Source: Antennarius striatus (taxonomy: Eukaryota; Chordata; Actinopteri; Lophiiformes; Antennariidae). Taken from it: DNA of 64,000 bases. Positions 1 to 64,000 of the stretch are shown here, piece by piece. Every line of letters starts with the position of its first letter. Positions within the stretch are counted from its first letter, which is position 1. The translations under genes were made by a program, and so were the position numbers. The stretch covers positions 14,033,501-14,097,500 of the forward strand of contig NC_090797.1 in assembly GCF_040054535.1 (NCBI RefSeq), read 5' to 3'. A model generated the notes under the pieces. The model was not told where the DNA came from and ran no database searches. It saw nothing but the letters and a program-made list of their open reading frames with translations.

Positions 1-2
1 CT

Positions 3-653
3 AGAACTTTCCCCACTGAGCAACTGCGTGTGGCATACATTGTTACGCAGCTGACTGGCAAGGCCAAGCAGTGGGCAACTGCCACATGGGAGGCTGGGTT
101 ACCATGCACCCAAACGTCAGCCCTGTTGGAGGAGGAGATGAAGAGAGTCTTCGACCGGTCCCGGCATGGCCATGAGGTGGGAAGGGGATTACTTCATGTC
201 AGACAAGGTGACCGGTCTGTTTCTGATTATTCTATAGAGTTTCAAACCCTGGCCACCCACAGTGGTTGGGACAGGAGAGCAAGATATGATGTTTTCCTTG
301 ACGGCCTGTCGGAGAGGATAAAGGATGAACTGCTGACCCGCGATCTTCCAGAGGATCTGGAGAAGTTGATCAAGCTGGCTATTCGTGTGGATTCACGGAT
401 AGAGGAGAGAGGACGCTTTCGTCGCTCCAGCAGTCTCCAGTCGCATACCACTCCCTGGCCATCATCGGGATGTTCTCCCCCATTCCGTGAATACCCGCCA
501 GGCCCATCTGCAGAGGGGGAACCCATGCAGCTGGACAGGGGCTGCCTCACTAAGGAGGAGAGACAGAGGAGGGTAAAGGAGCATGTCTGCTTTTACAGCG
601 GTAAACATGGACACTTCACTGCTGGGTGTCCAGTAAAAGGCAGCGCTCACTAG
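3..653 (+). pseudogene. gag remnant of the gypsy element
   Basis: The frame is open from base 3 to a TAG at 651-653 and gives about 216 residues. The first half resembles a retrotransposon Gag capsid region (RVAYIVTQLTGKAKQWA near the start; FLDGLSERIKDEL in the middle). Near the C-terminus lies a CCHC zinc knuckle in which the second cysteine has become serine (CFYSGKHGHFTAGC), so it should no longer bind zinc normally. No true start is visible because the frame runs off the window edge. Confidence 0.85.
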
Positions 654-655
654 TG

Positions 656-1170
656 AGGAGAGGAGCACTAGTGGACGGACTTCCTGTCGAGAACTCCTCA
701 AAGAACAGAACGTGTCTGCCTGTCACTCTGGAGTGGAGTGGGGGAGCAAAGAAGACTTCGGCCCTGATGGATTCCGTTGCGGAATCCAACTTCATGGATA
801 GAGGGGCAGCCATCAGATGGGGAATTCCCTTGGAGGGGATAGAGTGTCCACTTTCCTTAAGTTGAACATTTCCGGAAACCATTAGGAGAGGAACAAGTTT
901 AACCTAATGGAGTCACCACACTCCCCTGTGGTGCTGGGCCATCCCTGGTTGAACAAACACAATCCTTAGATGGACTGGGGAAAGCATGAAATTAAGGGGT
1001 GGAGCCCATCTTGTCTTGAATCATGTCTGGTGCAAGCAAATAATCATGTTCTTGTTCCTCAAGGTGAGGAGATTCCTTGTGCAGATAACGTCCCTAAGGT
1101 GTATCAGGACCTGAGGATGGTATTTAGTAAGTCTCGTGCGACCTGTTTTACCTCCTCACAGACCTTATGA
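656..1170 (+). pseudogene. Protease and linker region of the gypsy pol, broken
   Basis: Fragments in different frames read as the aspartic-protease region of fish gypsy elements. The stretch ALMDSVAESNFMD (about 763-801) aligns with the family active site ALVDSGAEGNFMD, and its catalytic D-S-G has become D-S-V. Further on VVLGHPWLNKHNP (about 931-969) is the conserved C-terminal part of the protease fold and is followed directly by a stop. VYQDLRMVFSKSRA (about 1100-1140) is the usual lead into reverse transcriptase. At least two frame changes and one stop disrupt it. Confidence 0.8.
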
Positions 1171-2499
1171 CTATTGATCTGAAACCCGGGGCAGTGCCTT
1201 TTTTCTCTCTCCCTTCCCGAGCACCTGGCCATGGAGAAGTACCTGGAGGAGTCGCCGGCTGCCGGGATCATCAGACCTCGTCGTCACCAGCTGGGGCTGG
1301 TTTTTTTCTTTGTGGGTAAGAGGGACGGCTCCCTCAGGCCCTGCATTGATTACCATGGGCTGAACAACATCACCATCAAGAACCCCCTCCCTCTCATGTC
1401 CACAGCTTTTGAGCTACTCCAGGGAGCCACCATCTTCACGAAGCTGGACCTGCGCATTGCTTACCACCTGGTGCGTATAAAGGAGGGGGATGAGTGGAAG
1501 ACCGCATTCAACACTCCCACAGGTCACTGGGAGTACCTGGTGATGCCATTCAGATTTTGTAACGCCCCAGCAACATTTCAAGCTCTCATAGTGCTTCAGG
1601 ACATGTTTGTGTTCATCTATCTTGATGACATTTTTATCTTTTTTAAATCCACAGAGGAACACATTGAGCACGTTAGAAGGGTACTGAAAAGACTTTTGGA
1701 GAATCGCCTATTTGTGAAGGCCGAAAAATGCGAGTTTCATGTCTCAGCCACCACCTTCCTGGGATTCAGTATTGCAGCTGGATGCATTAGTATGGACCCT
1801 GCCAAGGTTAATGCGGTTTTGGAGTGGCCTACACCCACCGCCCGTAAGTCTCTCCAACGTTTCTTGGGTTTCGCTAACTTCTACAGTCGTTTTATTAGGA
1901 ATTACAGCTCGGTGGCTGCTCCACTCACTGCCCTCACGTCCACCAAGGTCCGGTTCTGCTGGACAGAGGAGGCAGAAAAGGCTTTTTGGGCGCTGAAGGG
2001 ACGATTTACTACTGCTCCCATTCTCATCCACCCGGACCCAGAGGTCCAGTTCATTGTCGAGGTCGATGCCTCGGATGTGGGGGTAGGAGCAGTTCTCTCC
2101 CAGAGAGCACTTTCTGACAATAAGGTTCACCCATGTGCCTTCTTCACTCGCCGTCTTAGCCCACCTGAACGTAATTATGATATCGGTAACCGGGAACTGC
2201 TGGTGGTGAATTTGGCCTTAGAGGAGTGGCGACATTGGCTTGAGGGTGCTAAACATCCATTTTTGGTGTGGACCGGCCACAAGAACATGAAATACCTTCA
2301 AAAGGCCAAGAGACTCAACCCTCGTCAAGCCAGGTGGGCTATGTTTTTTGCTCGGTTCAACTTTCACCTCGCTTATCGTCCAGGGGACAAGAACATCAAA
2401 CCATACGCTCTGTCCAGACGTTATGAGCAGGAGGGAGCCCCCCCCAAAGATGACACCATCCTAAGGCCCAAGGTCTTTGGCCGTAACTATAGACATTAA
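1171..2499 (+). pseudogene. Reverse transcriptase / RNase H of the gypsy element
   Basis: The open frame 1231-2499 carries the RT fingers ([16 protein letters not shown]), the palm ([15 protein letters not shown]) and the catalytic YLDD box ([10 protein letters not shown], about residue 130). The thumb follows ([15 protein letters not shown], then [20 protein letters not shown]). RNase H starts at [19 protein letters not shown]. Relative to the family a short piece is missing between NAPATFQAL and the YLDD strand, and KPYALSR replaces the usual ADALSR ending. The link to the upstream frame is broken near 1170-1230. Confidence 0.9.
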
Positions 2500-2525
2500 G
2501 GATCAGGTGAAAGCGGCTCAAGGGG

Positions 2526-3297
2526 ATGGGGGGGGCTTCTATCAACTGTCCTGTGAGTTGTTTGTTTGTGCCAATCGCCATGCGCAAAAAGGTTTTAAAG
2601 TGGGGTCATGCATCACGACTGTCATGTCATCCCGGGGTTCAACGTACTCTTAAATTCATTGTTAGAAGATTTTGGTGGCCTGACCTCAAGAAGGATGTTC
2701 AGGATTTTGTGTCTGCTTGCTCAGTCTGTGCCCAAGCAAAAGAGTCTCATCAGCTCCCCTCTGGTTTGCTCCAACCACTACCCACACCTCGTCGCCCATG
2801 GTCCCACATTTCTGTAGATTTCGTTACTGGTCTGCCTCCCTCCAATCATCATAACACTATACTGACTATTGTGGACAGATTCTCCAAAGCCATCCAATTT
2901 ATTTCTTTGACCAAACTCCCCTCAGCACAAGAAACTGCGTCATTGCTTGTTGAACACGCTGTTCGTTTGCATGGTATTCCGTCAGACATTGTATCGGATC
3001 GCGGTCCTCAATTCACTGCCAAGTTTTGGAAAGCATTTTGCAATTCTCTAGGCACCTCAGTCAGTCTCACTACCGGTTACCACCCTCAATCCAACAGCCA
3101 GACTGAGCGGGCAAACTAGGTCATTGAAACTGTTCTTAGGCGTCTCTGCGCTAGGAACCTATCCGCTTGGAGCCATCAATTACCCTGGGCCGAGTATGCC
3201 ATAAATAGTCATACGTCCACGTCTACTAACTTATCCCCCTTTGAATGTTGTCTGGGGTATCAGCTCCCACTATTTCCCAGCTATTTCCCTGATTTTC
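2526..3297 (+). pseudogene. Integrase remnant of the gypsy element
   Basis: The frame 2526-3119 contains the zinc-binding H-H-C-C part ([12 protein letters not shown] ... CSVCAQAK) and the catalytic core. The three acidic residues can be seen in [20 protein letters not shown] and SQTERAN. A TAG at 3117-3119 stops it directly after the catalytic glutamate helix. The same frame continues after the stop as [17 protein letters not shown] and [10 protein letters not shown], up to about 3297. The chromodomain-like end expected for many of these elements is absent. Confidence 0.88.
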
Positions 3298-3499
3298 TGG
3301 CTTTGACCCTGCTTGGATTTTGGACTACGAACTTATTAAAGGCCTTTGATTAATTGACACCTTGATTCTTGCACCTGGTTACTTTTGGAAATCGTTACAC
3401 TATGTCCAGGATAGACTTGACTTTGGAGAATGGTCACCACTCACTATCAGAATCGACAAAGCTAAAGTAAAGCAGAAACAGGAGATTTGAGAAGATCTC

Positions 3500-3870
3500 A
3501 TAAATTCCACAGGCTTCCTCGCCAAACAGCAGTGGGCATTTCATGGAAATGATGAAATTACAGGTTGTGCTAATTGTGACAACTATGTCGAACCCAGACA
3601 TGTTTTTGCTGAGAAAGAGGACAGGTTAGCTAGATATTTGGAGACTTTTATATATTTTTCTGGCTCGTCAAATAGAATTCAAAAGATTTAATCGAAGCAG
3701 TCACTGATGTCATTGGAAATGACATTCAAACCCTATTTATTGCTGCAGAAGGAAACTGGACCAGAGATGTCACAAACCAAGCTCAGATTTCTGTCTTATT
3801 GTGGCTAACACTGAAGCAGGCTGAGGTGAAAGAGGTGTTTTTGGATTTTGACGACTATGGTGAGATTTTT
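3500..3870 (+). pseudogene. hAT-type transposase fragment
   Basis: Translation in shifting frames gives QQWAFHGNDEITG, EDRLARYLET, SSNRIQK and then DVIGNDIQTL, TNQAQISVLLWLT and AEVKEVFLDFDDYGE. This order and spacing match the DUF4371-like part of hAT transposases (ZMYM1/TTF-type proteins of fish). Stops and indels interrupt it and neither end of the element is visible. The family call rests on remembered motif order. Confidence 0.65.
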
Positions 3871-3876
3871 TTTCTT

Positions 3877-3977
3877 TTTGAGGAGGTCAGGATTAATGGT
3901 TACAATGAGCTCGTTTAGGCAGTGATACTGAACTCTCAGCTCCTGCTCAATGTTTCAGCTCCTCTGCTATGTGGGTG
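3877..3977 (+). repeat. Dispersed repeat, inverted copy at 28432-28560
   Basis: The segment GTCAGGATTAATGG...CTCCTCTGCTATG recurs as its reverse complement at 28.43-28.56 kb with small indels. It lies directly after the hAT-like fragment, so it is probably part of the same transposon family. Confidence 0.7.
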
Positions 3978-4421
3978 GGGGGGTTTGGACTGTGAAGTTT
4001 GGTACGCCACTTTACATGATGTTAACAGAGCTCGCTGGTTTACTGAAGTAGCATTCACAAAGCAGGATGATTGTTGGCAATATTCAGCACGTTTCCGCTG
4101 AATAAACTCAAGCGGCTTATCAGCATGCTTGGGCATAATGTCTTTCAATCAATAAGATCTTCAATGTAAGATGGAGCCTTACAGTGGAGAGCTTTATAAC
4201 TAGCTTAATGCTTATTTTTTTCTTTAAGTTCCGCCTTAATTTATTAGGCTTCATGCTGTCTGCTGCCAGCTTTTTTAGACACAGTAAATGTAACCCAGTG
4301 GTTATCTGGTCAGCCTGTTATTCAGCGTTAATAGGTACACTGTTTCTTTAAGAGTCACGACAGTAAAGCTTTGTTTTACGGCTGTGTAGTGGCGATCTCA
4401 GAGCGAGAGAATTCGCGGGTT
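3978..4421. other. Noncoding stretch, no recognised feature
   Basis: AT-rich sequence with scattered stops in all frames. I see no gene and no clear repeat end. Confidence 0.5.
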
Positions 4422-4833
4422 GTACTTGTTTAATACTGAGACGGGATAAGATATGGCCGAGCTGTGGCCAGTCTAACCTAGCCATCTTTCACGTCAAGTC
4501 CCCACTTACTTCTTCCTGTTAGGTGAGCACATATATTGATGCTACGTGATGTGCTTCTGTTATAAAAGGAAGCACATCACTGGTGTATGGGTAAATATGA
4601 ATGCATTTTTTAATGCTAGACGCTAACTGCTAATTGCTAGCTGAGCACTAACAACCAACAGACTTGGAAACGAGTCACTGTAATAATTTAGTGGTGTATG
4701 TGTGTTTAATGTTGTAAACATTGTACGGAGTTTAAAACCTGGCACTTGATTAATACTGAGACGGGATAAGACATGGCCGAGCTGTGGCCAGTCTATTCTG
4801 TACTAGCTGTCTTTCACGTCAAGTCACTACTTA
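4422..4833 (+). repeat. Pair of direct repeats of about 88 bp
   Basis: Copy 1 (about 4422-4510) and copy 2 (about 4743-4833) share TAATACTGAGACGGGATAAG, then the GGCCGAGCTGTGGCCAGTCT block and CTTTCACGTCAAGTC. Copy 2 has a small insertion. They are about 320 bp apart in the same orientation. They could be the ends of a small element or a local duplication; no coding sequence lies between them. Confidence 0.75.
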
Positions 4834-5989
4834 TACCGCCAGCCAGCCATCACCCAGCTCTGCTAATGGACAACTTGAGTATCAAGTATCACATGGACAA
4901 CGTTTCTCCCTATAGAGCACTATAGTAACCTTTTTTGGAGGGGCACCCAAATTTTTGTTTTCCTTAGCTAGGACTGTTATTTTTCCTGGATTAAGAATTA
5001 CCAAATTGTGGTTCACCACAATTTGTGGATAGGATTAACTGTTCATTACCAAAGAATACAAGGGACTGATTCATTTAGATAAACCCTGCAAAAGACTGGT
5101 TGAAAGGAGATATCTCACAATATTTTGAATTGTGACATTTTCATTTATATTGTAACTGAAGAGAAGTTATTTTTTCTAAATGTATCTTAATATAATACGT
5201 CCAAAGTTTATTTAAATTGATTTTATTTTTTGTAACAAAAGGACTGACTTAAAGGTGTAATATCTTAGGGATTTTTGACTGTGGTGTATACCTGTATATC
5301 AACTCCCCGCGTTGTTGGCTTCAGTGTCAGCAGTTTTTCTTTGGAGAAAAGTCATCAAACTCTATTCAGAGAAATAACTGGGCTGTGCTGGTACTGTCTA
5401 TTGACTCGTCACATTGGACAGTAAACCTCCTGCAGACAGCGAGATCCCGGGCCAGCAGCTCTTTAAATTCTAAGACAAAGATGGCACTCGTCTAGCCATC
5501 GTACTTCCTCCAAGCTGTATATCGGAGAGTGTAGAGATGACATTAGGACCATGTTTCACACCTTTGAATAATGTGTTCGTGGCAAGCATCATAGCTTCTT
5601 TAACAACCTGCCCATCCTAAAAAGGTTTCTTGTTCTTTATCAAAAAATATGCAGCTCTAAATGAAACTTCTCTTGCGTTCTGGGATTTTTTAACCGCACT
5701 AGTGAAAAAAGTCAATTTTTTGTCTATAGCTGCCTTTAATCAACAGACTTTCTGTCAGGAATGTGCTGCCAGGTGGCTAGTTCACCACAAGTTTTTTGTG
5801 GCAGGTTTGGAAATGTCTCCCCACATTGTGCCACTTGGTACTGACACTCATCCCGCAAATGAGGCAGATATTTCACTTTGAATGAAGTAAAAAAGAACTC
5901 TTCTTCCCAATCACTGTGAAAATAGTGTGTCCTTCTTCGCTCTCCTGCCATGACTTTTGAGGCAAAAGCACAAGCAGGCTAACTCCTCA
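4834..5989. other. No recognised gene
   Basis: A short ORF at 5630-5881 (83 aa, plus) follows a partly open region from 5400 but resembles nothing I know. It may be further transposon debris. The rest is AT-rich. Confidence 0.45.
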
Positions 5990-7465
5990 ACATCACTTCG
6001 TCAGCGTATCGGGAAAAAGGTGTGGCAACCTGGGAGTCTGAGGGTTCTGCGTAGTATCGTAGCTGTCCTAGGACAGCGCTGGACTGAGGCTTTAGATGTT
6101 GTTCCAAGAATCTGCTGGAGCCATTCTCCCAGTTCGGGGGTCACTGCCCCAAGTGCTCCTACTTCTGCGGGAACCACATTAGCATTGACCTTCCACATAT
6201 GTTCCAGTTGTTCTTTCAACCCTTGATATTTCTCAATCTTTTCATGTTCCTTCTTCTTGATGTTGGCGTTAGCTGGTATTGCCACATCTATCACTACTGC
6301 TCTCTTCTGCTTTTTGTCCACCACCACTATGTCCGGTGGGTAAGCCAACAGCTGTTTGTCAGTCTGGAAGCTGAAGTCCCACAGGATCTTAGCCTTGTTG
6401 TTCTCAACCACCTTTGGTGGTATGTCCCATTGAGATTTGGGTACTTCTAGTCCATGTTGGGCACAAATGTTCCTTCACACTATCACAGCTACTTGGTTGT
6501 GACTCCCTATGATGCTGACCTGGCTAGCATCTTACACCCTGCTACCACATGCATGACTGTCTCTGGGGCTTCCTTACTGAAGCAAAGTTCTTTCAAAGCT
6601 TCTTTATTCCGTGGGTTCTTGTTGCAAGACCCGTTTACTGCAGGCATTCTGGGAACTGGGGGGAGCCCGGATATCTGTATTAGACTTGCTGTCAGGAATA
6701 GGCTTTTCAAACTTACGATGATCGGATAAGTCTCCTACTTTACCTCATTAACAAGAACCCACGGAATAAAGAAGCTTTGAAAGAACTTTGCTTCATTACA
6801 TAGCCTGTACCTTGGATCAGATCTACTGTGGTAGATACTGGCATCTATTGCTCTTGTACTTAGGGCCTGTTCTTGTGCTGCCATGATCAGTGCCTCTGTG
6901 CTGTCTGTCAGTCCAGCTTTGTCCAGCCATTGGTAGGTCTTCTTGATATTAGCCACTTCCTCTATTTGGCGGTGGTACATGCCGTGTAGGGGCTTGTCTC
7001 TCCATGTTGTCTTCTCTGCCTCCTCTTCCTCCTCTCTCTCGTCAGGCATTCACTGAGCAGCTCATCTTTTGGGGCCATCATCCTGATGTACTGTTGGATT
7101 TTCGATGTTTCATCCTGTGCAGTGGCCCTGATGCTCAGTAGTCCTCGGCCTCAAGATGCTGGACTTGGGATGAAACCCTCCACACACGGTGAGGTAGGTT
7201 CAACCCCTTCAGTTCTGATCATCTTGCCTCTCCTTTATACCATCCGGCCACATTTTTTCTAATACGAACGACATTCCTATGTCATCGCTGTAGATCCTGG
7301 TGGTGTGGATCAGTGAGTTGATGTCTTGCTCATTCCAGGGGTACAGCTTAATTTCATCCATGTAGAGGAGGTGGCTGATTGTTGCCCCACCTATGAACCT
7401 TTATCCGTAACTACTCTTTGTAATGATCTGAATGAGGGGGTTCAGTGCTATGCAGAACTGCAGTG
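5990..7465 (-). pseudogene. 5'-truncated LINE with restriction-like endonuclease (Rex6/Dong/R4-like)
   Basis: Read on the minus strand from 7465 downward, the frames give RT palm pieces (SPLQFCIALNPLIQI, then ISHLLYMDEIKLY), then DKPLHGMYHRQIEEVA, TEALIMAAQEQALSTR and APETVMHVVAGCK. The C-terminal domain is 6411-6001 (136 aa). PPDIVVVDKKQKRAVVIDVA there fits the PD...D motif of the restriction-like endonuclease of R4/Dong/Rex6 LINEs. The RT catalytic YMDD has become YMDE, and stops break several joints. The 5' half of the ORF is missing. A second fragment of the same family lies at 24.3 kb. Confidence 0.85.
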
Positions 7466-7941
7466 GTGATGGTGTATTCTTTTATATTTATATATATTTA
7501 TATTAGGATATTGAGAGTGAGAAGTGAAAATAGTTTGGTGTTACTTGATTGAACAGAGAATGATGATTGTGTTTTCTACACTCTATGTACAGAGTGGTTT
7601 TTTTTTTATGGCTGGATTAGAAACTGAGTCAAATTCTGATTCTTGGAGGTTCAGTGGCGAGCCAGAAAGGATGGTAAATCGGACAGAGCAGGGTGCACAG
7701 AGTGGCCAGTCGTGGGATGCACACCATAGTAGAACCCCATCATCTCCCTTTACTCTCTGACATAGATAAGAACCACACACAAGATCTACAATATATACAA
7801 AGCTTTACTGGACTGTCAATCAATTTGCATAGTACACATTCACTGTAAAAATAATAATGATGATTTCAGAGTCAGTCTACTGGGTCTTCTCTCATGTCAA
7901 AGTCCCTCAATTTCAAAGTCTTGGTCCACGGAGTCACCAGT
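7466..7941 (-). other. 3' flank / probable 3' UTR of the HMG-box gene
   Basis: The sequence directly downstream (minus strand) of the HMG-gene stop codon contains no other exon. I did not find a convincing AATAAA on the minus strand here, so the transcript end is undetermined. Confidence 0.4.
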
Positions 7942-8056
7942 TCAGACTGATGGATGGTTCTGAACGGTGAAAGAAGGACGACAGCATCGATTTCTGGGCA
8001 TCTTTCTGCCCTGCACAGAAACACACACATGAAATGTCATCAGATCAGTACAGACA

Positions 8057-8097
<41 letters not shown>

Positions 8098-11000
8098 TGT
8101 GTCTGTGTCTGTGTCTGTCTGTGTGTACTTACATAGTTGTGCATTGCTGACCAGTCAGGATACTGTTTCATGTGTTCCTCTCTTGCTGTCCAGGCTTCTT
8201 CGTAATATTTGTCCTGCTCCTCCTTTGGCAGAGACGACCACTGTGGACAGACACATATAGGTAGATGTCCACTGTGGACAGACACATATAGATATAGATA
8301 GATGTCCACTGTAAAAAGACACATATAGATATAAATCGATGTCCACTGTGGACAGACACATATAGAAATAGATGTCCACTGGAATATGTTGTCTGTCCCT
8401 AACACTGTTAGTCATAACACAACCACATACTGTCAAGGTGTCTAATGCTGACATGAGCAGGAACACATGAACAAAAACTAATGATGATACCCTCTCAATA
8501 AAAGATCATTCACGCTTAAAAATACAAATGGACACAGACAGAGCTTTCCGTATACACTCAGTCTTCTTTTGTTGGTATTTGTTCATACACTTTAAAGATT
8601 GTGCAAATGTGTTTGGAGTCTCCAGATGACAGCAGCCTTGTCGTACCCAGAGTATGCTTGCCAAGCAAGCAGAGAATAGGACTGCTGTTTCCCTACCATG
8701 CATGTCGTAAGGTGACTAAGGAGGGTTGGGCACAAGGCTAACAACCTTGTACTGTAAAAAGGGAAAATTGTTACAGAAACGCCATCAACTGACCAAAAGA
8801 CTAGTAGCCTGGGAGAGGAAGGTACCTCAACAAGAGGACGTATGATGATGTGTGGTGAAAACCGTAAATCTACGGAAGCTACAAGGCCGATCCCATTTCT
8901 ATCGACAAGGACCATAAACGTCGGAACATGGAATGCGAGGACCATGTACGAGATGGGAAAAACATGTCAAGTAGTCGCAGAGATGAAGAGCTACAACCTC
9001 ACACTGCTCGGAATCAGCGAGACCCACTGGACACAGTCAAGACAAAGAGGACTGCCCATGGAAGAAATGCTGCTGTATTCTGGACACAAAGAAGACAATG
9101 CTCCACACACAGTAGGTGTTTCTCTCATGCTCTCATGACCAGCACAAAGAGCTATGATGGGATGAGTACCATATGGATCAAGAATCATCACAGCATCCTT
9201 CAGAACAAAGAAGAAGAAGATTAAGATGAATGTTATCCAGTTTTATGCGCCAACCAATGACAAAGACGAAGACGAAGAAAATAAGAACCAGTTCTATGAC
9301 AGACTGTAAAATGTCATGGCCAAGTACCCAGAGAAAGGTGTCAACATCCTCATGGACAAGACAACACCGGAATGAGGAAGTTATGGAAAGGCACGGATTG
9401 GGCGAGATGAATGAGAACAATGAGAGATTTGCAGGCTTCTGTGCAATAAACAACCTGGTCATCAGTGACAACACTTTCCCCCACAGAAGAATACACAAGG
9501 CCTAGAAGAATGTCACCGGACTTAATGACTGAGAACCAGATCGATCACATCTGCATGGACATGAAATTCAGGAGGACCAGGTAGGGGTTAGAAGAGGAGC
9601 AGACGTATCTGATCACCACATACTAGTAGCCAGACTGAAGCCGAAGTTGAAGAAGAACTGGATGGAAACAACAACTAAGAGGTAGAGGTACAACGTCAGC
9701 CTGCTGGAAGATTTTAAGATCAGATAAGAATTCAGATTGCCTATCACCAACAAGTACCAAGTGTTACAGAAACTGCTGGAAGAGGAAAATAGTGTAGCAT
9801 CGAGAACCAGTGGCAGAAGGTGAAAGAGACACATCTACCTGCCAAAAAGTAGTAGGTAATAGTAATAGTAGTAATGCTACATCCTTATGGAGTGCCAACA
9901 AAGCTGGTCATTAGGAATTCCTACGAGGGAATGAGATGCCGAGTGGTCCATGGAGGTCAACTGAAGACTGGAGTCAGACAAAGCTGCCTTTTATCACCTT
10001 TCTTCTTCCTTCTGATGATTAACTGGACCATGAAGACATCCAAAGCAGACAAAAGAAACGGTATTCAGTGGACATAGACTTCACTGACAACTTAGTCCTA
10101 CCTTTCCAGAGACACCAGCAGATGCAGGATAAGACGACAGAGCTGGCAGCAACTTCATCACAAGTTGTCCTCAAGATTCATGAAGACAAGACCAAGATCC
10201 TCAAGATCAATACAACAAGTGAGGACCCGGTCATGCTTCATGTGAGCGAGCTGGAAGAGCTATAAACCTTCACATTATTGGGCAGCATCATTGACAGACA
10301 GGGCGGCACAGACGCAGATGCCATAGCAAGAATTGGCTGCCTGAGAAGGATCCTCCAGATACACTGGCCTGACACCATCAGCAACGCAGACCTGTGGCAA
10401 GAAAAACCTGGCACCATGACCTTGATGCTGACATCAAGAGGATGGAAAAGACCTGGAATCAGCGTGAAAAAGTGGCACAGGACAGACCACTCTGGCAGAC
10501 TGTTGTCGACGGCCTATGCTTAGATAAAGAAACAAAATGCTGAAGAAATGAGATGGCTTCAGAAAGTTACCTTCCGTCCCAGAATTTTATTCACAACACC
10601 ACTCCCTTGGCGCTGGATGTCAGGGTGGACAAATGGCCTTTGCTCCTTCAAGAACAGCATGAATGCATTTGGTGGCTTCTTGACGTAGGGACGGTTGCGA
10701 TGCTGATTCCTCCTATGATAAACACATGGTAGAGCTTAGGTTAACGTAGAAGCAGAGAGAGAAGCAGAACAACACATAACATGTGTCAAAGTTAACCTTG
10801 TGTGTGCCGAACATTAATATCCATTAGTGATTAGAATCGTGATGCATGCAGAGATGTTTGCATTAATATAACACACATGAAATAGAAGGAACAAAAATGA
10901 TTAAATCATGAGTGAATTAAAACTGGAGAAAGGTTTCTTCAGGATGAAAATGTCCAAAAAAAATTACTTTTTTGACTGGTATACGGAGTAGTTCCTTGGT

Positions 11001-11907
11001 GGAGCAGCAACAACAGAGTTAGTTAAGACCTGTGGGTATCTGTACACTGGTAGTCCATTCCTTCACAGACAAAAGACACATTAGATTTTAGAAAAACAGT
11101 GTGAGACTTTCAATTACAACAATCATTCACTTGAGTGTTACGTACAGCATTCCAAGAAGTTCCATGGAGTACTGCGAGCTCTCAGGGATCCTCCCCACTG
11201 GGATGTCTGGACTCTGAATATACAAAGAGCACAGGTGATTAGACAAGCTGCAAAGATGTCACAGGTCCACAAGAAGACAGGATTACCTCTCCTTACAATT
11301 TACAGTAAGAAAAAAAATTCAGTATGGGAAAATACATGGAGTGATGGAAGGACTTACTGTTTGTAGAGCAGCAGCAGAAAAGTCTCCAAGCTTTGGTGCT
11401 GTTGGAATGTTGGAGACGGACCAGTAACCCTTCAGGTGCATTGGAGTAGCAGCAGGAGTGTTGTTGCCAGCCTCTTCTGCCGAGACCCCTCCTAGCCACT
11501 GGTCCAGTATGTTCTTTGTTTCTGTGGCAGCAGGGCTACTGATGGCCACTGCTGTTGGGTCATCCACTGTAGGACCCTGGCACATGTTCTGAGGTGAAGT
11601 GGAAGGAGGTGGAGCACTGAAATCTGCTGTTGGGAAGTTCTCATCAAACCACCGATCCAACAGGTTCAGTATTTCAGTGACATCCAGTGTTCCCTGCTCC
11701 AACATCTTGCTGGCTGCTTCTGATATACTGCACCTGGAACCTTCTCCATCCCCACTCTTATTTGTTCCAGGAGCAGCATTGAGCATAGGAGGTGGAGGCA
11801 AGGGTGTATCATTCAGGTTGTTCAGTGTGTTGTCCAGAGGTGTTAACTCTCTGCAGTCGACCTGTGAGATAAACTCCAGAAGCTTTTCAGTCACTTTGTC
11901 GAAATAC
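7942..11907 (-). CDS. TCF/LEF-like HMG-box transcription factor, first exon not found
   Basis: Six exons join with matching phases: 11907-11358, 11213-11146, 11060-10968, 10712-10571, 8240-8133 and 8010-7942 (stop TGA 7944-7942), about 343 codons. All introns are GT-AG. The HMG box is split over exons 4 and 5 (RPYVKKPPNAFMLFLKEQR ... NKILGRK, then WSSLPKEEQDKYYEEA ... HMKQYPDWSAMHNY). It is followed by a basic tail GRKMPRNR. Sequence, the NY-G-basic tail and the 108-nt second box exon match the TCF/LEF class rather than SOX. TCF/LEF boxes bind the DNA minor groove at Wnt-response elements in the nucleus. The 183-codon N-terminal exon is Pro/Ser/Thr-rich and acidic, and I see no beta-catenin-binding motif in it. 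The protein ends 14 residues after the basic tail, without a C-clamp or CtBP motif. The 5' exon, needed to supply two bases, was not located. Confidence 0.85.
8058..8126. repeat. (TG)n microsatellite filling most of the last intron of the HMG gene
   Basis: About 20 GT units followed by degenerate GTGTCT units. It starts a few bases after the donor of HMG-gene exon 5 (minus strand) and makes up most of the 122-bp intron 8011-8132. Confidence 0.95.
8238..8382. repeat. 31-37 bp minisatellite that duplicates a splice acceptor
   Basis: Units begin with CCACTGTGGACAGACACATA at about 8238, 8269, 8306 (variant CCACTGTAAAAAGACACATA) and 8343; a partial one starts at 8376. The first unit overlaps the 5' edge of HMG exon 5 (minus strand), so each unit carries a copy of the acceptor TGTCCACAG|TGG (variant TTTTTACAG|TGG). 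Confidence 0.92.
8600..10560 (+). mobile_element. APE-type LINE (RTE/CFDP2-like), internally deleted
   Basis: Plus-strand frames give an AP endonuclease (INVGTWNARTMYEMGKT, LLGISETHWTQS, LLYSGHKEDNAPHT, MNVIQ-type strand near 9228, GRHGLGEMNENNERFAGF-like text, then ENQIDHICMD). The RT follows (NSYEGMRCRVVHGGQLKTG, QSCLLSPFFFLLMINWTM) and then the C-terminal region (LGSIIDRQGG, RRILQIHWPDTISN). Stops, frameshifts and a large deletion between EN and RT (near 9850) make it dead. It lies in intron 4 of the HMG gene in opposite orientation. The 5' boundary near 8600 is approximate. Confidence 0.85.
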
Positions 11908-12771
11908 CTGTAAAACACAAAGATACAAAAGTTGGCTCATTCAGGGATATTTTGTACATTTCACTGCATTTATGTGACACCTATAGTTAAATTCATCATT
12001 ATGAAAAATAAATTTTATATGTGTAGCATCATCTGTTTGGTCAAAAAAGCTTCAAATCTGTGCCGCAGCAGCTTCCGTATTCAGTGGTCACGGCGTCATA
12101 CGTCATGGGCGTTATTCATCATAATGATGAATAACATATGTGTCACTTAAAATTAACTTTACTGTCCCTTTAAATGTTTGGACTTTGCGTATAAAAGATG
12201 TCACTGGTTAAGAAGGAGTGAGAAAAGCCTTTTGTTCTGAATGAACAGCTCAGGTGGACTAGGTTATAAATTTCTGCTGGATGCTGTTACATGTGAAGGA
12301 ACACTCAGATGTTGTGGTTGTAGCATTGATCTCATGCAGAAAATTTGGATTTGTGGATATTAATTACAATTATAAACAGAATGTGATCAAACTAAATCTA
12401 GGGACCAGAGTGGGGCCGGTTCAAAACCCACCTGTGGACCAAACAATTAAGAGTGTGAACTTGTAGTTGGAGAGGTGCGAGTTCACTGCTGTGGTGCCCA
12501 TGAGCAAGGCACCACCTCCCAAAACAAGTTGCTCTGACCAAGTATCATGTAAATAAATGAAGATACTTGTCTAAACTTGAACTTTTCTGGATTGAAAATA
12601 CTTTTGATCAGATTTTCATCAGATTTTGATGTTCTTGAACTGTAAACCATAATTCTCAAAATTAAGACCAAAGTTGTGAAAATCTATTAATTCGTTTGTG
12701 ATAAATATCAAATTTATGAACATTTGACTGTAAATTTAGAGAATTAGTAATTTGCTTTACTAATTTTACAT
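11908..12771. other. Upstream region of the HMG gene; possible SINE-like piece
   Basis: This should contain the missing 5' exon or intron of the HMG gene, but no exon could be called. About 12390-12540 holds a segment with GGCCGGTTCAAAACCCACC and CCCATGAGCAAGGCACCACC, reminiscent of fish tRNA-derived repeats. The rest is AT-rich. Confidence 0.35.
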
Positions 12772-13080
12772 TAGAGTCATGACTTACTGTACTGGCTGCA
12801 TGTCGGTTGACAACTTAACTTCCTTTTCTTTCACTGTTTATTTGTTGATGTGATTCAGATGTGTTGTTATAAACAAAATAAATATCAGGTTGCAATCAAT
12901 CAGTTTTCCCAGTTTGATGCTCTGATATCCTGCAGTTTGGTGGTTGACAGTTGTCTTGGCCTCACTGATGTGGAGTGACTGACTGACATTACTTTAGGTG
13001 ATATGTTAATACAGTCAATGTGGGTGGAGTCAAGTGGAATCCACCAATCAGAAGCCTGGTCAAACTGAATCAGCCAATCA
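12772..13080 (+). repeat. Dispersed repeat R1, copy 1
   Basis: About 310 bp, from GAGTCATGACTTACTGTA to the GTGGGTGGAGTC / CCACCAATCA block. It is repeated in the same orientation at 51110-51425, where a short insertion (CTCTTTTCAATGATGCTG) lies after the TTTGATGCTCTGATG block. Confidence 0.9.
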
Positions 13081-14029
13081 CCATCAACTGTGTAACTGCC
13101 ATTGCAACTGACAGGAGATGGAAGAAACTGCTGTGAATTTGACACGTATTACTTCCTGAAGCCAGCAGATGGCGCTATGAATGGAAGTTAATATTGAAAC
13201 GCTAAACATTAATTCCTCACTGTAAAGATAAGCTACATGCTAACGCTAAAGCGCCGTAGAGTGGCTGTAATCTAAAGATGTGGAGATCCACGTATCTGTA
13301 TGACAGAAAAACATTAGTGATAAAAATCAGTCACTGGATATTTAGCCCTGCTGTCAGTCACAACTCATCTTCACCAGTCACAACCCATTTTCAATGCTCA
13401 ACTGCTGTGATTCAAGCTTTATAAATAAAGTTGATTTGACTCTGGCTGTTGTTGATCTTAAATTCTGGTGGAGAGTTCTATAAGGGTTTTATTATTCTCC
13501 TCGAGGATTAAATTATAAGAAGCAAAAGTTTACCGCAAACTGATCTTAGTTCAAAGCAATCACATCAATCACGAGTGATTAATGGTAAATATTGGAATGT
13601 TTTAATATAATTATGTTTTTACTCTTATCTATTGTGCAGTAACATGATACTATGTGCTTTTAAAGGTTTTCTAGTGATTTTCAGAGTCCAGTATTTGTGG
13701 TGGACATGTTTAGTCGGGTGGAATGACTAAACGTGATTATTATTTTTCCGTGTGTTTTTCCTCAGCTGCCGTATAATCGAGAACGACTAGTGTCAACTTG
13801 AAACGATCTGTACATGTATTTTATTTTATTATGTGTTGTTTTATTTTGTCCGGTTGTCTCTCTGTAGGAGGTAAATGATGTAGGAACCTTTCGGGTTAAG
13901 TTTCTGCCCGGAAGCATTAACTGACGCTAACGCCGAATGTATTGCTAGTTGATGTTGATGTTGATGTATTGGAGTTAACAGAGAAACCTAATTAAGTAAA
14001 ACAGAGTACAGGTAATCAAACATAAAGGG
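13081..14029. other. AT-rich intergenic sequence
   Basis: No exon or repeat boundary could be supported. It lies between the 5' side of the minus-strand HMG gene and the promoter-like region of the plus-strand gene, so it may be a shared upstream region. Confidence 0.4.
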
Positions 14030-14102
14030 GCGTGTCTGACGTTTGATGACCAGGAAGTGCGTCATCATTGCGTCATTCACGTCAGTGTGGTGGAACACTT
14101 CA
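14030..14102 (+). promoter_or_regulatory. Promoter-like region with ETS and CRE/ATF-like sites
   Basis: A TATA-less stretch contains CAGGAAGTG (14051-14059, ETS core) and two GCGTCAT motifs (14059-14065 and 14070-14076), followed by CACGTCAG. An ATG with a good donor 23 bases later starts at 14103. This combination is common in housekeeping-type promoters. Inference only. Confidence 0.5.
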
Positions 14103-17100
14103 ATGGCTGAACACCTCATTCAGCAGAGGTAGAGATGTTAAAGTTACATTATGGAACTGCGGCATTTTATTTATTATGTGTTGTTTTAATGTCCTGTAAT
14201 TACATCTGGTTAGTTTTAAGGAATATAACTTCAGTATTTAGAGTAGTAATGATATTTAAATGTAATCAATAATGATTTAAAAACATTTAAAATCACAAAC
14301 AACCTCATATAACAATTATGTTTGTATGTTGAGGACTGCTTGTAATTGAAATTGTCGTCAAATATTGCTGATAACGTCACTCAAAGTCTTAGCAGGCCAA
14401 ATCAGTGTCTGTCCTCTTTTCCAATTAAATTCAGTTAGAATAACTTCTTGCCTCCTGTTATTTCCTGACAGGAGATGTGTTCAGTTTCTCTTTGTCTTAG
14501 TTACAGGGTGAATAATATTTCTGTGCAGCTTCCATTCACATTTCATTATGTAAAGCGATGAACATTGCAGTAGCTACTGGATAGACTACAGTCCAGCTAC
14601 TGCATCACTTATGACTATGTTCTAGTTCCATGGTGGTTTTTGTTATTTGCAGGTTGTCTTTGCCGCGACTCGAGTGAGGACCTTCAATACTATTATGAAT
14701 GTTATAATATTTTTCTGTGATCAGTCAAAATTTTGCATTAAATTGTAGAAGAATCATTTTTAGCTGACTTTTTTGCCATCATATGACACATAAATTAACA
14801 ACTGAAGTTTTAGTTGTTACATACAGTGGAATGAATAAGTTTCGGCACCCCTGATAGTTTTCAAGATTTTCCTTTATAAATCACTGGTTGTTCAGATCAG
14901 CAGTTTCAGTTCAATACATCATATAGCAGACAAACACTGATATTTGAGGAATGAAATTTATAGGATTTACAGAAAGTGTGCAATAATTATTTAAATATAA
15001 AATAAGCTGGTTCGCAGTTTTCGACATCCTTGTTGTTTTATTGATTTAAATACTTGAGCACTAATTATTGGAAGACAATTTTTTTTTGTCAGCTCATTGA
15101 CCCTGGACCTACACACACAGGTGAAGCCAATCATGAGAACGGCTGACGTGTCAAAAGTCCATGTCGAAAAGTTTCAAATCAGCAGAGGTGAAGGATGGTG
15201 AGAACAGTCAAACTGAACCCACAGACGAGGTCCACAGACCTACAACATGATCTTGCTGTAGATGGTGTCACTGCATCGTTCAACTCTTCAGTGTACTTTG
15301 CAGAAGGGCAGGCTGTATGGGAGAGTAATGAGGAAGAAACGTTTTCTGCACACTCGCCACAAAAGCAGGTACTGGGAATGTCGCATGGATTCCACTCAGA
15401 ATCAGCAGATTCTTGTGAACAATGTTCAAGAAGGACAAAGTTGGAGTTGTGTCGGGGCTGGATACTTCATTCATTCTGATGGGTTCATCTAAATTTAATT
15501 TTTAAAGTAGGCACCTAAAATGAACACAAACATAGAATAAATAGAGGCATACAGCATCACTGTTACTATGTCTATGAGTAACCAGTACCATTACAGTATG
15601 CTGTTTTTGTTAATCAGATTTAGTTGACAGGAACAAGATTGTGATGTTGCTGTCACACTAGGTGTGCAGAAGTGACTCAGACATAATGGAAATTACATAC
15701 ATGACATGTAGCTAAACAAAATTGTATGTTTGGGTTCTTCTACTGCACAGACAGGAGGATGACCTTCAAGAGGACGACTGGTGGGAGTCCTGGAAGATGG
15801 AGGATGAGTCTGAGGCCCTCCACCGCCAGGTCGTCAGTTGGTCACACCGTCACTGGTCCATCTGACACCACAGGTGTGATGAGAAAGAAAGAAATCAGAC
15901 TCGTTGAAATGATCAGATTAATGAATGTTGATGATTTAAATGGAATGAGAAGAAGAGGAGGAGGAGGCCCAGGAGGAGATGAAGGAGTGAGAAGCTCCAT
16001 CCCTCTGACGTCTGACCTCACAGCTCCTCAGGGACCGCTTCTCCCACCAACACCAGAGGTTAGATCACATCTCATACTGGATTTGACTTGCCAGGACAAG
16101 TACTGTATGCTTTTGAGTTGCATCATGGGAAATGTAGGTTTTTGTAGCTTGACCCATGTTCAGGACTAAATCTCTGAATGTTTCAACCTCTGCTGCATTA
16201 GTTACTAACATTCTCTTTTAAAAATGTCCCTTGAGAGTTCATTTGTGTGGCAAATTTTCCTTGTATCCTGTCATTATGCCAAGCTAGGCTAACTAATGAC
16301 TGGCCCAAATGTTCAGAAGTTCACCTGATTCTTCTGGGTGAGCCTTGAGTTTTGAATTTGTATTGGCAAATATCAGATCAGATATTAGAATTATGCTGGT
16401 CTTACTTGAGATGATCTTCAAAATTTAATCCAGGAATGTCTTGAATTCCAGTTGTTAAATCAAACCTTATGTTCTTCCTCTTCCTGCCAACAAATATCAA
16501 CATTATTTCGATCATTTTAATAACAGTTTTGACCATCTATATTTTAAATGATACAAATGAATCACGTACACATCCTCATCTGGTTTAAAAATTTTTGTCA
16601 TTGTTTGACTTGTATAGTTTACTCAGGTGTGATGCTGAGACTGAAAGCAGCATCAGGAGGTTCCAGTGGAGTCATGACCCAGTTGGACTGGGACCGCCTG
16701 TGTGATGATCCGTGTCTCCTGCATGGACCTGTAGGATTAGATGAAGTACACAAACTGTGGCCTGCAGGAGGGTGAGGCTACAGGAAGTAGCTGCTGGCAG
16801 GTCCATGTCCAGGGTTCAATGTGTCCACGCTCACAATGTCACACAGTCTGCATGTTTTTTTTCTGTCTCTCCTCAGATCATCATCATCACAGCTGCTGGA
16901 TGCCCTCATTGAGATCCACTCCAAGGTGCGTTCCACAGAGTCATGGAACTTGAAACCGTCCTGTGTGAACCCAGTCTCACTGTTCCACATATCAGGGTGG
17001 TCTATTCGTCAATAAGGGGATGCTCACTACAACAGGAGGTAAGCTGTCTTTGTGTCATTCGTGTTGTCTGAGCCAGTGCAGCATCTTTTCTGTCCCCCAC

Positions 17101-17262
17101 ACCTGCAGTGGAATGAAGCAGAAACACAGATGAAATGTTTGCATTAAAATATCATTCCTGTTTCTTTGTCTAGACTGCACAGATCATCATCTTTCTGTCT
17201 CAGCAAGAACCCAGCAGCCTGGAGACACCGACACATCTCCAGGCCGCTGGATGAAGATCTAA
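14103..17262 (+). CDS. Unrecognised multi-exon gene, exon chain incomplete
   Basis: Candidate exon 1 is 14103-14128 (ATG; MAEHLIQQ then AG). Exon 2 starts after a clean acceptor at 15751, in phase, and reads QEDDLQEDDWWESWKMEDES to about 15829. Downstream, 16627-16771 (QLDWDRLCDDPCLLHGPVGL), 16877-16925 (SQLLDALIEIHSK), 16996-17038 (GGLFVNKGMLTTTG) and a last exon from 17174 to a TAA at 17260-17262 join with matching phases. In another frame the last exon reads LSKNPAAWRHRHISRPLDED, which also looks coding, so a phase error is possible. A possible exon at 16026-16060 (LLRDRFSHQHQ) fits after exon 2 but does not fit the next exon. I do not recognise the protein. Confidence 0.45.
14823..15500 (+). 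mobile_element. Internally deleted Tc1-like transposon
   Basis: The left end carries a Tc1-style terminus (CAGTGGAATGAATAAGTTT then CGGCACCCC). From about 15180 a transposase N-terminus is readable in two frames: MVRTVKLNPQTRSTDLQHDL, then HRSTLQCTLQKGRLYGRVMR and KKRFLHTRHKSR. This is the paired helix-turn-helix region of Tc1 transposase. The DDE domain is missing and no right terminus was found. It lies in the first intron of the unrecognised plus-strand gene. Confidence 0.8.
15501..15740. other. Intron-like sequence
   Basis: No feature seen between the Tc1 remnant and the acceptor at 15750. Confidence 0.4.
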
Positions 17263-18058
17263 AGGAGACCCTGAAGGAAAGAGAAAAGAGGAAGACACAA
17301 CATTTATGACATTCCACTGTTGAAGGTACCTGCTATCAGCAAACCGTGGCTAACTGGACAGATTCTTTCACCATCTTCTTACCAGGAAGGAAATGTTCTA
17401 CATGCTGCTGCTGTTTTCCTTCACCAGTCGATACAGATTTCACATCATGTGAAATTTTTTCAACATAAAACACAAGGTTTTTTGACTTTAACAACTTGAT
17501 TTTCTCCAGACATGAGTACACAGTCACCACCATCACAACATCAGACAACCAGGAGTCACACTACGCCTGTGTCCCTGGGTCAAAGAATACAACTGTTTTA
17601 CCGTAGAGGAGTAGAGTAGAGAGCAACACATGTTCCCAAAAACAACTCAACAAATCTCTAGAGTAACTGAACAGTTTGCTGTGACATCGTTTAAATCAAT
17701 TTAACACACATTCTTCTGAACTTTAACAATGTGAAGTGAGAAACTCACTGGCTGCTGGCTCATAGTTTAATACTCATGACCCACAAAGAAACTAGTGGAA
17801 GACGTTTACACATTTTAATCAAGTTGAGGCAGTAATACAGGGACTACAGATGAAAATTAGCTTTAAGCTATCTTTGGTCTCTGTAACACATTCTTTGTGC
17901 AATGTCCCTGTTCAAGAAATAAATAAATAAAATCCTGCAATTATGTTCAGGATGAATTTCACTCATGTCATGTCTTCTCCTGACTTTCTTTCCCCTTTAT
18001 AAAGTTCTTCACACAGTTTAACTCGGGTTCACCTTCTGTGTTTTTGTCTGAATTCTTG
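17263..18058. other. No recognised feature
   Basis: Probable 3' flank of the unrecognised gene. An AATAAATAAATAAA stretch at about 17920 could hold a poly(A) signal on the plus strand. No exon was supported. Confidence 0.35.
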
Positions 18059-18200
18059 TAGGAAGAGAAAACGCAGGAACGAGTGTGAGGACGGGAGGCC
18101 TTCCGTCCGTCAAAAAACCTCCCAACGCGTTCATGCTGTTCAGCAAGGAGCAGCGATCAATCATCAAACATCGAAAGAAGAATTTAGAAGAAGACTGACT
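18059..18200 (+). pseudogene. Broken paralogous HMG-box exon (TCF/LEF-like)
   Basis: After an acceptor (TTCTTGTAG|G) the sequence reads KRKRRNECEDGRPSV in one frame. It then continues as VKKPPNAFMLFSKEQRSI in another frame and stops at TGA (HRKKNLEED*). This corresponds to exon 4 of the minus-strand HMG gene (KKRNQH...RPYVKKPPNAFMLFLKEQR), including the same entry phase. The frame change coincides with a repeated CGTC (TCCGTCCGTCAAA), that is, a 4-bp tandem duplication. The second half of the box is not present. Confidence 0.8.
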
Positions 18201-18253
18201 AATCGAAGATAAAAGTGAGAACATTGAGTGTTCGGCAAGTCTTGGAGATGTTA

Positions 18254-19600
18254 CATGGAAGAAGATATTTTTTCATCTTTTTCGTGCGAGGAGGAGGAGG
18301 ACAGCAACCAAGAAGACAATGAGGTTACAGAGTCCTTTGAGAGGCAAGTCAAACTAAACATGAATATTTAGTTTTTGATTTATCTATTCCCGTATAAATC
18401 ACTTTATATGCTTATACTGTAATATATATTTTATATTTGTTTTTTATACATAACGTGATGTATTTATGTAGGTTTATATAAACCGAAAATCAGGGCTGAA
18501 ATTATGAGTTTAGTAAACTAATTTTAAATAGATATACAGATTTTCCTAGGTTTTATTTTGTGTTATACTATTTATATTTTTCTTTCTTCATGACTTATTT
18601 TCTTTTGTAAAGTGACTTTTCACATTGTTGTAGGGGGCCAGAGAATTTGAATTTTTCAATTTTATTTTCACGTGTCTGTGTACAGATATGAGGAGAGTAG
18701 ACCAGGACCCTCTACACAGAGACCAGGACCCTCTATACAGAGACCCGGACCCTCTACACAGGGACCAGGACCCTCTACACAGGGACCAGGACCCTCTACA
18801 CAGGGACCAGGACCCTCTACACAGAGACCAGGACCTCTCCCCACCCACGCTGCATACACTGTGTGTCAACAACAACAGAAAGCAGCATACAATTAAGCAA
18901 CGGGCCAGAAGTACAGCAGGACTGATGTGGACAGCGAGGAGCTCTGCAAGATAAATTTTCATTCCAGCCCCCAGTTGTTCCTCAAGCTGGCTGACATCAA
19001 GTTTGGAACCTGTGGGACATACAGGGAAGACAGGGGGTAGTGCCCACCCCAGAGAAACATCGGTGGATCAGTGGGGGCTCTCTGGTCTTCGTCAAGTGGA
19101 TGTACACACGGGAGGTGCTTTGCTCCACCATCCATCCAGCAGTTTCTGGGGAGGTGGCAGGAGGAAGGTGAAGGTTAAAGATGGAAGCTGGTCGGTGAAG
19201 GAGATCCCCTGCCCCACCCCAGTTATTGCTTACAAAAGCACATGGATGGTGTGGATCTGTCGGACCAGCTGCTGCAATATTAGTCTACCCACCCACAGGA
19301 GTGTACGCTGGTACCACACCCCCTACTAACTCAAAGTAGGTGAAGCCCCTGACCCACGAGGACCTCCAGACGGAGCTGTGTGTGGGGTGGACAGAAGTGG
19401 GAGGCTCCAGAAGTACTGACCACATTCCTGTTGGCATTGCTGTGGCGGCAGACTCCAGCCAGAGTGCCATGCAAGGATGTAGGATCTTCCAACAGCGCCA
19501 TAAGGTGGACAATGTGAGAAAGCTCACCCCATGGAAACGCAAAGCCTGAGCGTTGTCACCCGTGTGTCGACTGGAACAGGAACTGCTTTGAAAAGTGGCA
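18254..19600 (+). pseudogene. piggyBac-type transposase remnant (PGBD4-like)
   Basis: A possible N-terminus at 18254 reads MEEDIFSSFSCEEEEDSNQE and ends at a GC-type donor. After an intron-like gap the frame continues from about 18685 with a coding minisatellite. Downstream HMDGVDLSDQLLQY (about 19239-19280), KPLTHEDLQTELC and NRNCFEKWH (about 19573-19600) match the C-terminal part of piggyBac transposases with the Cys-rich tail. Most of the catalytic domain between is lost, and many stops are present. I found no TTAA-flanked termini. Assigning the N-terminal exon to this element is inference. Confidence 0.7.
18699..18840 (+). repeat. 21-bp coding minisatellite encoding RPGPSTQ units
   Basis: Six full 21-bp units (18699-18824) and a partial seventh encode R/G-P-G-P-S-T-Q in the frame of the piggyBac-like remnant. 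Unit variation is 1-2 bases. Confidence 0.95.
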
Positions 19601-20079
19601 TTCGTAAAACAAACTACAGCCCACTGTATATATATATGTAATATATATTTGTATATAGCCTGATTATAGTTAAATGTCATTCAATTTTATAGTTGCACCA
19701 TTTAAGAATGTTTCTTTTACAATTTGATGGCTTTGAATACAGTTGCAGCTGAAGTTGGTGTTTATTTAGAGTTTCAGCTAGAAACGCCTGCAGGATATAC
19801 ATGTTTCTATTGTAAATATATATAGTATTAGGTTACAGTATTTCAATTTTACATTTACAAATTTATCTTAGAAGCCTGAAGCAACCTTTTTCAATATCCA
19901 AAACAGTTCAGAGCATGTTTTTGGTTTTATTTTGCAATGAATACTCTTTATTCATTTTCGAATTTGATTGTTTATTTTGGCCCAATATATCAATGAAGTA
20001 GGTTATAGGAACATAATAACCATCTGTTCATATAGATGAAGTTGTTCAGAAGAAAAAGATACCAAGCATTTTTTTTGAA
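19601..20079. other. AT-rich sequence, no gene
   Basis: Contains a short (TA)n tract at about 19627-19650. Nothing else supported. Confidence 0.5.
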
Positions 20080-21740
20080 TGAATGAATGATTATGAATGC
20101 CTTCACCCCCGTCCTCCCCCTGGCTAACCCGGCTAAAAAAGTGATCATATCAAATGCACCTCTGCACCTCAGCGACAAGGCCCTGGAGAGGGAGCTGTCA
20201 CAACATGGTCGGCTCCTGAGTCCTTTAAAAATGTTCCCGGTCGGCGGTACCACTGACCCAACGAACAAATGTTTCGCCCTCTGGAGACAAATTATTGATG
20301 GTACCTAATCGGATCAATGAAGAGCTGAACCTGTTTAACCCTTGTGTGACAGCACAAAGGTTAAACAGGTTAAACAGGACACGGGTGACAGCACAAAGGA
20401 TGAACAGAATGAAGGGGGCAGAGAGACAGCCCCCAGAATGGTAGAGTCTCAGCTGGAGAAGGAGAAAGAGGATGATATTGTGATAGTGTTTTACCTATTG
20501 TGATGGATTTTTTTGTCTGACACAAGAAGGAGTAAAGCAAAAAAATTGATAATAAAAAAACGCAGAGAACCCTATTGATACAAGTAGCTCTGAAAACAAA
20601 ATTGAAGACAGTTCGAAAGAAGCCATAACAGAAAAATAAGATTTGCAGAAGAGATTTGTGGGCCAAAATAGAAAATTTCTTTCCTGACCTCAAAAGGTTT
20701 TTAGATAGCATCCGTAAAAAAACCAGTAGGAAGTGACCAACCGTTTTTTGCAAACTCAAGTTTTTTTAAATTCAGCTTAATGTCATCAATAACAGATCTA
20801 CGTCATAACTCACTGATCAGGAAATATTCGGACTTAAAAAAAACCAATTGATCAAAATAAGAAAACAATGGCGGTCATACATTGGGGAAAGAGATAGGTC
20901 AAGTAAAAGAGACGGAGTGAGAGAGTGGCAGATAGGCCAGTTTCATGTCCATAGTGCGCTGTCGCTGAATTGGGGGCGGGATTTCCAGGCCTTTGGGTAT
21001 CCTGTCTTCCATCCGCGTTTAGCCAAACTGGATCGTTTTTATTGTTTTAAACACCATTTCAATGTTTTTAGGTTTTGTCAAATAACGACAGCTGCTTTTA
21101 CTGATAATTCTTTGGTTTTATGTCATGTTGTTATACCTTAGAGTGCATACTGGCATTTTAATTCAGTATTAGCTTTGGACAGGCTTTAGAGAATTTTAAA
21201 ATAATTTTTGAAGCATTTTAAATAAGCTGATTCTACTTCTTTTAGGCAGCGGTGGGATTATGGCAAAACAGAGATAAAACTCCTGTGAGAGCAGTATACA
21301 GGTACTCTGAACGTCACCCGCGACACCTGCCGATCTATCAAAGACCTGGAGGCTCAGATCGTGGAGTTAGAAACAAGCACTTCCACAGGGGTAATCAGGG
21401 GTATATTGAAATCCCCAAGTTGAAAAAAGTGTCTTTAGTTAACTTGTTAGATGCTAAAGGGTACTGGTCCGATCCAGGGTACAAAACAAGGGTTACTTCC
21501 TGGGCCTGGAGAAGAACCATGGATAGAACTACGTAATCCACCCTCTGCTCTCTGAAACAGGCTGCAACATACCCATCTTGGCCAGATAAGAAGGCGAGCT
21601 ATGGAATTGTGCTCATCAACAGTGAGTTAGAGCAGAAAGATGTTCTGTTTGAGGGGTTCTGTGGTGAACTACCCCAGATCTGGATACTAACACAGCTGGA
21701 GAAAACACTCATCCTGAATATCTGAAGGTAAATGGTGTGC
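20080..21740 (+). pseudogene. Decayed Tx1-like LINE (ORF1 piece and start of ORF2)
   Basis: The ORF 20087-20308 contains NPAKKVIISNAPLHLSDKAL and ERELSQHGRLLSPLK, resembling the nucleic-acid-binding part of fish Tx1-like LINE ORF1. DLKRFLDSIRKK near 20690 fits its C-terminal part. From 21250 the frames read RRWDYGKTEIKLL, then CRSIKDLEAQIVELETS and later GELPQIWILTQLEKTL. These fit the region before the RT palm. No RT core is present. Many stops and indels; boundaries approximate. Confidence 0.6.
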
Positions 21741-23123
21741 CTCCATTTTATCAAGGTGTTTTTTGTTTTTTTTTTAAATCATGGGCTGTTTTTAAATGTA
21801 ATTGAGAGAAAAGATCTAACTCTCTGTTCAGGTTGTTGGAGGAACCATCAGTACATGGAGTCACCCTGGTTCTTCAACAAGGCTGTACACATACACAGGA
21901 GCATTCAGCCTAATGTTACACGTTTAAAAAGTTAGTATGATGATGTTTGCAGGGAAACTAGAGTGTTTATGATCACCACTGCAGATTAGCATGATAGAAT
22001 GATAACATTAACTAATAAACACTGAGCAAAGAAAGATTGGTTTTGTAGCTTAGGTGCCTCTAAATTTCATGTGAAACAAGTGTTTAAAGTTATTTTTCCA
22101 TATAAAATAGGATGACATCAACCCCCACTCAAAACTCAAATTACAGAGAAACTGTTACTGCAGTGTCTCTGTAAAAACAGGTTCTCGCAAGATTTCATCA
22201 AAAAAGTATTTGCTAGCAAACTAACCCTATCCATAACCTACACAGAAAACATTTTAAAATCGTTTTTTTGTAACCATATGTCTACATATGTAGTCATACG
22301 TCTAATTTTTTTTTCTTTAAAATTCCGTTTTAGTGCTCTTCTGTTATGGTCATCTGTCCTTGCTCCCTCATATATTAATCTTTCAAGCCCTTATGTCTGT
22401 CCTACACCAGACAGCATGATAAAGTTGGCACATATACGATTTACACTGTTCTATCACAACATGATGTTATCAGACAGTCCCAGACTCTTATCATGTTGTA
22501 AGAGGCTGGTTAAGTGATGGGAACAGTGAGAGTAAATAAAGGTATGGCATCCAGGCTGCAGGTAAAATAAAGGCTGATTTATTGGTGCAGGCTAACTCAG
22601 GTGAGGGGGGATCTGACACTCCTGATAAATCTCTTTGGGTTCAATCTGCAGGAGCTGGAGGACCCATCTGTGTTAATATATGGCTTTATAGTAAAGTTGC
22701 TACTGTTGACCTTTGTCTAAATCACAGTGTAAAGTAAGGCAGGCGGCGTGTGAGACTTGTGATGTAATTCTTTGCACAATTGATTTTCCATGAAATGACA
22801 GCAGGCTTAAATCACAGTACATCTACTTTTGGTTATTAGTACAATATGAAATGGTGCAAGTCATAATACTTGCACAGTATCTTCCTCTATCAAGGAAGTA
22901 GTCTGTCATTTCAAGCATCATTTCATGGAATTCACATTTTTCAGTTATGGACTACAGAGTATATTCCACTAAAGTGAGAAGGTAATTTGCTGGAATCTGG
23001 CATTCTCTACAGTGGATTACATATTAGTTAGCACTGTTACCTTGCAGCATCCAGATGCGTGTTTTGACACCATCTCTGAGGTGTATTTTAATGGCTATTG
23101 TGTGAATACATAATTCCTTATTC
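21741..23123. other. No gene recognised
   Basis: A 79-aa ORF at 22278-22517 (plus) has no recognisable motif. At 22780-22930 a segment around TTTCCATGAAATGACAG and its near-reverse copy TGTCATTTC...TTTCATGGAA suggests a decayed inverted-repeat element. Confidence 0.35.
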
Positions 23124-23142
23124 TAACCCTAACCCTAACCCT
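23124..23142. repeat. Short interstitial telomere-type repeat
   Basis: About three units of the vertebrate telomere sequence (CCCTAA) in a row. Confidence 0.9.
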
Positions 23143-23219
23143 TCATGTACAAGAACCCACTAATGGAGTTTACTGGCGAAGTGCAGGCATTTTATTTACT
23201 GGGGACCAGTTAACCTCAA

Positions 23220-23376
23220 GTGCATGTTTTTGGAGGTGTGGTGAGGAAGCCGGAGAACCCGGAGAGAACCCACGCAGACACAGGAAGAACATTCAAACTC
23301 CGCAAAGAGCGGGACGCGAACCCGGAACCGCCTTGCTGTGCGATGACAGCGCTACCCACTGCACCACCGTACCGCC
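23220..23376 (-). repeat. tRNA-related SINE-like repeat, copy 1
   Basis: The reverse strand reads GCGGTACGGTGGTGCAGTGG, then GTAGCGCTGTC, GCAAGGCGGTTCCGGGTTCG and TCTGCGTGGGTTCTCTCCGG, ending in CCAAAAACATGCA. The A-box- and B-box-like blocks suggest a tRNA-derived promoter. Copies with longer 3' parts lie at 39806 and 52108 on the plus strand. The repeat is common in fish genomes; its formal class is my inference. Confidence 0.8.
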
Positions 23377-23689
23377 CAAGGTCCCATATTATGCTTTTTT
23401 TTGGACTCATGTCATTCTGCTGCCAGATGTCCAACTACACTGTATTTGAAATGCTTTGCCCCAAACTGATCCATGGACCTCAATATCTTTGATTGAATAT
23501 TAATCAGATCACTTCCGGTACAGGCGCTTCGTTTACAGGGGCTGGCCATTATGTTATTGAGTTCCCTCTGTCACACCTGTCACACACCCCCAGATATTGT
23601 TCCCATACACCACGTGAACACACACCACCGCCTGCTTGAACTTACCGTAGTCAACTTCTTGTTTTGACCATCTATGATGTTAACAAACC
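23377..23689. other. No recognised feature
   Basis: Unique-looking noncoding sequence between two repeats. Confidence 0.4.
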
Positions 23690-24140
23690 TTGCGGTTCCT
23701 GAAAACGCAACTTTTTAAAAACGCATCGAAAACGATTCGCGTCCACACGACAGCGTTTTCAAAAAAATCTCCGTCCACACGTAAATGCACCAGTGCATTT
23801 TCGGAGACGTCTATAAGCATGCCAAACCATGTGGTGGCAGTATTGAGTCAAATTTTATCCAATAGGAATCCTCTGTGTTTTGTTGTCACAACATACGGAC
23901 CCATAAATATGACGTCACAGAGGTTTTCGTCGCAGGCAAGACGTCAGCGTTTTTAAAAAGTTGCAGATACACTGTCCACACGACAACGCAGACCCAGCGT
24001 TTTAAAAAAAAATCCACCTAGGCCAGCGTTTTCGAAAAGTTGCGTTTTCGTTCCAGATATCTGCGTTGTCGTGTGCACGGAAGGCATAAACGCAACAAAA
24101 AAGTTGCTTTTTAAAAAAATCCGTCATCGTGTGGCAACAG
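23690..24140. repeat. MITE-like element rich in GCGTTTTC / GAAAACGC inverted motifs
   Basis: Left part: GAAAACGCAACTTTTTAAAA and GTCCACACGACAGCGTTTTC. Right part: the reverse-oriented blocks GCGTTTTCGAAAAGTTGCGT and GTCGTGTGCACGG. The ends are thus inverted, as in a non-autonomous DNA transposon. There is no coding sequence. Family not identified. Confidence 0.65.
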
Positions 24141-24309
24141 TGAGATGTCAGTTCACCTCACAAGTACTGCCAAAGCACCCTTGAGACAGGCGCTGTCCCC
24201 ATTATAAGTTTCTCATTGGGGGTGCACCATGAAGGAGCTACCCACCACTCGACTTGCCCATCATCTGCTTGCCCACAGGCCCCTTGTGTGTGTGTGTGTC
24301 TGTACCCAT

Positions 24310-24640
24310 ATATACGTATACTACAGGATAGTGTACAGGAACATCTGTACCCAGTATGGACTAGAAGTACCCAAATCCCAATGGGACATACCACCAAAGG
24401 TGGTTGAGAATGACAAGGCTAAGATCCTGTGGGACTTCAGCTTCCAGACTGACTAACAGCTGCTGGCTAAAAAACCCGACATAGTGGTGATGGACAAAGA
24501 GCAGAAGAGAGCAGGAACAGGAACACCAACATCAGGAAGAAGGAACACGAAAATATTGAGAAGTATCAAGGGTTGAAAGAACAGCTGGAACATATGTGGA
24601 AGATGTAGGTCCCTGCAGTAGTAGGAGCACTCTGGGAACT
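24310..24640 (+). pseudogene. LINE fragment with restriction-like endonuclease (Rex6/Dong-like), second copy
   Basis: Reads IVYRNICTQYGLEVPKSQWD and PPKVVENDKAKILWDFSFQT, then a stop, KKPDIVVMDKEQKRA and, frameshifted, the KEHEKIEKYQGL-type region. It matches the minus-strand copy at 6001-6411 and adds its upstream part. It runs into a (TA)n tract at 24643. Confidence 0.85.
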
Positions 24641-24642
24641 TT

Positions 24643-24643
24643 A

Positions 24644-24705
<62 letters not shown>
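24643..24705. repeat. (TA)n microsatellite
   Basis: About 30 TA units. Confidence 0.97.
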
Positions 24706-24739
24706 TATATACTATATGTACTTGTGCTTTCCATCTGAA

Positions 24740-25110
24740 CAGCATCTTCTTCAACCTGTAGACCTCCTGGTCTGTGAGCACATCATCTGCTCCTCTACCA
24801 GACTTCCTGGTCAGAAGTCTGGCTGACCCGATGAACAGCCTGAGGACAGAGAAGTCATCTTGGACCTCAGGTGAGGTTGGTGGCGAGTTTACGAGGACTG
24901 AAGACACCGGAGAAACCTGAACAGGGGACACTGGGTTCGGACTCAGCCAGGGATCTACACCACCAAAGAAAACAGAGCAAAGGCCCGCACTGAAACCTCC
25001 AGAACCGGAACAATCATGTCCGGCATCTGTGCTTGCCGAGACTGGCACTGAAGCAGCCTGTGTATCCCCGCCAGCAGCAGCGGGAGCAGCAGCCACTTCA
25101 TCTATCACCT
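24740..25110 (-). pseudogene. Possible LINE ORF1-like fragment
   Basis: An open minus frame (25108-24641) contains a Ser/Pro/Val-rich stretch ending in DVLTDQEVYRLKKMLFRW. That ending resembles the C-terminus of ORF1 in some fish LINEs. It lies directly after the LINE ORF2 remnant on the same strand but in an unexpected order. Low confidence. Confidence 0.3.
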
Positions 25111-25900
25111 ACCCTAACACCTCGGGCTTTAGTAGCCCTCATCAGTCTTTACAGGCATCTGTGGTCCACACTGGTGTTGCTGCCATACCACACGGTGATG
25201 CAGTTGGTCAGGGTGGCCTCAACCAGCTGTAGAAGCTGTTCAGAATCTTTGGCGACATGCAAAACCTCCTCAGCCTCCACAAGACGTGCAGCTGCTGTTG
25301 GGCTTTCTTCACCAGCTGAGTGGTGTTTGTGGACCAGGTAACGTCTTCATAGATGCGAAGCCCCACCCTCTCCACTTCCTGTCCCCAGGCGTTTAATGGC
25401 TGATGAGGGCTCCATTCCTTCCTCACGTCCACTATCATCTCTTTTGTCCATGCTGAGGGTGAGGTTGTTGTCCCCTCACAATCTCACCAGCGTGTCCACC
25501 TCCCTCCTGTAAGGGGCCTCGTGATGCGTCCCATCAAAGTGGTGTCGTCAATAAACTTTAGGATGATCTTGTCCTTGTGGAAGACGACACAGTGGTGAGT
25601 GAAGAGGGTGAAGAGGATAGGACTGAGGACACACCCCTGAGGTATGCCTCTATCCCAAAGACTGAGGCCTGCCTGTTGGAAAGTCCAGGAGCCAGTCACA
25701 GAGGGTGGGGTCACAGAGGGTAGTGTGTAGTCAGTAAAGAGCATCCCGATGTAGACGTCTTTAATCTCCAGGTGTGACGGGGGGGTTTATGCAGGACCGC
25801 AGCAGTAGCGTCTGAAGTGGATCCGTTGGGGTCCTGCAGGAGGTCCAGTGTTTCCAGGACGTTGCTCTGAATGTGGGTCAGAACCACCCTCTAAAATTTA
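25111..25900 (-). pseudogene. L2-like LINE reverse-transcriptase remnant
   Basis: Reading the minus strand from 25900: LDLLQDPNGSTSDATAAVLH (template-binding helix), then [16 protein letters not shown] and IILKFIDDTTLMGRI (catalytic FIDDT box). Next come RIYEDVTWSTNTTQLVKKAQ and LWRLRRFCMSPKILNSFY, then NCITVWYGS-like text. This is the order of a fish L2-type LINE. Frames shift several times. Confidence 0.8.
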
Positions 25901-25944
25901 CAATAAGGTGGTTTTAGCTGAGTTGGTGGCTGATGGTAACGCAG

Positions 25945-25980
25945 ACAGACAGGCAGGCAGGCAGACAGACAGACAGACGA
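25945..25980. repeat. (CAGA/CAGG)n microsatellite
   Basis: About nine tetranucleotide units. Confidence 0.9.
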
Positions 25981-26128
25981 TTGAATAAATGTTTAACTTG
26001 TCAGACCTGTTCTGTTCTGATGGAGTCAGAGCAGAATTTATGAATTCTCCTTTACAATGCTATAAAAACATTTCACTACTCATTAACCCGTGAGAAAAAC
26101 TTTGATCCCATTAGTGGAAAACGTGACA

Positions 26129-26160
26129 TGAGTCACGCCCCGCAGGGCGCTGGTTTAAAA
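26129..26160 (+). promoter_or_regulatory. Core promoter of the guanylin gene
   Basis: TTTAAAA at 26154-26160 is a TATA-like box about 97 bases before the ATG, leaving room for a 5' UTR of about 65 bases. TGAGTCA at 26129-26135 matches the AP-1 consensus, and a GC-rich block lies between them. Confidence 0.6.
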
Positions 26161-26256
26161 GGAGGCCTGTGAGCAATACGCCAGCAGTGCACACACTGAG
26201 CTGACCTCCTTCACAGCCAGAGACAAACACCCCGTGACGAAAAGTCCACAGACACC

Positions 26257-26856
26257 ATGAAGGCTGCTCTCGCCACCATCGCCGTCCTCGTCCTGGCTCT
26301 CAGCCCGACTCCTGAGGCTGTGCAGGTTGAAGTGAGTGCATCAGTTCTCATTTCTGAATTACCAATGTCTTCATGATCCAACTGAGTCTGGTTAAGTTTA
26401 ACTGGTGACAAGGACCAGGTCCACTTTTTATAGAAAGCTAAAGAAATGACTGGATCTGATTCAAGCTGAGCGCTTTAACTGTAACGTCTGACCTCTCCTC
26501 CAGGAGAACGGGTTGTCTTTCTCACTGGAAGCTGTCAGGAGGCTTCAGGAGCTGTCAAGGAGCAGTGCTGTGGCAGGAGAGCAAAGCCCTCGCCTCCTGG
26601 CCACCTCCACGCCCCTCTGTGCTGAACCTCTGCTCCCCCAGGAGTTTGTGCCCCTGTGTAAGCAGAGAGGAGCTTCTGCATCACTCACCAGACTGGGTGA
26701 GACTTTTAGATGTTCTACAATCAGACTTATGAAGACATCAGGTTTGCCTCGAGGTGCAGGTGATTTACAACGCCTGTTTTTTCTGTGTTTATTTTAGCGA
26801 TGGTCCCCATGGATGTGTGTGAGATCTGTGCCTTTGCCGCCTGCACCGGCTGCTAA
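26257..26856 (+). CDS. guca2: Guanylin-family preprohormone (guanylate cyclase C activator)
   Basis: Three exons join in phase: 26257-26331, 26504-26696 and 26798-26856, 108 residues, with stop TAA 26854-26856. Both introns are GT-AG. Residues 1-22 or so form a signal peptide (MKAALATIAVLVLALSPTPE). The prosegment has the family's paired cysteines (PLCAEPLLPQEFVPLCKQRG). The C-terminus MDVCEICAFAACTGC has the C-x2-C-x4-C-x2-C pattern for two disulfides and ends on the last cysteine. The secreted peptide activates intestinal or renal guanylyl cyclase C and raises cGMP, regulating salt and water transport. Length and the three-exon layout match the family. The CEICAFAACTGC core is close to eel renoguanylin as I recall it, but the missing final leucine is guanylin-like, so I do not choose a paralogue. 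Confidence 0.95.
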
Positions 26857-27193
26857 ACACACCCAGCGTGTAACGCTTGGCCCAGCAGAAGACGTGATTT
26901 TTCTTTCCTCGCCCTCAAAACTATTTCAGAGTTTCTAAAACGTGTGCCTGCAAAGATGAAATGAGAAGTTTATGCTCTGTGTCGGCATTTTTAGAACTTT
27001 AGTTAAAGATTTTATGTGTGTGTGTACTCCTATACACATATGATTATTCTTTTCTCATCACCCCTATTTTCCGCTTTTATTGCTATATTTTTTTGAATTT
27101 TAAAATTTGTTACACTTTTATTCTATCAAGCTTTGCAAACATATTTAAGGAGCAATTTCTTTTCACAAGACTTGTTTTATGTACATTGTTTTG

Positions 27194-27199
27194 AATAAA
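27194..27199 (+). terminator. Poly(A) signal of the guanylin gene
   Basis: AATAAA about 340 bases after the stop codon, the first clear one in the 3' flank. Confidence 0.75.
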
Positions 27200-27409
27200 G
27201 AACCTTCATCAATAATCATGTGTTTGCTTCATATAAAACAGTTGAAAAATTATTTTTCTTATATTTTTATCAATTCTTTGCACTCATAAATTGTAAGATT
27301 TCAGTCATCCAAAGATTTTCTCTTTCTTTACATACATTGATTATGAGTAGAGAACTAGAACCTTACCTGGGCCCTTTTTAGCCACCCTCTCCTTTTTGTG
27401 CAGCGCCAA

Positions 27410-27665
27410 GAGTAGTGATGTCTGAATGGCGCCCCATGGGGCTTCGAACCGTTTGGGACGAAAAATTGTGCTGAAAACTGTTTCATTACTCAGCGCCCAC
27501 ATTTCCTGTATTGCATATATTAACTGAATAAAACTCAATATAATTCAATGTGTTCATCCTTGCTTGTTATATTGTAGCCATATATTATCGGAAATTGATT
27601 TATGATCATTGGTCCTTGCAGGGTTCAATAAAGCAACAAGACATATAGATTACATGTTCATGCAT
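27410..27665 (+). repeat. Dispersed repeat R2, copy 1 (short form)
   Basis: Begins GTGATGTCTGAATGGCGCCC and runs through CTGTTTCATTACTCAGCGCC to the AGGGTTCAATAAAG block. A copy at 43145-43505 has the same orientation and about 100 extra bases in the middle. Family not identified; hAT-like by association only. Confidence 0.85.
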
Positions 27666-28431
27666 GTATCTCACCAGCTATATATTTGAATAAGCTCACT
27701 GAAAGTCTCACGCTTTCACGCCGTCACCAACTCCACCTACTACCTGTCAATCAAGCACCCAGCCAATCACGGCGCATCTGCCAGAAGGAATCAAGTGAAC
27801 AATATGGCGTACGACATCTGCTATCTTAGGAGAAGAAATAACAATACATGGACTTCCCAGTTAACATAATTTCAGAGTGTCTTAAGTGTTCCAACAATTT
27901 TCATGTTTTTGAGCAGAGAGTCCAAACAGCAGGAACAACAACAAAAAAACGACAAGTCTGTCCAGCTATGGTTTCTGTTTGGAATGGGACAATCAATCTA
28001 CTATCCCAAATGCTCCTCGGGCATCTGACAAAAACGCTCTTTTAGTAACTACATACAGTTGTGTTCATGTAGTCAGCTAACATTTCTTTTCCACCTGCTC
28101 TTTTGACAGGTGATTTTTCCTTTAACGTTAGCTCCTTTCCCAGTCTCACCATTAGTTTTCTTTCTTTCTCCAGTTAGCCTGCTAACATTCATTTACGACT
28201 TCACAATGCCTGCCCAGCACAATCCATGATTTACGTCACCACGTTGATTTTTGACTACATTGGGTGCGCTTGGTTTATAATACCAGTACATTTGTTTTCA
28301 TTTGTTTGGTATGAAGTCTGATATTGTTGTTTTATCTAGGAATTTCCATGGATTCCCACTAGCCATATATGTTGTTATATGGGGTAGCATCATTAAAGTG
28401 GCTTACCGAATTGCTCAGTGCAAAAAACTCC
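27666..28431. other. No gene recognised
   Basis: A 65-aa plus ORF at 27848-28045 has no motif I recognise. The surrounding sequence may be internal DNA of the transposon whose pieces flank it (R2 on the left, the 28.43-kb repeat on the right). Confidence 0.35.
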
Positions 28432-28560
28432 ACCATAGCAGAGGAGATGAAACATTGAGCAGGAGCTGAAAGTTCAGCATCATATTCAAACCTCACTTTT
28501 AACAGCTGTGCACTGCAGAACTGCTTTTTGTAGCCATTAATCCTGACTATTTCATTCTGA
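28432..28560 (-). repeat. Dispersed repeat, inverted copy of 3877-3977
   Basis: The reverse complement matches the 3.9-kb segment (GTCAGGATTAATGGCTACAA ... CTCAATGTTTC ... CTCCTCTGCTATG). Confidence 0.7.
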
Positions 28561-29096
28561 AAAGAAAAAAATCTGCAAAAAAAGTTTTATTCATTGTGTT
28601 TTACAGGTGAAGGTATGTAATATTGTGCTCCTCAGTTAATGTTGCTGAACAGAATTTGAATTTGTTATCATTTATTGATTTTATTTAATTTTTCAGTTTC
28701 AAATATTACAATGAGTTAGTCAAAAATGTTTACAGTTTTAAAAAGTTTTTTTTTTATTTCAGTCAAATTGATGCACTTAAAATCTTTTGTTATAGACTAA
28801 AACATAATGTTAATAAAGTTCTTTCTTATAATTTGAACTATATTTCTTTTTTTCATTTCTTTAATGTTAATAACGATACAATGTTATGCAGAGGTGTACT
28901 TCTAACAACTTTATAGACAATTGATATTAATTATAGTCGCGGCAGAGAGTGGGGGGGAGCGAATTATTTTCTTCTTGCTGGGGGGAGGTAACAGAAAATA
29001 ACATAAACTCCATCTTGTGGATTAAAACGGTATTGACCCGTCAACATTATAACAAGTCTCACAATTTAAGTTACTTATGTAGCAATAGGCTACATA
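28561..29096. other. AT-rich sequence, no gene
   Basis: No coding or repeat structure supported. Confidence 0.5.
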
Positions 29097-29265
29097 CTAA
29101 TTAATATGATATGCTTTTATGACTTTGAGCCGAGCTGTATAAACATGATGAAAATTTTTTTAAACGTTAAACAGAGTAATGCCGCACTCTGTTTAACGTT
29201 TAAAAAAATTTTCATCATGTTTATACAGCTCGGCTCAAAGTCATAAAAGCATATCGTATTAATTA
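29097..29265. repeat. Near-perfect 80-bp inverted repeat with an 8-bp spacer
   Basis: The left arm 29097-29177 (CTAATTAATATGATATGC ... AAACAGAGT) and right arm 29186-29265 (ACTCTGTTTAACG ... TATTAATTAG) are reverse complements with about one mismatch. The spacer is AATGCCGC. A further forward copy of the inner end (TTTTTTAAACGTTAAACAGA...) follows at about 29291. Confidence 0.95.
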
Positions 29266-29301
29266 GTTCTTTGTTATTAATTAATTAGTTTTTTAAACGT
29301 T

Positions 29302-32300
29302 AAACAGAGTAATGCCGCACAATGTAGCCGCAAGAGGACACAAGCCAGTGTCTTATTGTGCCGGTCCCAAGCCCGGATAAATACAGAGGGTTGCGTCAGG
29401 AAGGGCATCCGGCGTAAAACTTTTGCCAAATCAAAGATGCGAATCAAACCTATGACTTCCATACCGGATCGGTCGAGGCCCGGGTTAACAACGACCGCCA
29501 TCGGCACTGTTGACCTACAGGGCGCCGGTGGAATTTGGATTACTGTTGGTCGAAGAAGGAGAGGAGGAAAGTGCGTTCGCACGAAGAAAGAGAAGAGGAA
29601 CACCAAGAGTATAGGACTGAGAGTAGGGACGTTGAATGTTGGAACTATGACAGGAAAAGGTAGAGAGTTGGTTGACATGATGCAGAGGAGGAAGGTAGAC
29701 ATACTGTGTGTCCAGGAGACCAGGTGGAAAGGTAGCAAGGCTAGAAGTTTAGGAGCAGGGTTCAAGTTGTTCTATCATGGTGTAGATGGGAAGAGAAATG
29801 GAGTAGGAGTTATCTTGAAGGAGGAGTTTGTTAGGAATGTCCTGGAGGTAACAAGAGTGTCAGATAGAGTGATGAGTCTGAAGCTAGAAATAGAAGGTGT
29901 GATGTTCAATGTTGTTAGTGGGTATGCTCCACAGGTAGGATGTGAGCTGGAGGAGAAGGAGAAATTCTGGTCGGACCTTGATGAAGTGATGCAGAGCATG
30001 CCTAGAAGTGAGAGAGTTGTCATTGGAGCAGACTTCAATGGACATGTTGGTGCAGGAAACAGAGGTGATGAGGAGGTGATGGGCAGGTTTGGTATCCAGG
30101 AGAGGAACGCAGAAGGACAGATGGTAGTTGACTTTGCAAAAAGGATGGAAATGGCTGTAGTGAATACTTTCTTCCAGAAGAGGCAGGAACATAGAGTGAC
30201 CTATAAGAGTGGCGGTAGGAGCACACAGGTAGACTACATCTTGTGTAGACGGTGTAACCTGAAAGAGATCAGTGACTGCAAAGTAGTGGTAGGTGAGAGT
30301 GTAGCCAAACAGCATAGGATGGTGGTGTGTAGGATGACTCTAGTGGTGAGGAAGATGAAGAGGGCAAAGGCAGAGCAGAAGACGAAATGGTGGAAGCTGA
30401 AAAAGGAAGAGTGTTGCATGACTTTTAGGAAGGAGTTAATACAGGCTCTGGGTGGTCAGGAGGTGCTTCCAGATGACTGGACAACTACAGCTAATGTGAT
30501 CAGGGAGACAGGTAGGAGAGTACTTGGTGTGTCATCTGGAAGGAAAGTAGATAAGGAGTCTTGGTGGTGGAATGAGGAGGTACAGGAGTGTATACAGAGA
30601 AAGAGGTTAGCCAAGAGGAAGTGAGACACTGAGAGGACTGAGGAGAGTAGACAGGAGTACAGGGAGATGCAGCGTAAGGTGAAGGTAGAGGTAGCAAAGG
30701 CCAAACAAGAAGCTTTTGATGACTTGTATGCTAGGTTGGACAGTAATGAGGGAGAGACTGATCTATACCGGTTGGCAAGACAGAGAGACAGAGATGGGAA
30801 GGACGTGCAGCAGGTTAGGGTGATTAAGGATAGGGATGGAAGTCTATTGACAGGTGCCAGTAGTGTGATGGGAAGATGGAAAGAGTACTTTGAAGAGTTG
30901 ATGAACGTGGAAAATGAGAGGGAACAAAGACTAGAAGAGGTGACTGTTGTGGACCAGGATGTAGCAAAGATTAGTCAGGATGAAGTGAGGAGGGCATTGA
31001 AGAGGATGAAGAGTGGAAAGGCAGTCGGTCCTGATGATATACCTGTAGAGGTATGGAACTGTCTAGGAGAGGTGGCAGTAGAGTTTCTGACTGGGTTGTT
31101 CAACAGGATCTTAGATAGTGAGAAGATGCCTGAGGAATGGAGGAGAAGTGTGCTGGTGCCCATTTTTAAGAACAAGGGAGATGTGCAGAGTTGTGGCAAC
31201 TACAGAGGAATAAAGCTGATGAGCCATACAATGAAGTTATGGGAGAGAGTAGTGGAAGCTAGACTAAGGGCAGAAGTGAACATTTGTGAGCAGCAGTATG
31301 GTTTCATGCCAAAAAAGAGTACTACAGATGCAGTATTTGCTTTGAGGATGTTGATAGAGAAGTACAGAGAAGGCCAGAGGGAGCTGCATTGTGTTTTTGT
31401 AGATCTGGAGAAAGCTTATGACAGGGTGCCCAGAGAGGAACTGTGGTATTGTATGAGGATGTCTGGAGTGGCAGAGAAGTATGTTAGAACGGTGCAGGAC
31501 ATGTATGAAGACTGTAAGACAGTGGTGAGGTGTGCTGTAGGTGTGACAGAGGAGTTCAAGGTGGAGGTGGGACTGCATCAGGGATCAGCTCTGAGCCCCT
31601 TCTTGTTTGCCATGGTGATGGACAGGCTGACAGACGAGGTTAGACAGGAATCTCCATGGACTATGATGTTTGCAGATGACATTGTGATCTGTAGTGAGAG
31701 CAGGGAACAGGTGGAGGAGAAGCTAGAGAAGTGGAGGTTTGTCCTGGAAAGGAGAGGAATGAAGGTTAGCCGCAGTAAGACAGAGTACATGTGTGTGAAT
31801 GAGAGGGACCCAAGTGGAAGAGTGAGGTTAGAGGGAGAAGAGATCAAGAAGGTGGAGGATTTTAAGTACTTAGGCTCAACAGTCCAGAGCAATGGAGAGT
31901 GTGGAAAAGAGGTGAAGAAGCGTGTCCAGGCAGGATGGAACGGGTGGAGTTTCAGCTAAAATGAAGGGAAAGGTGTACAAAACTGTGGTGAGACCAGCGA
32001 TGTTGTTTGGTCTAGAGACAGTGTCGCTGAGGAAAAGACAGGAGACAGACCTGGAGGTAGCAGAGATGAAGATGCTGAGGTTCTCTCTGGGAGTGACCAG
32101 GATGGATTGGATCAGGAATGAGTACATCAGAGGGACAGCACATGTTAGAGGTTTTGGAGATAAAGTCAGAGAGGCCAGACTGAGATGGTTTGGACATGTC
32201 CAGAGGAGAGATAGTGAATATATTGGTAGAAGGATGCTGAGTTTTGAACTGCCAGGCAGGAGGCCTAGAGGAAGACCAAAGAGGAGGTTTATGGATGTAA

Positions 32301-32442
32301 TGAGGGAAGACATGAAGGTAGTTGGTGTGAGAGAAGAGGATTCAAAGGACAGGGCTAGATGGAGGAAATTGATTCGCTGTGGCGACCCCTGAAGGGAAAA
32401 GCCGAAAGGAAAAGAAGAAGAAACAGAGTAATGCCGCACAAT
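29302..32442 (+). mobile_element. Nearly full-length RTE/Expander-like LINE with target-site duplication
   Basis: A 22-bp direct repeat (begins AAACAGAGTA, ends CCGCACAAT) lies at 29302-29323 and 32421-32442, bracketing the element. The 3' end is the typical GGCGACCCCTGAAGGG..GCCGAAAGGA followed by an (AAG)n tail directly before the second copy. Element length without the duplications is about 3.1 kb, in the range for RTE-type LINEs. The low number of lesions suggests a fairly recent insertion. Confidence 0.93.
29356..32392 (+). pseudogene. RTE-type LINE polyprotein, endonuclease plus reverse transcriptase, two lesions
   Basis: The frame 29356-31959 is interrupted only by TGA at 30622-30624; related elements have tryptophan there (KRKW), so a TGG to TGA change is likely. 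Domains in order: AP endonuclease (LRVGTLNVGTMTGKG, ILCVQETRWKGSK, VIGADFNGHVG, STQVDYILCRR, AKQHRMVVCRM), then RT (GPDDIPVEVW, NYRGIKLMSHTMKLWE, VFVDLEKAYDRVP, LHQGSALSPFLFAMVMD, MMFADDIVICSE). At about 31940 a deletion of some tens of bases shifts the frame. The C-terminal region continues in frame 31922-32392 (GKVYKTVVRPAMLFGLETV ... IRCGDP). The first methionine of the family could not be fixed. Confidence 0.92.
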
Positions 32443-33504
32443 AGTTCTGATTGAAACACAAAAACACATGAACTGTGTTGCTGTTAATCAATTTTCCACA
32501 GGGTGAGGTTCAAAATTCCAAACTGTATTTTGTAATGTGGTGAAATTTGAAAAATTTGCTACAATAGAGTCAGATGTTTATCAGACAGCCGCCTCCACCT
32601 GTACCATGTCCATATTTCACCGGAGTAGTTTTGCTGTGACACAGACCCGTCACAGTATACCTGTATAACACCAGTACATAGTCATGTACTCTGTGTCTCG
32701 TCATGTTGCTGACCTTGCCTCCTGCCACGTGTTCCAGCCTCAAGTTTTTGTTCCTGTGATTCTCTTGGTTTTGATCGACACCAGTATTTCCCAGCGTAAG
32801 GTGATCTTTTGTTGTTACTTTGTTAGTCTAGTTTTATTCTTCAGTAGGAGTTTTGGTTCTCTCAAAGATTTTCTGTTTGATACTTTGTGCTTAATAACGT
32901 TTTTTGCTCCTGTATTCCGCATCTGATGACATCCAGTGCAGGACTTTGTCCTATTCTAAATGATCTAATCCAATTCTGCAAATTTGAAAGATAAACTGTT
33001 CAATAGTATAACATGACATTGAGAAGTGAAAATTGTGACACCAAAATACTATGTCTTTATTCCTGCTTCAGTAGCAGTAATCACCTCATAATTCAGGTAA
33101 AATAAATTTTCCACGACACAAGTCCACCAACTGATTTTCGGCATCTGAGAAGTAGCTTGTCTTGCTGTGACAGATTTATTCCAGATAGAAGATGAAACAT
33201 GTGAATTCAGAACTTTGAAAGAGGAAATTGGGATAAACAGTCAGTCCCTGTTCCTTTCTAACTAATCCGATCCCTTCAAACGATACAGCTACAGCTACAG
33301 CCCTCCAACAAGGGTCTAAAATGATCTCATTTCAAACACACAAGAACAGAAAAACGCTGCTGAACAAAATAACAGCACTAAACAAGTAAATAAACATCAA
33401 GATTAAGAAGCATTACTAGTTTTGAAACAGAATAAGTGGGCAACAAAGAGATCCAGAAACCTGAAAACAATCAAAATACCCAAAAATGAAACTAGCAATA
33501 CACT
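32443..33504. other. Noncoding flank
   Basis: Between the LINE and the 3' end of the transporter gene. No exon seen; ordinary AT-rich sequence. Confidence 0.5.
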
Positions 33505-33546
33505 CCTCCTCCTCCTCCTCCTCCACCTCCTCCTCCTTCCTCCTCC

Positions 33547-33602
<56 letters not shown>
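33505..33602. repeat. (CTC)n and (CAT)n microsatellite
   Basis: A CTC-rich run followed by about 18 CAT units. Confidence 0.97.
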
Positions 33603-33603
<1 letters not shown>

Positions 33604-33755
33604 GTACTGTACTATATTATCACAATATGACATGAAAATTATACTGTACTTTTAAACACATGCATATGCAGAATTCAAAACATATTACAGGCAGATTTAC
33701 ATCCATGTGGTCATTCTATTTTCAATGGCATATGTTTAAGTTAGGTTTCTATTAA

Positions 33756-33761
33756 TTTATT
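33756..33761 (-). terminator. Poly(A) signal of the OCTN gene
   Basis: On the minus strand AATAAA lies about 107 bases after the stop codon at 33869. Confidence 0.7.
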
Positions 33762-33868
33762 AAAAACAGTAACATCTTGTCATTAAGATTCAACTTGAAT
33801 TAGCAGTAAAATCATATCACAATCATTTTTATATGTAATTAATTCATGCCAGTAATGTCTGTAGATAT

Positions 33869-36800
33869 TCAGAGTCGAGTTTCCAGCGTTGCCACAGATG
33901 GTGAATGCTTTTTGTGAGTGATGAATGTGCAATTTATGCTGTTGGGAGAAAACATACAAACCTGACATCATTTGTTTCATGTTCAACAAAGAGGAAAAAC
34001 TCTGTTCAATGTAAAGTCTAATATCATAATTGTCACATTATCATTCGAGACTATTTTAAAATCAGTAATCATTATCTGAATACAGTACTAAGTGAATCTT
34101 GATGAGAAAAATCTACATAGCATGGTATCATATTGATAATGATAGAGTTTTATGAGAACGTATGACGAAACACACCTTTCTCTCTTACGCATCTCTTTAA
34201 TTGTTTGAGGGAGATGTTGTCCAAAAGTCTCTGGCAGGAAGAAAGCAGCAAAGGCAGACAAGATACCCATGGTCCCGAACGCAATGTGAGGTACATACTT
34301 ATAGTACACACCTGAATGAGGAAATTGGATTATTAGCTCCTTTGTCAAAATGTTTTACTGAGATAAATTCAATTATTGCAGACTGTGACTCTAAAAGTCA
34401 GTGTACTCACTAAGGCTTAACACAAAAGGTGCGAGGCAGCTTCCCACTCTGGCCACTGTGCTGCAGGTTCCTGTCGCTGTGTTCCTGATGGTGGTCGGGT
34501 AAAGCTCTGCTGTGTAGATATACATCAGGTCTGAACCAGCTGAGATGGAAAATTTACCCAGCATCTCCAATGCAACAGCAATATAGGATAAACCTGGAAA
34601 GTGGAAAATAAAAGTACCATTCTTAATGCTTCCACTGTGTGGTCCATCGTCCATGTACACAAAAGAATACAGTTGGTTTAGCCAGCTAATATTTCATCCC
34701 TCAATTATGTTAACACAAATTTGAAGGCTTTTAAAATACATTTGAAAGGCTTTTGTTTTCCACCCATGCACATTTAAAGACTGTTTCCAGTCACAAAGTT
34801 TATTTACTCACTCACTGCTTTGTGAATTTCCTAGTTTGGGATCATTATAGTACAGTGTATCTAATCTGATCTATGTATTTCTTTTGAGATTTTTCTCATG
34901 TAAGTGCTGGAAAACATAGTGAAAGGCTAAAAACATTTAATAAAGACACAAAAATTACAGTTTTTAATGTTCGTGTGGTTGAAAGTCACTATTCTTTTGT
35001 TTGAGCAAATACAAAAAAAATTATGATAATGATGGAAATAAAATTAACATACTGCTTCAAGGCAGGCCTGATAATACTCACAAAATATCTACAGTGACTT
35101 ACTTCCTTGTTTTGCAACATCAGCTTATGAGAAATACTGTATTTTTAGTGCTCCAAATGATGTCTTTACATGACCATATCATTTGGACGACATCTAAACA
35201 TGTTTGAACATCCAGTCTTGTTATTTTTGTGGCAAGGCATGAAGTGACCAGAGTCAGTGTAATATAAGACAATGATAATGAGTCAAGTTTAACAAGTTTT
35301 GAAACATGTAATTGTTTGTAGAGCAGATAGTTTCATACTTTGAGGTATCAGCTGAATAGAGAACAGTGACAGTGATCCAGTGACCAGGATGCAGATGACA
35401 GTCATTCGTCGTGTCATGTATTTCAGCGCGAGCCATATGCTGACATGTGCTGGTATCTCCACTGCTGCACAGAGGAAGCTGCTGATGTAGGGGTCAGCGT
35501 GAAGCTGGGAGGTATTCAACGAAAGACCATAATATCCAATCCTCATACTGAACCTGGACAGAGTAACAGAACAAAGTGAAGTTTTAATAAAAATCCGCAT
35601 AGCAATATCATTAATAACACAAAAAAACCTAGACCATTTGACTTAAGACCTGAATTCATGCTTCACTGCCACAAATATACAGTATTCGTAACTGAACAGT
35701 AAATCCATGAATAATAAGAGTATTAATAACTGAATAATTCAAGTTTATATATTGCAACTAAAAGTTCAAATGAGCATAGTTTAGGCAAACGTAGCAAAAT
35801 TGGTTGCCAGCTTTACCTAAACGCTCTACAGCCTCAGTTAATATTCATATGGAGGTGAAGGGACCAATTCAAGCACTAACAGTAACACTATTACAACATT
35901 TACAGTACTGTATGTAGCTATGTCAATCAACAACTGACTTACCTCCAGCCAGATATTCTATTTAAGAGACAGCTGGTGGTTCCTAAAGCTGGCTATGCAA
36001 ATTGAAGCAGAGAGGTCGTCTCAGCTCAGGGGTTTTTTTTACCATCAAGAGAGTAGAAATACCCCCCCCCCCTACAGTTCCTAGTGGGTCTCCTCCAATG
36101 GCGCATGAGAGTTCTGATAGAATTATTTGATCACGGTGTGACTGCAGCTATCTCCCAGATATTGTCCAAAGAAATATATAAAGACGGCAACATATGTAAT
36201 AATAAAAGTAGAAATTGTAATTCACTTATGGACAGCTAGAAGTTGTTTTCACAGAGAATCTAGTCAACAAAAGTGTTTCTTTAGACCTCCATGGTGTCAA
36301 TCTGAAACAGGATTCTGACTTTCTTTATAAAAAATGTAATTACTTAAGGATTTTATTCTAATATACATTTGTGTAAAATGTTGTAATTGTCATAACAGAT
36401 TTTTAGTTATGGCTAAAAATGTGTTTTGGGAGATGTCCATGGTCTCATCAAAATCTGATCAGATTATCCTGAAATCAATTGAATTTGAATTATTCATGTA
36501 ATGTCTGAGATGTAATGTTAATAATTATGGATGGATAGATGGATGGATGGATGGATGGATGGATGGGCCATACTCACCACACCAGACACACAGTGATTGT
36601 CGTGTCTCTTATATTTCTTGTTTTCACCAGGTGGAAGATGTTATAGTGTTTTTTAGGGAGTGTCTTTGTTTCTTGGTCCTGATTGATAAAACAATAAGAT
36701 TAAAAACTATTAATTCTCAGGAGCAGATTGGTGTCATTTGCAATCTTTGCTGTGGTGAGAAAATATTTGCCTCATTAGAGGGATATTGGGCTTCACTGTT

Positions 36801-39800
36801 TGTTAGTCTGAGTAAATACTAATGCAAATACTCAGACAGAAAGCTTGATTTAATTTTTTACGCTGAATCAGCTTTACAATTCTTATCTTTATGGTTTACA
36901 GTAAAATGTTTTTAATTAAAGTCTTGTACATAATCTTAGCAGATTATGTTAAAATCATGTTAAGTTTATGTTAACAGAATACAACAAATAAAACAAAATA
37001 AACAGATGGACAAAAAGACCAAGACAAGTAAACTTCAGTCAACAAATAGGTTTTTAGCATTGCTTTAAATACATCATTTGAACACTCCTGCCTGTTGTCA
37101 AGGCTGGTGCAAAAGATGAAAAACCATGTTCACAAATCAACGGTGAATGTTCTCATTCATTCAGGTCATAACAGGACATTATGTTTCATCCTGAAGAACA
37201 CATATTGGCTTCTGTGTCTGCTGCTGCATTGTCTATGTCCAACAGACTTACTTGTGTAATGTAATCGTGAAAGATGATGACAGGAGCCTCAACTTTGTTG
37301 AACTTAGCAATCTTTCTGACTGTAGCCTCCGCTTCTTCCACTCTTCCCACAGAGAGTAGCCATCGAGGAGACTCTGGGATTAACCTGCATCAGTATTCAA
37401 CACAGAAATAATCATCAGGTCCAATCAGAAGTACAGTACTATCAAGCATCTTACAGTGCCCAGTAAGGACATTTTCCATAATATTTTAGATTTCAACCTA
37501 CCACCAGATGGGGATGAGTATTAAACCAGGAATTGAGCTGACAAACAGCAGATGTTTCCAATCTCTTATGAAATAAGCAACGAGAGACAGCAACATGTAG
37601 CCAGATGAAAATCCACAATTTAAAGCCAAAGATAGGAACATGACCCGGACATGACCGCTTAAGATCTCAGCACCTACACAAAGAAAGAGAAAAAGAAAAT
37701 GGAATGCATGAGAGAATATATCAGTGATGATATATAATGTTTATGGGACACCAAATATTATTTGAGACAGGGGAAGAGACGAACATAGAGAGGGGGAGAG
37801 AACAAAGACAGACTGAACAAGTTCAGACAAAACATAATTAAGTTACTATATAGTGGTTCTATATAGTGGTTCATAATATGTAGAGAAAAATCTAGTTGAG
37901 GCATGTATATATAGAATGTGAACGTACAGATTGTTAGGAGGATGGTGAGAGAGGAGCTCAGTGGAACACTCTTGGCAATAATATTTTTATGCAAAGAATA
38001 TAAAATGGTAGCACTTACCCAGCACAAAAGCAGCTACATAATTAGAAGTGTGTGAAAACCCGGTGATGAAGAAGAGAACACAGAACACCGTCCACGTGGG
38101 TGAAAATGTTTGAACAATGTTGAAAACTTCCTGAGTGATCATTGTTGCAATTAGAACAGGTTTTCTTCCAAATCTAATTAGAGAAGTCAAATAGTGAAAT
38201 AAATAAATACATACATACATACATACATACATACATACATACATACATACATACATACATACATACATACATACATACATACATACATACATACATACAT
38301 ACATACATACATACATAAGTATTTTCAGAGAACATATACTGAACACAATAGCTTTCAAAATGGAAATAAAGAACTCCTCTGAGTGCAAGAAAACCAGGTC
38401 TGCAGAGATAGTACGAGAAGCAGCAAAGTATTTAGGATTACTCAATTGTGTAGGCTGCTGTGGTTTGGTTTCAAACTCTACAATTACTTTACTTTCTGAG
38501 TTGATATTTGTGATGGAGGGTCACATACTGTATCCCTGGCAGCAGAATAAGAAAGTGAATGGCTGTGGGTAAGGAGGAAGCGCTACCTGTTTAGGTCTGG
38601 TTTGGTTGGCTAATGTCTTGCAGCTAAGTCATGGTTTATCCATCACTAAGGCAGTCTAGTTACTTTGCAGTATAACATTTTCACTACCTGTCCGAGATCT
38701 GTCCTGAGATGAGAGACCCAAACAGGACTCCCAGTAAGAAAATTGTTGAGGTGAATGGCTGCTTCCACTGTTCACTGCACACCAGGTCAAACTGGAAGAA
38801 TTGTGAATGAACAAACAAGCACAGGGGTAATCCATCATCAACTGATAAATATCACTGAATACTCGTCTGAGATTAAAACATTTGAACCTTTTGATATTTA
38901 CTTCAGTAGTTTTCTCTTTAACAATGCATTCTCTTTTGGTAGAAACAGCTGTAACTGTAACTCACTCTCTCTGTTCACATGACAAGAAATAATCACTCAG
39001 ACATGATCAGGCATGTTCATATCACAGCAGAAGTTGGCCAGACTGATGAACACAACCACAAATCACTGGCGCGAACATGATGGCGATGAACAGGATAAAC
39101 AGCAAATTAAACAGTCATCTGTGAGTTAGATGACTGGAAAACACAAGTCTGACTGTTTACTGCGATGGACAGTAAACAGTACACCCCAACCCACATTCAA
39201 CAGAAGGCAGAACTAATTGCAGGCAGTCAAGCACAAAGAATAGCTAAAGGAGAGACGTCGAGAGCATTTACACAATCCAAGTGGTACTTTCTAGCTAATA
39301 GATTTGCTGGAGAACAGGTTTTGTGACAGCAGAAGGAACTCCAATAAAACTTTCGAACACTAAACTATAAAAAGCATCAATGATATACTGATAGCAGTGT
39401 TCTTGTTTGACCCATATTTTTTGACAGGGACGCACGATTGTGAAACAGCGTGTGTCCCTGGGACGCAAGTTTTAAATGCACTTCTATTCAACAAAAATAT
39501 TCACAATACTTACATTTCTCAGCTTCAATTTCAAACCCGTAAATCGCCATTATGTATTGATCTCGTTAGGAGTTTCTCGTCTCGAGACTCATCTGCAGGA
39601 TTCTGCCTTATTAAAATCGACCGAACGGTAACACGTCTGCTCATTTTACATAATGGAGTTAGAGCGAGGAGTTAGTTAGACCCTCCAGAGCAAGCATAAG
39701 CTGTCACTTTTGCTTAGAAAGTCCTGTTGAGTTTCTCTTTCTGTTAAAGCTTTTGAAATGTCTGCTGATGTGATTAAGTGTTACACAGAGAAATGTTGAT

Positions 39801-40154
39801 TGATCGGCATGGTGGAGCAGTGGGTAGCGCTGTCGCTGCACAGCAAGGCGGTTCCAGGTTCACGTCCCGCTCTGTGCAGAGTTTGCATGTTCTCCCCGTG
39901 TCTGCGTGGGTGCTGTCTGAGTTCTCCGGCTTCCTCCCACCTCCAAAAACATGCAGTTCAGATTTATTGGCCGGCTTCAAAATTGACCGTAGGTATGAGT
40001 GTGTGTGTACGTGGTTGTCTGTGTCTCTGTGTGGCTTCGTAGTGCACTGCCGTCACGCTGGGAGTTTCCCCTGCCTCACGCCATATACCAGCTGGGATAG
40101 GCTCCAGCTCCCCGCAACCCGCCACAGCGGATGAAGCGGTAGACAATAAATGAC

Positions 40155-40203
<49 letters not shown>

Positions 40204-43200
40204 ATCACCATACCTACGAAAAAGATACCAAAAGTTGGAGAGAGAGCAAGCGACAATGAGCTTTCTTGCATAAAAAAACAATCAAAAGTTAGTGACCGAA
40301 AAGAAACAGATATTACTGACAGATATTAGAGAAATTTGTATGGAGAAGGCTCTGACAGCTTGGTACAGTGTTGACAGGAGAATACAGTATATGACCAAGA
40401 GAGTTAGAGACTGCAACATCCTGCGACACCCCTGAATTCAACATTTTACCCTGACCTACACATTTTTGTGCATCTGGCTTCCTGAAATGTTGCTTTTTGT
40501 TTTGTGATTATATCTCATCAGTTTTCAGAGATGTGTACATAAGATGGTATACAAGTGCATTGTCGTTACTCGCGGTTAATGCGTTCCAGGAACCGCACGC
40601 GATTAACAAATTTTGCATTACAGTAACAAACTATTTTTTACAGTAATTTAAACGTTTATGAACCCTCCCCATACTGATATTAAACCACCTTCTATCTGTA
40701 TTACCTTTTCCCACACTCACAGAATGGAGCGCACCTCCGGATGCTGTTGGCCAATAGAATGCGCGTACGGTATCAAATGACTGCCTTCCAAAAATCTGCG
40801 ATGAGTACAAAAGTATAAATTTGACCTTGACCTAGTTTTCTCAAGGTCAAGGTCATCATCTCATTTTTTCCCCTTTGCCGCCCGAGTAATGTGCTTTTTG
40901 TTTCATCTTTCTTTCTGCAACGGTTTTGAAGATATTTGGTGGACGGAGACAGACGGCGGAACACACAAACACTGACGATTACAATACATCACCGCTTCGC
41001 GATGTGTAATATAAGGCAAAGAAAACTACTAAGTGAAAAGTAAAAGTGAAAAAAAATCTATTACATCTTTTTTCATTTCTAAAACCATTCTTTTAAATGA
41101 CTACCAGGCTTTAACATTTTGATAATATTAATACTAAATTTTACTCTTTTTTTCTTTTTACTTAAACAGTTATGAAGTTGTTATTAATAAAATCATTAAA
41201 ATTAACAGTTTTTCTAGTTTTTAAATTGTGCTATTGGCAAAACTCAATCCTTGCATACGCTTCTACAGAATATTCTGTTATTACTTTTGGGATGCATAAA
41301 CATCTTATTGGGATGCACAAACTTTTCTTGAAGTGCATCCCAGGGATGCACTGCTTTCTTGTGATTTGGAAAACAACTTCTTCCTTTTCTTCCTCCGCGC
41401 CATCATACAGTCATCCATGCAGCTGTTATTGTGCTTTGAATTTACCAACTACATGATGGGGATGTCTCTTATGCTTGCTCTGGAGGGTTCTGTTGGGTTT
41501 TTTCTGTTTGTTAAAGCGCTTTGAAATGTCTGGTCATGTGATTCAGAGCTATACAAATTAAAGATTGATTGAACTGTGAAGATGAAGCAGCCATGACGGA
41601 GCAGGATATGTACCAAGATGGTTGGTCTGAACAAACAGAAACAGGCAAGAATGTACTAGAATGTCCAGCATATAACTCACTATTTTTTCACATACTGTGA
41701 AGGCACTGACCTAAACAACCATGAGGCTAATCTATGGATTATTTTACAGGCTAATTGCTTCCCGGGGGCGCTCTAGCAGAAAGCACAAGAGCGAGACAGG
41801 TGGAAGAAATAATGCGGCAAGGAATACGCAACCGTAGTTTGACTGATCTGGCTATTGAAGTAGGAAACAGACTTGCTGAACGTCAGCTCAGCATCAATGT
41901 TTTAATGGTGACAGGTTGCTGAAGGCAATATTTTTTTGTTTTTTTGTTTTCCTGTTGTGTTAAAGACACTGTTTGGAAAAGTGGTAATTAAAAACTTGAA
42001 AAACCTTTCTGTGTACCATCTTTCTGTGTAAATATCTCATCTTACAATCTCCTGGAACCATGACTGACTCATCTTCAGACAAATGTACAGCCCTGGTCCA
42101 GTTCATCATATTTGTTAAAATGTACTGTGGGGATGTAGATTAAATAATTACCATCTTCCCCAAACCTTGGGACTTGGGGGAAATTGGGCCTGTTCATGTT
42201 ATGGCTCAGACACTCTTAGACTGGGCGTAACATGAATTGGGCGCTCGTCCGTATTCTTATCGCGCTTCGTTCCGGGTGAGTTCATTGAGGTTTTGTTTTG
42301 TTTTTGTCTTCTGGTTGGCGGTGTTTTTTGGTTTGTGTGTGTGTGTGTGGGGGGGAAATTATGGTGATTTTTCTGAATGGTTTTGTGGCCAGTCTTCTTG
42401 GGGAAAAATTGAAAAGTACAAAAAAGCTGATCACTATAAGGTGGAGGTGCCATATAGTGCTCAAAAAGCACAGCTCAAGCAGACTCTTTGGTAGAGCGGG
42501 GTTGGTAGAGCGGCGTGTGCTATCTAAACTAGCTGTTGAGGCAGCTGCTGACGCACCAGCGGAGAAGCCGAGAGCAGCAGAGGCTGCTGGGGTGCATGTA
42601 GAGCCATTCCCATCTGGCTGTGGAAAAAATGACCACAGAGGATCTCCGCATAGCCCTTCAAATAAAGGAAGTGGAGAATAGGAATAAACAGCTTAAACTG
42701 CAAGTCAGGCATCTCTGTGTCAGGGCTCCTGAAGTGGAAAGAGAAGCCTCCATAGCCTCCACCTCGGTGTCTCTTAATCAGAGTTTTGGTTCTGCTCCTG
42801 CTTTTGACATCAGTAAGCACATTACACTGGTCCCTCCGTTTTGTGAGTCCGAGGTAGACCTGTATTTTATCGTTTTTGAGCGGATAGCTACTGCACTGAT
42901 ATTACCTGAGGAGTTCTGGTCACCTTTTCTCCAGTGTAAGGGGGTAAAGCTCAGGAAGTCTGTGCCAGTCCGTCTTTAAGTCTGAACTACGACATACTGA
43001 AAAGACTGTGTTGAGGGCTTATGAGCTGGTACCCAAAGGATACAGACAAAAACTGGGAAACTGACCAGACACACGTCGAGTTTGCAGTTGATAAGAGTGT
43101 TTTGTTTGACAAATGGTCCCAGACATGTAATGTTAAAACTTTGGCGTGATGTCCGAATGGCGCCCCATCAGGCTTCGAACTATTTGGGACAATTTTGCCG

Positions 43201-45589
43201 AAAACTGTTTCATTACTCAGTGCCCCACTCATTGGGAATGTGGGCGCCCTCTTTGGCAGGGTGACTGTACTGCAGCCACACAACGGTCAATGACCCTAGG
43301 GGACAGCACTTTGACGTTTCCTGTATTGCATACATTTTCTGAATAAAACCGAATATAATTTAATTTAGTCTGTTAATCCTTGCTTGTTGTTGTTGTATAA
43401 CATTGTAGCCATATGTTATAGGAAATTGATTTATGATTATTGATCCTTTCAGGGTTCAATAAAGGTTTCAGTAAGAGATATACAGTAGATGACATGTTCA
43501 TGTGTGTACTGTATATATTATAAACATATGCATATGTGTTCGTGTGGGTGAGTTACGTAGGATGATTAGTGCCACTGGAAAAACAAGGTCTTTGTTGTGA
43601 GATAAAAGTCATCACAGTAGTACCACAGGCTTCATTCTCACGTCTGGATCAGTGACGCCTCATCATTGATTACATGTTGTTATTGTACGTCAGGTGCTGG
43701 GAACAAAGCAAACACTTCACATGCAGATTAAAAATAATATGTATGTGTGTGCTTTATTCTTTTCTTTAACCCTTGGGGACTGATTGGTACCAAAAGTGAC
43801 ATTTTTGTTGTTTTTATGTTTTTCTTTCCCAATAAATCAGTCAATTAAAAGGCTAAATATATTAAATTTTGCCAGTCATTTTCTTTCAACTTTATTTTCT
43901 AAATTCCTTAATGCCTGTCATTGGAAGTGTATAGAATAGTAGATTGTCACCGTGTACACACAGGAACTAATTGGTACAAAAATGGTCTCATTGACTCCCA
44001 TTATAACCACATATTTTTCATATGCTATAGGCATATATATATATATAATATATTAATATATTATATATGCATATTATATATATTACTATATACAATAATG
44101 CTGACATGTTATAATGCAACATGATCTTCATTGTCTGCAGCAAGCCACTGTCCCCACATTGACCCCACAGCACAGACACAGACCCACCGTCTGTGTTTAC
44201 TCCTCCTGTTTACTCCTCCTTCTTCTTATTTTCGTTCCTTCATTCACAACAACTACCTTCATGAAAGGTAGTTGGTGTGACAGAAGGACATGAAAAAGGA
44301 CATGATTTGTTTTGCAGGTCTGTGTTTACACACCTGCAAAAATATGTATTTCCATTCATCCAATAGGTGAGCGGAGGCTTCTTTTGATCCAGCAAAATTT
44401 GCTGGATCAAAAGAAGCCACAGTAGATAAATGGTCACTTTTAGGGGCCGTTGTTCATTCAAACAATACATGCCTTCCAAACCAGCCAAGTACGGACTCAA
44501 AATCTGGGCTTTGTGTGATGTCCAGACCTCTTACGCGTGGAGGCTCCAGGTTTATACGGGGAGGTCTGCGTCAGCTCCGGTGGAGCGCAACCAAGGAATG
44601 CGTGTGGCACTGGAGCTCACTGAATCGCTCCAGGGCCACAAGCTGACCACGGACACATCTTTTCCGCTGGCTGGGGGGGCTGGCTGTGCTCCCCCCGCAG
44701 CTCTTAGACAGTAAACAGCGGCAAGTGCAGTCATCGTTGTTCGAATTCACGCATGAAGACAGCGATCATGTCATATGTCGTCGTGCCCCCCCCCCCCAAA
44801 AAAACAAAACAAAACAAAAACAAAACAAACGTGCTTCTCCTGAGCACAAAACACCGGGAACCAGAGGTCCAGGAATCGGGGGAAAAAACCCCACAAATAA
44901 TAATGGACTATAATCGCTGCAAAGGAGCCGTCGACCACCTGGACCAGGTATTTACGCATCACTTATTTATTTCACTTACTGGTATTTATTTACTGTTACT
45001 CACTACGTTTGATTGTGCGATATAGCAATAGCCTATGCACTTCATTTCGTTGAATATTTTTCTATTTATCAAGAGGGATGTGTGAAATTGTATGCATATC
45101 ATTCGTGTAATTTGTTTTTCTTCCGCAGGCTTGTGGCACCTACTCCTGCAGCCGGCAAACGCGCCGCTGGCCCATGTGTCTTTTTTATCACATGGTCCAT
45201 GTTTCCTACAACGCCTTCCGTCTTTTCTTGTCTGTGTACCCCGGCTGGAACAGCTCTCGGTCCACGAAACGCCACCTTTTTTTGGAGCAGCTCGGCGCAG
45301 CGCTCGTCACCCCAGCAATGGAGAACCGACCGCGGATGCCTAGAGCACCGTTTTCGGCGAGCCTGGTCCGTGAAGTCCAGGGCCGGGGCAATCAATAGGA
45401 AGATGGGGCAGGGGAGGAGCCACAGCCGGTCCCGGCCAAATCACGTAAGACTCGCATGCTGTGCGCTGATCAGAAGGGAGTGTGGAGCCAGTGCGTAAAG
45501 TGTTACGCACATGCATGCAAGAGGCACTACAGGATTATCTGTGAGTCGTGTTTCAAGTGCCAGTAAACATTCATTCTCACACACGCACG

Positions 45590-45632
<43 letters not shown>

Positions 45633-48600
45633 CAACAACAAAAACAACAACAAAACATACCATACCACGGCATACACTGCACAAATATTGTTCTTATGTT
45701 TGCAATTTAATGAATGTTGAAATGTTTATATGTATAATAAAATATATAGTTGTACGAAGGTCTCATTTTTGTTTGTCTGCACCGGACACGTTGCCATGGC
45801 GAGGCGCATACAATTTCATGACATGATCCGTTTTGGACCATTAGCCAATGTGTTCATTAACTTTAAAATTCTCTTTGTACCAAAAACTAATTATGCATTA
45901 AAGTTAATATTGTTACCAATTACTGGCATGGTCAAGGTTGTAATATCTTTATCAGAAATATTTAACCATATGCAAATTTTTCTAAATATTCCATATTTTG
46001 TGTTTTTCCCATTGGAAGAAAAAGAGGGTTGTAATGGCAAATTCCATATAGACATATATAATAATAAAAAAACTTTATATCTATGAATAGGGCTGAAGTA
46101 ATGGAAAAGATCAGATGCACTGAAAGAAAAAATATTTCTGTATGGCATGTTTTTTTTTAGACTTTTATGAAATGTCAATTTTTTGTCTCTTTGGTTAAAG
46201 TGTTTGGAAAAGCTAAAATTCTCATTGTACCAAAAACTAATAATGCATTAAAGTTAATAATCCTACCAATTGTTGGTATGGTCAAGGTTGTAATATCTTT
46301 ATCAGAAGTATTTAACTGTGCACTAACTTCTGGAAATATACCACATTTTGTGTTTTTCCCATTGGAAGAAAAAGAGGGTTGTAATGGCAAATTCCATATA
46401 GACATATATAATAATGGAAAAACTTTATATCTATGGATAGGGCTGGAGTAATGGAAAAGATTGGTGCGTTGAAAGAAAAAAATATATGTCTGTATTACAA
46501 TTTTTTTTTAGACTTTTATGAAATGTCAATTTTTTGTCTCTTTGGTTAAAGTGTTCAGAAAAGTTATAATTCTCATTGTACCAAAAACTAATGATGCATT
46601 AAAGTTAATAACCCTACCAATTATTGGTATGGTCAAGATTGTAATATCTTTAGCAGAAGTATTTAACTGTGCACTAACTTCTGGAAATATTCCACATTTC
46701 GTGTTTTTCCCATTGGAAGAAAAAAAGGTTATAATGGCAAATTCCATATAGACATATAAAATAATAAATAAAACTTTATATCTATGGATAGGGCTGAAGT
46801 AATGTAAAAGATTGGTGCATTGAAAGAAAAAAATATATTTCTGTATTACAATTTTTTTTAACACTTTTATGAAATGTCAATTTTTTGTCTCATTGGCTAA
46901 GGTGTAGAGCCATTTTAATCGGTACCTAAGGGTTAACAATGTTTTTCCTCACCACTGTCCACAAGTTTTTGCTTATGGAGTTGAACAGTTGAATAGTCTC
47001 AAATTGCTATTCTTGTGCATTGGTATGACTTGTTTTTAGTTGGCTTTACTAACTGAGCAAAATGCTGTTGTGTTTCAACGAAATTTAAAAACGTAAAATA
47101 TTTCCTTTAATGATGCTGCATTATGGCTTGTCTAGCCAATAAGAATGGTTTCTACAGTGGTTCCTGAACTTTTATGAGACAAATGACAGAAGTTTCAAGT
47201 TGATCATTCAAAAATATTACAACTGATGTTGTATAATGTGAAGTAAAGTCACAGTGTTGTTTGCAGAAGTCTGTGACATTACAGGGAATTCTTTAATCTT
47301 TTGATTAGTAAATTTCATATTATTTAATTTTTCAATAGCATGTGAATCAATGGCCAACAATATACGTAATGCATTGATTTTTATGAGATAATTGTAAACT
47401 TTGAGTCCAAGCATTACCACAGTTGTCACAGATCAAAGAAAGGAGAGAGAAGCTCATACTGCTAAAGAAACAACTCTTACCTCAGAGACAACGGTGGATT
47501 GGTAGATGTCCCTGCTGTAGCTCCACCCGTCTACACAGCCCTCCTGCTCCACGTCTGTGAGGTTGACGTCTCTGCCAGGAGCGAGTCCCCGAGCTGAGAG
47601 ATTTCTGATCACATCAAGCCTGAACCTGCTGCATTGGCTCAGCTCCTGCTTCCCGTCCACCACCTCCCAGTCACACAGATATATCAAAATGTGTTTGCAA
47701 AGTTTTCAGTCATCCGACCCTGAATTGTTCATGGGCAGTTGCCATGACATAATTGATTGGCTTTTCCATTTTTTTTACAAGAATAAGGCAGTATATTGGT
47801 AACAATCATATACAATAGACGATGGTCTCATTATAGTGACCCTCCAATACAATGAATTTCTCTGTTAAGGAAGTCCACTGCTATCTACATAATTTGGACA
47901 GATACAGTGCCTTGCGAAAGTATCCCCCCCGCCCCCCCACAAGAACTTTTTTGACATTTTGGCACATTTTGGCTTCAAACAGTTTTTATTTGTAAACACA
48001 ATATAAAATGTTGAACAAATTTGGTTCCACTCACAATTGTGTCTCGTATGTTGTTGATTCTTGAAAAATATTTTCAGTTTGTTATATTTGAAGCCTGAAA
48101 TGTGGTAAAATGTCAAGTTTTTGGGGAGCCAATACTTTCGCAAGGCACTGTATATTAATACATGTAAAATAAATAAATATTCATTATATTTTCATTATCA
48201 ACTACTCATTTCAAATATTATCACTCTAAAACAATTTGATGATTCCAACTTTTTAGATTTAACTTTTTAATTTAATATTTTGGGTTTTCAACTCTTGATT
48301 CTACCAGAATAAAGATGAAGTCAAATATAAAGACATAACTTTGAATTTTGAGAAACTATAATTTGTATACTAAATGAATAATCATTCAAATTATTAATTA
48401 AATTAATTTGCATACCAATTATCTCCGTACAAGGTAACGTGTGCTGGGTATTACGTGTTACAAACTGCTTTTTCAAACTCTAACATGGAACCTCTTGAGA
48501 ACTAAGATTTGAATGAGCGATCATTTATATTTTCTCCCACCAATGTGGGATTCGTAGGAACTGACAGGTATAAAACCTAAGCTTTGTCTATCAAAGTGGA

Positions 48601-49031
48601 CTTCCAATTTTTTAAACATAATTGTAATGTAAATCATAATTAGTCCACCTTCTCTTGTGTTTGTTCTTCATTTTGTACACCAGAAGCACCTCTAGCAATG
48701 TGATTGTCACACAATAATTACAGGTATGACTAACACCATTATTTCTTGAAACAGCTTACTGTTGGAATTTTGTAAGCCAACTGATTAAAAAATGATGGCA
48801 AAACATTATTTTCTATTTCTTTACCTTTATTGGTATGGTTGCATTGAGCCAATCTTCAGTGAGGTCAACTTCAGGAATCAGGCAGTGATGGCTCATCTTG
48901 GCCCCCACAAAGACAATCGAAAAAACACATAATCCATTTGGCACGAGGCTGACAGAGAGAAGGAAGAAGGCAATCTTCTGTAGACGTCCCCATTGACCCA
49001 AAAATGCTATGCTTTCCTCATAAGTCTTCAT
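33869..49031 (-). CDS. slc22a5-like: SLC22 organic cation/carnitine transporter (OCTN, SLC22A4/A5-like)
   Basis: Eleven GT-AG exons join in phase: 49031-48825, 47663-47481, 38791-38688, 38173-38019, 37673-37502, 37384-37252, 36678-36578, 35553-35339, 34593-34411, 34311-34176 and 33938-33869; 552 residues. Exons 3-5 and 7-10 are 104, 155, 172, 101, 215, 183 and 136 nt, which I recall as the mammalian OCTN exon sizes. Features: N-terminal TM1 ([20 protein letters not shown]), a large extracellular loop with NATIP, NLSAR and NLTDV glycosylation sites, the MFS signature GQISDRFGRK, ESPRWL after TM6 and [14 protein letters not shown] in the later half. The C-terminus LETRL fits a class I PDZ ligand. 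OCTNs carry carnitine or organic cations across the plasma membrane. The ATG at 49031 was chosen by homology. The exon 2 acceptor (GGGAG|GTG) is weak. Paralogue (A4, A5 or A21) not resolved. Confidence 0.95.
34661..35330 (-). other. OCTN intron 8, part
   Basis: No repeat or exon recognised. Confidence 0.5.
35560..36529 (-). other. OCTN intron 7
   Basis: No exon recognised. A poly(C) run of about 12 bases lies at 36061-36073. Confidence 0.5.
36530..36567. repeat. (GGAT)n microsatellite beside an OCTN splice donor
   Basis: About eight units, ending about 10 bases from the donor of OCTN exon 7 (minus strand, exon end 36578). Confidence 0.95.
36679..37251 (-). other. OCTN intron 6
   Basis: Noncoding, AT-rich, nothing recognised. 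Confidence 0.5.
38174..38687 (-). other. OCTN intron 3
   Basis: Contains the (ACAT)n array and otherwise nothing recognised. Confidence 0.5.
38204..38318. repeat. (ACAT)n microsatellite upstream of an OCTN splice acceptor
   Basis: About 28 uninterrupted units. On the minus strand it ends about 30 bases before the first base of OCTN exon 4 (38173), where branch point and pyrimidine tract are expected. Confidence 0.97.
38792..39670 (-). other. Start (3' side on minus strand) of the 8.7-kb OCTN intron 2
   Basis: No exon or known repeat up to 39670. Confidence 0.4.
39672..39800 (+). repeat. Fish 3'-tail repeat, copy A
   Basis: Contains CTCCAGAGCAAGCATAAGC and TGTTAAAGCTTTTGAAATGT with CTGATGTGATTAAG. 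The same tail with better conservation is at 49265-49455, and another at 41455-41575. Such tails end in TGAT repeats and probably derive from a LINE or SINE 3' end. Confidence 0.7.
39806..40205 (+). repeat. tRNA-related SINE-like repeat, copy 2, with (TGAT)n tail
   Basis: GGCATGGTGGAGCAGTGGG starts it. It has the A-box-like GTAGCGCTGTCGC, the B-box-like GGTTCCAGGTTCACG and the body block GCTGGGATAGGCTCCAGCTC. It ends in about 14 TGAT units. Confidence 0.88.
40560..40805 (+). repeat. Dispersed repeat R3, copy 1
   Basis: Begins TCGCGGTTAATGCGTTCCAG and contains TTATGAACCCTCCCCATACT and GGCCAATAGAATGCGCGTAC. A second copy, same orientation, is at 53105-53420. Confidence 0.88.
40806..41160 (+). 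other. Probable inner part of the R3 element
   Basis: Contains TGACCTTGACC and GGTCAAGGTCATC in inverse order, and the palindrome-like CATCACCGCTTCGCGATG. No coding sequence. The copy at 53 kb diverges here. Confidence 0.35.
41161..41930 (+). other. Repeat-derived sequence with a fish 3'-tail repeat, copy B (41455-41575)
   Basis: GGAGGGTTCTGTTGGG, GTTAAAGCGCTTTGAAATGT and ACAAATTAAAGATTGATTGA identify the tail. The rest is unassigned. Confidence 0.6.
42237..42254 (+). promoter_or_regulatory. Primer-binding site resembling the 3' end of tRNA-Pro
   Basis: TTGGGCGCTCGTCCGTAT resembles TGGGGGCTCGTCCGGGAT, the standard tRNA-Pro primer-binding site, with a few mismatches. It follows directly after a CA-terminated LTR-like end. 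Confidence 0.6.
42360..43144 (+). pseudogene. gag remnant with SCAN-like capsid region
   Basis: In three frames: [20 protein letters not shown], then [20 protein letters not shown] and [20 protein letters not shown]. After a frameshift [14 protein letters not shown] and [16 protein letters not shown] follow. The order matches the Gag of fish LTR elements whose capsid is related to SCAN domains. Frameshifts near 42620 and 42960 and several stops inactivate it. Confidence 0.75.
43145..43505 (+). repeat. Dispersed repeat R2, copy 2 (long form)
   Basis: Same sequence as 27410-27665, with about 100 additional bases (CCCACTCATTGGGAATGTGG ... GACAGCACTTTGACG) between the CATTACTCAG and TTTCCTGTATTGCATA blocks. 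Confidence 0.85.
43506..43765. other. Short unassigned stretch
   Basis: No feature seen before the TTAA of the piggyBac element. Confidence 0.4.
44033..44100. repeat. AT-rich (TA)n-like tract inside the piggyBac element
   Basis: Alternating TATATA blocks with ATTA interruptions. Confidence 0.85.
44369..44411. repeat. Perfect 21-bp hairpin
   Basis: The arm GGCTTCTTTTGATCCAGCAA plus A is followed by one unpaired base and its exact reverse complement. It sits directly upstream of the readable piggyBac transposase. Confidence 0.97.
44395..45398 (+). pseudogene. piggyBac transposase remnant with one intron
   Basis: Reads [40 protein letters not shown] and [20 protein letters not shown]. After a deletion come [30 protein letters not shown]-like text and [19 protein letters not shown] donor at 44949 and acceptor ending at 45128 join this in phase to [20 protein letters not shown] and [18 protein letters not shown]. 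This is the piggyBac DDE domain; the aspartates in TTDTSF and GAVDHLDQ sit at family catalytic positions. A deletion after TTDTSF and a frameshift inactivate it. Confidence 0.88.
45590..45655. repeat. (AC)n and (AAC)n microsatellite
   Basis: About 18 AC units followed by AAC/AAAAC units. Confidence 0.96.
45839..46910 (+). repeat. Satellite with a 351-bp period inside the piggyBac element
   Basis: The landmark ACTTTTATGAAATGTCAATT occurs at about 46160, 46511 and 46863. A partial first unit begins near 45839. Each unit contains TTGTACCAAAAACTAATNATG, then GGTATGGTCAAGGTTGTAAT and CCCATTGGAAGAAAAAGAGG. Units 2 and 3 are nearly complete and about 90% alike by eye; the fourth is a stub near the right terminus. 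Confidence 0.93.
46937..47480 (-). other. OCTN intron 2, 5' part (minus strand)
   Basis: Nothing recognised between the piggyBac element and OCTN exon 2. Confidence 0.5.
47905..48150. mobile_element. Tc1-type MITE, 246 bp
   Basis: The terminal inverted repeats CAGTGCCTTGCGAAAGTAT and ATACTTTCGCAAGGCACTG are perfect and flanked by TA on both sides, the Tc1/mariner target site. There is no coding sequence. It lies inside OCTN intron 1. Confidence 0.95.
48151..48824 (-). other. OCTN intron 1, remaining part
   Basis: AT-rich, nothing recognised. Confidence 0.5.
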
Positions 49032-49127
49032 CTCCAAAAGTTGTACCTGTGTACCTGTTCACAAAGTTTACTACAAAAAAAACAAAAATAAGTCAGCCTG
49101 CCTTTAGATCTCATGGGAGATGGCCAC

Positions 49128-49235
<108 letters not shown>

Positions 49236-49264
49236 ACTTTTATTTGACCTATCTTTGTCCCCAG

Positions 49265-49478
49265 TGTATTTCTTTTTCCCAACCAACAGGTCAAGGCGGA
49301 TGACCGCCCTCCAGAGTCTGGGTCCTGCCTGGAGTTTCTTCCTCAATGAGGGAGTTTTTCCCCGCCCCGCTCTGGAGGGCATTGTTGGCTTTCTATCTGT
49401 AAAGCGTTTTGAAATGTCTTCAGATGTGATTAATCGCTATATAAATAAAAGTTGATTGATTGATTGATTGATTGATTA

Positions 49479-49573
<95 letters not shown>

Positions 49574-49576
49574 ATC
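49265..49576 (+). repeat. Fish 3'-tail repeat, copy C, with long (TGAT)n
   Basis: Contains GCGGATGACCGCCCTCCAGA, GTTTCTTCCTCAATGAGGGA and AAGCGTTTTGAAATGTCTTC, then ATCGCTATATAAATAAAAGT and about 30 TGAT units. This is the consensus-like form of copies A and B. Confidence 0.88.
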
Positions 49577-49619
49577 ACCATACCTACGAAAAAGATTGAT
49601 TGATTGATTGAGTCCTTAT

Positions 49620-50081
49620 AAGCAACAAGCAGAAGCAGAAGTGTCACCCAAAGTTGCATATCATTTGCTAAAGTCTTTTATTAAATTACTAAACTGCTAT
49701 TTCAGTTAATTTCAGGAACAAAAACAAAACAAAAACAAAACATTTCAAAAATGAAAACCAAAAACTTTTGGTATTTTGCCAGGAATGAAAATGAAATCAA
49801 AAACTTTATATTTTATAATATTCTGGACCATAATAATTTTTTCAAAATAATAACTGGTGTGCTGGTGCCGGGTTTTTTCTTTTTTTTTCTTCTTGAAAAA
49901 AATATCTGACCTGTTGTTTCCCTTCCTGTCATTCACTCAATGCGTGACGTGAGCAGAGAGAAGTTGAGGTAAATCACCAGCAGTCATGGAAAAAGACAGT
50001 CTCCCAACCTCGATGACTGCATATTCATAACAGGTGAACACTGCAGTCTGTTAACCTTAAAACACGTTTGATTTAGACATT
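49620..50081. other. No gene recognised
   Basis: Noncoding, with A-rich tracts. Confidence 0.4.
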
Positions 50082-51105
50082 AACTCTTTGACTGCCAGTC
50101 ATTTTCAGTGCATTTTGTCCCCGTACTGCCAGACATTAATCTTCCTCCGACCCTCCGGACATTTATCGGTGTTTTCTTTCTGTTCTTGATCACTAGATGC
50201 TTCATTCAGAGCTTCACGTGTTCGGTCCCCGGTGAGCTCTGACAGACACAAACTTTGTTGCATCATAAGCTGCTGTAACTTCTCCGTCTCCTTCTGATTC
50301 TCCATCCTCTGTTCCGTAACTGGATCAGTGCTGTTGTTCTGTTTACTGTAGGGATATATCTACAGTATGTAGACTAATTGCTTTAATTGCCATCTTAAAA
50401 GTCCAGAAGCTACGTCCCTATATACTGTATATTAACAAGGAACACATTTATTTATTGTGAATAAATAATTTGGGAAGAGGTGAGCAGTTCCCTTTTCCGA
50501 TATTCACACATCATCAGCATGTAAAGTGTGACGCCAGCTGACACTGGATCATCCAGATGATGCTGGTCTGGACAAACTTTGTCCACTGAGCTACCACTCT
50601 GTGTTGTGTCAACGATGACGTGTTGAAATAAGAGTTCAGCCATGGAAAGGTGTATTTATTCTTCCTTGACCATTGCCAAAAAAGCAGCCTGCACAAAATA
50701 GAGCAAAACAGTACAACAGACTGTTGGACCATGAGTAGGACAGAAGACGCCAGTCCTCCGCAGGTATGACCCAAACAGGACTGAGGAAGGGAAGCCCTGC
50801 TCACGAAGATGACGTCATGGGGTCGGAGGTAGTGAGAACCCAGAGTAAAAGTTCAGTGTTCACAAATTAATTTTCTCTGATTCAACATGAATATGAAGCA
50901 ATGATATGGAACCAAAGGACAAAAATAAATTCAAAAACTGAAGTGTCCTTTTTATGTGCAGAGAAGCTGCTCGTAAGGACGTCAATGCTGATCCAACCAG
51001 AGATGGGCTGTAGTATGAGTGCTGGCCCTCCCCCTGCAAAGGAGGGGCCGGAAGGACTGTTTCAAGTAAATTTGGAGGAATATTAATTTGAATACAAATT
51101 TTATA
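50082..51105. other. Unassigned; possible piggyBac-like terminus at its left end
   Basis: TTAACTCTTTGACTGCCAGT at about 50081 looks like a piggyBac TTAA junction plus terminus, but I found no partner end. A 66-aa minus ORF at 50305-50105 (ENQKETEKLQQLMMQQSLCL) is not recognised. Confidence 0.3.
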
Positions 51106-51109
51106 TTAG

Positions 51110-51425
51110 TAGTACAGGACTCATGACTTAATGTAATGGCTGCATATCAGTTGACAATTTTATTTCCTTTTCTTTTGCCTTTTTATTTGTTAATATGATT
51201 CAAATGTGTTGTTCAAGACAAATATCAGGTTTCAATTAATCAGTTTTACCAGTTTGATGCTCTGATGCTCTTTTCAATGATGCTGTGATATCCTGCAGTT
51301 TGTTGGCTGACAGTCGTCTTGGCCTCACTGATATACAATGACTGAAATCAGTTTAGGTGATATGTTAATACAGTCAATGTGGGTGGAGTCAAATGAAATC
51401 CACCAATCAAAACAGTCCCATGAGA
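51110..51425 (+). repeat. Dispersed repeat R1, copy 2
   Basis: Direct copy of 12772-13080. Shared blocks include CTTGGCCTCACTGAT, TTTAGGTGATATGTTAATAC and AGTCAATGTGGGTGGAGTCA. Confidence 0.9.
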
Positions 51426-51704
51426 TCTGCCTTAAGTCTCAAAAAGTCAAAAAACCTGGCATATTGTGACAGGCTCTGCAGTTTCATGTTGTGGCGCTTC
51501 ATAAAATTTTTTGAAATCCACTAAGCCAATAAAAGCTAGTTTACCAAATGATCAAACCTATCTTTCATCTAATCACTGACGTTATCAATAATGTTTTAAA
51601 ACAGAAAAACACTTGCCTCCATTCTTCTTGGATTGAATCTAAATAACCTGCGTTAGTTATGCCAAGAGCTCAACATTTCTGCTTAAATCGATCATAAAAA
51701 TATA
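51426..51704. other. Unassigned
   Basis: No feature seen. Confidence 0.4.
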
Positions 51705-51792
51705 ATGGTCACACTGCCCTCAACTGTTTCTGCTGGTAATCCTCCACGGTATTGTTTCATCTGGCTAATTTTAAGATGGTATATACCCATAA
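51705..51792 (+). repeat. Outer inverted repeat, left copy
   Basis: CACTGCCCTCAACTGTTTCT ... AAGATGGTATATACCCAT is the reverse complement of 55694-55780 with few differences. Confidence 0.9.
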
Positions 51793-52107
51793 AGAAAAGT
51801 GGAAAAATTCTGACTAAAGGAAATCACAACAAATCCAGATCTGCAAATTCAAGATGGTTTGAATTCAGGAGTGTATTTCAATGAGCTCAAGTAATAATAA
51901 GAGCAGCAGCAGTGTGGGTTTTGACCCTCTTCAGGGTGGGAGGCACGAGGAAACAACCAGAGCAGGAGTTGAGCTCATCTCAGGTGTACATCATGAAGTG
52001 TCTGCATTTCCATTCACTTAAAAATCACTGAGTGTTTCTTATTTCCTTGATGCAATGCTGTTCTGTTTTCTTATCAAATAGCATAGAACAAGAACAATTA
52101 AACTGTG
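51793..52107. other. Unassigned
   Basis: No feature seen. Confidence 0.4.
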
Positions 52108-52495
52108 GGGCAGCACAGTGGTGCAGTGGGTATTGCTGTTGCCTGACAGCAAGAAGGTTCAGGGTTTGATTCCCTTCTGAGTAAAGTTTGTACGTTCTCC
52201 CCGTGTCTGCACGGGTTTTCTCGGGGTGTCCGGGTTCCTCCCACGTCCAGAAACATGCAGCTGAAGTGAATTGATCTTGTCTTTCATGTGGCCTCATGAT
52301 GAGCTGGCATCTTTTCTTGGGTTGTACCCCACTGTTTGCTCATAGCCAGCTGAGATCCAGTAGCTCCAGCAGCCTTTCATCCACAATTCACTTGGAGAGG
52401 CTCCCACAACTCCCATGATGCGCAAAGTAGAAGAAACGGATGAAGAAAATGGATGGATGGATGGATGGATGGATGGATGGATGGATGGATGGACA
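52108..52495 (+). repeat. tRNA-related SINE-like repeat, copy 3, with (GGAT)n tail
   Basis: GGGGCAGCACAGTGGTGCAG starts it, then CAAGAAGGTTCAGGGTTTGA and CCCGTGTCTGCACGGGTTTT. It ends in about ten GGAT units. Confidence 0.88.
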
Positions 52496-52569
52496 AAGCT
52501 GTTATTGAACTTTAACTTCTCGGGAATGTTTTTGCACATTTTTTTTGAATTGTTCTTAAATGTAATGGG

Positions 52570-53112
52570 AAGAAATCCAGTTCCACTGTATTAGAATTAT
52601 CCAATCTGGATTATCTTCATTGATTCATTTTTCCGTCCGTCCATCCATCCATCGATTCGTTCATTCATTCATTCTTGTACAATGTGTGTAATGAAATACT
52701 AAAATACTTTGTTGATGCATTAAAATTTTTTAAAGAAATGGATGAGGAAGAACATCACTAAATGATGGAGTGGATCCGCCCAAAGGGACGTTTACAGGCT
52801 GCTAAATATTTATTAATGTTCATGACGTTGTCAGAAGGGGGGCGCTACAGATGTGTGGTCAGTGTTCGTCACTGGGGGCCATTTAAACCTGTCCGCTCTC
52901 TATATGTGACGGCTGAACATTCACTTCCAGCAGTTCAACAGCTTATGTTGTCATTTTGGTGGAGTTCACTCCCTACAGAGAAGCAACTCCTCAGAAGACG
53001 TTTAAACAGCAGATTTGACTCTGGAGAGAGAGAGGACAGCGTTCAGAGCTCATGGTCAAGCTGATCCAGGTCGTCGTGGAGACAGGTCTGTTTATATCGG
53101 CCTTTTGTTCCT
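52570..53112 (+). repeat. Inner inverted duplication, left arm with about 315 bp insertion
   Basis: The outer part (CCAGTTCCACTGTATTAG ... GAAATACTAAAATACTTT, to about 52711) and inner part (AGAGGACAGCGTTCAGAGCT ... ATCGGCCTTTTGTT, from about 53030) match the right arm 54532-54850 in reverse. The 52712-53030 segment is absent from the right arm. Confidence 0.92.
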
Positions 53113-53420
53113 GGAACCACTCGCGATTAATGAATTCCGCAATAGAGCAACAAACTATTTAACTTATTATTTATGATAATTTAAACATTTATGAACCCTC
53201 CCCATACTGATATCAAACCACTTTCTATCTGTATTACCTTTTCCCACACTCTGATAGACTTTTTGAAGCACTTTTGTGTCTCACATAAATCTGAGACTCA
53301 TGGAACCAAGCGCGATCCTGGATGCCGTCAGCCAATAGAATGTGCGTACGGTATCACGTGACTACCTACCAAAAATCTATGATGAGGTGAAGTCGCGAGC
53401 TTTGATGCGCGAATGCACGA
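53105..53420 (+). repeat. Dispersed repeat R3, copy 2
   Basis: Direct copy of 40560-40805 (TATGAACCCTCCCCATACTG, CTATCTGTATTACCTTTTCC, GCCAATAGAATGTGCGTACG) with an extra piece in the middle. It lies at the start of the spacer between the inverted arms. Confidence 0.88.
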
Positions 53421-54531
53421 GAGTGCACTGTAGTCTTCTATTTTGATAAGGCGGATTGTAAAGGTAAAATAAAAATGAGCGAAAGGGACTGTAATATATT
53501 CGGCCCATGGCGACAGCACAAAAATCTATGGGCTCAGTAGCACCTTCTGCTGTGAATCAGTTGTACTGTTTGCCTCACCTTCTGATATTCTTACTGCAGT
53601 TTTATGATTAATCTGCGAGTCTTAACGCGTTACAAGAATACATTTCATACATTATTCAAATTAGGCGATGTAAGGACATAATCAGACTGTTCGAAAATGT
53701 TTTACTCGATAAATACAGAGGGACAAAGACACTAATTGCAATGTGAGTTTAGGAGGAATTACATCATCCACTGAGCAGTAGAACAGGGTGCTGCCTCATC
53801 GGGATTCTCCTCTCTGCAATTTAGCAGGGGTGATATGAAAATTAGGCAATATTTTGTTGAAAAAAGTTATTAATAGTGCATAGTGTTTAAACAGATGGAA
53901 TAGTATTAATAAATATTTTCTTTTTGTCATCAACCCTTTCTTCCTCTTGTGATAGACAGGTGGGGCTATGACTTGCTGAGTTCACGTCATTGATAGTACA
54001 TATATACATACAGTCCATACATACATTTTCTCCTCATTATAATTGTTGTTTTTCAATGCACTCATGTCAACAGTTAAACAACGGGCTCCTTCTCCAAAGC
54101 TGACATCGCCATCTGCTGGTGATACGTCAGAATTACATATTTCAGAATTAAGAGGGCAAAGGATCCAACCAGGTTTGATTGAGCCAGTTTGATTGAGTGT
54201 CACCCTGTACCGGTGAGGCCTACACACACTGCTCCTCCCAGCAGGAGATCAAACCAACACCCACCCGTTTCTGTCTGGACTGGTCCCAGAAAAGATGAGG
54301 GCTGCTGCCTCAGATGTGGCCACACGGCAGCAGAGACTCAATACCTCCAGGTGACCGTCTTCCTCTGGGGGGGGGGGGTCATCTTAATGACACCACGCTC
54401 AAGAGCTGCTGAAGCATCACCACTGTATGGTGATTGTCCACACCACTGCTGCATTGGCACCCACTCTCTGATTGGTCACTAGGAGGAAAGAAAACCATCA
54501 TCATGTGGAAATGTGTCAATCAACATGTTTC
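53421..54531. other. Spacer of the inner inverted duplication
   Basis: No gene recognised. A poly(G) run of about 10 bases lies at 54367-54377. Confidence 0.4.
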
Positions 54532-54850
54532 AGGCTAAAACAAACAAAAGGCCGATATAAACAGACCTGTCTCTACGACGACCTGGATCAGCTTGACCAT
54601 GAGCTCTGAACGCTGTCCTCTCTTTTGGAAGTATTTTAGTATTTCATTACACACTTTGTACAAGAATGAATGAATGAATGAATGAAAGAATGAATGAGTG
54701 AGTGAGTGAATGAATAAATGCATGCATGCATGAATGAATGAATGAACGAATGAATGGATGGATGGACAGACGGACATGAATGAATGAAGATAATCCAGAT
54801 TGGACAATGCTAGTATAGTGGAGCTGGTTGAGATACGATGAAATGCCCAG
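54532..54850 (-). repeat. Inner inverted duplication, right arm
   Basis: Reverse complement of the two ends of 52570-53112. It contains a degenerate (GAAT)n run where the left arm has (CATT)n. Confidence 0.92.
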
Positions 54851-55693
54851 TATATGACCCAAGGTTTTAAAACCTTAAAGATTGAATCTGTTTTATCTCA
54901 ATCAAAGGAATGATATTACCAACCCATGAATTATATAATGGCATTGAAATGGACTTGAAAAAATAACTTTACACCTTTAACACACTTTGTGGGCCCACAC
55001 ACACACACACCGTACACACACACCCCACCCACGATGCAGGCCTGTGCGTCGCTCCGTGTGGTGATGACGCGGTCCTCAGTAGCATCCGACAATTACCGAA
55101 CAACTCACAGCTTCTCGTAGACGCTGTAGCATCAACTCCCCATACAGTACTTGCGCCAAACGTGTCCAACGGCCACCGTGAAGGGAAACAGTCTCTCCGC
55201 GACGACCTCCTCCAAACTGACGTCTCGTAGATGCGAGGGTCATCCGGCCAGTCCACCTCTCGCTCCGCTGATCCACGCTGACACACCGGGACCCTGTGTT
55301 TACTCCTCTCACTGTTACCGTTTCCACAAAACAATGAGCTACTTGCCCACCGCAAAATTAACTGTTATCTCAACGTTAGGAGTAGTAGTTCGTCCACTCT
55401 CTATCTTTTTCCCACAATCCATCTCTCTTCTCTTTTTTTTCCCTCCTTCCTCCTCCTCCTTTCTTTTCCCGCCATCTCCTCCGCCCCCCCCGCCAATGCC
55501 CGCAGGTGGCACGGAACGGAACACCTTCACAACCAATCCCCAGCATCCACTCATACCACATTCGACCACCCTCCGTAATCTCTGTTTAAATCAGTCTTTT
55601 CAATATTAAAATGAATACCTTAGGACCTTAAATACTATATTAAGAAATTAAGGGCTCCTTTAGATTAAACCTCTCATTTTTCTCAACTGGGCT
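54851..55693. other. GC-richer stretch without recognised gene
   Basis: 55000-55350 is richer in CG dinucleotides than its surroundings and has long overlapping ORFs on both strands (128 aa minus, 152 aa plus) with no motif I know. It could be a transposon interior or an untranslated exon. Confidence 0.3.
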
Positions 55694-55780
55694 ACATGGG
55701 TATATACCATCTTAAAATTAGCCAGATGAAACAATACCGTGGAGGATTACCACCAGAAACAGTTGAGGGCAGTGTGACTA
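55694..55780 (-). repeat. Outer inverted repeat, right copy
   Basis: Reverse complement of 51705-51792. Confidence 0.9.
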
Positions 55781-57016
55781 GTTTTGATTTTGCTTTTCCC
55801 CAATATAACTGGCACATTTTTCTCCACAAACACCATTTTAGATAAACCATTCCACACCCTGGTCCAGATTGAGAACTGGGGTTAGTTCATGACCTTCTTT
55901 TGTAGCTTGCACTGACCTAAATTAAGATGCATTAATGTACAAAGCTCAGCTAGTTCACTTAAAGTGCTAAACTGATATGTTTAGTAATGTGATGAGCTCA
56001 ATCAGAATCAAAAGGAACTTTCAACAATTCTATTAATAAAGTTTGACTGACTGACTGATCTCAGTATTTCCTAACTATTTGGCATCGGAAATAACCCACT
56101 TTAAACTGAATTGGTCTTAAAAATGCCATTGTGCTGTCATCTGGAATCTAGTGACGGTCCATTCTATTAGTCTGTGGAAACACACGGAGAAACTGGCATA
56201 AAGGTGAATGAAAGACCCTCAAAGCTGAACTTCCAGCCTTTTCTGAAATTTCAAGAACAGTCACTGCTAGACAAAGGTTCCAACGGATGTGCTGCATTGA
56301 TTTACAAATGTAGTTGAAAGCTCTGGGCGGGCGGCGGAGGGGCGCATTCAGGCTTGTGTATTCTGTCTGCAGCGACGTGCTGTGAGATTCACGGCCGTGA
56401 GACACCGACGTTAAAGTCAGTTCTAGGAGTAAAACAGCGTCACATTTGACAGTAAATTATCAGCCTGACATTAAAAACTAGTTTAAAAATTGTTTAGGAC
56501 ACACAGCAGCAAGTAGCTGCACCTCACCTCCGACTGGACTACCGATCGATCAAAACAATATTTAATTAATAAACGAAGACGAATGTCGGAGCTTAAATAT
56601 CTGCTTCGAACTTCAGATCAGGACATAATCCGCTCTGTTCGCACTGACTGCACTCATAATGAATTTAACCAGTTTTTAATATGTGTGTTGACTTTTTTCT
56701 AAGATAGCAAAGTGATCAAGTGATCAGGTTTCCTTGATGAGGCTCAGAATGGCTTATTGACATAACAATAGGGGTCATTCAAAAATAGTCAGGAAGTCAT
56801 GAATGCAATCATGACTGCCTGAGCAGCGCGCTCTATCGAGTGGACGGATTGCGCAACTACAGCTGCTGCAGTTTATCAAATAATTATTTTTTTTTAAATT
56901 GTGTGCACCTTATAATCCGGTACAACTTATATATGAAATAAATTATAAAACAAACAAATTATTGATGGTGCGCCTTGTAATCCAGTGTGCCTGATAGTGC
57001 AGAAAATACTGAAAAT
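55781..57016. other. No gene recognised
   Basis: 56320-56420 is GC-rich (GGGCGGGCGGCGGAGGGGCG). Otherwise ordinary noncoding sequence. Confidence 0.4.
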
Positions 57017-57437
57017 ATGTAAACTAAATCCCGGATACAAGCGGCCGAAATGAGTTTCCTCCGCAGGGTGTCCGGGCTCTCCCTTAGAGATAGGGTGAGG
57101 AGTTCGGTCATCCGGGAAGGACTCAGAGTCGAGCCGCTGCTCCTCCGCATCGAGAGGAGCCAGATGAGGTGGCTCGGGCATCTGGTTAGGATGCCTCCTG
57201 GACGCCTCCCTGGTGAGGTGTTCCGGGCACGTCCTACGTCCAGGAGGCCCCGGGGACGACCCCGGACACGCTGGAGAGACTATGTCTCCCGGCTAGCCTG
57301 GGAACGCCTTGGGATTCTCCCGCAGGAGCTGGACGAAGTGGCTAGGGAGAGGGAAGTCTGGGCTTCCCTGCTTAAGCTGCTGCCCCCGCGACCCGACGGA
57401 AGAGAATGGATGGATGGATGGATGGATGTAAACTAAA
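57017..57437 (+). mobile_element. 5'-truncated RTE-like LINE 3' end with 12-bp target-site duplication
   Basis: ATGTAAACTAAA at 57017-57028 and 57426-57437 flanks a piece reading MSFLRRVSGLSLRDRVRSSV, then QMRWLGHLVRMPPGRLPGEV and RGRPRTRWRDYVSRLAWERL. That is the conserved C-terminus of RTE/APE-type LINE proteins (stop lost in the tail). It ends in (GGAT)n directly before the second duplication copy. Confidence 0.9.
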
Positions 57438-57671
57438 GTCAATCACATTTGTAAATGAATGGCTTCTGGATTTTGAAATGTAAATAAACCGATCTACTTT
57501 GATAAAACAACAGAATTGCAATAACTGCATTACGTACGTAAACCATCATCTTTGCATCATAACTTCTCCTCAGCTGCAGGTTAACTTGGCCGATCTTCGA
57601 CCCACTTTTCTCCAGACTGTTGCTACGTTTCTCCATTTTCTGTTATCTCTTCTCTTATTTTCTTCTTTCTT
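57438..57671. other. No gene recognised
   Basis: Short noncoding flank between the LINE and the minisatellite. Confidence 0.4.
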
Positions 57672-57805
57672 GCTTACCGCTATTTTTTATTTTTCTTCTT
57701 CGTGCTACCGCTATTTTTATTTTTCTTCTTAGTGCTACCGCTAGTTTTATTTGTCTTCTTCGTGCTACCGCTAGTTTTATTTTTCTTCTTCGTGACAGGG
57801 GTTTG
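57672..57805. repeat. Minisatellite of about 33 bp units
   Basis: Four units of the type CTTCTTCGTGCTACCGCTA followed by GTTTTATTTTT. Confidence 0.9.
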
Positions 57806-59090
57806 CTTTGCCCTGTGGAATTAAGTTCAGCATTCGCTTTAAAGATATCTGGCGCCATCTAGCGTTGTGAATGGTATAATGTCTAGACCCCGAATGTAAG
57901 ACGAACCCCACTTTTTCAGTCTTATTTCAATGCAAAAAACATCGTCTTATATTCGGGCCAATACGGTAATTAATCTAATTAATCGCATTTTAATCTCATA
58001 CTTGCTAAAGGCCCCCAAATAAAGAATTTGAATTCTAGGACATTACAAAATTGTAGTGCGTGACTAATCAATAGAATACACCAAGAAGAGAAGATTTGAA
58101 ATCCACATTTTTATTGGTTAACTGTGCTTTATAAATGAAATTCAAAAGAAACAAGGTCAAGCACATCAGCAAACCAATTAGGCCAGGTGCATTTCTCAAA
58201 CATACAATACAAATACATTTAAATAAAATAAATAAAATTCAGAAATAAAATACCGCTGAGTCTCAAATAGACACATAAGCAGACTCTCAATCAAAATGAA
58301 TACTAAAGCTGACTCAATACAGCAATTCAAAATGAACAGTATAACATGCCTCTAAATAAGGAAACTAAATAGCAAGATGCCAACAGGCTTTTCCTTTAAA
58401 AGGGTAAGCTAACGTTCAACTCTGTGTCCTTGACATGTTTTGCATTTAAATGATACGTTAGGCTGGAGCTGCTTTGGTGATATGAAAATTCTCTTTTACA
58501 AAAGATACAAATAATAATAAAAACAATAAAAAAAATAAATAAATAAAAAAAAAAAAAATAATAATAATAATGGATTAGATTTATTTAGCGCTTTTCTGAA
58601 CACTCAAATACGCTTTACATCGGATACATTATTCATTCACTCCTCATTCATACTTGATGGGAAGCTACATGTGTAGCCACAGCTGCCCTGGGGCAGACTG
58701 ACGGAGGCGTCTGCAGCGCAGATTGGCAGCACAGAATCACTGCGTTTTTGTTGATAGTTTTTGTTGTTATTTTGTTATTTGTTGTTATTTTGTTGTCATT
58801 TTTGTTGTTATTTTAATAAATAAACTTTCCACCCAAAGGTCAGAGTGGGCTTGCCTTGCTCTCCTGTGTCGCGTCCATCTCTGTTGTCAGTCACTCTGCT
58901 TTTGACTAGTGGCGCAGGTAGGAAGTGACGTACCGCTGCAGCCTATGGGTCACTCAATGGGACAAATTTAAAATACTTGCGCATTGACTTGCCACTCACG
59001 ATTAATTGTGTTAATTTTTATAGCGTGTTAATTTGCAGCGTAATTAATTAATCTAATTAACATGCTAAAGTGACAGCCCTACTTTTTATA
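57806..59090. repeat. Composite repeat region without gene
   Basis: AATTAATCTAATTAATCGCA at about 57967 and GCGTAATTAATTAATCTAAT near 59038 (ending TGACAGCCCTA) may be the ends of one fish element. Inside lie an A-rich run (58500-58570) and a known fish repeat (TTATTTAGCGCTTTTCTGAA ... AGCCACAGCTGCCCTGGGGC, 58572-58710). A (TTGTTATT)n-like stretch (58740-58815) follows. Confidence 0.5.
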
Positions 59091-59317
59091 TAAAAATACC
59101 AAATAAATAATCATATTACAATTTTTAAAAAAATATTTATGAATAAATGTGTTTTACTGAGTATGTTTAAGGCCAGCAGAGAAGGCCTTGCTGGCCCTGA
59201 CGGCCCGCCACTGCTAAAAACAGATAGAAACACAAAGAAAATACCTGCAGACTCCTGGAGTTAAATCAACAGAAGATGCTGGACATCATTTCAGTTCAGT
59301 GGTTTCATTGACAATTA
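59091..59317. other. 3' flank of the pim-like gene
   Basis: No feature recognised. Confidence 0.4.
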
Positions 59318-59323
59318 TTTATT
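59318..59323 (-). terminator. Poly(A) signal of the pim-like kinase gene
   Basis: AATAAA on the minus strand about 135 bases after the stop codon. Confidence 0.7.
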
Positions 59324-59456
59324 GACAGAGCATTTACAATATTAAACCGGTGTTTAGGAGCATAATATTCACAGACTCAGGGTAAAGGACTGACAGTCTT
59401 TGAGGGGACATTGAAGTTGCATGATGGCGAACTTTAGGTGGTTGTTGTGGACGTGT

Positions 59457-62400
59457 TTAGTGGATCCACGGGTGCACCAGCAGTTCCTCCAGGGTGGAAC
59501 GTTCCTGAGGATCTAATGTTAAACACTTCCTCAGGAAATGCTGGCAGTCTAAAAGGACAGAGAAAATATTTTTGGATGAAGATCTTATTATCTATGGACT
59601 GTTTTAACATGTTGGACATTCTCCTCTGGTGTCCAGCTTAGGAGGGCTGAGTCAGATGTCATTCTGTCTATTCCCTGGTAGTATAAACATGAGGTAACGA
59701 CAGATTGCTGAAATTTTATCATTTACTAATTGAAAGAAATCATAACAGAATCGATAGTCTGAATTTGAAAGGCTACTGGTTCATTTTTAAGGAGAAAACA
59801 GATGTGAGGAGGGTTCTGTTCAGCTTCTCTGGTCTGTAAAAACGCTTTGAGCAGATGTGATGACCCCTTAGCTACGACACAACGTTAGCACCGCACCACT
59901 CCTTAGCTAATACTGAAATTTGATCTGACTGCCTATCTGATGATACTCTTCAAATTCTTGTCCAAGTTGCTGTTTCAGAATTAATGTAAAGCTGCTACGG
60001 CAGTGTGACTGTTAGCTAGGAAGAGGGTGATTGCTAATGCTAATGCCAACTAGAATCTTTCAGCAGCTAATGGGTTGACTTATTTTCAACTGGATAAACA
60101 CTGTGAAATAAGAAGGATTTTTCAGATGGCCTGTGTTTCTACTATTTCCCATCGTGAGTCTTTGACGTCACTGAACACAATCAATGGGAAGCTTCGCTCA
60201 CTATTGGTGAGAAACCCAGATTCGGTCGTGACTCCAGAGTTGTCTTACCTTGGCTCACTTTAAGCCGTCCAATCTGCTCCCTGAACTTGTGTGGTTTGAG
60301 GAGGAACCGATAGGTGGAGAACTCAAGCGTGTTGTCCAACATTTCATAGAGAACAGCACCGAGTTGCCAGACGGTGGTGGGTCCGGCTCTGTAGGCCTTC
60401 ATGACAAAATACTCAGGGGGGAAGAAACTTGTAGTTCCTGCAATGCACACGTTTAATGAGAAGAATTCTCTCACAGATCAACAGAGAGCTGAAGATGAGG
60501 TGCTCCATCCTGCAGTCGTACCTTCTAGAGTTTGGAAAGGTTCTGCCCTCACTTGGACACTACTTCCAAAATCAATGAGCCGAACTCGAGGGGCTTCTGA
60601 TCCAATTTCAACCAGAACGTTCTCCATTTTGATATCTCGGTGGAAGACGCCCTGAGAGTGGATCTCATTGGCCGCAGCTACAAGCTGCTTCATGATGACC
60701 TGAGATAAAGAGAGCAGATGGATTGATGGATGGATGGATGGATGGATGGATGGATGGATGGATGGATGGATGGATGGATGGATGGATGGGTGGGTGGGTG
60801 GCTAGACAGACAGACAGACACCAGGAGAAAAAGAAACACTGACATCACAGGACAGGGCATACCACAAGACATACACTACACTAACAGACACATGCAGCAC
60901 TAACAGGACATATATTAAACAAAAATATAAACACTATAAAAAAGAATAAAAAGTGAAGGTGAAGATAGCAGGAGGCCCACATGGTGGGTAAGGTAAACCC
61001 TTCTTACATTGTAAGACATGTCACTATCTAATGTCACAACATCACAACACCTTGGCCCCACTACATTGCAGCACAGGCTGACATCCCATTTCCTCCCCTC
61101 CATTTAACTGTGTGCTGACCTCGCCACCTCCCCCCTGCTCCCCCTGAGAGCGTCATTGTACCCCCTGATGGCACGGGGCATGAAGGAGGACCTCAGTCTC
61201 TCTGTGGAGGCGCTGTGTCACAGCAGTCAGCCGCTGAAGGTGCTTCTCTGCTGGGAGAAGGTGGTGTGCAGGGGGTGGCTGGTGGTGGGAGGAAACAGTG
61301 CTTCTATATAGAAAGAATGACTCGTTCTCTACATTTACCAAATAACCTCAAATGATTTAGAACCCAGCAGGTTTCAGGATTTTTAGGTTTGGACCAAACA
61401 GAAAAAGCTGTGGATGTTATCACATGACAGGCACCTACTCACAGTCACAAAAACATGCCCCACTCAACTTACCTTAGCTTCCTGTTCGTTCAAGCCAATG
61501 GCCGTGTACGTAAAGAGGTCGACACAGGGAACAGGTCTCTCCATGACAAGGTAGAACCCATCCTCCAGGTCATACCAGTCCAGCAGTGACACAGCTGCAC
61601 ATTTCCCCATCCTCTCCTCTCCACCGGCTACTCTGTTCATGATTAGCACCTCAGTGGGGACCACGTATGTCTTCCCATTTATATGCTATAGGAGATAAAT
61701 TCAATGTGTTAGTAGATGTGGGAGTCTATTGTCCTACTCCAAAACTTAAAGGCAAAAATTCCTACTGTTTATGCTGAGGAGGGATGAGAAACTACATGAA
61801 CACCATCACCTGTTAGAACAATCTCAGTGATAGATTATTGAATTATTCCACAGGTACAGAGTGCAATGGACCCTCTCCAGTTTGCCTATCAGGCCAAGGT
61901 TGGGGTTGACGACGCTGTCTTGTACCTACTCCACCGTGTGCTCTCTTACCTGGACACCGGGGGCTGTGCCGTCAGGGTGCTCTTCTTTGACTTTTCGAGT
62001 GCCTTCAACACCATCCAGCCCCGGCTCCTGCAGGACAAACTGGCCTCCATGGCTGTGGACCCCTACCTCGTGAGCTGGATCACGGACTACCTAACGGACA
62101 GACCCCAGTACATCCGTATGGGGGACTGTTTGTCTTCTATGGTGACCAGCAGCACGGGGGCGCCACAGGGGACCGTGCTCTCCCCCATTCTCTTCACCCT
62201 CTACACATCGGACTTCAAGCACAACTCGGATACATGCCACATACAGAAGTACTCCAATGACACTGCGATTGTGGCATGTATCTGGGAGGGTGATGAGGGG
62301 GATTACAGGGCATTGGTGGCTGACTTTGTGGAGTGGTGCCAGCAGAATCAGCTCCAGCTGAACGTCTCCAAGACAAAGGAGATGGTGCTGGATTTCCAGC

Positions 62401-63453
62401 GGGCACCTCCCTCTCCACAACCAGTGTTAATCGAGGGAAGTGATGTGGAGGCGGTAGGAAACTATAAGTACCTTCTTGATTTAAAGTCACACAATGGACT
62501 GATGGCTGTCAGTCTATTAATATGGTATACTCTTCAGTGTTTAGAAAAAACAGGTCCCTTATTGGTTCAGCTTGAACCAGTACTTAATGTTAAAGTTTGG
62601 TTCACCAACCCTGACTTTGATTAAAAAAAAGAGTGACTCACCACTGGATGAGTCGTTGCATGCTTATGAGGGATGAGTTTGATGGCCACCTATGGAAACA
62701 TTTGTCTGTTATCCAGGAGTGATAATTGGTTATGTGGGTTAAGCAGAAGAACACACCAGTGATACGTACAGGCAGATCATCAGACTTCCTGCTCCCAGCA
62801 TAAACACATCCAAAGCCTCCCTTCATGATCATCTGAAGCTGCAGATACTTGTTCTCAAAGTCGCCTGGAAGCAGAAACACATTCATGTTGGGCTGTGAAC
62901 ATCTCAGCTTCAGTTGTTAAATGTTTTTGTCAAATCATCCTTTACATTGTAGTTGTAAATAATGCGTAGTTGACAGTTTGATATAAGGAAAAGTTTGCAT
63001 TGTTGGAAGCAGGTGTTCTCTGCCTAGAAATGACAAAAGTCTCATGTTTATGCTGGAAAGGATATTTGTAGCACATTACTCCAATGGGAACTTTCTGCAT
63101 CTGAGGGATCCCCCAACAACAAACTGTTGTTGGGGGATCCAGAAATCCTCTGCAGGCGTTTCCTCTGACATTTCATTATGAAACAGAAGCACACGCTCAT
63201 TGAGCTCACCTTTGCTGCTGCTGCTGGGGAGGGACATGGTCCCCCCAGCAGCGGATTCTGGGAGCTGCTTGTCTTCTGTCTTGTCATTCGCTCTGTCTTG
63301 CAAGACAGAAGTCCTTGTTGTCTGATGGACCTCCTCCATTTGGTGTTTGCTGGTGTTTTCTATTAATGGATAAATGTCTTCTAGTGAATTTGCAAGATTC
63401 AACATCGTTTTGGTGAATTGACTGTCGGTAAAATGTGTTTTTGTGAGCTGCAT
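59457..63453 (-). CDS. pim-like: PIM-like serine/threonine protein kinase
   Basis: Seven GT-AG exons join in phase: 63453-63210, 62864-62770, 62689-62642, 61685-61473, 60699-60522, 60437-60249 and 59548-59457; 352 residues. After an 81-residue Ser/Thr-rich N-terminal exon come the glycine loop ([14 protein letters not shown]), [10 protein letters not shown] (catalytic lysine), TEVLIM (helix C glutamate) and [17 protein letters not shown] (hinge, with the PIM-type ERP-x-P). The catalytic loop is [14 protein letters not shown], then [29 protein letters not shown] and ECQ-like [14 protein letters not shown] ... HPWIH. All catalytic residues are present, so it may be active; the first glycine of the loop is replaced. 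PIM kinases are constitutively active survival/proliferation kinases, and fish have large pim-like families. The start is the first in-frame ATG of exon 1; a TATA box lies upstream. Confidence 0.93.
60716..60802. repeat. (GGAT)n microsatellite abutting a pim-like splice acceptor
   Basis: About 20 units, then GGGT variants. On the minus strand it ends about 15 bases before exon 5 (60699). Confidence 0.97.
60810..61094 (-). other. Intron 4 of the pim-like gene
   Basis: No feature recognised. Confidence 0.5.
61095..61320 (-). pseudogene. 3' end of an L2-like LINE ORF
   Basis: The minus strand reads [15 protein letters not shown], a stop, then [20 protein letters not shown]. This resembles the conserved C-terminus of fish L2-like LINE proteins (QRSTFSG ... 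RSSFIPRAIRLYN). It lies in intron 4 of the pim-like gene on the same strand. Confidence 0.7.
61862..62500 (+). pseudogene. L2-like LINE reverse-transcriptase fragment
   Basis: Open from 61866: [59 protein letters not shown] and [20 protein letters not shown]. The catalytic box is [10 protein letters not shown], where relatives have FADDT or YSDDT, so one catalytic aspartate is lost. It continues to [15 protein letters not shown] and [10 protein letters not shown]. Both ends are truncated. It lies in intron 3 of the pim-like gene, antisense. Confidence 0.88.
63106..63140. repeat. Perfect 16-bp hairpin in pim-like intron 1
   Basis: GGATCCCCCAACAACA, loop AAC, and the exact reverse complement. 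It lies about 70 bases downstream (minus strand) of the exon 1 donor. Confidence 0.95.
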
Positions 63454-63583
63454 GACAGACAGATGATCTACATGACCATCATCCAATTCCTGCAGGCTAT
63501 CCCAGAAATATCAAAGTACTTTCACTAAGTTACTGTTTTTAAATAAAGTTCTTTTGTAGGGAGTTATTGGTGTCTTCTGTCTT

Positions 63584-63593
63584 CTTTTATATA
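63584..63593 (-). promoter_or_regulatory. TATA box of the pim-like gene
   Basis: TATATAAAAG on the minus strand, 131 bases upstream of the ATG. The 5' UTR would contain a four-codon upstream ORF (ATGATGGTCATGTAG, about 63482-63468). Confidence 0.6.
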
Positions 63594-64000
63594 TATTTAT
63601 TGACCAGATACCATAATGGACATGTTTTGCATCATGTTCCCTTTCATGTGTGGAGTCTTACGTGTACACAGTGATGAAGGTGAAGATGACATCTTCTCAG
63701 GGTCTCTCAACAGTTGTCAGTTATCTGTCACGTAACTGTCAGTTGTCTCAAAATCAGCTTCTTCTCTCAGTGCCAAGCAGGAAATGACCAAAACCCCTTC
63801 AACATGGACTTTCTACAGTTTGCTCTGTGTGACGTCATAAAGACAATTTGTTGCAATGTGATTCGCTGTCACTGGATGGCATAGCAACACTTTGGCCACC
63901 AGGGGGGGTGTACCACCTGTGGAGGCGGATCGATGCGGTTGGTGTCCGACCGTCGTCAGTCCAGAGTGTGTGTGTGTGTGTGTGTGCGTATGTCTGTGTG
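63594..64000. other. Upstream region of the pim-like gene
   Basis: No further exon recognised. A (TG)n tract lies at about 63967-63986 near the window end. Confidence 0.5.

Follow-up and report, generated by a model that had tools for sequence, protein, structure and literature searches.

A probable TCF/LEF-derived HMG-box gene with an acidic N-terminal exon and no recognisable beta-catenin-binding domain

The minus strand of the window (the whole 64-kb stretch of DNA analyzed here) carries an HMG-box gene of the TCF/LEF type, whose six exons (11907–7942) join across GT/AG borders into a single 342-codon open frame. The gene is real and, judged from its sequence, probably functional. What sets it apart is that the gene itself lacks a beta-catenin-binding domain and that its N terminus is different. 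We see slightly better than an even chance that this is an intact TCF/LEF-derived gene whose product binds TCF sites without beta-catenin, in competition with TCFs, and whose own N-terminal exon sets the output. Because no beta-catenin-binding domain was found, we refer to the product as a TCF-derived HMG factor and not as a TCF/LEF Wnt effector. A candidate start exon, a broken half-box copy, and a duplicated 12-residue motif in the N-terminal exon are new here.

The coordinates of the coding features are given in Table 1. All five introns run from GT to AG. A six-exon structure with five frame-keeping introns had been proposed in the preliminary description, and we recovered it at the stated coordinates as an open frame. 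E1 has a single base ahead of its first full codon, so that either at least one upstream coding exon, supplying two bases, or an internal start is needed. Within 4.6 kb upstream of E1, two candidate ATG exons were found with matching phase and a donor score of at least 7 (of 9). The nearer one (12801–12788), when joined to E1, predicts a product that starts with MQPVQYFDKV; its assignment as the start exon is a guess. An open run of 183 codons is unremarkable in a window of this size (∼0.5 expected by chance over the six frames), and the evidence for a gene therefore lies in the joined six-exon frame and in the box.

Table 1. Coding features of the TCF-derived gene and of the neighboring half-box copy
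Feature	Position	Strand	Description
Candidate first coding exon	12788..12801	-	codes for MQPV, with CA left over; donor ACA/GTAAGT (exon/intron)
E1, N-terminal	11358..11907	-	550 nt; 183 codons after a single leading base; acidic
E2	11146..11213	-	68 nt
E3	10968..11060	-	93 nt
E4	10571..10712	-	142 nt; basic leader and first HMG box half; ends GRK, phase 0
E5	8133..8240	-	108 nt; second HMG box half; phase 0 at both ends
E6	7942..8010	-	69 nt including stop; short basic tail GRKMPRNRCCRPSFTVQNHPSV
Copy B, isolated exon for the first HMG box half	18062..18198	+	shared block 18109-18156

The gene holds two further sequence features. A 37-bp tandem repeat (8238–8381) overlaps the acceptor of E5, and near-copies of this acceptor are visible by eye just upstream of the real one; a decoy of this kind, if used, would add ∼37 nt and shift the frame. 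Intron 4 contains mobile-element-like sequence on the plus strand (8750–10520, by eye), and Pfam reports nothing in the piece 8758–9135.

The identity of the box is supported by profile, structure, and tree comparisons. Pfam HMG_box scores 56.9 bits in the product against a cutoff of 25.4, and the only other family reported is the related HMG_box_2, in a search that mostly drops weak matches above E ∼0.1. Among the best 60 of 66 matches in the PDB, the closest solved structure is LEF1 (2lef, 79.3 bits, E 2.4e-21), which leads the next solved relative by 25 bits; capicua (54.1 bits), an SRY/HMGB1 fusion (46.1 bits, two stretches), and SOX5 (43.3 bits) follow. The box is identical to LEF1 at 42/80 positions, compared with 28/74 for capicua. 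In a tree of 13 boxes, seven of whose 12 comparison sequences were entered by hand, it sits on a separate long branch and groups with LEF1, TCF7, TCF7L1, TCF7L2, and Pangolin (support 100/98). The tree program flagged meeting long branches and an unsettled bootstrap, and with these warnings and the hand-entered sequences the tree supports the TCF/LEF group, not the order inside it. SOX identity was rejected on score (43 bits for SOX5 versus 79 for LEF1) and tree, and capicua identity likewise. The TCF/LEF-type box with its 108-nt second exon, as first described, is thus borne out by Pfam, the PDB, and the box phylogeny that had been suggested as a check. According to the available excerpts of PMC9303524, box position 43 is N or S and position 64 is S in the TCF7L1 subfamily, which these residues mark. 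The window box has S at position 43, as in TCF7L1, has M instead of S at position 64, and bears no LEF1 or TCF7 mark.

A blastp and tblastn search with three solved beta-catenin-binding domains against the product and all 64 kb returned nothing credible; the best match (E 0.084 at 16373–16299) and the next (E 0.57 at 11006–10935, in part overlapping E3) were both judged to be chance. Pfam contains a beta-catenin-binding-domain family, and no such family was reported in a scan of the product. In a motif scan, the product showed neither a C-clamp nor a CtBP motif nor the beta-catenin motif in its strict form, and five patterns (two for the C-clamp, one for CtBP, two for the beta-catenin domain) had no match on the window's minus strand; the strict beta-catenin motif occurs in only 296/2000 shuffles, so its absence says little. 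A degenerate form of this motif has a sole loose match, EKLLEFISQVDCRE in the N terminus, which was rejected with 328/2000 shuffles matching too. The earlier statement that no beta-catenin-binding motif is seen thus holds for the product and for the 64-kb window, where nothing credible appeared of the standard 5′ exon that the preliminary description had named as counterevidence.

That description had also counted the ends of the protein among its peculiarities. The C-terminal tail is indeed short (22 residues), but this is not unusual, as the tail of LEF1 is also short (∼27 residues). Likewise, the C-clamp and CtBP motif were not found, as reported, but their lack is ordinary because LEF1 has neither (PMC9303524, in the excerpts available). 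The basic tail, described as TCF/LEF-like, is weakly so: it is poorer than in LEF1, with GRKMPRNR in place of GKKKKRKR in the NLS tail, and a basic leader precedes the box. Compared with the LEF1 middle region (entered by hand), which also served for the co-repressor (Groucho) region, E1 does not rise above shuffles (858/2000 as good), and neither do E2–E3 (1644/2000 as good). The motif GxPVY in E3 was rejected as a leftover co-repressor site on the same 1644/2000 count. The N terminus was rightly called unrelated in that E1 is unlike the LEF1 regions tested.

We consider it very unlikely that the gene is an ordinary member of the TCF/LEF family with a beta-catenin exon that is located beyond the window or escaped the search. 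Alternative starts are used by TCF genes (PMC9303524, available in part), and E1 does require an upstream exon, but the three beta-catenin domains met nothing credible in 64 kb, E1–E3 come no closer to the LEF1 middle region than shuffles do, and a kinase gene fragment lies on the same strand at ∼60 kb.

The published mutational analysis of TCF7L2 allows the function of the box to be predicted by homology. In the parts of PMC10208975 available, Y337H abolishes DNA binding, Y337F largely keeps it, and a TCF7L2 form that lacks the activation domain acts as a repressor on TOPFlash; this repression is relieved by Y337H, N358K/T, W394L, and Y400H/C and not by Y337F. When 324 is subtracted from the TCF7L2 residue numbers, these four sites correspond to F13 (the tolerated form), N34, W70, and Y76 in the window box. 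The aromatic core (W41, Y52, and Y53) is kept; of the two methionines named in the same paper, M11 is kept and M14 (M338) is L. With these four sites kept or in the tolerated form, the box should, by analogy, bind TCF sites, and the protein could repress as dnTCF does.

E1 contains 24 D/E and 10 K/R residues (net charge −14), and P, L, A, T, and S are abundant. Its 12-residue stretches VTEILNLLDRWF and ATETKNILDQWL form a [VA]TExxNxLDxW[FL]-like pair that only 2/300 shuffles equal, whereas a triple repeat was rejected (20/300 as good). The motif copies look like amphipathic helices and may bind a cofactor. The negative charge, the composition, and the aromatic-hydrophobic motif pair would also suit an activation domain, in which case the protein would be a beta-catenin-independent activator that turns TCF-site genes on without Wnt. 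We regard this as unlikely, since composition is no evidence and a 9aaTAD-like pattern occurs in 1992/2000 shuffles of the product. Equally improbable, in our view, is a purely passive competitor in which only the box matters and the remainder is a disordered spacer. Such a mode has a precedent in dnTCF7L2, which represses by DNA binding without an activation domain (PMC10208975, in part), but a 183-codon exon kept open with a duplicated motif exceeds the needs of a spacer.

A lone first-half box exon (copy B), located on the opposite strand ∼5 kb past the candidate start exon, is a relic paralogue of this type of gene. None of 500 shuffles reached its DNA match to exon 4, and the similarity ends right after the shared block. 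An acceptor-like AG is seen by eye at its 5′ border; the copy is broken by a stop 13 codons past the shared block, and a second box half for it was not found in the window. Exon 4 and copy B share 16 codons, nine of which differ, eight synonymously. When the 12 changes were placed at random 200,000 times, no placement equalled this, a result flattered by the short block and by its discovery through a protein search. Given these mostly synonymous differences, the two copies seem to have diverged for the most part while selection acted on the protein.

This pattern, the open six-exon frame, and the intact splice borders agree with the preliminary description in that the gene probably is functional. 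The broken neighbor, the uncertain start exon, and the mobile-element-like sequence seen by eye in intron 4 would also fit a decaying or recently dead duplicate. In a decay simulation (1000 runs, one indel per eight substitutions assumed), frames were left intact in 8% of copies at 2% drift, in 0.2% at 5%, and in 0/1000 at 10%, and the box differs from LEF1 at 38/80 places. Despite the 8% of copies that pass as intact at 2% drift, the 342 codons free of stops and frameshifts, the intact splice borders, and the synonymous pattern against copy B make a dead duplicate quite improbable.

The window contains several further features. Past copy B, the plus strand at 18256–19560 has by eye the look of a broken piggyBac-type transposase, with no Pfam match in 18955–19326. 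Long open frames at 1–3116 (plus strand) resemble a Ty3/gypsy-type retrotransposon by eye, and an open frame at 61842–62621 (plus strand) is that of a reverse transcriptase (Pfam RVT_1, 67.7 bits). On the minus strand, a protein kinase gene fragment occupies 60481–60801 (Pfam Pkinase, 52.4 bits), next to a Pkinase match under the cutoff (60184–60477, 17.8 bits), and exon-like frames at 34091–34693 have by eye the look of an SLC22-type transporter, for which Pfam reported nothing in two pieces at E up to 1. A 351-bp tandem repeat (45863–46905) comprises three copies with 90% matches.

In TCF genes the box is split between two exons. The window gene has, in addition, a phase-0 intron between the second box half and the basic tail. 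Hemichordates and echinoderms have one fused exon (exon X–XI) for the second box part and the NLS, and the intron separating the two is described as a chordate innovation (PMC9303524, in the excerpts available). The intron of the window gene appears to be this published chordate intron, the exact position of which we infer. A chordate-type intron makes a fast-evolving derivative likelier than an old side branch, and the gene probably derives in this way from a chordate TCF/LEF gene. The ancient branch outside all animal TCFs, as drawn in the tree, was rejected because of this intron and is likely a long-branch effect.

For the intact, beta-catenin-independent factor that we favor, the following mechanism is proposed. 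The protein would enter the nucleus, and its box would bind CTTTG-type Wnt response elements. The protein would not be switchable by beta-catenin, and by occupying TCF sites it would lower Wnt output. The acidic exon with its two motif copies would recruit a cofactor of its own and set the outcome at these sites. As far as sequence can tell, the factor probably acts in the manner of a dominant-negative TCF to which an N-terminal module has been added. If this is true, an extra TCF-derived gene would act as a standing Wnt antagonist or as a separate input.

No such gene is described in the available excerpts of the chordate survey PMC9303524, which give five TCF/LEF genes each for zebrafish, medaka, and two pufferfish (section 3.1); PMC11855550, also available in part, merely lists tcf7l1a. 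Four peptide strings of the box were not found in the open-licence literature, where no title among the matches listed describes this gene. Three pattern matches to possible relatives in viral contigs were set aside, none being confirmed. In cichlids, “transcription factor 7-like 2-like, two gene copies” is over-expressed in testis/male tissue of four species (table 3 of PMC4202336, in the part available). These genes, linked to the present one by name only, are perhaps of the same family and may be ordinary tcf7l2. We tentatively raise the possibility, doubtful as it is, of a fish-specific, multi-copy TCF-derived family, perhaps of the germline or testis, that is permanently uncoupled from beta-catenin and reads Wnt elements through a new N-terminal cofactor module.

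The window gene resembles LEF1, TCF7, TCF7L1, and TCF7L2 in its HMG box (42/80 to LEF1) and in having two box exons plus a separate tail exon, and it shares the short C terminus of LEF1. In contrast to these genes, it has no beta-catenin domain, no recognisable LEF1-like middle region, and a poorer basic tail, about half of its box residues are changed, and it possesses an unrelated acidic exon of 183 codons. The divergent box recalls that of lamprey TCFc, for which no exon I or II was found; TCFc has a C-clamp, whereas none was found in the window gene, the N-terminal exon of which is unlike the LEF1 regions tested (PMC9303524, in part). A TCF-type box without a beta-catenin domain is also known from the Delta-N isoforms of LEF1, TCF7, and TCF7L2 (same source, same excerpts). 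However, these isoforms are alternative products of genes for the full protein, whereas no full form of the window gene is visible and its N terminus is a different sequence. If the proposed function is true, the antagonist would be encoded as its own gene rather than as a splice form, and surveys that define TCF/LEF by the full domain set could miss such a gene.
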